A stretch of DNA of 42,800 bases from Candidatus Nealsoniibacteriota bacterium (GTDB lineage: Bacteria > Patescibacteriota > Minisyncoccia > Minisyncoccales > MHMH01), in contig JACOYH010000006.1 in NCBI GenBank assembly GCA_016181965.1, positions 1 through 42,800 on the forward strand, written 5' to 3'. How positions within the stretch are numbered: the stretch's first letter is position 1; each line of letters opens with the position of its first letter. The notes under the pieces were generated by a model. It made no database searches. It was given only the letters and a program-made list of their open reading frames with translations, and was not told the origin of the DNA. Made by a program: the position numbers and the translations under genes. Shown one piece after another: positions 1-42,800 of the stretch.

Positions 1-14
1 TTGTTTGCAGGGTG

Positions 15-99
15 AACGAGTCCAAGTCAGTGGCCGAAGCGCCCGGGGCGATTGTGGAGTTGCCCGGGTCAGTGCCATCGCCGAGGGTGGTGACGGGAG
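15..99. repeat. 85-bp exact direct repeat, copy 1 (copy 2 at 647..731)
   Basis: aacgagtccaagtcagtggccgaagcgcccggggcg...ggtgacgggag is identical in both copies, offset 632. Confidence 0.95.
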
Positions 100-646
100 T
101 TGCCGTGGGCGTTGCCGGTGAGCCGCTTGGCACAAGACCGGTTGAGTAATTGCCATTGCTGTCCTTGGCGAATACCTTGTAGTGATAGGCAGTGCCGTTG
201 GTGAGGCCGGTATCGGTGCAACTAGCTGTGGGCGAAGAAACAACGCAGGCCACAGTAGCTGTGCCGATAGTGTTGCCTACTGTATACGTAGTGCCTTCAA
301 CCGGCGTATCAGCCACTGCGCTGGTGGCTCTTCTTAGAACTACTGCGCTGTGAAAATCGCTGTCGCCTGGATTGGTCCAAGAAAGAGAAACTTGGGTATC
401 GCCTCCGCTGGCCGTGGCAGAAGTGACATTGGCAGGAGAGGCGTTATCAACCGTTATTGTCGCCGAATCAGTATCGCTTCCTGCTTGTGAATTAGTGCTG
501 GTGAACGAGGTGACAGTACCGGTGACAGAATAAGTTGAACCAGGAGGAGCCGGCATATTGGCATGACTTTTGGGAGTGATGCGGACTTTGAATTGGGTTT
601 GAGAAGAGGTCACCGGAATGCCGCAACTTGTTAAAGAGACAGTATC

Positions 647-731
647 AACGAGTCCAAGTCAGTGGCCGAAGCGCCCGGGGCGATTGTGGAGTTGCCCGGG
701 TCAGTGCCATCGCCGAGGGTGGTGACGGGAG
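647..731. repeat. 85-bp exact direct repeat, copy 2
   Basis: Identical to 15..99; its lower boundary coincides with the frame break. Confidence 0.95.
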
Positions 732-1385
732 GAGTATAAGTCACCGTTATCCATAAATAATCAAAATGTATAGCATCAGCACCAGCGCCGTCATTGTTGG
801 TGAATTCTATATCCAAATTTTGTATCTCGCTTATCGTATCCACCCCCGCTGTGAACAGATTATAGCTTTGATCGGCGCTAAAACCAGTAATATCGGTCGG
901 CGTTATGCTGGTATTAGTTAAACCGGCGCCGTTATCGTATCTTATGGAATTGCTGCCGCTGTATCCGTTTTCAGCGCCATATTGCAAATGCAGCACCGCG
1001 CCTGTGATAGTGGAACTGCCGGGAATAGCTGAAACATCGAAAGTAGTAAACTGCATGACGGCACTTTTATCAACCGTATAGGCACCATCACTGGCTACGA
1101 CCGCAGAAAGAGTATCGGGATTAACGGCCGAATCGTCAGAGGTTATTTCACTAATAGCTTCACCGGTGTTATCGTTGGCATGTTTAGCACCGGGAACGAC
1201 ATTGGTGGCATCTGCGCGAATTGATAGTTCACCAGAAAACAAAAAAAGCGACACAATAAGCATCGCCCCCGAAAAACTAAAAAAGAGTTTTTTAAAATTC
1301 TTCTTATTTAATGCTTTTTTGGCATTTGCGACTTGCCCCACCATTAACCCAATTATACCAAATTAATCCTTATAATAAAAATAGT

Positions 1386-1412
1386 TTTGTGAAGAGCCCG
1401 ACTCTTCACAAA
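1386..1412 (-). terminator. Hairpin downstream of the response regulator, possible terminator
   Basis: tttgtgaagag-cccga-ctcttcacaaa, 11-bp perfect arms; weak T-rich tail on the minus strand. Confidence 0.5.
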
Positions 1413-1424
1413 CTTCGCGAATGA

Positions 1425-1820
1425 TTATTTGGCGCGGGGGTGAGATTCTTTGGCGAAAAAGTTTTTGACTTTCTCTACGATTTCGGCAACCGCATGGCTT
1501 GATTTGACAATATAGTCCTCGGCGCCCAACTTTAATCCCTTTTTAATGTCTTCATCTTCGCCAAGCAGGGTCAGAATGATTACGGGTATTCCTTGGGTGT
1601 GGGGTGATTTTTTGAGCTCCGCCAAGACCTCAAAACCGTGTATTTTGGGCAGAATAAGGTCTAATAAAACCAGGTCCGGCTTTTTTTCTTTAACCTGTTT
1701 CAGGCCCTCTTCGCCGTCAAAAGCCGGGAAGACCTCAAAATCCGCCTCGGTAAGTTCCGAATAAAGAACTTCGGCTAAGGCCTCGTCGTCTTCAATTAAA
1801 ACAATTTTCTGTTTTGCCAT
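1425..1820 (-). CDS. Single-domain response regulator (CheY-like receiver)
   Basis: KIVLIEDDEALAEVL...PDLVLLDLILPKIHGFEVL...ILTLLGEDEDI...GAEDYIVKS receiver motifs. Confidence 0.9.
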   Translation of the reverse strand: MAKQKIVLIEDDEALAEVLYSELTEADFEVFPAFDGEEGLKQVKEKKPDLVLLDLILPKIHGFEVLAELKKSPHTQGIPVIILTLLGEDEDIKKGLKLGAEDYIVKSSHAVAEIVEKVKNFFAKESHPRAK

Positions 1821-1912
1821 ATTAGTTTAATATAATATATCACTTATGATAGCGCAATACCCATACTAACAAATTAAAGAATTTCAGGCAAGCGACTTGC
1901 AGAATAGTTATT

Positions 1913-2980
1913 TTATTTTACAGGAAACTCCACAAAAAAGGTAGTCCCCTTGCCCACGATCGACTCAAACCATATTTTTCCGCCGAGCTTTTTTACCAAT
2001 TCATTAGTAATATATAAGCCGAGCCCCGTGCCTTCGCGGTGCGCCTTCCTTGCGTTGCTGGCCCGGAAAAATTTCTCGAAAATCTGCCCTTGTTCTTTTT
2101 TGGGAATGCCGATGCCATGATCGGCAACGGATAAAATCGCCCTATCTCCGCCTTTTTCTATTTTTACGATAATTTTATCTTTTTTTGCGCCGTAGTAAAG
2201 GGCATTCAACAAAAGGTTAGAGGCGATTTTTTCTATGGCATCGTTATTGCTCTGAATCTGCATTTTTTCGGCGGGGAGGGTAGCCACGAACTCTTTTCCC
2301 ATGCTTTTGGCCAGCTGATTAAGTTTTTTTATTTCTTGATTCGTTAAAAGGGCCAAATCCACCGGCTCTATTGAAAGTTTCTCTATTGATTCGGCGCGGT
2401 AAACATCGGTCAAATCGCTGACGAACTCAATCATTGACCGATTGGCCGCTCTGATTTCTTCTATCATCTTTTTTTGTTCTTCCGTCATTTGACCGGCTAA
2501 TTCTTTCATTAAAATTTCGGAAATCCAGTTTGAGATAGTTGGCGGGGTTTTGAGTTGGTGGGCGATTTTAGCCATCATTTCTCTCCGCTCTTCAGTTTTT
2601 TTCTTGAACTCGCGGCTTTTTTCTCCGAAAGCGCTCAATAAAACAAATGTGCTCAATTCGCTTGTCAGGAGCGCGCCGGCAGTATCAATGAGCGTTCGGC
2701 GAAAAATAAAATCACTTTGCAGGCCAATTAACGCATCTTTAGAGATTTCTGGTTTCTGCTTGCGTTTATCGGCTTTTCTATGCAAATCAACAAGGCGTCT
2801 CGCGGCAAAAACATGCTCAATTTCCTGGTCTCGAATAAGCTCAAGTGTTTTTTTAATATCGCCGTCTTGGCCGGCTATTTCCGCGTCTTTCAAGATTTTT
2901 ACATAGGTATCGCGGGCCCGGATCTCCAATTCCAGCAATAATTTAAATCTTTTCTTCAGTTCGTCCATAGTAGTCCACAA
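1913..2980 (-). CDS. Histidine kinase with N-terminal helical (possibly ferritin-like) domain
   Basis: HisKA IAHQLKTPPTISNWI; HATPase motifs NLLLNALYYG, DHGIGIPKKEQGQIFEKFFR, GTGLGLYI. N-terminus contains DQEIEHVFAARRLVDLH. Confidence 0.88.
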   Translation of the reverse strand: MWTTMDELKKRFKLLLELEIRARDTYVKILKDAEIAGQDGDIKKTLELIRDQEIEHVFAARRLVDLHRKADKRKQKPEISKDALIGLQSDFIFRRTLIDTAGALLTSELSTFVLLSAFGEKSREFKKKTEERREMMAKIAHQLKTPPTISNWISEILMKELAGQMTEEQKKMIEEIRAANRSMIEFVSDLTDVYRAESIEKLSIEPVDLALLTNQEIKKLNQLAKSMGKEFVATLPAEKMQIQSNNDAIEKIASNLLLNALYYGAKKDKIIVKIEKGGDRAILSVADHGIGIPKKEQGQIFEKFFRASNARKAHREGTGLGLYITNELVKKLGGKIWFESIVGKGTTFFVEFPVK

Positions 2981-3185
2981 TTAATTTGGCGATAAGATTA
3001 GCGTGATTCATTGTCTGAACCATAATTACATCCAAAATTTTTCGGACATCTTCAAGCTCCCTTTCGTTAAAACGGCCCGGCAAATTGGCGTAACAGTCAT
3101 ATTGCGCTTCCAAAATGGCCTTCTCTTCAAAATTAAAGGCATCCTTCAATTCTTTAACTATGTCTTGGGCGGTTTTTTGAGGCAT
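2943..3185 (-). CDS. Small helical protein of unknown function in the two-component operon
   Basis: 80-aa ORF that ends inside the HK start and abuts the 3186..3566 receiver stop. Confidence 0.6.
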   Translation of the reverse strand: MPQKTAQDIVKELKDAFNFEEKAILEAQYDCYANLPGRFNERELEDVRKILDVIMVQTMNHANLIAKLIVDYYGRTEEKI

Positions 3186-3566
3186 TTACAAATTTAATTT
3201 TTCGTTGATTTTTTCAACCAACTCATCCAGCGTATAGTCGGCCTTTACCAGATAATCGGTTACTCCCTGTTCAAGCGACTTTTGCACCATCTCGTCGCTG
3301 GCTAAATTAGTCAAAATCAAAATAGGGATATCTTTGACTTCCGGGTCTTTTTTTAATTCTTTCAAATACGAAATGCCGTCCATAACCGGCATAACAATAT
3401 CCAAAAGAATGAGATCGGGCCTTTCTTTCTTGGTCGCTTTCAGTCCCTCTTTGCCATCCATGGCGCTAAGCGGCTCAAAACCAGCTCCGCTTAATTTGGA
3501 GATAAGAATTTTTTGAACCGCTTCTTCATCGTCAATAATTAAGATTCTTTTTACTTGATTGTCCAT
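3186..3566 (-). CDS. Single-domain response regulator (CheY-like receiver)
   Basis: RILIIDDEEAVQKIL...PDLILLDIVMPVMDGISYL...ILTNLASDEM...GVTDYLVKADYT. Confidence 0.9.
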   Translation of the reverse strand: MDNQVKRILIIDDEEAVQKILISKLSGAGFEPLSAMDGKEGLKATKKERPDLILLDIVMPVMDGISYLKELKKDPEVKDIPILILTNLASDEMVQKSLEQGVTDYLVKADYTLDELVEKINEKLNL

Positions 3567-3588
3567 ATTTTTATAATTTATTATTTAT

Positions 3589-4737
3589 TTATTGTCTGGG
3601 AATTGAAACATAAAAAGTTGTTCCCCTGCCCTCCTCCGACTCAAACCATATTTTACCCCCGCAAAGGTCAAGCATAATTTGAACAATATACAAGCCCAAT
3701 CCGCTCCCCTCCGGATTTACTCTGGCAGCCGTCTCTCCCCTAAAAAATTTACCAAAAATTTTCTTGCGCTGTTCCTTGGAAATACCCACCCCGGTATCGG
3801 CTATTGCTATTGTTGCGTCTTTGCTCCCAACTTTGATTGTCACTATTACACTACCATTTTCTTTATTGTAATCAATGGCGTTGCCGATTAAATTTTCAAT
3901 TATCTGCTTTAGCAATCTGGCATCAGCCATTATTGAGGTTAATTTAGCCGGTTTTTCAAAAACCAATCTAACCTTTTTCATTTTGGCCCTGCTTTCCATT
4001 TCCCCCACTGCCTCTCCTATCAAGTCCTCAATGCAAGTTAGCTCTGACAACACGCCCACTCTACCGCTCTCCAAACGGGAAATATTCAACAATCCATCAA
4101 CTAGTTTAATCAGCTTAAAGTTGCTTTTGTATATTTGTAAAAGGTAATCCTTCTGCGTTTTATTAAGCTCTCCCGTTTTTCCTTCCATAAGCAGTTCAAT
4201 AAACCATCGGACTGAAATTAGGGGTGTCTTTAATTGATGGGAAGCAATGGAAATAAAATCATTGCTTATTTTCTCGCGTTTTCGCCTCTGTGTATCATCG
4301 CTGAAAACATATACGGCGCCTATTGTTTCGCCTTTTTCGCTTTTCACTAAAGCCATACTATCGGCCACGGGCACGATTTTGCCGCTTTTATGGGTTATGC
4401 AGTATGGCTTGCCGAGCGGAACAACACGGCCGTATTTTAAAAGCTCGAAAAGAGGGCACCCATCGCGGCAAATATTCTTTTGTCCGGTTTCGTCTGTCAG
4501 ACGAAGCACATTATAGCAGGAATTACCCAGCGCCTCCTCTCTTTGCCAGCCGATAATTTCCTCCATCGCCTCATTAAAAAATATAATTTCTTTATTCAGG
4601 TTGATAACGCAAATTCCATCCCCTATTGAATTTAAAATTGCTTCGATCTCGTCTTTTGTTTTGACCGGCTCTTCAAGCAACGCCACTACCGCGGCTAAGG
4701 TCGCCTTTGCCGTTTTTATTTTTTGAAAATTTATCAT
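3589..4737 (-). CDS. PAS-domain sensor histidine kinase
   Basis: PAS core, HisKA FISIASHQLKTPLISVRW, HATPase NLIGNAIDYNKENG, DTGVGISKEQRKKIFGKFFRG, GSGLGLYIV. Confidence 0.9.
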   Translation of the reverse strand: MINFQKIKTAKATLAAVVALLEEPVKTKDEIEAILNSIGDGICVINLNKEIIFFNEAMEEIIGWQREEALGNSCYNVLRLTDETGQKNICRDGCPLFELLKYGRVVPLGKPYCITHKSGKIVPVADSMALVKSEKGETIGAVYVFSDDTQRRKREKISNDFISIASHQLKTPLISVRWFIELLMEGKTGELNKTQKDYLLQIYKSNFKLIKLVDGLLNISRLESGRVGVLSELTCIEDLIGEAVGEMESRAKMKKVRLVFEKPAKLTSIMADARLLKQIIENLIGNAIDYNKENGSVIVTIKVGSKDATIAIADTGVGISKEQRKKIFGKFFRGETAARVNPEGSGLGLYIVQIMLDLCGGKIWFESEEGRGTTFYVSIPRQ

Positions 4738-6698
4738 TACATATCAGTTGCTATTGTATCACTATCGCTTTCTTCGCTCAAAGTTCGCTCGCCCACCTGT
4801 GTTTTCATGCCTTTTAATGGAATGGCAACATAAAAAGTTGAACCCACGTCTTCTTTTGATTGAAACCAAATTCGGCAGCCGGCCGCTTCCGCCACTATTT
4901 TAGTTATATAAAGACCGAGGCCGGTTCCATGGGTTTTTTTCTTTTGGGCGTTGTCGCCCCGAAAAAATTTTTCAAACACGCGCGATTGGACATCTGCGGG
5001 AATGCCAATGCCTTCGTCTTTAATAGTCAGGAGAAAATCACTGGCGCGTTTTTCAACAATAATTTTTATAATACAGCCGCCTGGTTTGGAATAATTAATC
5101 GCATTCATTAAAAGGTTGGTGATTATTTGTTTCATTATGGAAGCGTCGAGATTAATCGGCGGCAAGTGCTCGGAACTTTCAATATCAATACGGCACGTTT
5201 CTTTTTTTATCTTTGTGCCATATCTCTTAAGTATCTCATGAATCAGCTTAATCATATCAATTGGCTGGGTTGCGATGCTTATGTGACCGCTTTCAATTCT
5301 GGCAACATTCAGCAGATCGGTTATCAGTTTCGACATATCACCCGCAGAACGATATATCTCGCCAAGATGTTCCATTTGGGCATCTGAAAGTTCTCCCATT
5401 TTTTTATCTCGCAGGCGTTCGGTGTACCAGCGAATAATAGTCAGGGGCGTTTGCAGTTGATGCGAAGCAATGGAAACAAAGTCCCTTTGAGCGCGCTCTA
5501 AATTTTTGCGTTCGGTAATGTCTCTTATGAAGGCGAAATAAAAACCGCCGGGCTCTGTGAAGGTAACGCTAACTTCAACATCAAAAATAGCGCCGTCTTT
5601 CCTCTTATGCTGGCTATCAAAGCGGTCGTAACCCTTTTCAAGCACCAATTCTATGTGTCGGCGAACTTCTGCCGGGTCTTCCTTGACATCCAAATCGGAA
5701 ATCTTCATTTTTAGCAATTCCTCCCGGCTGTAGCCCGACATTTGGCAATAGGCCTCGTTGACATCTGTGAGCCGGCCGGTTGAGGGCTCAATCAGCCAAA
5801 AACCGTCGATGGAGCCGCGTACCATGGCTTCGTATCTGGCTTTTTCGGCTATTACCGCTTCTTCTTTTTTCTTCTGTTCGGTTATATCTTGGACGGTGCC
5901 GCGAATAAGGGGCGCTAAACCGTCCTTTATTCTTTCTCCTCTTGCTATGGCCCATTTACGAGTGCCGTCTGGATTGACAATCTCAACTTCTACATCATAT
6001 GACTTGCCCGACTTGATGCATTTTTGCACAGCCGCGCTCAACCGTTGCCAGCTCTCGGGAGTATACAGACGATGCACATCTTTATAAACTACCGCGGGGG
6101 ACTTTGGATTAATGCCGAAAATACGAAACATCTCCTCAGACCAAATCGGCTTGTCCGCCACCGGATCCCAGTCCCAGCTTCCAATCCGCGCAATACGCTG
6201 CGCCTCTTTCAGGGCATTGTTGGCCTGGAACAGTATTTTCTCTGCTTCTACTTTCCCGGTGATATCTATGAGCGTTCCGATTATGGCTGACTTACCGCGA
6301 TACTTAGCCAGGGTGCCATAAATCTCAATCTGGATAACTTTTTTATCCCTTCTTACGCCGCGGATACTGTAGTGAATGGATTTAATTTCCCCTGCCAACC
6401 TCTTTCTGATATTTTCTGCCGCAATCGGCCTATCCTCCGAATATACCAAATCTAAAACCGGAACTTTTAATATTTCTTTCATCGTATAGCCGAAAATCTT
6501 CGCTAAATGAGGATTGGCATACCTTGCAAACCCATCCTGCAAGATATACATTCCCACCAATGATTTTTCCGCCAGGGCCTTAAATTTCGCCTCCGATTCC
6601 TGCAGTGCCTCGTTCTTTTCTTTTATTCTACCCAATGCAGATATGAGCTGTTTTCTTTCAGCGCCACACGCGCCTTGATTATGTTTATTGCTCTTCAT
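4737..6698 (-). CDS. Multi-PAS sensor histidine kinase
   Basis: Several PAS/PAC segments (DITGKVEAEKIL, DITEQKKKEEA, DITERKNLERA); HisKA FVSIASHQLQTPLTIIRW; HATPase motifs. Start moved to MKSNKH because the upstream ORF extension crosses a terminator and a TATAAT box. Confidence 0.85.
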   Translation of the reverse strand: MKSNKHNQGACGAERKQLISALGRIKEKNEALQESEAKFKALAEKSLVGMYILQDGFARYANPHLAKIFGYTMKEILKVPVLDLVYSEDRPIAAENIRKRLAGEIKSIHYSIRGVRRDKKVIQIEIYGTLAKYRGKSAIIGTLIDITGKVEAEKILFQANNALKEAQRIARIGSWDWDPVADKPIWSEEMFRIFGINPKSPAVVYKDVHRLYTPESWQRLSAAVQKCIKSGKSYDVEVEIVNPDGTRKWAIARGERIKDGLAPLIRGTVQDITEQKKKEEAVIAEKARYEAMVRGSIDGFWLIEPSTGRLTDVNEAYCQMSGYSREELLKMKISDLDVKEDPAEVRRHIELVLEKGYDRFDSQHKRKDGAIFDVEVSVTFTEPGGFYFAFIRDITERKNLERAQRDFVSIASHQLQTPLTIIRWYTERLRDKKMGELSDAQMEHLGEIYRSAGDMSKLITDLLNVARIESGHISIATQPIDMIKLIHEILKRYGTKIKKETCRIDIESSEHLPPINLDASIMKQIITNLLMNAINYSKPGGCIIKIIVEKRASDFLLTIKDEGIGIPADVQSRVFEKFFRGDNAQKKKTHGTGLGLYITKIVAEAAGCRIWFQSKEDVGSTFYVAIPLKGMKTQVGERTLSEESDSDTIATDM

Positions 6699-6701
6699 AT
6701 T

Positions 6702-6714
6702 GTTTATATTATAC
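6702..6714 (-). promoter_or_regulatory. Extended -10 promoter element for the multi-PAS histidine kinase
   Basis: Minus strand TGGTATAATATAAAC just upstream of the ATG at 6698. Confidence 0.5.
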
Positions 6715-6732
6715 CACAGATAAAAAAAGCAA

Positions 6733-6762
6733 CAAAAAAGACCCCAAGTTTCCTTGAGGTCT
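6733..6762 (-). terminator. Intrinsic terminator of the KGG-repeat gene
   Basis: Minus strand AGACCTCAAG-GAAA-CTTGGGGTCT followed by TTTTTT. Confidence 0.85.
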
Positions 6763-6783
6763 CGCGTGATTGAGAGGCGGCTA

Positions 6784-7107
6784 TTACCGCCTTTGCTGCT
6801 TGGCGCTGGCACCCTTACTGCCGATGGCCGAGTAGTAGCCGGGGCCGTACTTTGTCCTTACGGCATCGCCGCCCTTCTTGCCGATGGCCGAGTAGTATAC
6901 CGGCCCGCGGCTAGCCGCGAGCGACGCCCCGCCCTTGCGTCCGATGGCGGCATAGAACTCCGGGCCGCGTCGAGCCGCCACTGCGGAGCCGCCCTTGCGG
7001 CCAATCTTGGAGTAGAACTCGGCGCCGTACAGCGCTTTGACCCTGTTGCCTCCCTTCTTGCCCGCCTCGCTGACGGTCATCTCCCTTGTGCCTGTGTCGC
7101 CTGCCAT
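6784..7107 (-). CDS. KGG-repeat protein (stress-induced repeat family-like), four tandem ~20-aa units
   Basis: MAGDTGTREMTVSEAGKKGG...; GPEFYAAIGRKGGASLAASR-type repeats. Strong SD (AAAAAAGGAGGCCAA-ATG); start moved from 7140 to 7107. Confidence 0.8.
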   Translation of the reverse strand: MAGDTGTREMTVSEAGKKGGNRVKALYGAEFYSKIGRKGGSAVAARRGPEFYAAIGRKGGASLAASRGPVYYSAIGKKGGDAVRTKYGPGYYSAIGSKGASAKQQRR

Positions 7108-7144
7108 TTGGCCTCCTTTTTTAGGCTTATTTTGTGCCAAATGA

Positions 7145-7172
7145 AATATACCAAAACTACTCCTTTTGTCAA
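7145..7172 (-). promoter_or_regulatory. Sigma70-type promoter, TTGACA-N16-TATATT with TGG extended -10
   Basis: Minus strand TTGACAAAAGGAGTAGTTTTGGTATATT. Confidence 0.75.
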
Positions 7173-7180
7173 ATCCCTTG

Positions 7181-7233
7181 GTTGGTTGAAGCCAGGCTCT
7201 AACCGACTCGGTTAGAGCCTGGCTTCAACCAAC
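7181..7233. repeat. Palindromic element family F1, copy 1
   Basis: gttggttgaagccaggctctaacc-gactc-ggttagagcctggcttcaaccaac, 24-bp perfect arms. Confidence 0.95.
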
Positions 7234-7281
7234 TCTTTCTTTTTATTGCGGAATTGCCGATTACGTGGTATGATATACGGG

Positions 7282-8772
7282 ATGAATAAACAAAAAAATA
7301 AAAAAATCATTGACTTAAAAAGGGGCGACAGTTATCTCGGCGATGTCAAAATAATGCGCAAGGCCCAGCCGGGCCCTGTAATTTTTTCAGTGAGCGATGG
7401 CTACGGCAGTGTTGACGCAATGATAAAATCGTCAAATTTTGACGCGGGCGATGTCGTTGAAATACAAGGTGAAGTCAACGAGCACGCGGGAAAACTGCAA
7501 ATAGAAATTGAAAGAATAAGACAATCAAAAGTCGATTTCGGCCCGATAATTGAAAAAAACAGCCAACCAATAATTTCCAGCTTCAGCGTCAAATCGGAGC
7601 GCCTCGAAAAGTTAAGGCCGTATTTTTACGCTGTCGCGAAAAGAATAAGAAAAGCGATACTGGAAAACCAGCCAATTTTAATAAGGCATCATTCCGATTC
7701 CGACGGCATCAATGCCGGCTTGGCAATAGAACATTCCTGCCGCCTGCTGATGGAGAAAATCGGGGTCAACCCAGACCACAATCTCTACCGATCGCCCAGC
7801 CGGGCGCCCTTTTACGAAATATCTGATGTTTTTAGAGATGTTGTTTTAACCAAAAGAATGATTGAAGGACACGGCCAAGGAAAACCTCTTATTGTTGTCC
7901 TTGATAACGGCTCTACGCCCGAAGATGTTTTTGGACTGCGAACATTAAGGTCGCTCGGTTTTGAAACAATCGTCATCGACCACCACAATCCCGTGGTTAT
8001 TAAAAATAAAAAGACGTTAGTTGACCCCCATGTTTCTCTGCACATAAACCCGTACATCGAGGGCCTCGACGCTAAAATATGCGCCAGCATGCTCGCTTAC
8101 GAACTGGGGCGTTGGATATGCGATGCCTACTCAAACCCTGCCCTGCCGGCCGTGGCAGGCATAAGCGACAGGAGCGATGTTGAGGAGACGGAAAAATATG
8201 TCAAAAACAGCGGCAAAACAAAAAAAGAACTGGAGGAAATCGGCATTGCCTTTGATTTTATCGCCTATCAGTTAAAGTTTGACGCGGGCAAAGGACTTTT
8301 TGAGGAATTATACAAAATTCCCGAACTGGTCAAGACAATCAATGAGGAGGTGAGAAAAGGCGTTGAAACGCAACTGGAAAGCACTCTGCCATATCTGCGA
8401 ACGCGCGACATTGATGGCGTCACATTGTCTACGATTGACTTGGAAAAATACACCATGAGGTTTAAATATCCAAATCCCGGCAAAATAGTCGGCATGATAC
8501 ACGACACCGTCAGCGCCGGCAAGGAAAATGCGGCTATAATCACCATGGGACACTTATCTGATATGATTATCGTGCGAGCGACCAAGCCAATCTTGCCCGT
8601 TCCCAAAATGATAGCGAGGATAAAAAATGATATCCCTCATTCGCACATTGAGGGTGGCGGCCACGAATGTGCCGGAGCAATGAAATTTGTTCCAGCCCAC
8701 CTCAACGATATTCTGGAAAACATAAAAGCGCAAATCAAAGAACTCAACTATATAGAAACCTCGCAGGAATAA
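7282..8772 (+). CDS. DHH-family phosphoesterase/nuclease with N-terminal OB-fold, archaeal RecJ-like
   Basis: N-terminal OB-like segment; RHHSDSDGINAGLA, VLDNGSTPED, VIDHHNPV motifs; C-terminal GGGHECAGAMKF (DHHA1-like). Start moved from 7246 to the MNKQKNKK Met. Confidence 0.8.
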   Translation: MNKQKNKKIIDLKRGDSYLGDVKIMRKAQPGPVIFSVSDGYGSVDAMIKSSNFDAGDVVEIQGEVNEHAGKLQIEIERIRQSKVDFGPIIEKNSQPIISSFSVKSERLEKLRPYFYAVAKRIRKAILENQPILIRHHSDSDGINAGLAIEHSCRLLMEKIGVNPDHNLYRSPSRAPFYEISDVFRDVVLTKRMIEGHGQGKPLIVVLDNGSTPEDVFGLRTLRSLGFETIVIDHHNPVVIKNKKTLVDPHVSLHINPYIEGLDAKICASMLAYELGRWICDAYSNPALPAVAGISDRSDVEETEKYVKNSGKTKKELEEIGIAFDFIAYQLKFDAGKGLFEELYKIPELVKTINEEVRKGVETQLESTLPYLRTRDIDGVTLSTIDLEKYTMRFKYPNPGKIVGMIHDTVSAGKENAAIITMGHLSDMIIVRATKPILPVPKMIARIKNDIPHSHIEGGGHECAGAMKFVPAHLNDILENIKAQIKELNYIETSQE

Positions 8773-8773
8773 C

Positions 8774-8802
8774 TGATGTTAGACATTCAATGTCTAACAT
8801 CA
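8774..8802. repeat. Perfect palindrome (14-1-14) between convergent genes
   Basis: tgatgttagacatt-c-aatgtctaacatca. Confidence 0.95.
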
Positions 8803-9852
8803 CAACGGGATAGAAACATAAAATTTCGTGCCGCGGCCATCCTGCGATTCAAACCATATTGTGCCGCCAAGTAATTTTGCGGCCTCCCTGGCGATATATA
8901 AACCCAGACCGGTGCTGTCCGGCTTCAGGGTGATGGCGTTGGAAGCGCGAACGAATTTTCCAAAAATACGTCCTTGATCTTCCCTGGGGATACCAATGCC
9001 GTTGTCTTGAACCGTCAAGATTGCGCGGTCATTTTTCTTGCCCAAACAAACTTCTATCTTGCCATTGGATCTACTATAATCGATAGCGTTGCCTATAAGA
9101 TTTCTAAGAATATGATCGAAAGCTGTTTTATCGATTTTTAAGTTCAACTCTTGCGGATGATCGGTGAAGCGTATAGCCAGCTCTTTTTTTCTGCAAAGCG
9201 GCTGGTATTCTTTCAGACAATCGCTAATAAATCTGACTAATTCAACCGGCTCGGGAGATGCTTGAAATTTGCCCGACTCAATGCGGGAAAGCGAAAGAAG
9301 GAGTTTTACGAGATCGTTCAGTTTTTTTACGCAACAGAAAATATTATCAAGATATTCTCTTCCCCGTTCCGTGAAATTCTCTTTTTTTGAAAACATTTCC
9401 AACGTCCATTGAATACCCGTAAGAGGAGTGCGCAACTGATGGGAGGACAAAGAAAGAAATTCACTCTTAGCTTTGTCAATTTCTCTTTCCTTCGTTACAT
9501 CGCTGAAAACTTCTAAAATGGCCGTGTCGCCGTTGTGCATCATTCCCGTATGGCTTATCGAAATAATTCTGCCGTTCATACAGCGATCCGTTTCCAATGT
9601 TTCTGTTTTGCCGGGCTTAATGCCCGCCCTTAGCGGGCACTTTGCACATTGCTTTTTATCGTCCTTATAAATTTCCCAGCATTTCTGACCGATGGCCTTA
9701 TCGCCATAAATTGACAAAAGTTTTTTATTCATAAAAAGCACTCTGCCTTTTCCGTCGACAATGTCAATACCGTAAGGTATGGTGGCAAGCAACACCTCCT
9801 TAAACTTGCGGTCGCTCATCAGCTTATTTTTTGGTTTTTTTATAGATGGCAT
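8800..9852 (-). CDS. PAS sensor histidine kinase
   Basis: FLSLSSHQLRTPLTGIQW; NLIGNAIDYS; DNGIGIPREDQGRIFGKFVR; STGLGLYIA. Start chosen at MPSIKKPKNK downstream of a TACAAT-like -10. Confidence 0.88.
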   Translation of the reverse strand: MPSIKKPKNKLMSDRKFKEVLLATIPYGIDIVDGKGRVLFMNKKLLSIYGDKAIGQKCWEIYKDDKKQCAKCPLRAGIKPGKTETLETDRCMNGRIISISHTGMMHNGDTAILEVFSDVTKEREIDKAKSEFLSLSSHQLRTPLTGIQWTLEMFSKKENFTERGREYLDNIFCCVKKLNDLVKLLLSLSRIESGKFQASPEPVELVRFISDCLKEYQPLCRKKELAIRFTDHPQELNLKIDKTAFDHILRNLIGNAIDYSRSNGKIEVCLGKKNDRAILTVQDNGIGIPREDQGRIFGKFVRASNAITLKPDSTGLGLYIAREAAKLLGGTIWFESQDGRGTKFYVSIPL

Positions 9853-9915
9853 ATTTTTCTTGATTGTATCAAATGAAGAAAAAATTAGGAAGACCAATCC
9901 AAATCACAACCACTT

Positions 9916-9936
9916 GTTCGGTGTTGAACGCCGAAC
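9916..9936. repeat. Near-perfect palindrome (10-1-10) between divergent genes
   Basis: gttcggtgtt-g-aacgccgaac, one T:G position. Confidence 0.85.
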
Positions 9937-9963
9937 GTTATTTTGATAAACTAAAATAATTCT

Positions 9964-10995
9964 ATGAACAGGAAAAAGAAGGCATTAGGATTTGAAATCA
10001 ATCCAACGGATTCTGTTGTTTATTCTTCCTTCAATCCATCAATAAAGAAATGGAACAGCTTAACCGCAAGACGCTGTGAAGACAAGAATTTTTGGCCGTC
10101 TCCATTTTCATCCGGCCTAAATTACGGCCTCGCTGTTTTTGAAGGAATGAAAGCATTCCGCCACAAAGACGGAAAAATTTACATATTCAGGCCGCATCAT
10201 CACGCCAGAAGATTCATCGGGTCGCTGAAGGGCCTCTCAATGCCGCCGTTTCCAACGGAAAAATTCACAGAAGCGGTGAAGCGGCTGGTTTATATAAATG
10301 CGAAATTCGTTCCCGAATACCGCCAAGGCAGTTTATACATCCGCCCCATCGCTTGGGGGGACAAAAACCTGGGCTTTGGCCACAACCCTAACCTTGCCTA
10401 TACCGCGGCTTTCCAGTGCTCGCCCGTGGGTCTGTATTATACTGGCGATCTGAAAAGCATTGCCGTCTATATCATGAGAGAAATGACCAGGGCAATGCCC
10501 GGAGGATTAGGTTACTGCAAGGTTGCGGGAAATTACGAAATTTCCAGGATGGCCAAAGTCATCGCCGACAAACACGGATGCGGCGATGCACTATTTCTTG
10601 ACGGAAAAACCAAAACACATATCGAAGAATTTGGAGCGGCGAATGTTTTTGTGGTAAAAAATGATGCTCTCTATACTCCTCCCCCAAGCGATACCATTCT
10701 GTCGGGCATCACTCGCAAAAGCATAATCACATTGGCTAAGTCGGTTCTGCGCCTCAAGATTTATGAGCAAGACATTCGCGTTAAAGACGTTACAAAAATG
10801 GCTGATGAGGTTTTTGCCTGTGGAACCGCTGTCGCAATCACTCCCGTCGGACAAATAAGGGACGGTAAAACCATTTATACAATCGGCGATGGCCAGACGG
10901 GGCAAATCACTAAAAAACTATACGATCTTTTAACCGGCGTTCAGTACGGCGACATTAAGGATAAGTTCGGCTGGATGGAAGAAGTAGAAAAATGA
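9964..10995 (+). CDS. ilvE: Branched-chain amino acid aminotransferase
   Basis: NYGLAVFEGMKAFRHKDGKIYIFRPHHHARRF, GLGYCKVAGNYE, EFGAANVFVV: PLP fold-type IV aminotransferase motifs. Confidence 0.85.
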   Translation: MNRKKKALGFEINPTDSVVYSSFNPSIKKWNSLTARRCEDKNFWPSPFSSGLNYGLAVFEGMKAFRHKDGKIYIFRPHHHARRFIGSLKGLSMPPFPTEKFTEAVKRLVYINAKFVPEYRQGSLYIRPIAWGDKNLGFGHNPNLAYTAAFQCSPVGLYYTGDLKSIAVYIMREMTRAMPGGLGYCKVAGNYEISRMAKVIADKHGCGDALFLDGKTKTHIEEFGAANVFVVKNDALYTPPPSDTILSGITRKSIITLAKSVLRLKIYEQDIRVKDVTKMADEVFACGTAVAITPVGQIRDGKTIYTIGDGQTGQITKKLYDLLTGVQYGDIKDKFGWMEEVEK

Positions 10996-10996
10996 A

Positions 10997-11070
10997 TGGC
11001 TGCGGGGCTAGGATTCGAACCTAGATAACGACATTCAGAGTGTCGGGTCCTACCATTAGACGACCCCGCA
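10997..11070 (-). tRNA. tRNA-Gln (anticodon CTG), CCA encoded
   Basis: Minus strand TGCGGGGTCGTCTAATGGTAGGACCCGACACTCTGAATGTCGTTATCTAGGTTCGAATCCTAGCCCCGCAGCCA. Confidence 0.9.
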
Positions 11071-11325
11071 ATGATTAATTATTTTTTTATTAAATAATTT
11101 CTTTAAAAATCTTCTCCCATTAGTTGATTTAAGAAATTTCTCTCTTTCTCTCGCTTTTTCAAAATCGTCAAACTCTTCAATATGTATAACCTCCCAAGGT
11201 TTATATCTTCTTGTATAAAAATGTTTTCCGAAGTTATGTTCTTTCAATCTCCTATGAATATCATTTGTCAAGCCAACATAACTTTTCTTAACGATACTAC
11301 TTTTTAGAACATACACGATATACAT
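11056..11325 (-). CDS. GIY-YIG nuclease-domain protein
   Basis: MYIVYVLKSSIVKKSYVGLTNDIHRRLKEHN; the ORF runs into the tRNA-Gln 5' end and stops at TAA in the tRNA D-arm. Confidence 0.85.
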   Translation of the reverse strand: MYIVYVLKSSIVKKSYVGLTNDIHRRLKEHNFGKHFYTRRYKPWEVIHIEEFDDFEKAREREKFLKSTNGRRFLKKLFNKKIINHCGVV

Positions 11326-11332
11326 ATATGTA

Positions 11333-11386
11333 TAGACGACCCGCCTCGACGAGCCCGCTCGTCGGGCGAGGCGGGCCCCGCAATGG
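11333..11386 (-). repeat. Truncated copy of the tRNA-Gln 5' end interrupted by a GC-rich palindrome
   Basis: Minus strand CCATTGCGGGG-[CCCGCCTCGCCCGACGAGCGGGCTCGTCGAGGCGGG]-TCGTCTA versus CATTGCGGGGTCGTCTA at the intact tRNA. Confidence 0.8.
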
Positions 11387-12313
11387 TTACGCTTTCAGAT
11401 ATTTACGAATGGCGATCCAGCTGGAAATAACTCCCAAGCCGACTCCGGCAACCAGCTGAATCAATAATATCAGTAAAATGTTGCCGATAAAGTAACTAAA
11501 TATATTAAACCCTGGAATTAAAATTGCAAGATGCGGGCCAAGGAAATACAGGCCAATGCCGAATATCAGCATAGTAACGGCGACAGCAAAAAGCCCGGCC
11601 AATATGCCCTGAAACAGAAATGGGCCGCGAATAAACCAATTAGCCGCTCCCACCAGCCGCATTGTCTCTATTTCCTCCCGGGCATTGTAGATTGCCAGCC
11701 GCACGGTGTTAAAAGCGACTAAAATTGCCACCAATGCAAAACCAATGCTAAAAACAATGCCGGCCATGTTAATGCTGTCGGTGAGAGAAAATATTTTATC
11801 TATGGCAGATTTTTTCTGCTGATAGTCAACTTTGGCCACCAAGTCGTTGAACGGAGAATCTGTTATAAAACTGGAGATAGCGGCATACTGCGTGGCCTCC
11901 CACGCCTTGATATTCAAAGAGGCCAGCAAGGGGTTTCTGCCCAACTCTTCCAAAGAGTCCATAATGGCTTCGTCTTCCTTGTGACGTTCGGTGAATTTAT
12001 CTAAGGCCTCTTCTCTGGAAACATAAAGAACTTCTTTGACTTCCGGCATTTTTGAAAGCTCGTCTTTTACTATCAAAATGTCGTCGCTTGAAAGCTCTTG
12101 CTTGAAATAAATGTACATATCAACTTTTTCTTTCAAACTGGCAACCAAAAATTGAGAGGTCTTCTGCGCGAGGAACATGGATGTTGCCAGGGAAATGGTC
12201 AAAACCATAATAAAAATCGTGGCAAAGGAAAGCCCTCCCTGCCTGCGGAATCCCTTCCAGCCCGATTTTGCGATTCTTTTTAGTGAAATTAAAAACATAT
12301 TTTTATAAAGCAA
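11387..12313 (-). CDS. ftsX: Cell division protein FtsX (permease)
   Basis: Four-TM permease; VDMYIYFKQELSSDDI, EVLYVSREEALDKF, downstream of ftsE. Confidence 0.88.
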   Translation of the reverse strand: MLYKNMFLISLKRIAKSGWKGFRRQGGLSFATIFIMVLTISLATSMFLAQKTSQFLVASLKEKVDMYIYFKQELSSDDILIVKDELSKMPEVKEVLYVSREEALDKFTERHKEDEAIMDSLEELGRNPLLASLNIKAWEATQYAAISSFITDSPFNDLVAKVDYQQKKSAIDKIFSLTDSINMAGIVFSIGFALVAILVAFNTVRLAIYNAREEIETMRLVGAANWFIRGPFLFQGILAGLFAVAVTMLIFGIGLYFLGPHLAILIPGFNIFSYFIGNILLILLIQLVAGVGLGVISSWIAIRKYLKA

Positions 12314-12992
12314 ATTTCCCCCGCTCTTCGTCCCTGATAATTCTGCCCTGCTCCAAGGTTACCACCCTTTTTTTGAGCGTATTAATAATATCTTTGTTAT
12401 GAGTAGCCAGAAGGACGGTCGTGCCCATTTGGTTGATTGTATCTAATAATTTAATTATCTCTTTTGTGTGGAAAGGGTCAAGGTTGCCTGTCGGCTCATC
12501 GGCTAAAATAATGTCGGGGCGATGAATCAGGGCCCGGGCAATGGCCGCCCTCTGCCTTTCGCCGCCCGAAAGCTCTTCCGGAAAATTATTAGCTCTTTCG
12601 GCCAGACCGGTAATTTCCAAAACCTTAGTTACGTCTTTGTTGATTTCTCTTTCGGTCGCTCCCATCACTTCCATAATATAGGCCACATTTTCGTGAACAG
12701 TTTTTGTGCCGAGAAGTTTATAATCCTGAAAGACCGCGCCAATTCTTCTGCGGAAGTAGGGTAATTGTTCTGATTTGATTTTGTGAACGTCTTGCCCTTC
12801 GTAAAAAATTTGGCCGGAGGTCGGTTTTTCTTCCGCCAGAAAAAGCTTAAAAAGGGTTGTTTTGCCAGCCCCTGATCTTCCCACGATTGAAACAAACTCT
12901 CCCTGATTTATTTCAAAAGAAACATCTTCGAGAGCTGAAATTGGAGATATCCCCGATTTATATACCTTAGTTATATTTTGGAAAGAAATCAT
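12303..12992 (-). CDS. ftsE: Cell division ATP-binding protein FtsE
   Basis: Walker A GRSGAGKTTL, LSGGERQRAAIARAL, ILADEPTGNLD. Confidence 0.92.
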   Translation of the reverse strand: MISFQNITKVYKSGISPISALEDVSFEINQGEFVSIVGRSGAGKTTLFKLFLAEEKPTSGQIFYEGQDVHKIKSEQLPYFRRRIGAVFQDYKLLGTKTVHENVAYIMEVMGATEREINKDVTKVLEITGLAERANNFPEELSGGERQRAAIARALIHRPDIILADEPTGNLDPFHTKEIIKLLDTINQMGTTVLLATHNKDIINTLKKRVVTLEQGRIIRDEERGKFAL

Positions 12993-14048
12993 TAAAGTCG
13001 TATTTCTGCCTCAATAAATTTATCGATGTCGCCGTCGAGCACGGATTCTGTATCTGCGGTCTCCACATTCGTTCTTGCGTCTTTGACCATTCGGTAGGGA
13101 TGCAGCACATAAGAACGAATCTGATTGCCCCATTCTATAGAAACCGCCTTGCCCTTTATTTTTTCCAGTTCTTTTTCTCTTTCTTGTTCCTTCAGATGAA
13201 AAAGCTTGGCGTAAAGGAGCTTCATGGCCGTGTCCCTGTTTTGGCCCTGCAGACGTTCTGATTGGCAGGAGACAGTGATTTTTGTTGGCAAGTGGGTTAT
13301 TCTAACAGCCGACTCGCGGCGATTGACATACTGGCCGCCCGGACCAGACGCTCTGAATGTTTCCACCCTTAGGTCTTCGGGATTGATTTTTATCTCTTCT
13401 TCGTCTGCCTTCGATATTTCTGGCATAACTTCTACCATAGCAAAAGAAGTATGGCGCAACGATTGAGCCGAAAAAGGAGAAATGCGCACGAGCCGATGCA
13501 CTCCGTTCTCTTTTTTTAACAAACCGTAAGCCAAGTTTCCCTTAATTTCCACGGTTACCGACTTTGTGCCTATTCTGCCCTCGGGGCCCGGATCGCCAAA
13601 TGACTGGTGCAGCACCTTGGCTGAAAATCCCCTTCTGTCGGCATATCTCAAATACATCCGCAAAAGCATGGTTGCCCAGTCCTGCGCGTCCTGACCTCCG
13701 GCTCCTGCAAATATTGAAAGAACAGCCGAGCCCTTATCATATCTTCCGGGCAAAAAAACCTCAATTTCCTTGCTGTCCAGTTTCTTTGCAAACTCTCTAA
13801 TCTCGCTCTCCGAAGAGATGACCGAAAGAGCGCCTCTAATCTCATCAAACTCGCTTAACTCCTGCTGCAAATTACTGTAGCGCTGAGTAATTTCAACCGC
13901 TTTTTCCTTATTCTGCCAAAGATCTGCCTTTTGAATTTCTTTCTGCAGCGCCTCAAATTTTTTCCTTTTTGCCCCTATGTCAAAGACGGTCCTCCAAAAG
14001 GAGGAGTTTAACTTCCAATTCCTTAATTTTTTCTGCAATATCTTTCAT
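12992..14048 (-). CDS. prfB: Peptide chain release factor 2, programmed +1 frameshift
   Basis: GGQYVNRRESAVRITHLPT (GGQ). Upstream frame ATG at 14048: MKDIAEKIKELEVKLLLLEDRL-TGA; the +1 frame resumes DIGAKRKKFEALQ. Slip site CTT-TGA-C preceded by GGAGG. Confidence 0.92.
13980..13996 (-). promoter_or_regulatory. prfB +1 frameshift signal
   Basis: Minus strand GGAGGACCGTCTTTGAC. Confidence 0.85.
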
Positions 14049-14118
14049 TTTTTTATCTTATCATATTTTTTTAAAAAAACAAGAGAAAACCACTCCAAAT
14101 TGTCAAACAATTGAAGCT

Positions 14119-14139
14119 GGTTGACACCAGGTGTCAACC
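14119..14139. repeat. Perfect palindrome (10-1-10)
   Basis: ggttgacacc-a-ggtgtcaacc. Confidence 0.95.
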
Positions 14140-14152
14140 GAGTCAAATTATG

Positions 14153-14227
14153 TGGAGCCGGAGGTGAGATTCGAACTCACGGCCTACGGTTTACGAAACC
14201 GTTGCTCTGCCGCTGAGCTACTCCGGC
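14153..14227 (-). tRNA. tRNA-Thr (anticodon CGT), CCA encoded
   Basis: Minus strand GCCGGAGTAGCTCAGCGGCAGAGCAACGGTTTCGTAAACCGTAGGCCGTGAGTTCGAATCTCACCTCCGGCTCCA. Confidence 0.92.
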
Positions 14228-14673
14228 CTAAACATTAATTTTCTTACAAGTTCAGAGCTTGATTGAACCTTGCCGCCATTGCCGCTATTGTACACTAATT
14301 TACAGCCGATTGATTTGCAAGTGGCAACCTCTGGAACATTGCTCGCTTTTCTGTCGCCGCCATTGGCAAAAATATGGGGTTTTATTTTTGCTAATTCCTG
14401 GCAGACGCTCATATCTGTCGGATGAGGCGAATGGTTTGTAAAAATAACTTTATCCACGCTCGCAAGCGATTCCAAAATTTCCTTGCGCTCTTGCTGGGGC
14501 ATAAAAACATAACCCTTCTTAGCAAGCAACCAGTTATCGTTATTTAAAATTACCACCAATTTATCGCCCAATTTTTTCGCCTCGTTGAACAACCGAACAT
14601 GCCCAATGTGAATTGGATCAAATCCTCCGCTTACTGCCACGATAATTTCTCTCTTTTTAATCGATTTTGGCAT
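14218..14673 (-). CDS. Cytidylyltransferase-like nucleotidyltransferase
   Basis: VAVSGGFDPIHIGHVRLFNEAKKLGDKLVVILNNDNWL (HxGH). Start moved to MPKSIKK because the ORF start lies in tRNA-Gly; the TAG stop lies in tRNA-Thr. Confidence 0.82.
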   Translation of the reverse strand: MPKSIKKREIIVAVSGGFDPIHIGHVRLFNEAKKLGDKLVVILNNDNWLLAKKGYVFMPQQERKEILESLASVDKVIFTNHSPHPTDMSVCQELAKIKPHIFANGGDRKASNVPEVATCKSIGCKLVYNSGNGGKVQSSSELVRKLMFRPE

Positions 14674-14677
14674 ATTC

Positions 14678-14751
14678 TGGAGCGGGTAACGGGAATCGAA
14701 CCCGTATCTCAACCTTGGGAAGGTCGCATTCTACCACTGAACCATACCCGC
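14678..14751 (-). tRNA. tRNA-Gly (anticodon CCC), CCA encoded
   Basis: Minus strand GCGGGTATGGTTCAGTGGTAGAATGCGACCTTCCCAAGGTTGAGATACGGGTTCGATTCCCGTTACCCGCTCCA. Confidence 0.92.
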
Positions 14752-14775
14752 ACTTCGCTTTCGCTCAGTGTAAAC

Positions 14776-15147
14776 CTACCATGTAAAAGGATTCCACCAC
14801 TGTCGTTGTTCTTCTGTCTGGACAGGCTGGTCAACAGAAGGCAGCACAGCCACGACTTCTTCGCCGGGCTTTTTCAGATTAAATCTCTCACGGGCCTCGG
14901 TTTCCAAATAGTCCTCTTTGGCCGCTTCTGAAATCTGCGCCTGCACTTGGTCTCTTTTCTCCTCCAATATTTGCAATTGTCTTTGAAGATAATCCCTTTG
15001 CGCGTCGAGTTCGTCTCTCTTTTGATTTATTCTGAAATTGGAAACAACCAAGAAACCGACAACCACAGCCAGCGCCAAGCCGAGAGAAATTGAAAATATG
15101 AGCTGTTGCCTGTCCTCCCTTTGATTTTTTTTATATTTTGCTATCAT
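14776..15147 (-). CDS. Septum formation initiator (FtsB/DivIC-like)
   Basis: One N-terminal TM followed by a coiled coil (RDELDAQRDYLQRQLQILEEKRDQVQAQI) and ETEARERFNLKKPGEEVVAVL. Confidence 0.75.
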   Translation of the reverse strand: MIAKYKKNQREDRQQLIFSISLGLALAVVVGFLVVSNFRINQKRDELDAQRDYLQRQLQILEEKRDQVQAQISEAAKEDYLETEARERFNLKKPGEEVVAVLPSVDQPVQTEEQRQWWNPFTW

Positions 15148-15153
15148 GATATT

Positions 15154-15249
15154 ATGAAAATGCGGAAAGTGGCAAAATTTGTATGGATAGGCCTGATTTC
15201 CATGGTGATTATCAGTATGCTGGCCTTTACGCTCGCCCCCTTATTTTAG
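15154..15249 (+). CDS. Small single-TM membrane protein (31 aa), absent from the ORF track
   Basis: MKMRKVAKFVWIGLISMVIISMLAFTLAPLF-TAG. Confidence 0.6.
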   Translation: MKMRKVAKFVWIGLISMVIISMLAFTLAPLF

Positions 15250-15267
15250 TTTATTTTCTCCTTATTT

Positions 15268-17049
15268 TCAAGTCCTAAAGACCTCCAAAAAGACACGGGA
15301 TGGTATTTTAATCTTTCCCCTTTCTTTTAATTCTTTTTTGCCCTTCTTTTGCTTTTCCAAAAGCTTTTTCTTTCTGGTGTAATCGCCTCCGTAAAGAGGA
15401 GCGATAACGTCTTTTCCCTTAGAACGCAGTGTTTCTCGGGCGATAATCTTTCCCCCGATAGCCGCTTGCAAGGGCACGGAAAATAATTGCGGCGGCAGAA
15501 CGTCTTTCAACTTTTCAACAATTCTTTTGCCCTCTTTATAGGCCTCGCTTTCCGGCACTATTCTCGAGAGCGCTTCTTCTTTTCTGCCCAAAATCAGGAT
15601 ATCAACTTTGGCTAATTTAGCTTCTCTCCAATCAAGCACTGCGTAACTCATTGAGGCAAAACCCTGCGAGACGGTTTTAAGCTTATCGTAAAGGTTCTTG
15701 GTGATAATTTCACGCAAAGGCATCTCGTAAACGAGCTGAACCTTATCTGCCCCAATGTAGTCGGTCTTTTGCTGTTTTGCCTCAATACCCTTGAGCAACT
15801 CCAAAACAGCCCCCAGATAACCAACGGGCGTTAAGACCTCCAACTTAGACCACAACTCTTTTGCGGAGACAATCCTGCCCGGATCGGGCCAGTCGGCCGA
15901 AGTGTGTATGAGCATTTCTTTTTTGTCGGTAGTAGCGAGCTTATAAAGCACCGAGGGTGTGGACAAAACCAAGCTTAAATCGAACTCCCTCCGTAACCGC
16001 TCGGCTATAATTTCAACATGTAAAAGGCCTAAAAAACCGCACTGAAATCCTCTCCCTAATCCCTCCTTGAGTTCGGGCTTGAAATCCAACGAAGCGTCAT
16101 TAAGTTTTAGTTTTTCCAAACCAATCTTCAATAAATCAAAATCATCGGAGTTTTCAGGATAGATGCTTAAAAAAACCTTAGGTTGTGGCTCCTTGTACCC
16201 GGGCAAAGGCGCAACGCCCGCAGGCGCATTCGTAATGGTATCGCCCACCCTAACTTTTACCGAGTCCTTCACACCGGTAGCAATGTAGCCGATTTCCCCA
16301 GCCGATAGCATTTCCTGCGGGGCGAGATCGGGATTAAAAATACCCACCTCTTTGGCCTCGCCCTTAGCGCCGCTCTGAATAAGATAGATTTTATCTCCCC
16401 TTTTTACTTGTCCCTCAAAGACCCTCGCGTATGCCAACACGCCTTTATACGAATCGTATTTGGAATCAAAAATTAAGGCGCGCAACGGGCCCGTTGTGGT
16501 CAGACCCCCCGCGGGAGGCGGAATCTCTTTAATCACAGCTTCCAAAACCTGCTCAATATTCGTCCCTTCCTTGGCGGAAATCCTGATAATTTCTGCGGGG
16601 TTAACGCCCAAAAGGTCGGAGATTTCTCTTTCGGTTTCCTCGACTCTCGCCTGTGGGGAATCGATTTTATTGATGACCGGAATAACAACCAACTTCTCCT
16701 GTTTTGCCAAGTCCAAGTTGCCCACTGTCTGGGCTTGAATGCCCTTGGTGGCGTCTACCAGCAGAACTGCTCCCTCTACGGCCAACAGCGATCTTGAAAC
16801 CTCATAGGTGAAGTCCACATGGCCGGGCGTGTCAATTAAGTTTATAATATAATCCTTATATTGCATTCGCACCGGTTGCATTTTAATGGTAATGCCCCTT
16901 TCTCTTTCCAACTCCATGAGGTCAAGATATTGGGCATGCATTTTTCTTTTTTCTACAGTGCCGGTTAGTTCTAAAAATCTGTCGGCCAAAGTCGACTTCC
17001 CGTGATCAATGTGCGCAAATATTACAAAATTCCTTATCTTACTTTGCAT
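15268..17049 (-). CDS. lepA: Elongation factor 4 (LepA)
   Basis: RNFVIFAHIDHGKSTLADR, ERERGITIKMQPVRM, full-length EF4 including C-terminal KKKLLEKQKKGKKELKERGKIKIPSRVFLEVFR. Confidence 0.95.
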   Translation of the reverse strand: MQSKIRNFVIFAHIDHGKSTLADRFLELTGTVEKRKMHAQYLDLMELERERGITIKMQPVRMQYKDYIINLIDTPGHVDFTYEVSRSLLAVEGAVLLVDATKGIQAQTVGNLDLAKQEKLVVIPVINKIDSPQARVEETEREISDLLGVNPAEIIRISAKEGTNIEQVLEAVIKEIPPPAGGLTTTGPLRALIFDSKYDSYKGVLAYARVFEGQVKRGDKIYLIQSGAKGEAKEVGIFNPDLAPQEMLSAGEIGYIATGVKDSVKVRVGDTITNAPAGVAPLPGYKEPQPKVFLSIYPENSDDFDLLKIGLEKLKLNDASLDFKPELKEGLGRGFQCGFLGLLHVEIIAERLRREFDLSLVLSTPSVLYKLATTDKKEMLIHTSADWPDPGRIVSAKELWSKLEVLTPVGYLGAVLELLKGIEAKQQKTDYIGADKVQLVYEMPLREIITKNLYDKLKTVSQGFASMSYAVLDWREAKLAKVDILILGRKEEALSRIVPESEAYKEGKRIVEKLKDVLPPQLFSVPLQAAIGGKIIARETLRSKGKDVIAPLYGGDYTRKKKLLEKQKKGKKELKERGKIKIPSRVFLEVFRT

Positions 17050-18685
17050 GTCGATTAAATTGGCCCCTTATTGAAAACCAGATATTCTGAATTTCTTTTG
17101 ATTTTAGGGAATATGATACGAGGAAATACACCAGAAAGCCAAGGGCGGCCGCGGCGGACGATTGTAGAAAAACACCTCCAAAAGTATTGGTGCGAACAAA
17201 GGGAGCGGCGGCTTGCAGAGCTAAATAAGTTGAGACGCCGGCTAAAGAGCTGGCCGCGAGTATTTTCTGCAATGAGCGGTAGACCTCTCGTAATCTTATC
17301 CTGCCTATTTTTTGGCGCAAGAAAAATACCAGTAAAACAAATTGAAAAACCGCCGCAATAGACAAGGCCAGCGGCAAGCCAATGACGCCAATGCTTGCTA
17401 TGTCTTGAAGTTTTAAAAAACCAATCAAAAAAGATTGAAATCCGTTTTCAAAAGAAAGCAGATTGACAAAAAGAAAGCTCAAAATCACATTCAGCCCCAT
17501 ACTAGCCAAACCAATTGCCACGGGAATTTTTGTATTATGCAAAGAGTAGAAAACCCTGGCTAAAAATGGCACCAAGCTGGCTGCAAATATACCGAAACAG
17601 AATATGCCGAGCGAGGCGGCGGTCAGCCGGGTGTCGGCCCAGCCGAACTCACCCGTACCCAAAATCAGTCGGACGATCTGAGCTCGCAAAAAAAACATAA
17701 TAACGCTTATTGGAATTATTAAAAAAAGTATCTGCCGGAAACTGTCGGAGAAATGGTCAACGAATTTTTCCTTGGTTCCGTTGACCCAAGCGCGAGACAT
17801 GGTTGGGAAAGCGGCTATGGCAAAGGAGGCCCCAACAATGCCGATCGGAAAATACTGAAGGTTGTTGGCAAAAGTGAAAATAGCGATGGAGCCGGCTGTC
17901 AAAGTAGAAGCGATGGCAGTAATGACTATTAAATTAATGTGGTAGCCAGCCGACCCGATGATTCGAGGCAACATCAGCTTGAAAATGCTTCGCAGGCCGG
18001 GCGAATTAAAATCAAGGAAAGCTGAATACCGAAAACCGGCAGAAAAAGCCGCTGGCGCCTGAATCAATAAATGAAGAATTGACCCCAAAATAACGCCGTA
18101 AACCAAACCAATCAAGCCGAAAAGAGGATACAAAAAAATAATGCCGAAGATAATGCCCATGTTATAAAAAATAGGCGCCAAGGCATAGGCAAGAAATCTG
18201 TCAAAATAGTGCAGAATACTCGAAAATACCGAAGACAGCCCGAAAAAAACCGGACTCAAAAACATAATTCTGGTTAAGGAAATGGCCAGCTCTTTTTGCT
18301 GTCCGTCAAAACCCGGAGCTATGAGGCCGATAAGCCAAGGCGTGACAATGGCCAGAGAACCGCAAGCTACTACCAGTAAAAGCAAAAAAGCATTGAGCAC
18401 GTTGCTGGCCAATTGCCAAGCCGCTTTCTCATTTTCGAGAAAATACTTGGAAAATACCGGAACAAAAACCGAGCCAATCCCGCCCAATACGATTATGCCA
18501 AAAACAAAATCGGGTATTCTGAAAGCGGCGAAATAAATATCCAACTGCTCGCTGGCCCCAAAGCTGCCCGCCAAGAGGCGATCGCGAAGCAAACCCAAGA
18601 GCCGGCTTATCAAAGCCGAGCCGCCCAGAATTACGGCGGCAAAAGTTATGCTCTGGCTTTTAGAACGAAAAATGCCACCAATCAT
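17039..18685 (-). CDS. murJ: Lipid II flippase MurJ (MviN-like)
   Basis: Polytopic; LGGSALISRLLGLLRDRLLAGSFGASEQLDIYFAAFRIPDFVF. Confidence 0.92.
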   Translation of the reverse strand: MIGGIFRSKSQSITFAAVILGGSALISRLLGLLRDRLLAGSFGASEQLDIYFAAFRIPDFVFGIIVLGGIGSVFVPVFSKYFLENEKAAWQLASNVLNAFLLLLVVACGSLAIVTPWLIGLIAPGFDGQQKELAISLTRIMFLSPVFFGLSSVFSSILHYFDRFLAYALAPIFYNMGIIFGIIFLYPLFGLIGLVYGVILGSILHLLIQAPAAFSAGFRYSAFLDFNSPGLRSIFKLMLPRIIGSAGYHINLIVITAIASTLTAGSIAIFTFANNLQYFPIGIVGASFAIAAFPTMSRAWVNGTKEKFVDHFSDSFRQILFLIIPISVIMFFLRAQIVRLILGTGEFGWADTRLTAASLGIFCFGIFAASLVPFLARVFYSLHNTKIPVAIGLASMGLNVILSFLFVNLLSFENGFQSFLIGFLKLQDIASIGVIGLPLALSIAAVFQFVLLVFFLRQKIGRIRLREVYRSLQKILAASSLAGVSTYLALQAAAPFVRTNTFGGVFLQSSAAAALGFLVYFLVSYSLKSKEIQNIWFSIRGQFNRHAK

Positions 18686-18750
18686 CGAATCTGCTTTATT
18701 CTACTACTAACTTTATAATTTTCCAAATATCTATAATGTATTCGAGGACT

Positions 18751-18799
18751 TTGCCGAGGACTGTCCTTGCCAGATTCTGGCAAGGACAGTCCTCGGCAA
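18751..18799. repeat. Palindromic element family F2, copy 1 (24-1-24)
   Basis: ttgccgaggactgtccttgccaga-t-tctggcaaggacagtcctcggcaa. Confidence 0.95.
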
Positions 18800-18858
18800 T
18801 TCGGACAGGGCAAGCGCAAAATATTGACAAAAATACTGAGATTTGTTAAAATATATTC

Positions 18859-19184
18859 GTCCCAGTAAATTGGGTGGTCGCCGGGCGCAGTATTGTGCCT
18901 GGAGGAAAGTCCGAACTCTCACTCCTCGCTCAAAGCGAGGGTTAAAATGGTAGCGGGTAACGCCCGTCGGGAGTAATCCCAGAGATGCGAACAGAGACGA
19001 GTCTCCGCCTTAGGTGGAGGGTGAAACGGCTAAATTCTTACCTGTGAGCAAGAGCAAGCCAAGGATTTCGTAATTTATGATGAGATCCTTGTGAAAGAGT
19101 AGCTCGCTTGATCCCGATGGCAACATCGAGGACAGATAGATGATCACACAAAAACAGAATTCGGCTTATAGATTTACTGGGACA
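18859..19184 (+). ncRNA. rnpB: RNase P RNA
   Basis: GGAGGAAAGTCCGAACTC, GGGTGAAACGGC, and complementary ends cccagtaaat...atttactggg. Confidence 0.9.
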
Positions 19185-19188
19185 ATAA

Positions 19189-19220
19189 AAAACACGACGG
19201 TCATTCGTCGTGTTTTTTTA
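19189..19220. terminator. Bidirectional intrinsic terminator shared by rnpB (+) and dinB (-)
   Basis: aaaaaacacgac-ggtcatt-cgtcgtgttttttt; U-tracts in both directions; the dinB stop lies in the loop. Confidence 0.85.
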
Positions 19221-20235
19221 TTTTTCCTATTCTTACGCCGACCAAGCGAATGAGTTTTGTATTTTCAACTATAAATTGCAGAAGCAATTTTTTCGCCTCG
19301 GCGCTAAGTTGCGGCGTCAGCTTAAATGTCTTTGATTTGGTATGGGTTTCAAAGCCCTGAAATCGGCAAACTACCGTGACTGTTCTAAATAAAAAATTGC
19401 CGCGAACGGCTTGGCCATAAACCTCTTTAATTAAATTTTCAAACACAGGGAAGATAATTTCGGGATCTCGCGTATCTTGCTCAAAGGTGTGTTCTGCCCC
19501 GATTGATTTGACTGTTTCTTCGGAAATCACCGTATCTTCGGCAATTCCCTTGGCTTTTTGGTAAATATTTTCGCCGGTCTTGCCAAGGACCTCTCTAAGT
19601 TTAATGGCGGGTATTTTCCTGATGTCTTTAATTCTCAAAGCGCCGAGTTGTCTCAATTTGATTGCGGTTTTTGGGCCGACTCCGGGTATCTTCTCTACGC
19701 CCATGGGGTCGAGAAAATCAATCACTTCGCTCGGCTTTATTGCCAAGAATCCATTTGGTTTTGCCTTGTTGGTTGCCATCTTGGCAACCATTTTGTTGGG
19801 CCCCAATCCGACAGTTGAAGTTAATTTTTCTTTTTTTAGAATTTCTTGTTTAAGACGTTGAGCTGTTTCTGTTGCTTTTTCCCAGCCCAAGCTGGTTAGG
19901 TCCAGAAAGGCCTCATCCAGAGAAACCACTTCCCATAGTGGCGAATATCTTTTAATTATTACCATCACTTTTTCTGAAGTCCTTTTATACAGTTCCATAT
20001 TAACCGGCAAAAAAATGGCTTCCGGGCAAGCCCGAAAAGCCATAGAAATGGGCAAAGCCGAGCGGATTCCGTATTTCCTTGCCTCGTAGTTGCAAGTAGA
20101 AACAACTCCCCTGCCCTTGCCAAATTTTGGCTCTGCCCCAACGACCACCGGCTTTCCCTTAAAACGCGGGTTCTCTCTTTCTTCAATCTGCGCAAAAAAA
20201 CAATCCATATCAATATGCATAATAATTCTACGCAT
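19201..20235 (-). CDS. dinB: DNA polymerase IV (Y-family)
   Basis: IIMHIDMDCFFAQIEERENP, VSTCNYEARKYGIRSALPISMA, VSLDEAFLDLT. Confidence 0.95.
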   Translation of the reverse strand: MRRIIMHIDMDCFFAQIEERENPRFKGKPVVVGAEPKFGKGRGVVSTCNYEARKYGIRSALPISMAFRACPEAIFLPVNMELYKRTSEKVMVIIKRYSPLWEVVSLDEAFLDLTSLGWEKATETAQRLKQEILKKEKLTSTVGLGPNKMVAKMATNKAKPNGFLAIKPSEVIDFLDPMGVEKIPGVGPKTAIKLRQLGALRIKDIRKIPAIKLREVLGKTGENIYQKAKGIAEDTVISEETVKSIGAEHTFEQDTRDPEIIFPVFENLIKEVYGQAVRGNFLFRTVTVVCRFQGFETHTKSKTFKLTPQLSAEAKKLLLQFIVENTKLIRLVGVRIGKIKKHDE

Positions 20236-20245
20236 GAGAGAAAGC

Positions 20246-20596
20246 TTACCGCTTAGTTAGGCCGGCAAAAACAAGAGAAACAGTTCCAGAAAGAATTGCG
20301 ATGTCGCGCACGGTAACAACATTAATGCCGGCTACCGTAAGCACCAGCAAAAGGTGCAGCGAACCCAAAAGAGCTGCCTGCCACGAGAGAAAATCAATAA
20401 GAAGCAAAAAGCCGATTACTAGGTCAAACACGGCAGTGCCAATCATTATTGTTTCAACGGGAAGCGGCAAAAGATTCGCTGCCCACGGCTGAATGAAGCC
20501 AGCCCAAGCCGCTGGATTTTGAAAAATCAAAATTCCTATCCAAAGAAAAGTTATGGCAGTGCCGATTCTTGCAATATGAAATGAAGCCCCTTTCAT
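20246..20596 (-). CDS. DoxX-like membrane protein
   Basis: Four hydrophobic segments; RIGTAITFLWIGILIFQNPAAWAGFIQPW pattern. Confidence 0.55.
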   Translation of the reverse strand: MKGASFHIARIGTAITFLWIGILIFQNPAAWAGFIQPWAANLLPLPVETIMIGTAVFDLVIGFLLLIDFLSWQAALLGSLHLLLVLTVAGINVVTVRDIAILSGTVSLVFAGLTKR

Positions 20597-21015
20597 GACG
20601 TAAGAAAATTATTAACAGCTAAAATAACTCCCATTAAAAAAATCGTAAGGGCTGACATAAGGCACCAGAAACACCACGCCTTTATAACCCTCCACTGCAA
20701 ATAGGTAAAAATTAGGGACATGAATAAGCCGGATGCCACTATTAACTTCATTAAGGAGTTTAGTATTTCAGCCAGCCCCGTTCCTATAACCAAGAAGGCA
20801 GTAATTGTCGCTACTGAAGCATTAAAAGCAAAACCCAGCACTTCGTTGGGAATACCAAAGAGTAAACTATTGTATTTGCTTTCCAGAACTGCATGGCAGG
20901 TTTCCTTATCTATTACGCAAATCGGCCTTTTCCCGGCTCTTCTTCGGCTGTAGAGATAAGCAGTCTCGCTAATGCCCAAAGCCGCCAGCGTAAAAATCAA
21001 AGCGTATATTGTCAT
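20593..21015 (-). CDS. VKOR-like thiol oxidoreductase membrane protein
   Basis: CVIDKETCHAVLESKYNSLLFGIPNEVLG and AWCFWCLMSAL (CxxC) pattern of the vitamin K epoxide reductase family. Confidence 0.75.
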   Translation of the reverse strand: MTIYALIFTLAALGISETAYLYSRRRAGKRPICVIDKETCHAVLESKYNSLLFGIPNEVLGFAFNASVATITAFLVIGTGLAEILNSLMKLIVASGLFMSLIFTYLQWRVIKAWCFWCLMSALTIFLMGVILAVNNFLTS

Positions 21016-21059
21016 ATAATGATTAATTTATTATAACAAAAAGTACGAGAAAATAAAAA

Positions 21060-21096
21060 GAAAGCCCCTAATGGAATTAAATTCCACAAGGGGCTC
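21060..21096 (-). terminator. Intrinsic terminator of the 21106..21297 gene
   Basis: Minus strand AGCCCCTtgTGGAATTtaATTCCAttAGGGGCTTTCTTTTT. Confidence 0.75.
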
Positions 21097-21105
21097 GGGG
21101 GAGGG

Positions 21106-21297
21106 TTACGGCTTCTCGCGGCCGATCCACTCCCTTTCTGTTGCTGTCATCTCCCGGCGAGTTGCCGGGGTACCCAGCTCAATTGTAGTTGAAACGATAC
21201 GGTCCTTGGTCCCATCGCTGTAGACCGGGCGGAACTCCGCTCGGCCATCCAGCGATGACCATTCGAGCTTCACAATGACTATTTTTTCTGCGGGCAT
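21106..21297 (-). CDS. Small protein of unknown function (63 aa)
   Basis: MPAEKIVIVKLEWSSLDGRAEFRPVYSDGTKD...; own promoter, SD and terminator. Confidence 0.65.
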   Translation of the reverse strand: MPAEKIVIVKLEWSSLDGRAEFRPVYSDGTKDRIVSTTIELGTPATRREMTATEREWIGREKP

Positions 21298-21935
21298 TGT
21301 TTTCTCCTCTCACTTCTTGTCTTTGGAACTACTGATAATATACCATAGTGCTCAAACTTTGTCAAGCTGGCGGGGGGGGGAAGCGCCTGAATGGCGCAGT
21401 AAAGTTCTTTCCATGAACCCACCCTCGTAGCGATATTACCTGCATTTTCGTGGTTATTATAGCCCCACGAAAATAGAAAGCGGTGCGGCACGATGCCAAC
21501 AAGTTGTTTAAGCTTTTCAAGATCGTCATCTACAAAAACATCAAGTCCATTCGCCGCTTCCCCCTTGCTGTTGCCATAGCCAACACTAATAATTTCAAGC
21601 GACAGTTTCTGATCTGCAACCCACTCTCTGGCAATTTTTGTTCCGTCATCGCCGCGCGAAGTTATTACGACGACAGTATGGCCATTGGCCATAAGCCGTG
21701 TAAGATAACGGAAAAGGCCCCTGACCGGTTTCAGCAGTAGAGCGCCGCCCTCCGTATCGTAGATTAGCTTCTGGAGAGTATCGTACTGCTCTGTTGTCAG
21801 ATACCCGGCCTCAAGCACTATTTTTTTTCTGAATTTCTCTGGGGGAATACTGACCCCGTAAAACTTCTTTGCGCCGTTCGCTTTAAGCTGTCCGCAATCT
21901 GCAATAACGCCGTCAAAATCAAGTCCTATCTTCAT
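21279..21935 (-). CDS. HAD-like hydrolase; C-terminus uncertain because of a C9 homopolymer
   Basis: KIGLDFDGVIADCGQ, VVVITSRGDDG, DVFVDDDLEKL. After QALPPP the frame crosses a promoter-like sequence. Confidence 0.7.
   Translation of the reverse strand: MKIGLDFDGVIADCGQLKANGAKKFYGVSIPPEKFRKKIVLEAGYLTTEQYDTLQKLIYDTEGGALLLKPVRGLFRYLTRLMANGHTVVVITSRGDDGTKIAREWVADQKLSLEIISVGYGNSKGEAANGLDVFVDDDLEKLKQLVGIVPHRFLFSWGYNNHENAGNIATRVGSWKELYCAIQALPPPASLTKFEHYGILSVVPKTRSERRKQCPQKK
21337..21365 (-). promoter_or_regulatory. Sigma70-type promoter, TTGACA-N17-TATATT with TGG extended -10
   Basis: Minus strand TTGACAAAGTTTGAGCACTATGGTATATT. Confidence 0.75.
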
Positions 21936-22024
21936 ATCTGGTCTCCCTTAGAGTAAATTGTGCATGTGCTAACGCAAGAATAGCTTTATAGCCCAAAACA
22001 ATCAAGAACTTATATTAGCTTTGC

Positions 22025-22100
22025 TGGTGCCCCCAGTAGGACTCGAACCTACAACCATCACCTTAAAAGGGTGTTGCTCTACCAATTGAGCTATGAGGGC
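22025..22100 (-). tRNA. tRNA-Lys (anticodon TTT), CCA encoded
   Basis: Minus strand GCCCTCATAGCTCAATTGGTAGAGCAACACCCTTTTAAGGTGATGGTTGTAGGTTCGAGTCCTACTGGGGGCACCA. Confidence 0.92.
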
Positions 22101-22141
22101 AAATTTTCTGTTATATTTTTAATAAATTCTCTGCCTATATC

Positions 22142-22239
22142 GCCTTAGAAAGTTTATCCGCCTTTGGCGGAGTGTTGCCTCGCCCATGGCGAGTAAATCT
22201 ACCAATTGACCTGCCCGCCGCAGGCGGGGCTATGAGGGC
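22142..22239 (-). pseudogene. Truncated tRNA-Lys 5' half interrupted by three ~19-nt palindromic inserts
   Basis: GCCCTCATAGC-[CCCGCCTGCGGCGGGCAGG]-TCAATTGGTAGA-[TTTACTCGCCATGGGCGAG]-GCAACAC-[TCCGCCAAAGGCGGATAAA]-CTTTCTAAGGC. Confidence 0.85.
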
Positions 22240-22258
22240 GCGATGGATGTATTATGCC

Positions 22259-23320
22259 TTACAAACCCTCTTTTTTCAAGTTTTCTAAAATCTCCTTTTG
22301 TTTTTTGCTGAGTTTTTTGGGTGTCTTTATAATCAACTCAACATACAGATTACCTCGCCCGTAGCCAGAAAAATGAGGAATACCTTTTCCGGAAATTTTA
22401 AGAACTTTTCCCGACTCTGTTCCGGCAGGAACACTCAAGGTCAAGGCCTTATCTTCAAGAGTTGGCACTTCTACCTCGCCGCCCAAGGCCGCTTGCGAAA
22501 AAGAAACGGGCAGTGAAACCAGCAAATCGTCTCCTTTTCTCGCAAACAGCGGGTGTTTTTTAACAGAAATCCTAATATACAAATCGCCGGCTTTGCCGCC
22601 TTTTCTTCCTGCTTCGCCGCGTCCCTCCATTTTAATTACCTGTCTCGCGTCTACGCCGGCCGGTATGAAAAATTTAACTTTTTCTTCTTCCTTGACCCTG
22701 CCCTCGCCCCGGCAAACATTGCATGGTTTTTCGGGCCTGTAACCTTCGCCGCCGCACTCGGGACAAACCCCGATCTGCGTGAAAGATCCAAAGGCAGTTC
22801 TTCTAATTTGTTGAACCTGACCCGTTCCGCGACAAGAAAAACATTCGTTTACTCTGGTGCCGGGTTCCGCGCCCTTTCCTTGGCACCTTGAACAAGCAAC
22901 CAATTTGGCCAAAGAAATTTCTTTCTCGTAGCCGCGGATGGTCTCCTCCAGCGCAATTTGCACATCAACCTCAATATCTCTCCCCTTTTTTAAGTCCTTT
23001 TTATTAACCTTTCCAAAGCCAAACATTTCTCCGAAAACATCGCCCAGATCAGAAAAATCAAACCCCTCAAATCCGCCTTGTCCGGGAAAACCCTCGAAGC
23101 CCCCGCCCGGCTGACCTTCAAAAACGCGGCCAAATTGGTCATATTGATTTCTTTTGTCTTGGTCGGCTAAAACCTGATAGGCCTCGTTGATTTCCTTAAA
23201 CTTTTTCTCATCGCCCCCCTTGTCGGGATGATGTTGATGAGCCAGTTTGCGATAGGCCTTCTTTATTTCGTCTGGAGAAGCGTCCTTAGACACCCCAAGA
23301 ATTTGGTAGTAATCCTTCAT
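22259..23320 (-). CDS. dnaJ: Chaperone DnaJ
   Basis: J-domain [36 protein letters not shown]; four CxxCxGxG-type zinc motifs. Confidence 0.96.
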
Positions 23321-25189
23321 TTATTTTTCTTTGTACTCACCTTCTTCCGGCCCCTCTTGTCTTGAGTCGGTCGATGGGTCTTTCTTTTCTTTATACATCG
23401 CCGCGCCAACTTTTTGAATGGACTGCGAAAGCTCTTGTGTTTTTGCCTTAATTTCTTCGATATTATCACTTTCTTGAATTTTCTTTAAGGCATCCAGCTT
23501 TTCTTCAACATCTTTTTTGTCTTCAGCGGAAACCTTATCGCCTGCCTCTTTCATTGTTTTTTCTGCGGTGTAAATCAGATTGTCTGCCATGTGCTTTGTT
23601 TCTACGGCTTCTTTTTTCTTTTTATCTTCCTGCGCGTGCGCTTCCGCTTCCTTTTTCATCCTTTCAACTTCTTCTTTATCCAAACCGGTTGAACCCTCAA
23701 TTCTAATTGATTGTGATTTTCCCGACGCTTTATCTTTGGCGGTAACCGACAAAATGCCGTTGGCATCAATGTCAAAAGTCACTTCCACTTGAGGCACGCC
23801 GCGGGGAGCCGGCGGGATGCCGTCTAAAATAAACCTCCCCAAGGTTTTATTGTCTTGAGCCATGGACCGCTCGCCCTGCAAAACATGAATTTCCACTGCC
23901 GGCTGATTGTCGGCCGCTGTGGAAAAAACCTGCGTTTTGGCTGTCGGCACGGTTGTATTTTTGGCGATAAGCACGGTATTGACTTGTCCCAATGTTTCAA
24001 TGCCCAGAGACAGGGGGGTTACATCTAAAAGTAGAACGTCTTTTACATCGCCCTGTAAAATTCCCCCTTGGGCAGCCGCGCCCACGGCTACCACTTCATC
24101 GGGGTTAATGCCCTTGTGGGCTTCTTTGCCAAAAAGAATTTTAATTTCCTCTTGAATTTTGGGCATTCTTGTCTGTCCGCCAACCAGCACTATTTCATCA
24201 ATATCTTTGGTTTCCAATTTAGCTTCTTTGAGGGTCTGTTTAATCAGCGCTATGGACTTTTCAATGTAGTCGGCCACTAAACTCTCGAGCTTTGCCCGGC
24301 TCAATTTGTAGTAAAGATGTTTTGGCCCGGAATTGTCCGAAGTAATGAAGGGCAAATTTACTTCTGTTTCTAAAGCGGAAGAAAGCTCTATCTTGGCTTT
24401 TTCCGCCGCTTCCTTCAGCCGCTGCAATGAGAGTTGGTCTTTTGACAGGTCAATGCCCTGTTCTTTTCTGAATTCCTGAATCAACCATTCCATGACCCTC
24501 TGGTCAAAGTCCTCTCCGCCCAAATGAGTGTCGCCGCCAGTGGCTTTTACCTCAACGGTATCTTGGCCAACATCCAAAATGGAAATATCAAAAGTCCCGC
24601 CGCCGAAGTCGTAAACAATTATTCTTTGGTCATTTTTCTTGGTCAAACCGTATGCTAAAGCCGCGGCCGTCGGCTCATTGATAACTCTTCTCACTTTAAA
24701 TCCGGCGATTTCTCCGGCCACTTTAGTCGCCTTTCTTTGAGAGTCGTCAAAATACGCGGGGCAAGTGATAATTGCCTCTTCAATTGGCTCGCCTAAACGC
24801 GCCTCGGCATCGGCCTTGAGTTTTTGCAAAATCATGGCTGAAATCTCGGGAGGGGTGTACCAGTTGTCGCCCATTTTGACTTCTACACTGCCGTCTGCCG
24901 CCCGCTCGCGAATTTCATAGGGCAGCATTTTTTTGTCTTTCTGAACCTCTTGGTCAGAAAATTTGCGGCCGATCAATCTTTTAATGGAATAAACAGTATT
25001 TTGAGGATTGGTGATTTGCTGGCGTCTGGCAGTAATGCCAACAAGCCGTTCTGCGGTTTTTGTAATCGCGACAACCGAAGGCGTAGTTCGCGCGCCCTCC
25101 GAATTTTCAATTATTCTCGGATCGCCTGCTTCTATTGCCGCCATAGCGGAAAAAGTTGTGCCGAGATCTATTCCTAATATTTTTGCCAT
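23321..25189 (-). CDS. dnaK: Chaperone DnaK (Hsp70)
   Basis: [56 protein letters not shown]. Confidence 0.97.
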
Positions 25190-25214
25190 AAATTTTTATT
25201 TCTTTTATATTATA

Positions 25215-25685
25215 TTAATGTTTAATAATTTTCACTTTGGCCGGACGGATAACCTTCCCCTGCATCATATAGCCGCCTTGCACCACCTCTGCGACTTTCC
25301 CGGGTTCTTTCCCCTCAACTTCAGCAACTACTTCGTGGAAATTAGGGTTGAAATCCTGATTTAAAGCCGTTATTTCTTCCACCTCAAACGATTTGAGCAA
25401 CTCCTTCATCTGCGCCCCTACCAGCAAAAGACCCTTGAAATACCTATCCGCCTTAAGGTCTTCCGGAGTTTCTGCCTCGGCTCTTTCAAAGGTATCCAAG
25501 ATAGGGAGGAACTTAAGCGCCAATTCTTCGGCGGCAAATCTGATAATTTGGCCCATTCTTGTTAATTCCTCTTTCTTATAATTAATCAGGTCGGCTTTAG
25601 CTCTCTGCCAACCAGCCAGGTATTCGTCCCGCGCCTTGCAACATTCGCCCAATTCGTCTAATTCGTTTTTTATTTCTTCTTCCAT
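25215..25685 (-). CDS. grpE: Nucleotide exchange factor GrpE
   Basis: RAKADLINYKKEE, NPNFHEVVAEV, VVQGGYMMQGKVIRPAKVKI. Confidence 0.93.
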   Translation of the reverse strand: MEEEIKNELDELGECCKARDEYLAGWQRAKADLINYKKEELTRMGQIIRFAAEELALKFLPILDTFERAEAETPEDLKADRYFKGLLLVGAQMKELLKSFEVEEITALNQDFNPNFHEVVAEVEGKEPGKVAEVVQGGYMMQGKVIRPAKVKIIKH

Positions 25686-26311
25686 ATTTTTTGCATTAAA
25701 TTAATGTTTCTATCATAACTCATTCTCTTGGGTCCTAAAATAGCAAAGACCCCGCCATCAAACCCAGATGCTATTATACTGAAATCCTGTATTTTTGAAA
25801 ACGGATTCTCTTTGCCAATATATACTTGGATTTCCGGAGTCATTATGTCATTAATATTCTCCTCGAGGTCGTCGATCATTCTAGCAAAAGCCGCGGCCAG
25901 CCCCGGCTCATTAAACTCCGGTTCTTCAAAGATGTCCTGCCATCCCTGTTTCCAAAAAATTTCATCATCGGCTGAATAGCCCAAAGCCAAGGCAGATGTC
26001 TCTTCAGATAAAAATCTAATGATCTCTTGTATTGGCGACTCCATGCGAATCTCTACTGGATTTCTTCTGCGCTTCAATAAACTATCTACAAAAAACCTGT
26101 AGCCCTTGTCAGTTGGCACGCGGCCGGCCGAAGTATGCGGTTGGCAAAGATAACCATCCTCAGTGAGTTTTTGCATTTCATTGCGGATAGTCGCGGAAGA
26201 AACATCAAGACATTTCTTTTTTTCCAGCAAATGCGAACTAACCGGCTGGGCCAGCTTGACGTATTCTCTGATAATTTCATCTAAAATATCCGCCTGTCTG
26301 TCGGTTATCAT
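25670..26311 (-). CDS. hrcA: Heat-inducible transcription repressor HrcA (short form)
   Basis: TDRQADILDEIIREYVKLAQPVSSHLL...SSATIRNEMQKLTEDGYLCQPHTSAGRVPTDKGYRFFVD. Confidence 0.92.
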   Translation of the reverse strand: MITDRQADILDEIIREYVKLAQPVSSHLLEKKKCLDVSSATIRNEMQKLTEDGYLCQPHTSAGRVPTDKGYRFFVDSLLKRRRNPVEIRMESPIQEIIRFLSEETSALALGYSADDEIFWKQGWQDIFEEPEFNEPGLAAAFARMIDDLEENINDIMTPEIQVYIGKENPFSKIQDFSIIASGFDGGVFAILGPKRMSYDRNINLMQKIWKKK

Positions 26312-26346
26312 AATCGTCTATATGTGTATACTCCATTGTAATAAAT

Positions 26347-26373
26347 TTAGCAATCTCCTGTCAAGAGTGCTAA
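26347..26373. promoter_or_regulatory. CIRCE operator overlapping the hrcA promoter
   Basis: ttagcaatc-N9-gagtgctaa; minus strand TTGACA lies in the 9-nt spacer, followed by N18-TACAAT. Confidence 0.9.
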
Positions 26374-26398
26374 CAGTCGGATATCTCGCCGTCTAGAG

Positions 26399-26450
26399 TT
26401 GGTTGAAGCCAGGCTCTAACCAAGCTTGGTTAGAGCCTGGCTTCAACCAA
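26399..26450. repeat. Palindromic element family F1, copy 2 (52-bp perfect palindrome)
   Basis: ttggttgaagccaggctctaaccaag/cttggttagagcctggcttcaaccaa. Confidence 0.95.
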
Positions 26451-26451
26451 A

Positions 26452-26486
26452 CAAAAATGGCCCTATAAAATTATAGAGGCCACTTG
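26452..26486 (-). terminator. Intrinsic terminator of the 26538..26774 gene
   Basis: Minus strand TGGCC(T)CTATAA-TT-TTATAGGGCCA followed by TTTTTGTTT. Confidence 0.8.
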
Positions 26487-26537
26487 GGGTGAATAAAAAG
26501 AGTTAGGGCGGAGTAACTTAGTTACCCCGCCCTTGAA

Positions 26538-26774
26538 CTACTTTTCCGTTCCGGGCCAGATGGCCTGGATTGCCAAGACTTCTCTTCGCTCGATAAGCTC
26601 AAGACGTTCTTTACAGAGCCTGTCCTGTTCCTTACTGATCTCGGAGAACGCCACCTCGATGGCCGCACGGCCGGCATCAGTATGCACCCTCATATCCTGC
26701 AATTGTTTGCCCCTGGCCGCAATCTCCGCAAACCTCTCCTGGATCTCATTAAGCCTTTCTAGAATAGCATCCAT
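26538..26774 (-). CDS. Small coiled-coil protein of unknown function (78 aa)
   Basis: MDAILERLNEIQERFAEIAARGKQLQDM...; SD AAAAAAGGAGAGG upstream; own promoter and terminator. Confidence 0.7.
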   Translation of the reverse strand: MDAILERLNEIQERFAEIAARGKQLQDMRVHTDAGRAAIEVAFSEISKEQDRLCKERLELIERREVLAIQAIWPGTEK

Positions 26775-26809
26775 TTCCCCTCTCCTTTTTTGTACTTTGT
26801 ACTGCCAAT

Positions 26810-26838
26810 AGTATAGCACGCCTTGTCCAACTTGTCAA
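26810..26838 (-). promoter_or_regulatory. Sigma70-type promoter, TTGACA-N17-TATACT with TGC extended -10
   Basis: Minus strand TTGACAAGTTGGACAAGGCGTGCTATACT. Confidence 0.75.
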
Positions 26839-26879
26839 GTCCGGTACATTCTACTCTGAAATGAAACACGGAAGTAAGT

Positions 26880-26905
26880 ACTACTATACTACATAGTATA
26901 GTAGT
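26880..26905. repeat. Perfect palindrome (12-2-12)
   Basis: actactatacta-ca-tagtatagtagt. Confidence 0.95.
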
Positions 26906-26917
26906 GCCGAGGCCTAG

Positions 26918-26964
26918 TGCCGAGGACTGTCCTCGCCAGATTCTGGCGAGGACAGTCCTCGGCA
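26918..26964. repeat. Palindromic element family F2, copy 2 (23-1-23)
   Basis: tgccgaggactgtcctcgccaga-t-tctggcgaggacagtcctcggca. Confidence 0.95.
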
Positions 26965-26971
26965 AAGTCCT

Positions 26972-27000
26972 TCTCGTCGTCTAGAGTTGGCTTCAACCAA
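26972..27000. repeat. Hairpin-less F1 site; direct repeat of the F1 copy 2 flanks
   Basis: tctcgtcgtctagagttgg|cttcaaccaa versus tctcgccgtctagagttgg-[38-bp hairpin]-cttcaaccaa at 26384..26450. Confidence 0.85.
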
Positions 27001-27082
27001 CTTTTCAACCGACTTTATCCACACGCTTTGTTTTCTTGAGTGTGGTAGAATAAACGAATAATATGCAATATAAAACACTAAT

Positions 27083-27994
27083 ATGAGGCGAACAATCAGG
27101 GGGCCAAAAATTACTTGGATAGATATTCAAGACCCCACTCCAGACGATGTCAGGTATGTGCGGGATAATTTTAAGTTTCACCCAATAGTGTTGGATGAAT
27201 TGATTCCCCCGGGATACAGGCCCAAAATAGAGCGCTACAACGGCTACCTTTTCATGATGTTTTATTATCCCATCTATAATAAAGAAAAGAGAGAAACGCG
27301 CTCACGAGAATTAGATATGATTGTCACCAAAGACACGATCGTCACTAGCCATTACCGGTCTATTTTGCCCCTTAAAGCCCTCTTTGACCGCTGCAATCTT
27401 TACGCGGAAGCGAAACAAGAATATATGTCGCAAGATACGGGCATTTTGCTTTTTCATATTTTAAACGGTTTTTGGAAAACCTGCTTAGTCAAGCTCGTTC
27501 AAGTGGACAAGCGTCTCGACCAGATAGAACGGGAAATTTTTAGGGGCAAAGAAAGAGAAATGGTGACGGAAATTTCCTACGTCAAAACAGATATTATTAA
27601 TTTCTGGAGAATTCTTGAACCGCAGGGGCCGATCCTAAACTCTCTGACGGCTGAAGGCGCATCATTTTTTGGAAAGGAAATGGATCCATACTTTGCCGAC
27701 ATCCAAGGAACTTACGGCCAGGCCTGGAACAGCTTGAAAACATATAAGGAAACCATTTTAGCTCTGGAAGACACCAACCAATCACTGCTCTCAACCAAAA
27801 CAAACGAAACCATCAGAGTGCTTACGGTCTTTTCGGTTATTATATTGCCATTAACTCTGCTTGCCAGCTTGTGGGGTATGAATGTTCACGTGCCATTTTC
27901 CGGGGGGACTATCGGCTTTTGGATTATTGCCGGCGCCATGGTTGTCTTAACCATTTTTATGTTTGGCTACTTCAAAAGACGAAGATGGTTATGA
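27083..27994 (+). CDS. CorA-like Mg2+/divalent cation transporter
   Basis: C-terminal two-TM region with YGMN-like motif (LLASLWGMNVHVPF) and cytoplasmic helical domain. Confidence 0.85.
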   Translation: MRRTIRGPKITWIDIQDPTPDDVRYVRDNFKFHPIVLDELIPPGYRPKIERYNGYLFMMFYYPIYNKEKRETRSRELDMIVTKDTIVTSHYRSILPLKALFDRCNLYAEAKQEYMSQDTGILLFHILNGFWKTCLVKLVQVDKRLDQIEREIFRGKEREMVTEISYVKTDIINFWRILEPQGPILNSLTAEGASFFGKEMDPYFADIQGTYGQAWNSLKTYKETILALEDTNQSLLSTKTNETIRVLTVFSVIILPLTLLASLWGMNVHVPFSGGTIGFWIIAGAMVVLTIFMFGYFKRRRWL

Positions 27995-29493
27995 AAAATA
28001 AACGAACAATTCTCTTGCTCTTGGCGATCATCGCCATAGCCGGTTTTTTCCGACTTTGGCAGTTGGGGACCATTCCGCCGGGTGTTTATCCCGACGAAGC
28101 CATGAACGCCAACGACGCTCTGACTTCTCCGGGCAAACTCTTCTACCCCGACAATAACGGCAGAGAGGGGCTTTTTATAAATTTGATAGCTCTAAGTTTT
28201 TCGGTCTTCGGCGTCTCTATTTGGTCGCTTAAAATTATTTCGGCAATAGCTGGCATTCTCACGGTGGCCGGCCTTTATTTACTGGCCAAAGAAATGTTTT
28301 GGGATAAAAGGGAGGCCGAAGCAATCGCCCTTCTCTCGTCTTTTTTTCTGGCTATCTCTTTTTGGCACGTGAACTTTTCACGAATCAGCTTTCGAGCAAT
28401 TTTAGTGCCTCTCGTAATGACCTTTGCTTTCTATTTTCTTCTGAAGGGCTTTCGAACAGAAAAAATAAAAAACTTTATTTTCGGGGGATTAATATTTGGT
28501 TTGGGTTTTCATACCTATATTTCTTTTCGCCTGGCTATTCTCTTGCTGCCGGTTCTTTTTTTATCATATTTCAACAAGCAAAAATTTTTTGCCGGGTCTG
28601 CTGTTTTTCTTATATTTATTTTTTTAGCAGCCCTGCCTATGGGCGTATACTTTTTGCAAAATCCGGAATTTCTATTCAGTCGGACTGGCGGCGTATCGGT
28701 TTTCAGCCAAGACAATCCCGTTCTTGAATTCATCAAAAGCTTTGCGGCGCATGCGGCTATGTTTAATTTTCAAGGCGATGGCAACTGGCGGCACAATTTT
28801 GCCGACTCGCCCCAGCTTTTCTGGCCGGTGGGTATTTTATTTTTAGTCGGGGTAGCGATTTCTATACGAAAAATGGCCTCTTCGACCGCTCCATTGCTGC
28901 TGCTCGCTTGGCTATTTGTTATGCTGCTGCCCGGAGCATTAACATACGAGGGCATTCCCCATGCCCTGCGAACTATCGGCGCCATACCTCCGGCCTATAT
29001 CTTGGCGGGATTTGGCGGCTGGCGCGCATACCAATTTGCCAGCGAAAAAGTGGGCAATAAAAAACTGCTTTTCGTGGGCTGCCTGTTCCTTCTATTTTCT
29101 TTGGCTTACGCGCAATTTTCAAGATATTTCTTTATTTGGGCTCAGCGGCCGGAAGTCCAAGGGGCATTTAATGTGAACTATAACGAAATCGGCCACTATC
29201 TCAATTCTCTGCCCGAGGGGACCAAAAAATATGTCATTGTTAATGAATTTGGTTCGCCCCTGCATGGCATTTCAATTCCCGGTCAAACGCCAATGTTCAT
29301 TGAACGGACTAAATTCGGCAAACTGCGCGCCAACTATCTTGCGGCCGAAAGATTAAACGAAATAGATGGCGCAGGCAACACGGTTATAGTGCCGCTTTAT
29401 TTTGAAGATAATCTGCGAAATGAGCTTGAAAGGAAATTTCCCCAAGGCAGAATAGAAAATAAAAAATTTTTTAACGCGTATATAATAGATTAA
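27991..29493 (+). CDS. GT39-like (ArnT/PMT) membrane glycosyltransferase
   Basis: PPGVYPDEAMNANDAL followed by multiple TM segments. Start moved to the ATGA overlap with the corA-like gene. Confidence 0.75.
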   Translation: MKNKRTILLLLAIIAIAGFFRLWQLGTIPPGVYPDEAMNANDALTSPGKLFYPDNNGREGLFINLIALSFSVFGVSIWSLKIISAIAGILTVAGLYLLAKEMFWDKREAEAIALLSSFFLAISFWHVNFSRISFRAILVPLVMTFAFYFLLKGFRTEKIKNFIFGGLIFGLGFHTYISFRLAILLLPVLFLSYFNKQKFFAGSAVFLIFIFLAALPMGVYFLQNPEFLFSRTGGVSVFSQDNPVLEFIKSFAAHAAMFNFQGDGNWRHNFADSPQLFWPVGILFLVGVAISIRKMASSTAPLLLLAWLFVMLLPGALTYEGIPHALRTIGAIPPAYILAGFGGWRAYQFASEKVGNKKLLFVGCLFLLFSLAYAQFSRYFFIWAQRPEVQGAFNVNYNEIGHYLNSLPEGTKKYVIVNEFGSPLHGISIPGQTPMFIERTKFGKLRANYLAAERLNEIDGAGNTVIVPLYFEDNLRNELERKFPQGRIENKKFFNAYIID

Positions 29494-31235
29494 TGTCCAA
29501 TAAGCTCACATATCTGGCGGCTGGCGCGCTTTTGCTCACCCTATTTCTAACTGCCTTTTTTAGTATGGTCGGCGATTCGCTGACTTTCGACGAATTGGCT
29601 CATATACCCGGCGGTTATTCGTATCTAACGCAGCGCGATTATAGGGTCAACCCCGAACATCCTCCGCTCATAAAAGATCTTTCGGCTGTTCCCCTCTTGT
29701 TCAAAGACCTAACTTTTCCCGCGGACCGACCTGTCTGGACGCAAGAAGAATCAGCCCCGCCTTGGTGGGTTCAGTTCGATCTTGGAACTGAATTTATTTA
29801 CAAATCTGGCAACAACCCCACCGACATTATTGTTTGGGCGCGGCTGCCCATGATTTTATTACTGGTTTTTCTTGGTTGGTTTCTTTTTCGTTGGGCAAGG
29901 GAATTGGGCGGCAATCTTGCGGGATTAGGCGCATTGGCTTTGATTGCTTTTTCCCCGAGTTTCATTGCTCACGGACGCCTGGTCACTACTGATGTTGGCG
30001 CGGGATTGGGAGCTGTTATGGGTTTATATTTTTGGCTGAAATTCCTAAAAAATCCAAAGCCAGCCAATGTATTTTTAGCAGGCATTTTCTTTGGCATAGC
30101 CATGCTGATGAAATTTTCCCTTATTCTGTTAATTCCGCTTTTTGCCGTACTCGTTGTGGCGTATCCGGGCGGAAATCTAAAAAAATATCTGCTAAAAGCC
30201 CTGATAGCCGGGGCCATTGGATTATTTTTAGTAATCTGGCCGGTTTACCAATTCCATATTGCCGAATATCCGGCAGACCATCAAGTCAGGGACACTGTTG
30301 CCGACCTCGCGCCAAACAAAACGCCTCTCGCTAAAAATCTAACCGTATGGATGGCAGATAAGCCCCTACTGCGTCCTTTCGCTCAATATTTTCGGGGGGT
30401 GCTTATGGCAACCCAACGCACTTCTTTTGGCAACACTACTTATTTTATGGGCGAAATTTCAGCTGATGCATGGTGGTACTATTTTCCGGTGATTTATTTT
30501 CTAAAAGTTCCGCTCGCTCTTCACTTATTAACTCTTGTTGTTTTAGCTGGATTGCTTTATCTGGCCGCTAAACAAAGAAGGGCCATAAAGCTGAAAGAAT
30601 GGCTGAAAGAAAATTTTCATATTCTCTCTTTCTTTTTATTTATTTTCATTTATTGGGTAACGGCCATGCGGGGCAATTTAAATATCGGGGTTCGCCACCT
30701 TTTGCCGACTTTTCCTTTTATTTACCTTCTCCTAATATTGGGGCTAAAGAAAATATTATTTGCTGCCGGCAAAAGAAAAACCGCGATGGGCCTGCTCGTT
30801 TCCCTAATTTTTGCTTGGTATATTTTTTCCGGATTAGCTGCGTTTCCTAATTATATTTCCTATTACAACGAAGCGGCTGGAGGCGCTAAAAATGGCCACA
30901 GATGGGCCGTGGACTCAAATTACGATTGGGGTCAGGATTTTTATCGTCTGCGCGACTTTGTGGAGAATAATAATATACAAAAAATATATCTCGATTACTT
31001 TGGGGGCGAGAATCCAACGTACTGGCTCGGCGAAAAATATATCAAGCTTGACCCCAAAGAAATACAAGCTCTGCCCACGGGCTGGGTAGCGGTTTCCTTC
31101 AATCAATTTCAAGGCGGGGTGGCGAAGCCCGTCCCCGGCTTCGACCAGCAAACCGGCTACTACGAATGGCTCGCCAACGAAACACCGGTCGGGCGAGCCG
31201 GCTATTCGATAGTTATTTATAATATACGCGAGTAA
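29493..31235 (+). CDS. GT39-like membrane glycosyltransferase
   Basis: GDSLTFDELAHIPGGYSYLTQRDYRVNPEHPPLIKDLSAVPLLF; polytopic; start overlaps the previous stop (TAATG). Confidence 0.8.
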   Translation: MSNKLTYLAAGALLLTLFLTAFFSMVGDSLTFDELAHIPGGYSYLTQRDYRVNPEHPPLIKDLSAVPLLFKDLTFPADRPVWTQEESAPPWWVQFDLGTEFIYKSGNNPTDIIVWARLPMILLLVFLGWFLFRWARELGGNLAGLGALALIAFSPSFIAHGRLVTTDVGAGLGAVMGLYFWLKFLKNPKPANVFLAGIFFGIAMLMKFSLILLIPLFAVLVVAYPGGNLKKYLLKALIAGAIGLFLVIWPVYQFHIAEYPADHQVRDTVADLAPNKTPLAKNLTVWMADKPLLRPFAQYFRGVLMATQRTSFGNTTYFMGEISADAWWYYFPVIYFLKVPLALHLLTLVVLAGLLYLAAKQRRAIKLKEWLKENFHILSFFLFIFIYWVTAMRGNLNIGVRHLLPTFPFIYLLLILGLKKILFAAGKRKTAMGLLVSLIFAWYIFSGLAAFPNYISYYNEAAGGAKNGHRWAVDSNYDWGQDFYRLRDFVENNNIQKIYLDYFGGENPTYWLGEKYIKLDPKEIQALPTGWVAVSFNQFQGGVAKPVPGFDQQTGYYEWLANETPVGRAGYSIVIYNIRE

Positions 31236-31998
31236 AGCGCAGATCGATATATTCGAGAATCTCTCTTTTCTCGGGAAGAATTTCTCTTTCCAAAACCAAG
31301 GTTAGCTTGGTCACCTGCCATTCAAAATCATCTTCTAAATTAAAGTATATTTCCCAACCCTCTCTGGTTTTAAAATTAACTCTTTCGGTGGAAATAACCA
31401 TTGCTTTTTGTGTTTCTAACCCTGCCTTTTCTTTAAGCAATGCCTCTATCTTTAGAATAGACGATAATAACTCTCTCGAAATAACGCTTTGACCGAGCTT
31501 GGCCTGTTCAAATGCGGTTTCAACTTCAATCTGCATTAACTGGTTGTTGTCCGGGGCCGCTTCAAATGCCACGCCGTCTTTATCTATTAAATAACACTCG
31601 CCGTTGCACCAAAGGGCGCGCGCCCCCCTTTCTTTTATTTCGACATTAAGGGAAGCAGGAAATTCACGGTCGAAAACCGCGCCTTCAATTTGCGGGAAGT
31701 TCTCCAGAAGACCTTCTTCGGTTTGGCTGATATTAGCTAAAAATATGCTTTTTGTTTTAAATATCAAAATGCTCTTGGGGAGAATATCATTTATTTTTGA
31801 CATGATTTGTTCTTGCGGCACTTTTTGCGCGCCGGCAATCTTTACCTCTTTAATCTGGAAAACCGGAGAAAACGCGAAAAAATAGGAAATGCCAAAAAGA
31901 AATAAAATCACCAAAACGCTCTGCCAAAAAGATCTTTTCATGAAAATCGGCTTGCTTCTTTTCATTCTATAGTTTTTTTTGTACCTGTATTTTGGCAT
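31213..31998 (-). CDS. Cell division protein FtsQ-like (POTRA)
   Basis: One TM then FQIKEVKIAGAQKVPQEQIMSKI; position beside cell-wall genes. Confidence 0.75.
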   Translation of the reverse strand: MPKYRYKKNYRMKRSKPIFMKRSFWQSVLVILFLFGISYFFAFSPVFQIKEVKIAGAQKVPQEQIMSKINDILPKSILIFKTKSIFLANISQTEEGLLENFPQIEGAVFDREFPASLNVEIKERGARALWCNGECYLIDKDGVAFEAAPDNNQLMQIEVETAFEQAKLGQSVISRELLSSILKIEALLKEKAGLETQKAMVISTERVNFKTREGWEIYFNLEDDFEWQVTKLTLVLEREILPEKREILEYIDLRFTRVYYK

Positions 31999-32007
31999 TG
32001 GTCTTAA

Positions 32008-33018
32008 TTAAAGGCCTCTTTTAATTTTCCTTATTTTCTCAAATATATAAATCAGCCAGTATTTTTTAGAAAGCGGCAAATCCTGCGTTTTTAGATACTC
32101 ATGCGCCCCGCCGCCAAACCCCATCTTAAATAGCGTTGGCCCGGCCCACGGATGCCTTGGCTGGGTTTTGGGATCGACATAACCCCAAAAGTCATACATT
32201 TTACAACCCCTCGCCTTGGACTCTTTAATCGCCTCCCACTGCAGGAGGTAGGGCAAGGGAATTTTAGCATATTTGGCGCTGGAGGCGGCTTGGTGATAAA
32301 AAGCGATGTCCGACCAAAAAATAATTAAAGCCGCGGCCGCGACTTCTCCCTTATATTTTCCGAAAAATAACAGGGACTGTTCATCTTGGTTAAAAATCTC
32401 AAATTCATTTTTGATAAACTGGTTTGAAAACGGGGCAAATTTTTGGCGTTTGGCCGATTCCAGATTAATCCTCTGAAAAATCTCGATATCCTCTGCCCTA
32501 TTACTTTTCTCGATTAAAATATCCGCGCTTTTTTCTGCTTGACGAATGAGGTAGCGGGTTGTTTTGCGCATATTAGCCAACAACTCCATCTCTGTTTTTG
32601 TGATATCCAGCTTCCATGTTGCCTCATAGGCCGACGCGTGCATTGGCGCTTCCCTAAAACCAAAGCCCCGAAATAGTTTTTTATTCTCTTCATTCCGCGG
32701 CAAGAGCGGCGCCATTCTAAGAAAACTACAATCCTCTTTTTCAGCTATCTCTTTTAATTTATCAATAAGAACCCTGCTTACGCCAGTATTGTGTTGCGCT
32801 AATAGGAAAGTCCCCCGCTTGGCAGCAACCTTCACCACCAGCGCCACATTGTGCAACACTCGGTGTTGCACATCTTCAAATATGCCGAGGCGCCATATTT
32901 TGTTACCCAATCGCTCATGAAATTCCCCCCAATTCCACGACTGAAGAAATGTCTTTTCCTCGCATTTTAACAAAAAATTCTCCCATATTTCTTTATTCTT
33001 TACTTCTCCAATATACAT
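32008..33018 (-). CDS. FemAB-like peptidoglycan-bridge aminoacyltransferase
   Basis: FLQSWNWGEFHERLGNKIWRLGIF, NMRKTTRYLIRQAEK, YDFWGYVDPKTQPRHPWAGPTLFKMGFGG. Confidence 0.8.
   Translation of the reverse strand: MYIGEVKNKEIWENFLLKCEEKTFLQSWNWGEFHERLGNKIWRLGIFEDVQHRVLHNVALVVKVAAKRGTFLLAQHNTGVSRVLIDKLKEIAEKEDCSFLRMAPLLPRNEENKKLFRGFGFREAPMHASAYEATWKLDITKTEMELLANMRKTTRYLIRQAEKSADILIEKSNRAEDIEIFQRINLESAKRQKFAPFSNQFIKNEFEIFNQDEQSLLFFGKYKGEVAAAALIIFWSDIAFYHQAASSAKYAKIPLPYLLQWEAIKESKARGCKMYDFWGYVDPKTQPRHPWAGPTLFKMGFGGGAHEYLKTQDLPLSKKYWLIYIFEKIRKIKRGL
32850..32872. repeat. Perfect palindrome (10-3-10) inside the FemAB-like CDS
   Basis: tgtgcaacac-tcg-gtgttgcaca; encodes V-Q-H-R-V-L-H on the minus strand. 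Confidence 0.95.
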
Positions 33019-33029
33019 GATGAGCCGTT

Positions 33030-34628
33030 TTAATTCTTTTTCACTAAATTGGAGATTACCCTGCCCGGCACTCTGCTTTCTAAAAGAACTATGTCCTCGG
33101 CATTGGTGAAATCTTTAATCTTTTCTATGATTTCCTCCGGTTTTTCCATAAAGACAACTTCTATCGGCTTTATAGATGCGCCGTCTTTTATATCGCGGAA
33201 ATGCTCTTTTGTGGTGACTATGGCTAGGTCGCAAACCTCCGCAATTTTTCTGCCGATCCTTGCGTGGACCTCGTTTGAAGCGCTTCCCAACTCAATGAGG
33301 CAGGGCATGACAATGATTTTTTTGCCCGGCCAAAGCTTAAGATAATCAAGGTGCGATATTATGCCGGTAGGGTTTGAAGAATAAGTAGAGTCGAGAATAT
33401 TAAGATTATTAACTCCATTTTTAAGCTGCATTCCCGATCGCCGTGGGTCGATATCGGCGCAGGCCTTGCTGATTTCATCTAAACTCATTCCTAAATATTT
33501 CGCGCAAGCGGCGGCTCCCAAAACATTCAAAACATTATGCGCCCCCAGTAAGTTAAGCCGGAAGTCGGCTTCATCGCCGTCTTTAGCCCGAATATTAAAA
33601 GACAATGATTTTGTGTCTGCATTAATATTTTCTGCCCAAATATCGGCGTTTTTACTGGTCATAGAATAAAACTTCACATTTTTTATCTTAGAATTATAGT
33701 TCTCTATTTTTTCCTTTCTAATATTCTCGTCGTCGTAATTGAGGATAGCCAAACCATCCTCTGGCAGTGCCTCAATAAGCTCAAACTTGGTCTTGATGGT
33801 CTTGCGCAACGAGCCAAAGGTGGCCATATGCTGTTCGTTGATGCCGGTGAGAATACCGATTTTTGGCTTTACAATACTGGTAAGCAGTTTAATGCCTCCC
33901 TCATTGTAAGCGCCCATTTCAGCCACAAAAATTTCGTGCCTCTTCTCCAGCTTGTTGGTGATGCAGTTGGCAATGCCTACTTCAGAATTCTGATGCTCTT
34001 CTGTTTTTAAGACCTTATATTTTTTTGATAAAATCTCGGCTAAAAATTCTTTAACAGATGTTTTGCCATAACTGCCAGTAACGCCAATAGCCAACAGATT
34101 CTCTGCCTCCGCTATTCTTCTGGTTGCCTGTTTGAGCGCTTGCTCTCTCATGGCAACGGCTATGGGCTGAAAAGCTAAGACCAAAAGCGAGGCAATGACC
34201 GGCACAAATATATCTACTGCCAAGAGAAAGGCGGTAAATTTAACCAAGGAAACGCGAGCGCCATACAAAAATGATATCACTAAAAGTTCAAAAGAAATGC
34301 CCGCGCTCAAAATGACGCTGGTCTTTCTGGTTAAAACAGGAATCTTAAGCGACTTTTTAATAAAACCCCTGACGCTGACAATGAACTCCAAAAAGAAGAG
34401 ACACAAAATGGCGTAGGCCATGGGGACTTCGGAATAAAAATAAATACCAAAAGCCGCCAATATTTTTATGGCGAACAACGGATTAAGAATAAGTTTTTTC
34501 CCTTTATATGTCCTAAAATGATCTATGAGGCGGCCGATATGATATTCTTTAAGCTGCCAAAGCCAAATCCAAAAAAAAATCTTTTTCGCAAAAATGACTA
34601 ACCAAAGAAATGATGCAACAAAAATCAT
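33030..34628 (-). CDS. MurF-like Mur ligase with N-terminal membrane domain
   Basis: GVTGSYGKTSVKEFLAEIL, HQNSEVGIANC, ILDSTYSSNPTG. Confidence 0.85.
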   Translation of the reverse strand: MIFVASFLWLVIFAKKIFFWIWLWQLKEYHIGRLIDHFRTYKGKKLILNPLFAIKILAAFGIYFYSEVPMAYAILCLFFLEFIVSVRGFIKKSLKIPVLTRKTSVILSAGISFELLVISFLYGARVSLVKFTAFLLAVDIFVPVIASLLVLAFQPIAVAMREQALKQATRRIAEAENLLAIGVTGSYGKTSVKEFLAEILSKKYKVLKTEEHQNSEVGIANCITNKLEKRHEIFVAEMGAYNEGGIKLLTSIVKPKIGILTGINEQHMATFGSLRKTIKTKFELIEALPEDGLAILNYDDENIRKEKIENYNSKIKNVKFYSMTSKNADIWAENINADTKSLSFNIRAKDGDEADFRLNLLGAHNVLNVLGAAACAKYLGMSLDEISKACADIDPRRSGMQLKNGVNNLNILDSTYSSNPTGIISHLDYLKLWPGKKIIVMPCLIELGSASNEVHARIGRKIAEVCDLAIVTTKEHFRDIKDGASIKPIEVVFMEKPEEIIEKIKDFTNAEDIVLLESRVPGRVISNLVKKN

Positions 34629-34632
34629 GATT

Positions 34633-35361
34633 TTATTCTATGAAATTTAATATTTTTTCCGCTAAAATCTCGGGCACCTCCATGTGAGGCACATGGCCTT
34701 GATTCTTAATAATTTCCAGCCTTGAATCGCTGATCTTCTCTTTGATTAAATACGCGTCTCTGAGGGGGGTCATCTTGTCCTTGGCGCCCCAGATAATAAG
34801 AGTTGCAATTTTTATACCTGCCAGATAGCCGGTGAGATCTTGGCATACGACTTTTTTGAATGTCTCTTTCATAGTAGTGGCTTTTTTAATCTCCAGCGCA
34901 TAATAATCTTTAGTCCCGACAATTTTATAGAGAATTTTCCTTCCTATTGGCCGCAAAAAAGACAAAACAGGCACATAAAATATCAATCCTCCCAGCTTAC
35001 TCAAAACGAGGCCTATATAATATTTGAATGCTCTCTGCCTCCTCACCTTGGCTCCGATTAGTATTAACTTTCTGGCCATCTCCGGCAATTCGTTGGCCAA
35101 TTTTACGGATAGCCCGCCCCCAAAAGAATGCCCAATCAAAAAAAATGGCTCTTTTATATTTTCGTTAATATACTGTTTTACCCAATCGGTATAATCATCT
35201 ATTGACCAGGGCGTTTTCGGCGCCGGGTTTTCTCCGAAGCCGGGCAAATCGGGCACAAAAACCTTATGTCCTTTACTTTCTAAGAGACCTTTCACCCTGT
35301 TCCAATTTTGGGATCGCGACCCCCAGCCATGAAGTATTAAAACATTAGCCATTCTATCCAA
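34633..35361 (-). CDS. Alpha/beta hydrolase
   Basis: LILHGWGSRSQNWNRV, FFLIGHSFGGGLSVKLA (GHSFGG), IIWGAKDKMTP. Confidence 0.85.
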   Translation of the reverse strand: MDRMANVLILHGWGSRSQNWNRVKGLLESKGHKVFVPDLPGFGENPAPKTPWSIDDYTDWVKQYINENIKEPFFLIGHSFGGGLSVKLANELPEMARKLILIGAKVRRQRAFKYYIGLVLSKLGGLIFYVPVLSFLRPIGRKILYKIVGTKDYYALEIKKATTMKETFKKVVCQDLTGYLAGIKIATLIIWGAKDKMTPLRDAYLIKEKISDSRLEIIKNQGHVPHMEVPEILAEKILNFIE

Positions 35362-36646
35362 TTTTCTTAAAGCCAGTATATTTTTGCAAAACTTTTGGCA
35401 CCTCTACGCTGCCGTTTTCTTGTTGGTAATTCTCAATAATCGCAATAAGCATCCTGCCAATAGCAAAAGCCGTGCCGTTCAAGGCGTGAACGAATTCCAA
35501 TTTTTTGGTTTTGGTGTCCCTATATTTGATATTAAGCCGCCGCATCTGATAGTCGGTTGTATTAGAAGTTGAGTGTGTTTCTCGGTATTCGCCTTGGCCG
35601 GGCATCCATGCCTCAATATCATATTTGGCGGCAGCCGGATCACCCAAATCACCGGCGCAAATATTTAAAACCCTATAAGGTATTTTTAGAGCTTGCATCA
35701 GTTTTTCTTCCATCGCCAGTAAGAACTTGTGTTCCTCCCTAGATTTATCGGGATGGCAAAAACTGAACATTTCCACCTTATCGAATTGATGTACTCTCAA
35801 AATACCTCTGGTATCTTTTCCATAGGCCCCGGCTTCTCGTCTAAAGCAAGTGGAAAATCCGGCGTATCTTTTAGGAAACTCGCTTTCTTCGAAAATTTCT
35901 CCTTGGTGCATGGCGCCAATGCTCTGTTCTGAAGTGCCAATAAGATAGAGGTTATCTTTTTCTAAAAAATAAATCTCCTCTCCACCCCTCTCAGTATAAC
36001 CCATAGCTTCCATCATTTCCGGTTTCAGCATCACCGGCGGCACCACGGGCGTAAATTTTTCTTTCATCAAAAGCTCAAACGCCAAATTTATCAAAGCAAA
36101 CTGCAGAAGAGCTGCCTTGCCTTTAATATAACCGAACCGGGTGCCGGCTACTTTAGCGGCTCTCTTTGTATCAATAAGATCCAAGGCCTCGGCGATTTCC
36201 ATATGGTCCCTTGGCTTGAAATCAAATTCCGGCTTTTTTCCTTCTTCTCTCAAAACAACGTTTTGCGTATCGTCTTTGCCGTCTGGAACTTCTTCGAGCG
36301 GCAAATTAGGAATCCGTCGCATTAATTCCTCCAGTTCTTTTGCTATCCTTTCCAATTCTGGCTCCAGCCCCTTAATCTCATTCTTAAGATTACGCGCGCT
36401 TGTTATCGTTTCATAGTACATCTGGCTATCCACATCTTTCGCGATTGCTTCGGTTTTCGTAGGAGCCTCCTTAACTCCCTTGCTAATTTTATTTTGTTCG
36501 GATTTCAGGTCTTCTATCTTTTTGGTTAATGCCTTCTTTTTCGCATCCAATTCTAAAAGCCGATCTATATCAACTTTTGCTTGTTTTTTGGCAATACCCT
36601 CCTTAACCTTGTCAGGATTTTGGCGAATGAATTTAATGTCCAGCAT
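35354..36646 (-). CDS. serS: Serine-tRNA ligase
   Basis: MLDIKFIRQNPDKVKEGI, TSEQSIGAMHQGE, FSTCFRREAGAYGKDTRGILRVHQFDKVE. Confidence 0.96.
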   Translation of the reverse strand: MLDIKFIRQNPDKVKEGIAKKQAKVDIDRLLELDAKKKALTKKIEDLKSEQNKISKGVKEAPTKTEAIAKDVDSQMYYETITSARNLKNEIKGLEPELERIAKELEELMRRIPNLPLEEVPDGKDDTQNVVLREEGKKPEFDFKPRDHMEIAEALDLIDTKRAAKVAGTRFGYIKGKAALLQFALINLAFELLMKEKFTPVVPPVMLKPEMMEAMGYTERGGEEIYFLEKDNLYLIGTSEQSIGAMHQGEIFEESEFPKRYAGFSTCFRREAGAYGKDTRGILRVHQFDKVEMFSFCHPDKSREEHKFLLAMEEKLMQALKIPYRVLNICAGDLGDPAAAKYDIEAWMPGQGEYRETHSTSNTTDYQMRRLNIKYRDTKTKKLEFVHALNGTAFAIGRMLIAIIENYQQENGSVEVPKVLQKYTGFKKIG

Positions 36647-36648
36647 AA

Positions 36649-38091
36649 TTATTTTCGTGGTCTCATCGTCGGAAATAATATAACATCCCTTAAACTATGA
36701 GAATCAGTCAGTAAAGCAACTAAACGGTCTATGCCCATGCCCAAGCCGGCGGCCGGCGGCATACCATACTGTAGCGCCTCCAAAAAATCCTTATCTTTTC
36801 TCTCGTTTTCAATTTTGGCCTGCTTAAAACGTCTCTCCTGCTCCAGTGGATCGTTCAGCTCGGAAAATCCGTTAATCAGTTCAATTCCTCCGACTACCAA
36901 TTGAAAACGATCGGCTTTTTTAGGGTCATCGGCCTTGGGTTTTGAAAGAATAGCCATCTCCGCCGGATGGTCAATCATAAAAATCGGTTTTATCATTTTT
37001 GGACGGCAGGTTTCCTTGTATATTTCGTCCATCAGTTTGCATCTTTCAATATTTTTACCTATCTTTATTTTTAACTTTTTGGCCGTTGCCGCTAACTCGG
37101 CATTTGAGGCCTTATCAATGTCAACCTCTGCGTATTTTTTCAAAAGGGCGGCAAACGTGATTTTTTCCCATGGCTTTTTAAAATCAATATCATTGCCTTG
37201 ATAAGAAAGCCGGGTCGACCCCTTGGTTTTCTTGAGAAGTTCTTGAAAAACATCCTCAATAAAATCCATTAGGCCGTCTCTATTCTGATAAGACCAGTAA
37301 AGCTCCAACATAGTGAAGTCGGGATTGTGGTGCTTATCCATGCCTTCATTCCTAAAACATCTGCCAATTTCGTACACTTTTTCGAATCCGCCAACCAACA
37401 ATCGTTTCAGGTAAAGCTCTGGAGCCACCCGCAGATAAAGATCGAGATTTAGGGCATTCAAATGCGTCTTAAACGGTTTTGCCAAGGCGCCTCCGGGAAT
37501 GGGCTGCAAAATAGGTGTTTCCACCTCCATAAAGCCAGCGCTATTGAAAGCGTTGCGCAGTTCTTCCACAATTCTGCTTCGCATTAAAAATTTCTCCCTC
37601 ACTTCGGGATTCATTATTAAGTCAAGGTATCGTTTTCTGAACCTTTCCTCGACATCCTGAAGACCATGCCATTTTTCGGGCAAGGGCAGCAATGCCTTGG
37701 TCAGCATCCTATAGCTTGAGGCCTCAATTGTCTTTTCGCCTCGTTTGGTCTCAAAAAGAACTCCGCCTATTTCCACGATGTCGCCGATATCAAAATTATC
37801 CAAAAATAATTTATAATTATTTTTACCTAATTTATCTTCCTTAAAATAGGCCTGCATTCGGCCCTTGCCATCTTCAAAATGAATAAAAGTTGAACCGCCG
37901 TGCTCCCTGATGGACACCACCCTGCCAGCCAAAAAAATAGGGGTTTCTGATCGGGAAAGGCGCTCGAATTGCAGCAAGGCCTCTTCAACTGTATGAGTTC
38001 TATTGGTTTTTGCCGGGTAAGGATTCTGCCCGGCCGCCTTAATCGCCTCGAGCTTTTTCAAACGAATTTTTTTGATGCTTGAAATTGCCAT
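36649..38091 (-). CDS. lysS: Lysine-tRNA ligase (class II)
   Basis: FRKRYLDLIMNPEVREKFLMRSRIVEELR, RIAPELYLKR-like, GLGMGIDRLVALLTDSHSLRDVILFPTMRP. Confidence 0.96.
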   Translation of the reverse strand: MAISSIKKIRLKKLEAIKAAGQNPYPAKTNRTHTVEEALLQFERLSRSETPIFLAGRVVSIREHGGSTFIHFEDGKGRMQAYFKEDKLGKNNYKLFLDNFDIGDIVEIGGVLFETKRGEKTIEASSYRMLTKALLPLPEKWHGLQDVEERFRKRYLDLIMNPEVREKFLMRSRIVEELRNAFNSAGFMEVETPILQPIPGGALAKPFKTHLNALNLDLYLRVAPELYLKRLLVGGFEKVYEIGRCFRNEGMDKHHNPDFTMLELYWSYQNRDGLMDFIEDVFQELLKKTKGSTRLSYQGNDIDFKKPWEKITFAALLKKYAEVDIDKASNAELAATAKKLKIKIGKNIERCKLMDEIYKETCRPKMIKPIFMIDHPAEMAILSKPKADDPKKADRFQLVVGGIELINGFSELNDPLEQERRFKQAKIENERKDKDFLEALQYGMPPAAGLGMGIDRLVALLTDSHSLRDVILFPTMRPRK

Positions 38092-38147
38092 ACTATTAAT
38101 GTTATCTTACTTCATTACAAACCAAAAGAAAAGCCCCGCCCCCAAAA

Positions 38148-38169
38148 AGTCGAGAACCGTTCTCGACTC
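38148..38169. repeat. Palindromic family F3, copy 1 (downstream of the RAYT-like gene)
   Basis: agtcgagaac-c-gttctcgactc. Confidence 0.95.
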
Positions 38170-38172
38170 ATT

Positions 38173-38889
38173 TTATTCTATTCCTACCTGTTCAAAATCG
38201 GCTAACTCTTTTTTAAACTGAAGCCAATCATTCACAAATCTTTGACTCTCTTTTGTCCCGCCAATCTCTTCAAGCAAAAATTCCCTACTGGTCACTGATG
38301 GGAAATTTTTTCTGCTTAAATAATCGGAATAGCTTGACCATCGATAATTTTCTATGAATTTTATTACCCTTTGCAAGGCCTCGCCCTTAATGCCTCTTTC
38401 CTTCCATTTCGGCACTAAAATAGCCACCGGATTAGTATGAATATAAACAAAAACTGTCAATAATTGCTTATCATTTTTAATATGGACAATCCGATATTTA
38501 CCCTGAAATAGATGACCGCTTCTTTTATATTTTTTGTTGTAATAGCCGCCATATCCCGCTCCGATCTTCCTCATTAGTTTACTAATGCCTCCTTCCTTCA
38601 GCTGTCTTACTAATAAATGCACATGATTCGACATCAAACAAAATGCTAAAATCTCAGTTAAAAGCTTTCTTGGTTCCCTTTCTATCGGTAATGAGTCGAG
38701 AACCGTTCTCGACCTATTTATCGTGTTGCGATATGACGATGCCGCAGGCGCCTCATTGTTAAATACAAATAAATCGTGAATCATTCTTAAAAAATCTTTT
38801 TGGTTACGAAAAAGTTCTATGTTCTCTATCGCTCGAATAACAATGTGGTAGATTTCTCCGTTAGCTAGTTGTGGTCGCTTGATAGGCAT
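38173..38889 (-). mobile_element. REP-associated tyrosine transposase (RAYT / Y1_Tnp, IS200-like) gene
   Basis: GEIYHIVIRAIENIELFRNQKDFLRM, FCLMSNHVHLLVRQ (HUH), SGHLFQGKYRIVHI, FVYIHTNPV, YRWSSYSDYL. Confidence 0.9.
38693..38713. repeat. Palindromic family F3, copy 2 (inside the RAYT-like CDS, in frame)
   Basis: gagtcgagaac-c-gttctcgac; encodes RSRTVLDS. Confidence 0.95.
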
Positions 38890-38909
38890 AATATAAGATT
38901 AATTCACTG

Positions 38910-38930
38910 GTCGAGAACCGTTCTCGACTC
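38910..38930. repeat. Palindromic family F3, copy 3 (upstream of the RAYT-like gene)
   Basis: gtcgagaac-c-gttctcgactc. Confidence 0.95.
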
Positions 38931-38963
38931 ATTTTTATTGTAGGTTATTTTACGCTCGGTATC

Positions 38964-38998
38964 AACCAAAAATATACCCAAAAATATTACCAAAAATA
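38964..38998. repeat. Short A-rich tandem repeat
   Basis: accaaaaatataccCAAAAATATTACCAAAAATATC: three imperfect CCAAAAATAT units. Confidence 0.7.
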
Positions 38999-39004
38999 TC
39001 AAAC

Positions 39005-39032
39005 AAAAAAGCGGCTCCGGGGAGCCGCTTCT
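39005..39032 (-). terminator. Intrinsic terminator of greA
   Basis: Minus strand AAGCGGCTCC-CCGG-AGCCGCTTTTTT. Confidence 0.85.
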
Positions 39033-39033
39033 G

Positions 39034-39492
39034 CTATTCTATTTTCAATATTTTGTATCTGATCTTTCCCCCCGGTGTTTCCACCGCCACCATCGCCCCC
39101 TTTTGCTGATTGACCAATGCCTTACCCAACGGCGAATCTATAGAGATTTTGCGCTCCATTGGGTTGCCCTCTTCTGTTCCCACAATCTGAAAAGTTTCTT
39201 CATTGGGGCCGCTGCTCACCAGCACAGTCGAGCCGATTTGAGCGAAATTGCCCTGCTTGCTCGCGGGCGCCACAATCGCATTATTAATTAAACTCTCTAG
39301 CTCTAAAATCCGGCCCTCCACGAAGCCCTGTTCTTCTTTGGTTTCGTGGTATTCCGCATTTTCAGACAAATCGCCAAAGGCAATACATTTTTCAAGCCGC
39401 TCGGCTATTTCTTTGCGCTTGCTTTCCCTAAGGTATTTCAGCTCTTCTTTCAACTTTTTAAGCCCTTCCGGGGTGAGATATTTTGGTTCCAT
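39034..39492 (-). CDS. greA: Transcription elongation factor GreA
   Basis: YLTPEGLKKLKEELKYLRESKRKEIAERLEKCIAFGDLSENAEYHETKEEQGFVEGRI. Confidence 0.95.
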   Translation of the reverse strand: MEPKYLTPEGLKKLKEELKYLRESKRKEIAERLEKCIAFGDLSENAEYHETKEEQGFVEGRILELESLINNAIVAPASKQGNFAQIGSTVLVSSGPNEETFQIVGTEEGNPMERKISIDSPLGKALVNQQKGAMVAVETPGGKIRYKILKIE

Positions 39493-39545
39493 AAATTAAG
39501 ATTAAGATATTATCTAAATATACGCGAAACAGAATTCCTGTCAAC

Positions 39546-41441
39546 TCACTCCCTTGTGGAAAAATACCAATCGAGCGCTTCCCTGGCTACTGGCAAAACC
39601 GCCGCCGGAATGCCGCGCGGCGTGCCCTGAACATTTTCCACTAACACGGTTAGAACTATTTGAGGGTCGTCGTATGGAGCAAAAACAGTCACCCAATTGT
39701 GATACACATTGGCTTTACCGGTTTGGGAGGTTCCCGTTTTGGCCGCCGCTACTACCGGTAAATAATTTAATGAGTAACTCGAGCCGTCAGGGGAAGTAAC
39801 CGCCTGTTTCATGCCTTGGCGAATTATTTCTAAATTTGAGGCGGATGTTGGAAGATTTTTGATAATTTCCGGCTCGATTTTCTCTATCGCTTCCTTGTCA
39901 GAGTTTATCACTTCCTTCACCACCTTGGGCCGGTAAATTTTACCGCCATTGGCTATAGCCACATAAGCTGATGCTACCTGTATGGGAGTTATAGAAAACG
40001 GCCCCTGGCCTATTGATAAATGGTAAGTGTCTCCTGTGGTCCACTCATCCTCTAGGTTGGGCAGAATGCCAATGCCTTCTTTGGGTAAATCAATGCCGGT
40101 CAGCGAATCCCAGTTGAATTTTGTCAGCCATTCTTTTATTTTTGTGGGGCCAAGCCCCTTAAGACCTTCGTAACCGCCTCCGATTTGATAGAAGAACGTA
40201 TTGACCGACTCGGCTATAGCCCGCTTGATATCGCTGGTGCCGTGGTACTTCCAATCTTCATAACAAGTTTTTTCGTCGGGGTGCCACGGATTTTTAAGGC
40301 AAATTTCCAGCGGCGAATAAATTTTGGTATTTTCATTGATGATTCCTTCTTCAAGGGCCGCCACGCCGACGAGCGGCTTAATCGTGGATCCGGTGGGATA
40401 GCCAATGCCCGAAATAGCCCTATTGAAAAGAGGATTGCGAGGGTCTGCCTGCAGCTCTATCCATTCATCTTTGGATATGTCGTGGCTGAAGAGATTATTG
40501 TCATAGCTGGGCAAACTGACCAATGCCAAAACTCCGCCCGTTTTCGGATCGAGCGCCACGGCCGCTCCGCCCGTGCCGCCGACATTTTCTATAGACCGCG
40601 CTAACGAGGCGGTTATTTTTTCCTGCAAACCGGCATCCAGCCATAAAACAAGATTTTTGCCCGACTCGGGCATGGAGACCACCTCTTTGGAAATCGGCCG
40701 GCCGCGAACATCGCGCTCGATATAAACTTCGCCTGGCTTAGAGTTTAAAATATTATCATAATAATTTTCCAGGCCTGATTTTTCTCCGGTTTTTCTTTTA
40801 TAGCCGATTATTTGGGAAAAAACAGATCCCGACAGATAATCCCGCTCGGCGTTGTCTATAATTTCAAGGCCTGGCAATTCTCCTCTCTTCGATTCCAAAA
40901 GGACAATGCTCTCGTGCGTAAGATTTTTAGCAATTATCGTTTCGGCAAGATTAGAGGCGTTAATTTTATCTTTTAATACTTGGGCTTCTACGCTGACTAT
41001 TTCAGCAACTTTTCCGATAACCCTATCGCGTTCATCTGGGTTTTGCGGAAGATCGTTGACCAGCGCCGCTAAATCGAAACTAGGGCTATTAAAAACCAAT
41101 TGCTTCATATTGCTATCGTAAATGATTCCTCTTTCCGCCTCGATAAAACGCACGCTAAACTGATTTTCCTTGGCCAATTTGGCATATTCTCTTCCGTCTA
41201 TCACTTGAAGCTGAAAGGTCTTCCCGAATATGAAGATTAAAAGCACGAAAAAGCCGATTAAAAAACCTCGCAATATTCTATGAGATATGAGAATTTCTAA
41301 TTTTTTTTCTGAGACCCCTGTTTGCCTCTCTTCTTTGCGGGCGAGTGAATCCAACAAAATATCGGATGGATCAATTTCCCTTCCAAATTTCTTTATCTTG
41401 AATTTACCTAAGCGGGGATTGGACATATTTTTTGAAAACAA
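39546..41441 (-). CDS. mrdA: Penicillin-binding protein 2 (MrdA-like)
   Basis: PTGSTIKPLVG (SxxK), ESVNTFFYQIGG, AKTGTSQTG (KTG). Confidence 0.9.
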   Translation of the reverse strand: MFSKNMSNPRLGKFKIKKFGREIDPSDILLDSLARKEERQTGVSEKKLEILISHRILRGFLIGFFVLLIFIFGKTFQLQVIDGREYAKLAKENQFSVRFIEAERGIIYDSNMKQLVFNSPSFDLAALVNDLPQNPDERDRVIGKVAEIVSVEAQVLKDKINASNLAETIIAKNLTHESIVLLESKRGELPGLEIIDNAERDYLSGSVFSQIIGYKRKTGEKSGLENYYDNILNSKPGEVYIERDVRGRPISKEVVSMPESGKNLVLWLDAGLQEKITASLARSIENVGGTGGAAVALDPKTGGVLALVSLPSYDNNLFSHDISKDEWIELQADPRNPLFNRAISGIGYPTGSTIKPLVGVAALEEGIINENTKIYSPLEICLKNPWHPDEKTCYEDWKYHGTSDIKRAIAESVNTFFYQIGGGYEGLKGLGPTKIKEWLTKFNWDSLTGIDLPKEGIGILPNLEDEWTTGDTYHLSIGQGPFSITPIQVASAYVAIANGGKIYRPKVVKEVINSDKEAIEKIEPEIIKNLPTSASNLEIIRQGMKQAVTSPDGSSYSLNYLPVVAAAKTGTSQTGKANVYHNWVTVFAPYDDPQIVLTVLVENVQGTPRGIPAAVLPVAREALDWYFSTRE

Positions 41442-41703
41442 GATTTACAAGGACGGCTATGCCCACAAGAATCAAAACATGGAAACCGAATATTTGCGAA
41501 GAAAAAACATCCCAGAAAAAACCTCCGATTAATGCCGACAGAAAACCTAAATAAGGATCTGGGAAAAACAGGTTAATTAAAACGACGCCAATCAAGAGAA
41601 GATTCAAACCGAACCCGCCTAGGCCAAAATACCCCAAAAAACTAACTTGAAGCAAAGCCAAGAAATAAAAAATTATCGCGAAAATAGCCGTCTTCCAGAC
41701 CAT
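41404..41703 (-). CDS. mreD: Rod shape-determining protein MreD-like
   Basis: Small polytopic protein between mreC and mrdA. Confidence 0.7.
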   Translation of the reverse strand: MVWKTAIFAIIFYFLALLQVSFLGYFGLGGFGLNLLLIGVVLINLFFPDPYLGFLSALIGGFFWDVFSSQIFGFHVLILVGIAVLVNLVFKKYVQSPLR

Positions 41704-41707
41704 TTGA

Positions 41708-42442
41708 TCAGAAATTTAATATAATAAATACTTGTTTCAGCGTATTCAATGTGGAGAAAGGAGAGACCTCCGCCGCTTGAAATGGCTCGATATCGTTTTT
41801 CTTAACGGTTTGAATGGTTCCAATAAGCAATCCCGAGGGGAAAATTCCCCCCAATGCGCTGGAGATCACCAAGGAGCCCTCTTTAATTTCTTCGTTTTTT
41901 GGCAAAAGCTCCAATGAAATTTTTCCTCCTCCCCTGCCCGACAGTAAACCAGAAACGCCTCCAAACACTTCGGCATCAAAAGAACTACTTTTGTCGGAAA
42001 TAAGAGTAACCCTTGAGCGATATGAATAGACCTCGCTGATTTTTCCCAAGAGCACCTTTTGCTGGTTGATGACTGGCATATCTTTAGACAAGCCATCGTT
42101 TGAGCCGCGGTCGATGAAAACCGAGTCCCGATTGATGTCCTTGCCGATGACCTCTGCCATCTCTAAATCAAATTCTTTTTCCAACCCAATACCGAGAGCG
42201 TCTCGCATAACAGCATTCTCGTCTATGACTTTCTGGAGTTCAATAATTTCCGACATGAGTTCAAGATTGATTCGCCGAACTTCATCTTGGTTTTTGGGAG
42301 CCGGCCAAAATAATTTTTGGATTGGCAGGGAGATATTATAAAAAAAGCTTTTAATCTCGCTTTGGAAAAAATTCAAAGAAAAAATAAGGGCTATCCCGAT
42401 GATGACGACAAGAATTTTTTTTCTTTTAGCAGTGCCTCGCAT
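41708..42442 (-). CDS. mreC: Rod shape-determining protein MreC
   Basis: N-terminal TM; AEVIGKDINRDSVFIDRGSNDGLSKDMPVINQQKVLLGKISEVYSYRSRVTLISD. Confidence 0.9.
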   Translation of the reverse strand: MRGTAKRKKILVVIIGIALIFSLNFFQSEIKSFFYNISLPIQKLFWPAPKNQDEVRRINLELMSEIIELQKVIDENAVMRDALGIGLEKEFDLEMAEVIGKDINRDSVFIDRGSNDGLSKDMPVINQQKVLLGKISEVYSYRSRVTLISDKSSSFDAEVFGGVSGLLSGRGGGKISLELLPKNEEIKEGSLVISSALGGIFPSGLLIGTIQTVKKNDIEPFQAAEVSPFSTLNTLKQVFIILNF

Positions 42443-42497
42443 AGTTTTATATTATACTCCTTATAAAACACTTTAATCAAGCAAAACAAAAAGGCGC

Positions 42498-42613
42498 TTT
42501 GGTGGCAGCTACCTACTTTCGCGGATAAACCACTATCATCGGCCTTGGGTTATTTCACTTCCGTGTTCGAAATGGGAACGGGTGGGACAAACCCAGTATA
42601 GCCGCCACCAAAG
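42498..42613 (-). rRNA. rrf: 5S rRNA
   Basis: Minus strand TTTGGTGGCGGCTATACTGGGTTTGTCCCACCCGTTCCCATTTCGAACACGGAAGTGAAATAACCC...GTAGGTAGCTGCCACC. Confidence 0.9.
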
Positions 42614-42654
42614 CGCCTTTTTATCTTGATCATTAATTGCTAGCTAAGCAAAGA

Positions 42655-42800
42655 ATATTATGATGATCGATTAGTACTCCTCGGCTTAACCCGTTACCGG
42701 GCTTCCACCTGGAGCCTATCAAGCTCATAGTCTCTGAGCGATCTTAATGAGTCCTAATCTTGGGGTGGGCTTCGAGCTTAGATGCTTTCAGCTCTTATCC
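42655..42800 (-). rRNA. rrl: 23S rRNA, 3' end (partial, runs off the window)
   Basis: Minus strand GGATAAGAGCTGAAAGCATCTAAGCTCGAAGCCCACCCCAAGATTAGGACTC... Confidence 0.92.

Follow-up and report, generated by a model that had tools for sequence, protein, structure and literature searches.

How did one half of a tRNA gene come to lie beside an intact copy of the same gene, and why is it broken by three short palindromes? Positions 22142-22239 of the window (the whole 42,800-nt stretch analysed, from a Candidatus Nealsoniibacteriota bacterium) raise this question. The first-pass annotation had described there, next to the intact tRNA-Lys, a tRNA-Lys half with three palindromic inserts of ~19 nt, each a 6-3-6 hairpin plus a 4-nt tail, and the sequence is as it described.

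The displaced tRNA-Lys half and its relatives

When the three blocks are removed, 22142-22239 aligns collinearly with the 5′ half of the intact tRNA-Lys(TTT), the functional copy beside the element (22025..22100, minus strand; ARAGORN, Rfam tRNA 72.4 bits). Read along the minus strand, the copy ends at tRNA nt 1 with the 5′ end GCCCTCATAGC (22229..22239), followed by insert A (22210..22228, minus strand), which falls within the D stem, in its 5′ strand (GC^TC), and reads CCCGCCTGCGGCGGG-CAGG on the minus and CCTG-CCCGCCGCAGGCGGG on the plus strand. The D-loop block TCAATTGGTAGA (22198..22209, minus strand), identical with the intact tRNA, separates it from insert B (22179..22197, plus strand; CTCGCCCATGGCGAG-TAAA), which interrupts the D stem in its 3′ strand (GA^GC). 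A further identical block, GCAACAC (22172..22178, minus strand), leads to insert C in the anticodon stem (22153..22171, minus strand; TCCGCCAAAGGCGGA-TAAA on the minus and TTTA-TCCGCCTTTGGCGGA on the plus strand), and the half then closes with a decayed anticodon-loop region (22142..22152, minus strand). Each of the three inserts is exactly 19 nt long, a 15-nt palindrome (6-3-6) with a 4-nt tail. The ~40 bp between the half and the intact tRNA-Lys (22101..22141, minus strand; frame ..GREFIKN..) read as a remnant of the C terminus of a GIY-YIG endonuclease, for which a full ORF is present at the equivalent place in the relatives G003 and G005.

Pattern searches, from which all genome-wide palindrome counts derive, located YCNGCCNNNGGCNGR at only nine sites in the entire 603-kb genome. 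Because two of these nine sites are within the displaced tRNA-Lys half, its inserts are not due to chance. Another of the nine is a 19-nt insert, CCTGCCTGCGGCAGG-CAGG, in another tRNA half away from this locus, immediately before an intact tRNA-Lys(CTT). The first-pass annotation had also singled out a shared TAAA tail. Inserts B and C do carry this tail, but it is not diagnostic, since the tails differ between inserts (TAAA, CAGG, CAAG and CGAG all occur), and the search it suggested, NCNGCC-NNN-GGCNGN-TAAA, returned one match only in the whole genome.

Comparison with the same locus in relatives shows what stood between the two tRNA copies. In G003, of the same family, an 86% match supports the tRNA origin that had been claimed for the window's segment, and there the half and tRNA-Lys flank a complete small GIY-YIG gene (PF01541, E=4e-19). 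The G003 half is interrupted at the window's three positions, with three tandem units at the insert A site. G005 has the same arrangement plus an additional decayed tRNA copy; G008 has the GIY-YIG gene and the tRNA but no half, while G001, of the same genus, has neither gene nor half and shows a plain tRNA beside dnaJ. Insert C has its counterpart at this position in both G003 and G005, and G000, G003 and G005 share the three insert positions, with differing sequences. An Rfam scan of the tRNA-Lys site revealed no intron, and the tRNA copy adjoining the gene is intact. That inserts recur at matching positions in G003, in G005 and in other phyla rules out an ordinary tRNA pseudogene with chance hairpins. 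What 22142-22239 represents is the tRNA-Lys 5′ half that a tRNA-targeting GIY-YIG element displaced, not an ordinary pseudogene with random inserts.

The window contains a second case, with its gene intact. A small GIY-YIG endonuclease gene (11056..11325, minus strand; 89-aa frame, PF01541 E=6e-17) overlaps with its end the start of an intact tRNA-Gln(CTG) (10997..11070, minus strand; ARAGORN). On the far side, sequence reading reveals a displaced tRNA-Gln 5′ piece (11333..11382, minus strand) made up of TGCGGGG, a 36-nt hairpin (11340-11375) and TCGTCTA, and hairpins resembling this one are found in further tRNA-Gln elements, L122 and L210. Both the GIY-YIG gene beside the window's tRNA-Gln and the G003 gene carry the PF01541 GIY-YIG catalytic domain expected of a free-standing homing endonuclease.

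Small GIY-YIG genes wedged into tRNA genes

The GIY-YIG loci surveyed come from 60 relatives and one named-genome scan, which covers Nealsonbacteria, other Patescibacteria, Omnitrophota, Bacteroidota, Ignavibacteria, Verrucomicrobia, Desulfobacterota, Myxococcota and others. A tRNA gene lies within 250 bp of 94 of the 169 distinct small GIY-YIG genes, and in all 94 cases it is on the same strand. Some 80 of the loci had been gathered for their resemblance to members with a tRNA neighbour. In the sample drawn without regard to similarity, 48 of 94 small GIY-YIG genes are tRNA-adjacent, compared with ~6% expected. Partial copies of the neighbouring tRNA were sought on the gene's far side with an alignment that tolerates long insertions, using as cut the 99% null of mismatched tRNAs and shuffles. 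Copies above this cut were found in 50 of the 93 tRNA-adjacent cases. The other 43 gave no significant copy, and short pieces, such as the window's tRNA-Gln piece, score below the cut.

The 50 displaced copies comprise 32 five-prime and 18 three-prime copies, the latter located downstream of the GIY-YIG gene. Some 40-44 of the 50 extend as far as tRNA nt 1 or the last tRNA nt, beyond which the flanks are unrelated; 5 continue past the tRNA end. Ending at the tRNA ends would be expected of an element that supplies a replacement part and pushes the original aside. In many uncultured bacteria, a small GIY-YIG gene is wedged into tRNA genes, with this architecture and with boundaries at the tRNA ends.

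Partial tRNA duplication at the boundary of an element is typical of integrases, and the halves might stem from an integrase element that duplicated its attachment site in the ordinary way, with chance insertions acquired later. In the loci read, however, only the GIY-YIG ORF lies between the copies. In addition, 5′ halves outnumber 3′ halves, while duplication of the 3′ end is the typical integrase pattern, and hairpins are near universal in the copies. We therefore regard an integrase origin as highly improbable.

GIY-YIG genes without a tRNA neighbour are often located within long inverted repeats (L115, L121, L139, L153, L163, L170, L184, L264, L273, L119 and L132). Two of these, L264 and L273, are in 16S rRNA, and two more, L119 and L132, are at a site that resembles RNase P RNA by sequence (..GGGGAGGAAAGTCCGAAC), which Rfam did not confirm. 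Such genes also occur just upstream of a possible start codon, in the arrangement ..CCCCGTAG-gene-CTACGGGGTATG.

Hairpins in the displaced copies and palindromes elsewhere

Of the displaced copies, 94% have a stem with a GC-weighted score of 5 or more, whereas the share is 15% for shuffles, 8% for distant segments and 40% for intact tRNAs; with a stricter stem cut the values are 58% versus 2-3%. The insert boundaries seen in the window recur at other loci: among 59 inserts of at least 12 nt, from 41 displaced copies in many phyla, the most common length is 19 nt (16 inserts) followed by 20 nt (7), and the multiples 38 nt (three) and 57 nt (one) are present. Of the 30 inserts in 5′ copies, 27 follow tRNA nt 9-12, 16-17 or 21-24, a grouping picked post hoc from the same data. 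In 3′ copies the T arm is a common place of interruption (G^TTCGA), and the T-arm motif GGTTCNA is therefore mostly lost from the displaced copies, being intact in 3 of 21 of them compared with 16 of 21 intact tRNAs. Outside the inserts, identity with the tRNA is 100% in 14 copies and at least 95% in 25, half of the 50, which indicates that the hairpins precede point decay. Placement purely against recombination, minimising shared blocks, was rejected, as the hairpins sit in the arms whatever the copy length. The first-pass interpretation is partly supported. What it had overlooked is this context of a GIY-YIG element, in which nearly every displaced half bears hairpins, at stereotyped places that lie mainly in the D or T arm.

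A module of the form pal-TAAA..GGG-CTTG-pal-TTCGA (pal, palindrome) recurs among 3′-type copies of several phyla. This recurrence, and the three insert positions shared by G000, G003 and G005 despite differing sequences, would fit a hairpin-bearing half that is conserved for itself as a functional RNA or DNA signal, such as a GIY-YIG leader or operator or a processing signal. Yet the window has lost its GIY-YIG gene, insert sequences and numbers vary freely, as the tandem units of G003 illustrate, and 3′-type elements have their copy downstream of the gene. Such a signal function appears quite improbable. At L303 1585, a partial 3′ copy of tRNA-Leu without a GIY-YIG gene has two palindromes in place of the T loop and is possibly an element minus its gene.

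Related palindromes are dispersed through other genomes. The sequence TCCGCCWWWGGCGGA is present in 43 of 147 order-level genomes at 1-6 copies each, with few matches to the control. Among its 64 distinct sites, 14 are within 500 bp of a tRNA and 5 are near GIY-YIG genes; others are in terminator loops and 16S helix tips. That the copies lie mostly in tRNA fragments was ruled out, only those 14 of 64 being near a tRNA. At L105 1679 and L308 1564, TCCGCCWWWGGCGGA lies in apparent 16S rRNA helix tips (5′ variable region; h44 tip). The 20-mer CCTGCCTGCCGGCAGGCAGG occurs in 86 of 380 genomes of the phylum, with up to 25 exact copies per genome and none of the reversed control, and the majority of the copies sampled are away from tRNA and GIY-YIG genes. 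In the msrB gene of G314 (L332 1501), the CCTGCCTGCCGGCAGGCAGG palindrome forms a 21-nt in-frame insert encoding the peptide LPAGRQA, which is absent from three same-genus orthologues. The dispersed copies together with this filled/empty comparison indicate that the palindromes are mobile or at least multiplying, and a mobile, or at least multiplying, dispersed non-coding family is well supported. Thus the suggestion, made from the window alone, of "a class of mini-palindromic insertion modules" is borne out by the related palindromes in other genomes and the msrB insert. As in classes of the SDR or RPE kind (see below), there are dispersed near-identical copies, and filled sites can be set against empty ones, in msrB and in displaced versus intact tRNAs. 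Other repeated palindromes are visible in the window: a long one, GAAGCCAGGCTCTAACC..GGTTAGAGCCTGGCTTC, at ~7186-7231 and ~26404-26449 (also L016 ~976-1016), with apparently at least three genomic copies, and GAGGACTGTCCTYGCCAGATTCTGGCRAGGACAGTCCTCG at ~18755-18795 and ~26920-26965.

The TCCGCC palindrome is present in 39 of the 92 genomes with small GIY-YIG genes compared with 4 of the 55 without (147 genomes; GIY-YIG genes counted roughly, as domain matches minus one for UvrC), and this association persists within families (permutation P=1e-4). Close to GIY-YIG genes (within 100 bp), the palindromes are also ~10-30x denser than at greater distances, an enrichment that comes partly from displaced tRNA copies in the "no tRNA" class that ARAGORN missed. 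Such co-occurrence could mean that the GIY-YIG machinery itself makes or moves the palindromes, as by-products or ends of a transposition-like reaction where DNA is structured, as in tRNA arms, terminators and rRNA helix tips. The copies in terminator loops and 16S helix tips point in this direction, as do the tRNA-less GIY-YIG genes in 16S, RNase P-like contexts and long inverted repeats. However, the 20-mer reaches its up to 25 copies per genome mostly, in the sample, away from GIY-YIG genes, and since most palindrome copies are outside GIY-YIG elements they are not made only there. We are not aware of any GIY-YIG enzyme that inserts short palindromes. This origin is unlikely; also rather unlikely is its wide form, in which small GIY-YIG nucleases would drive an undescribed transposition-like seeding of 15-20-nt palindromes into hairpin-forming DNA of many phyla and so seal the displaced tRNA part.

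In REP/REPIN sequences, the tetranucleotide is conserved and of GTAG/GGAG type. The tails here are TAAA, CAAG, CAGG and CGAG, and rather than inverted doublets, single palindromes and direct tandems are common, though facing pairs also occur. The combination of hairpin and tetranucleotide nevertheless resembles REP organization (PMC3116915), and this genome has 7 Y1 genes. The palindromes might then be REP-like units that Y1 (RAYT/IS200-type) transposases move into single-stranded hairpins, the tRNA halves merely being a place where they can be read. Neither clustering with nor dependence on a Y1 gene was found, however: the co-occurrence with Y1 transposases is gone within families (P=0.17), and the hairpin flanking the window's Y1 gene is a different one. 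Y1/RAYT mobilization of the GCC palindromes was rejected on these two grounds. Moreover, three units in one 45-nt half are hardly random, given about nine such palindromes in the genome. Overall, the Y1 explanation is improbable. The window's Y1 (IS200/RAYT-type) gene, with three flanking TCGAGAACCGTTCTCGA hairpins (38150, 38434-38658, 38696 and 38911), is classical REP-like, unlike the GCC palindromes.

A candidate mechanism and its relation to known systems

We favor, with slightly more confidence than doubt, a tRNA-targeting homing-type GIY-YIG element in which mini-palindromes disarm the displaced tRNA fragment. A free-standing element of this type would occupy a tRNA gene and supply the tRNA's missing part itself. 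One intact tRNA would remain beside the predicted nuclease gene, and the other fragment, which we infer to be the host's original, would be pushed to the far side as a 5′ half upstream or a 3′ half downstream. This fragment carries GC-rich mini-palindromes of typically 19-20 nt (a 15-16-nt hairpin plus a 4-nt tail), which belong to the dispersed, apparently mobile family, lie mostly at stereotyped D- or T-arm points and would be put there by a putative inserting enzyme. Most likely, the palindromes would be retained because they ruin the fragment as a tRNA, as a nuclease target and as a recombination partner that would delete the element. Hairpins near the ends of some copies are in a suboptimal position for blocking recombination.

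The phage enzyme SegB, a tRNA-associated GIY-YIG enzyme, prefers RAWTSGAAC (PMC13096335). Judged by sequence, this motif can be read as T-arm sequence on the opposite strand, which the hairpins of 3′ copies break; this known relative lends support to the targeting part of the proposal. The main difficulty is that the intact tRNA by the nuclease has D and T arms like those of the copy, and ruining the target could not by itself keep the element safe; donor alleles, according to the paper on SegB, are usually poorly cut (PMC13096335). SegB and related phage free-standing GIY-YIG homing endonucleases are likewise small, not intron-borne and located by tRNA genes of many isotypes, and the motif SegB prefers equals the tRNA T arm (PMC13096335). 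In contrast, the elements here are in bacterial genomes, encode domain-only enzymes (80-90 aa) and split the tRNA gene, with an intact copy regenerated and a hairpin-bearing fragment displaced. In rRNA genes of CPR bacteria, GIY-YIG ORFs occur in non-intron inserts, most at the tops or bases of stem-loops (PMC11270868); those insertions differ in targeting rRNA, with no tRNA duplication and no palindromic units described. A search of the open-licence literature turned up no account of GIY-YIG elements that split tRNA genes and leave displaced copies with hairpins. These elements add a widespread bacterial class to a kind of enzyme near tRNAs so far described in phages.

The palindrome sequences themselves were likewise not found in the open-licence literature search. 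Small dispersed repeats (SDR) of cyanobacteria are mobile hairpin units of ~21-27 nt, and Rickettsia palindromic elements (RPE), of ~100-150 bp, are inserted in frame in protein genes. The 20-mer in msrB shares this in-frame insertion with RPE, but the palindromes here are of 15-20 nt. SDR are named in PMC3116915; in comparison, the present palindromes are of a different sequence class, have a wider host range and are tied to tRNA fragments and GIY-YIG genes. REP/REPIN with RAYT (PMC3116915) are alike in being very short dispersed palindromes with a flanking tetranucleotide, while the units here are 15-20 nt, cross-phylum, without a within-family Y1 link and with readable 19-nt boundaries. They appear to be among the smallest mobile DNA units. 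As the intact tRNA adjoins it, the displaced copy is a built-in ruler for the length, position and orientation of tiny insertions across phyla, and the multiplication of bacteria's smallest palindromic repeats, a long-open question, becomes directly testable with a candidate enzyme family attached. The displaced copies would in addition be a source of tRNA fragments, and the palindromes a source of odd peptides (LPAGRQA) in metagenome proteins. Peptides of the LPAGRQA type in such proteins possibly often derive from the 20-nt palindrome.

Follow-up and report, generated by a model that had tools for sequence, protein, structure and literature searches.

The window analysed here is the whole stretch of 42,800 nucleotides taken from contig C8 of a Candidatus Nealsoniibacteriota bacterium; the assembly (15 contigs, 99% complete, 603-kb genome) was built from one sample, and the data are those of this single genome. 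At the junction under study, hrcA (25670..26311, minus strand; Pfam HrcA, 5.6e-15), the first gene of hrcA-grpE-dnaK-dnaJ, is the left neighbour and corA (27083..27994, plus strand; Pfam CorA, 2.9e-57) the right neighbour of an inserted block. The hrcA promoter, located by a promoter scan (TTGACA at 26364 to TACAAT at 26335), is overlapped by TTAGCAATC-N9-GAGTGCTAA at 26347..26373, an operator that is CIRCE-like by comparison with the CIRCE consensus; both are undamaged and lie directly to the left of the block. hrcA and corA are divergent neighbours also in the single same-genus genome compared (CorA 79% identical), with a gap of 102 bp versus 771 bp here. Another family member has a gap of 105 bp, and the 102–105 bp gaps of these relatives hold no remnants. 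The difference in gap length relative to the congener indicates that the block was gained in the present lineage, and its gain at hrcA-corA is confirmed. In a third relative (G005), a 578-aa ATPase-like gene fills the gap (L065 248-1984), which suggests that genes have been taken up at this junction more than once.

The block carries a 78-aa ORFan gene (26538..26774, minus strand) with a sigma-70-type promoter, TTGACA-17-TATACT, at 26810..26838 and an intrinsic terminator at 26505..26533, both on the minus strand, making its earlier designation as a transcription unit plausible. Its sole relative in the collections searched is a paralogue at C12:70868-71107 (about 60% at the amino acid level), where the promoter elements are conserved; no homologue was detected in 382 class members, GTDB species contigs, viral contigs or plasmids. 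Vertical conservation at the locus, looked for as the observation that would contradict an acquisition, thus failed to appear, considering the junctions of 102 and 105 bp and the absence of the gene from the 382 relatives. The two ORF copies are 74% identical (26% different) at the nucleotide level and both intact, with 29 amino acid changes compared with 36.7 under random substitution (P 0.004) and a dN/dS of about 0.4–0.65, consistent with the gene being cargo under weak purifying selection. The protein has no credible match in Pfam, NCBIfam or PHROGs (best PHROG E 0.004, unknown function). It is predicted to fold into a helical hairpin (pLDDT 91), and the PDB contained nothing matching this fold with an E value under 0.001; going by the predicted structure, it would be a small helical binding protein at most.

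The duplicated unit and its donor

A search of the own genome with positions 26380-27000 returned one long second match, C12:70766-71275. The alignment starts at 26449, at the end of palindrome F1, and stops at 26972, at the outer end of palindrome F2, where the right flank repeat begins, thereby delimiting a duplicated unit of 26449..26972. On contig C12, the order is relA 3' end, 78-aa gene, palindrome F2 and parB. The leftmost 44 bp of the unit (26449..26492, plus strand) are the last 14 RelA codons (K W P Y K I I E A T W G E stop), identical to the C12 relA in 42 of 44 nucleotides and able to form a hairpin, TGGCCCTATAAAATTATAGAGGCCA, at 26456-26480; a RelA protein search independently matched window positions 26434-26493. 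The residues KWPxKxIEAxW are found, with small changes, in the RelA of all five relatives examined. As the relA tail in the window cannot serve RelA there, the donor was a relA-parB-type locus. relA and parB are neighbours in the congener as well; its relA has an additional ACT domain and a 4-bp overlap with parB. Judged from the alignment, the block is a dispersed duplication of a relA-parB-type segment, the second copy of which occupies the gap between hrcA and corA. The C12 relA (L009 90-1814) is devoid of the C-terminal ACT domain present in the congener, and the 78-aa gene and F2 fill the space between this shortened relA and parB; a short relA also occurs in two other family members.

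F1, palindrome F3 and the flank repeat are lacking from the C12 copy, such that the terminal sequences are not the same at the two copies, and no flanking duplication was seen there beyond a 9-bp match taken as chance. Since the C12 unit is devoid of the repeat and F1, with homology starting inside the relA tail and ending at F2, the repeats represent target-side sequence. This has consequences for the preliminary description, in which repeat, gene and repeat had been viewed as one unit that might be encountered elsewhere: the gene does occur a second time together with F2, but the flank repeat and F1 are absent at that place, and the homologous segment runs from the relA tail to F2 instead. 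A reading as a mobile cassette is likewise not supported, given the existence of two copies only, their 74% identity over the ORF and the absence of a recombination enzyme from the unit.

Direct repeat and palindromes

The direct repeat around the gene, 29 bp with one mismatch, proved to be real and non-random. Its 19-bp part, TCTCGCCGTCTAGAGTTGG at 26384-26402 and TCTCGTCGTCTAGAGTTGG at 26972-26990, has two matches in the window versus 0.01 expected in shuffles (at most 3 mismatches), and a chance origin was rejected on these grounds. In the own 603-kb genome, these two places are the only ones that match with up to 2 mismatches, while four more match with 3 mismatches, approximately the level of a reversed-pattern control. 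Each repeat copy is closed by TGGCTTCAACCAA (26438-26450 and 26988-27000). The left copy begins with the target flank TCTCGCCGTCTAGAG (26384..26398, plus strand); the right one (26972..27000, plus strand) consists of the target flank TCTCGTCGTCTAGAG followed by TTGGCTTCAACCAA, which appears to be an F1 copy without its 38-bp core. Between TTGG and CTTCAACCAA, 38 bp of F1 are found on the left, and the two motifs are directly joined on the right, as previously reported; the interpretation of this pair as a filled and an empty F1 site, however, is not sustained, because the right copy retains the F1 termini TTGG...CTTCAACCAA and therefore corresponds to an F1 copy minus core. Most other F1 sites preserve the same termini in spite of unrelated flanks.

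All three palindromes are located where they had been described. F1 (26399..26450; 26-bp perfect arms; about 12 genomic places) is a REPIN-like inverted pair of TTGGTTGAAGCCAGGCTCTAACC hairpins, and F2 (26918-26964, or 26918..26972 including its outer extension; about 9 genomic places) is a REPIN-like inverted pair of CGAGGACWGTCCTCG hairpins that forms the right edge of the duplicated unit in both the window and the C12 copy. Thus, F1 and F2 are each composed of two REP-type hairpins in inverted orientation, the arrangement by which REPINs are defined, and both are nearly absent from the 19 relatives searched. F3 (26880..26905; about 5 genomic places) is present in the window copy, but not in the C12 copy. 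Overall, the window contains nine palindromes with arms of at least 13, compared with 0–2 in shuffles. Further hairpins in the window include another F1 copy (7181-7233), another F2 copy (18751-18799) and TGATGTTAGACATTCAATGTCTAACATCA at 8774-8802, which resembles the hairpin bracketing the C13 Y1 transposase gene near 116.6 kb. At G000:C14:43457-43540, a AATACACCGGTTCAACCGGTGTATT hairpin, the type that brackets the C13 Y1 gene near 188.5 kb, comes immediately after an F1 copy, indicating that different hairpin families nest side by side.

Y1 transposase genes

The genome harbours seven Y1 transposase genes, five of which are bracketed by near-identical hairpins roughly 350–520 bp from the domain centre, with a different hairpin type for each gene: the IS200-type one on contig C4 by the F1 half-hairpin and four of the six others by a hairpin pair of their own. 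On C4, GGTTAGAGCCWGGCTCTAACC occurs at 866, 1090 and 1661, around and within the Y1 gene (C4:924-1658), and an F1-type hairpin lies in frame inside its coding sequence (L087 1088-1112). With regard to a GT[AG]G guide tetranucleotide 5' of the hairpin, GTTG/GTCG begins two of the three C4 hairpins, and no tetranucleotide is common to the five pairs. The C4 protein scores 25.8 bits against Y1_Tnp (PF01797; cut-off 23) and has the HUH motif NHFHLL; with 14.2 bits versus a cut-off of 80, it fails the NCBIfam model NF047646 (REP_Tyr_transpos). Because the protein falls short of the formal RAYT model, we use the wording ‘RAYT-like’. A Y1 (RAYT-like) gene is also found in the window (38173-38889, minus strand; PF01797; 43 bits to NF047646, cut-off 80), where it adjoins a different hairpin at 39007-39032. 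None of the seven Y1 genes has an F2 or F3 half-hairpin beside it, and no partner transposase was found for these two palindromes. By analogy, the arrangement of Y1 genes and hairpins is that of the REPtron/REPIN pattern, and F1 is probably a non-autonomous hairpin element spread by the C4 Y1 (RAYT-like) transposase.

Discussion

For the scenario as a whole, we lean, with modest confidence, towards a dispersed duplication that occurred only once and was joined at hairpins by replicative template switching, rather than a self-mobile cassette. Template switching at hairpins suggests itself because the unit has its edges at two hairpins and the target flank and F1 are found on both sides, all of which a single event would explain. 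According to this model, F1 would already have resided at the hrcA-corA site before the duplication. At the F1 hairpin, DNA synthesis in replication or repair may then have switched template to the relA-parB segment, utilizing short A-rich homology (CAAAC beside CAACCAA), and about 520 bp would have been copied as far as the F2 hairpin. A return of copying to the target upstream of F1 would have left flank and F1 twice, once on each side. Subsequently, slippage or excision of the REPIN may have removed the 38-bp core, located between TGG repeats, from the right F1, giving rise to the empty-looking repeat, and F3 would have inserted into the window copy only. In line with the loss step, the right repeat TTGG-CTTCAACCAA is best read as what is left of an F1 copy after excision or deletion, with breakpoints in the TGG repeats. 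If a filled/empty pair is sought at this locus, F3 is the better one, being present in the window copy and not at the same place of C12, although loss at C12 is conceivable as well.

Divergence between and within the copies is uneven, with 1/29 differences in the flank repeats, 2/44 in the relA tail, 3/54 in F2 and 99/391 in the interior; comparing the ends (5/98) with the interior yields P 2e-6. Measured against the interior, the flank repeats thus look younger than the divergence of the gene. The favoured duplication model therefore needs an additional component, be it conversion, constraint or the arrival of a diverged allele: stem constraint may have preserved the relA tail and the palindromes, with conversion keeping the flank repeats alike, or else a diverged allele may have entered by import or exchange. 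The last variant leads to an explanation with the same anatomy, according to which the unit was recently imported by horizontal transfer from the relA-parB allele of a diverged strain and joined at F1, or a diverged allele later took the place of the C12 gene. It would directly explain why the gene copies share 74% identity when the ends and the flank repeats reach about 95%, but among the genomes searched there is no other one with the 78-aa gene that could have been the donor, the two changes in the relA tail are both nonsynonymous with zero synonymous ones, unlike a tail diverging while coding, and conserved stems could account for the ends by constraint. We consider import or replacement possible, yet clearly less probable than the duplication outlined above.

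More doubtful is a movement of the unit by a Y1 (RAYT-like) transposase, with the relA-tail hairpin as the left and the F2 hairpin as the right end. A hairpin is indeed situated at either end of the unit (26456-26480 in the relA tail, and F2), and seven Y1 genes are available in the genome. Transposition of the IS200/IS605 type, however, is not known to duplicate its target, yet the flank is present twice; furthermore, F2 hairpins were not detected beside any of the Y1 genes, and there are two copies only. We are equally sceptical of the general notion behind such a hairpin-bounded gene capture, namely that REPIN hairpins and Y1 enzymes can capture and relocate host DNA that has a REPIN on one side and a chance hairpin, in this case that of the relA tail, on the other. 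If true, it would turn REPINs into gene-capture elements of a streamlined genome and the 78-aa gene into cargo with a donor tag.

Still less probable is the insertion of a cassette with a 29-bp target duplication, followed by entry of F1 into the left copy only. The 29-bp direct repeat with its one mismatch around the unit is what such an event would leave behind, but the right repeat as pre-insertion site is disfavoured by the F1 termini that it carries: the supposed target TTGGCTTCAACCAA recurs at F1 sites with unrelated flanks, so that chance identity over about 10–14 bp would be needed, and the C12 copy has no comparable flanking duplication. An old, vertically inherited hrcA-corA gene that was lost in the relatives and has chance repeats next to it, for which the intact ORF and nothing more can be adduced, is rejected in practice by the attached relA tail, the empty junctions without remnants, the absence of homologues from the class members and GTDB species contigs searched, and the non-random repeat.

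The duplication model provides a concrete case of small palindromic mobile elements reshaping a 0.6-Mb genome, with edges at hairpins and a congener site without the block. Donor tags are rare in dispersed duplications; here, the 44-bp relA tail reveals the source. In addition, five Y1/hairpin pairs are documented in a genome that is Patescibacteria-like in its size and gene complement, and our literature search returned no paper linking REP/RAYT with Patescibacteria, nor one linking REP sequences, template switching and gene duplication.

Comparison with known systems

With a composite transposon or MITE-bracketed cassette, the locus shares a gene that lies between repeats and palindromes and was gained at this site. 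In contrast to such a cassette, the unit is bounded by a relA fragment on one side and a REPIN on the other instead of by matching terminal repeats, the two copies are diverged, and the flanking repeat consists of target plus F1 and is absent at C12. A copied segment, junctions at hairpins and short homology, and a doubled target flank are features of template-switch (MMBIR-like) duplication, which has been described chiefly in experiments and in eukaryotic genomes, whereas here the switch would have to be deduced from one static sequence.

REPINs are REP doublets that form hairpins (Bertels and Rainey 2011, PMC3116915). F1 and F2 resemble them in that each consists of a short hairpin doubled in inverted orientation and scattered over one genome, and the F1 half stands beside a Y1 gene. 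The presumed history of F1 at this locus has counterparts as well, since tandem repetition of REPINs along with flanking sequence, as well as their asymmetric loss, has been described for P. fluorescens (PMC3116915). Unlike REPINs, F1 and F2 are present in about 9–12 copies rather than hundreds, their halves overlap into a nearly perfect palindrome of 47–52 bp with almost no spacer, and F2, like F3, is without a partner enzyme among the seven Y1 genes. RAYT/TnpA-REP proteins and REPtrons (PMC6006769) have in common with the present genes the HUH motif, the Y1_Tnp domain and the bracketing of the gene by its own hairpin type; even the in-frame hairpin of the C4 gene has a precedent in some tnpA-REP genes, those of subclass 2.4 (PMC6006769). 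They differ in that the proteins found here reach 14 and 43 bits relative to the NCBI RAYT equivalog cut-off of 80, that no clear GT[AG]G guide was seen and that five enzyme/hairpin pairs coexist in the present 0.6-Mb genome. Taken together, a tagged dispersed duplication beside REPIN-like elements is a new case of known kinds.

Follow-up and report, generated by a model that had tools for sequence, protein, structure and literature searches.

The RAYT-like transposase gene of the window, by which we mean the whole 42,800-nucleotide stretch of DNA that was analysed, carries within its reading frame a third copy of the palindrome that flanks it on both sides, and in related elements, which come almost without exception from tiny, uncultured Patescibacteria of the same order, this inner copy changes together with the ends of its own element. 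The in-step change of inner copy and ends points to in-place rewriting of palindromes by some copying process. We give a slightly better than even chance to the reading that the inner palindrome has been resident since an early date in a tolerant loop of the enzyme, as a third copy that is inherited and continually rewritten to equal the ends.

The ORF lies between what we take, from their translations, to be a lysyl-tRNA-synthetase-like ORF (36649-38091) and a GreA-like ORF (39034-39492). Its product matches the Y1_Tnp profile PF01797 with 41.5 bits against a cut-off of 23, and its AlphaFold model (mean pLDDT 91.8) has the TnpAREP-REP complex 4er8 as the best match among solved structures (Z 15.2, rmsd 2.7, 153 residues), which bears out the sequence-only reading of this ORF as RAYT-like. 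The residues H89, H91, Y149, and N153 are all invariant in an alignment of 94 homologs, and the Y-x3-N spacing from the tyrosine to the metal ligand is the one described for TnpAREP (PMC6006769). The best NCBIfam match is NF047646, the REP-associated tyrosine transposase, at 43.1 bits and thus below its cut-off of 80, so that by its profile scores the protein is a divergent RAYT relative and not an NF047646 equivalog. The sole low-confidence stretch within the model is the loop of residues 51-70, with blocks at pLDDT 58-59, which houses the internal palindrome (Table 1).

Table 1. Coordinates of the transposase ORF of the window, its motifs, and its three palindromes.
Feature	Position	Strand	Basis or remark
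RAYT/TnpAREP-like Y1 HUH transposase ORF, 238 aa	38173..38889	-	PF01797; AlphaFold model vs 4er8
HxH (HUH) metal-binding motif H89-V-H91	38617..38625	-	unvarying across 94 aligned homologs
Candidate catalytic Y149 and metal ligand N153 (Y-x3-N)	38431..38445	-	unvarying across 94 aligned homologs
Loop, codons 51-70, low confidence, probably disordered, houses internal palindrome	38680..38739	-	AlphaFold pLDDT
Upstream terminal palindrome (U)	38910..38928	.	20 nt ahead of ATG; identical 19-mer
Internal palindrome (I), in frame, codons 59-65 (RSRTVLD)	38695..38713	.	sequence
Downstream terminal palindrome (D)	38149..38167	.	immediately past stop codon; identical 19-mer

The internal palindrome reads GTCGAGAACGGTTCTCGAC in frame at R59-D65, corresponding to GTCGAGAACCGTTCTCGAC on the + strand at 38695-38713, and it precedes the HVH motif. 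It is 19 bp long, has the form GTCGAGAAC-S-GTTCTCGAC, and is the same at all three places. The sequence-only reading had placed an in-frame palindrome within 38690-38760, ahead of HVH, and had regarded it as the element's own; both claims hold, the same 19-mer flanking the ORF on both sides. Of the peptide N-R-S-R-T-V-L-D-S that it gave for the palindrome, RSRTVLD is encoded by the palindrome itself, and N58 and S66 lie outside. The 19-mer has 6 occurrences in the 603-kb genome to which the window belongs, where the reversed control pattern has 0 and chance would yield about 10^-6 to 10^-5. None of 60 synonymous-codon shuffles of the loop attained the observed arm score, which indicates that the palindrome is no by-product of the encoded peptide. 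A chance palindrome is ruled out by the genome count, by these shuffles, and by the mismatched-pair controls of the survey that follows.

The same genome contains 8 RAYT-related ORFs, 7 of them with palindromes on both sides, and the flanking palindrome differs in sequence in each of the 7. An inner copy is clear in L001, L002, L003, and L005 and degraded in L006. A sample of homologs from 40 relatives, the order (247 genomes), and a contig database gave 212 distinct ORFs, 82 of which passed a strict test for flanking by a common palindrome. Each of these was scored by the closest match to its end palindrome within the ORF, and palindromes from unrelated elements served as the control, with 984 mismatched pairs giving a mean of 7.0, a 99th percentile of 10.5, and a maximum of 11.5. 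The observed mean over the 82 elements was 17.8, with the inner match above the control 99th percentile in 63 and above the control maximum in 61. A full set of upstream, inner, and downstream copies is found in 68 elements, nearly all of them from Patescibacteria of the same order. The palindrome sequence varies widely among elements, and the inner copy resembles the ends of its own element. The inner copy is generally single and always in the same loop, with its centre 20-39 residues ahead of HxH; the rest of the ORF has none. No palindrome of a foreign family was found among the inner sites checked; the exceptions at these sites are two A+T-rich chance palindromes and L184, in which the contig ends short of the upstream flank.

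A phylum-wide sample of 286 genomes, in which 48 new loci were analysed, contained 20 elements with end palindromes. The inner copy occurs at the same place in 6 of these (L266, L270, L271, L277, L293, and L311) and is lacking in 13; a seventh match, in L269, was discounted because it is situated at or past HxH. A substitute third copy located elsewhere was considered for elements missing the inner one and rejected, 13 of 19 such elements having a single copy per side. In L216 and L039 doublets occupy the upstream, inner, and downstream places alike, the doublet state being common to all three. G005 (JACPGX01, Ca. Nealsonbacteria) has 17 RAYT-like candidates in 0.8 Mb, and G001, a relative of the same genus, shows none.

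What is conserved at the inner site is, on the evidence of phase and shuffling, the DNA and not the peptide, because both the codon phase and the peptide vary and synonymous shuffles abolish the palindrome. All three codon phases of the inner palindrome are in use (42, 18, and 8 elements), and L001 and L145 have the core CGAGAAC-N-GTTCTCG in common, yet encode RSRTVLD and YENRSRS, respectively. All 60 synonymous shuffles are beaten by 57 of 107 loops with a match, by 1 of 33 without, and by 0 of 62 from other bacteria. A score of 9 is found in 55 of the 107 loops, as opposed to 1 of 107 for a stretch of the same length downstream of HxH in the same ORFs. Where inner copies deviate from their ends, 9 changes are synonymous and 25 non-synonymous, about as expected without peptide constraint. 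It is therefore barely credible that the encoded peptide matters and the palindrome is incidental: R-T-V-L does recur in the sub-clade of the window element, but the peptides and phases are various, the loop is modelled at low confidence, and silent reshuffling of the codons breaks up the palindrome. Selection for an mRNA hairpin in the coding region, acting on translation or RNA stability, is also highly improbable. The coding strand could fold into a hairpin, and other genes for transposases of this type are under the control of RNA structure. Against this, arm mismatches show no excess of G:U (6, versus 10 A:C), any stable hairpin would do, and the identity of the inner copy with the ends would be left unexplained.

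The long loop is not confined to elements with a palindrome. From strand 1 to HxH, homologs from other phyla have 45-46 residues and elements with an inner copy a median of 78 (68-100); relatives without the palindrome have a median of 75, and those of a clade with the conserved peptide NILWQ... have 78-80. Since this segment is about as long without the palindrome, the long loop is a property of the whole group, and the palindrome is one tenant of the loop. The sequence-only reading had asked whether homologs lack the palindrome sequence with a clean gap, and the answer is mixed. Homologs from other phyla do lack the whole segment, but the palindrome-free relatives keep it and show no clean gap of palindrome size. 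The sequence-only reading would have been refuted by a conserved, alignable peptide here in homologs without a palindrome; the NILWQ peptide is unlike the palindrome-encoded one and so does not refute it in this way. The sub-clade of L004, L054, L057, L058, L060, L220, L223, and L224 has end palindromes and no inner copy, and its loop is of fixed length with a conserved peptide of the type NILWQIEKNRGEVNLKILKDY.

In a tree computed without the loop, the Patescibacteria part has the inner copy in 106 of its 136 rows and the outgroup in 0 of 23, and the label changes 16 times, compared with 44.7 after shuffling. As this tree has it, the inner copy is inherited clade-wide, with losses. A single origin is likely, and is put no more firmly because the tree is weak at the root and along some deep branches. 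A clade of 12 rows (support 100/93) is without the inner copy and has the different, NILWQ... peptide; other losses are single and mostly by in-place decay. In the 12-row clade and scattered other elements without the copy, the ORF stays open, and most also keep the ends. The sequence-only reading had proposed a local self-insertion of the element into its own transposase, and this does not fit an inner copy common to most RAYTs of a large clade at the same place; any insertion would be ancient, with the sequence since rewritten along with the ends. Extended to repeated, recent, independent insertions into each RAYT gene at a preferred target, the model is very unlikely. It can appeal to palindromes of these families that lie in frame in other genes, but the same loop is occupied in more than 100 elements, the clustering on the tree is far above chance, the 12-row clade has not regained a copy despite persisting end palindromes, and the copy-free relatives have no clean gap.

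Sister elements whose ends have diverged show concerted change. Across 27 independent sister pairs, the ends of the two sisters differ at 70 arm positions, giving 280 readings, and the base of the inner copy agrees with its own ends in 258, with the sister's in 8, and with neither in 14; these proportions are somewhat favourable in that the 68-element set was picked for matching copies, although sister pairs with 1-3 differing positions would pass the selection threshold regardless. L030 (ACTGACGAGAAC...) and L040 (ACATACGAGAAC...), for example, differ at the same arm positions in every one of the three copies. Single-base centres show no pattern of orientation, and the orientation of asymmetric centres is near random; three-base asymmetric centres occur in too few elements to be informative, and, judged by eye, none of these has three copies alike.

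Palindromes of these families also occur away from their RAYT genes. In this genome they number 5 to about 21 copies per family, as singles and, in several families, as inverted doublets. The window family has 3 further copies and thus 6 in total, 3 of them in frame within ORFs; besides the inner copy, these are one each in murC and an elp3-like gene, both names being our assignment from reading the sequences. The parallel that had been drawn with in-frame palindromes known inside genes holds, in view of these two of the three other copies. At the murC site (L314-L323; G000:C7:6202), G000 has the window-family copy, G005 has TGTGCACCCCCGCGGGGTGCACA, G004 has ATGTTAGACGTCGGACGTCTAACAT, and G007 has a degenerate palindrome, while G001 and order-level relatives have an ordinary NPE... 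segment. The G004 palindrome, ATGTTAGACGTCGGACGTCTAACAT, is also the palindrome pair around a RAYT-like ORF in G005. At the elp3-like site (L333, L334, and L338; G000:C3:6938), G000 has the window (L001) family, G004 a degraded palindrome, and G005, which is the genome of L046, the L046 family (24/25); the palindrome is absent from this site in G009 and G012. In murC, a cell-wall gene, the pattern resembles turnover of palindromes at one fixed place, and in-place rewriting apparently extends into host genes, as far as a comparison of two genes in few genomes can indicate.

Further palindromes are present in the window. REPIN-like inverted doublets at 7181-7233 and 26395-26454 are close to the palindrome of the L005 RAYT (GGTTAGAGCC/GGTTGAAGCC), of which more copies occur throughout the genome. 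A second family, of 48 nt (TTGCCGAGGACTGTCC...), lies at 18745-18799 and 26918-26971 and has many copies in the genome, some within long ORFs; no RAYT for this family was found. A single near-copy of the L007-family palindrome, with 2 mismatches, is at 8776-8800.

In the preferred explanation, the resident site would be the disordered, length-tolerant loop between the first helix and the strand leading into HxH, and rewriting would hold the inner copy equal to both ends while the palindrome drifts between elements. The copying agent would most likely be the RAYT itself, cleaving and strand-transferring folded single-stranded hairpins. Single-stranded REPs, once folded, are in vitro substrates for binding, cleavage, and recombination by TnpAREP (PMC8266576), which makes the RAYT the natural candidate; hairpin template switching in replication is an alternative. 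The RAYT would act mainly in cis, a proposal made because inner sites never hold the palindrome of another family, and a purely passive site among several RAYT families might sometimes show a foreign one; cis action would account for the absence of such palindromes. The inner copy could then persist without a separate function, travelling with the enzyme that refreshes it and being refreshed indefinitely, and copies in host genes should decay after the loss of their family.

The main competing reading, which we consider unlikely, is that the inner palindrome has a function as a third cognate site and is kept equal to the ends by selection, the RAYT binding or cutting it in its own gene (negative feedback or self-limitation) or using it in strand exchange. 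The fixed position, the exclusive match to the element's own family, and the clade-wide retention would fit such a site, as would the near-perfect palindromes that remain at the ends and in the inner copy; retention in most intact main-clade elements could reflect selection. Mismatched arm pairs are, however, commoner in the inner copy (27 of 431) than in the ends (5 of 409 and 9 of 413), asymmetric centres are oriented close to random, copy-free elements keep an open ORF, and turnover in place is seen in host genes too, where such a role is unexpected. A DNA-looping operator pair was rejected on the lack of significant helical phasing in the upstream-inner and inner-downstream distances, the former of which also speaks against a simple looping repressor. 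More broadly, and only slightly less doubtful, RAYTs may drive palindrome-for-palindrome replacement at fixed sites, including sites in host coding sequence, with the inner copy as a maintained functional third site. If true, a single enzyme family would keep the palindromes at the ends, at the inner site, and at scattered coding positions alike during sequence evolution.

These elements bear on the problem of how REP-type palindromes spread and how RAYT and palindrome change jointly. As one of the palindromes is bound by a reading frame, copying, selection, and decay become separable in the natural record, and in-place rewriting is a testable prediction. The murC and elp3-like cases suggest that host coding sequences are edited by such a process in very small genomes.

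Among known systems, the IS200/IS605 elements (IS608 and ISDra2) likewise have HUH transposases that act on single strands, recognise end hairpins, and share a similar core fold; to our knowledge, none carries its end hairpin a further time in its interior. As the metal ligand that follows the tyrosine, IS608 has Q (PMC6006769) and the window RAYT has N. Also close is the RAYT/TnpAREP REPtron (PMC2817692, PMC8266576), with which these elements share a Y1 HUH enzyme with Y-x3-N and a fold nearest to 4er8, an ORF set between palindromes that vary in concert with the enzyme, and further copies as singles and inverted doublets. They differ in the third copy within the ORF, in variable centre orientation, in having the modest copy numbers given above where REPtrons have hundreds, and in some 30 residues more ahead of HxH than homologs of other phyla. 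The palindromes are also not enriched in GTAG tags (14-16 of 68 copies versus 13 by chance) or CGTC tags (9-13 of 68 versus 11 by chance), which tells against a plain REP reading. Unlike the REP class, the window family is not high-copy or mainly extragenic. Inverted doublets belonging to a RAYT family recall REPINs/BIMEs, which are described as dispersed elements (PMC3116915), and none is reported inside a RAYT gene in the literature examined. The REP/RAYT literature searched, in which few subscription journals were covered, gave no mention of a RAYT gene that contains a cognate palindrome. The co-variation of RAYTs with flanking REPs is already known (PMC2817692), and the new part is the in-frame inner copy that tracks the ends. 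The Rickettsia palindromic elements and other intragenic REPs resemble the present case in placing in-frame palindromes in protein genes (here RAYT, murC, and elp3-like), but those elements are found in many unrelated genes, mostly at differing sites (PMC3733652), whereas here a single site of one gene family is occupied clade-wide by a palindrome that follows the ends of its own element.
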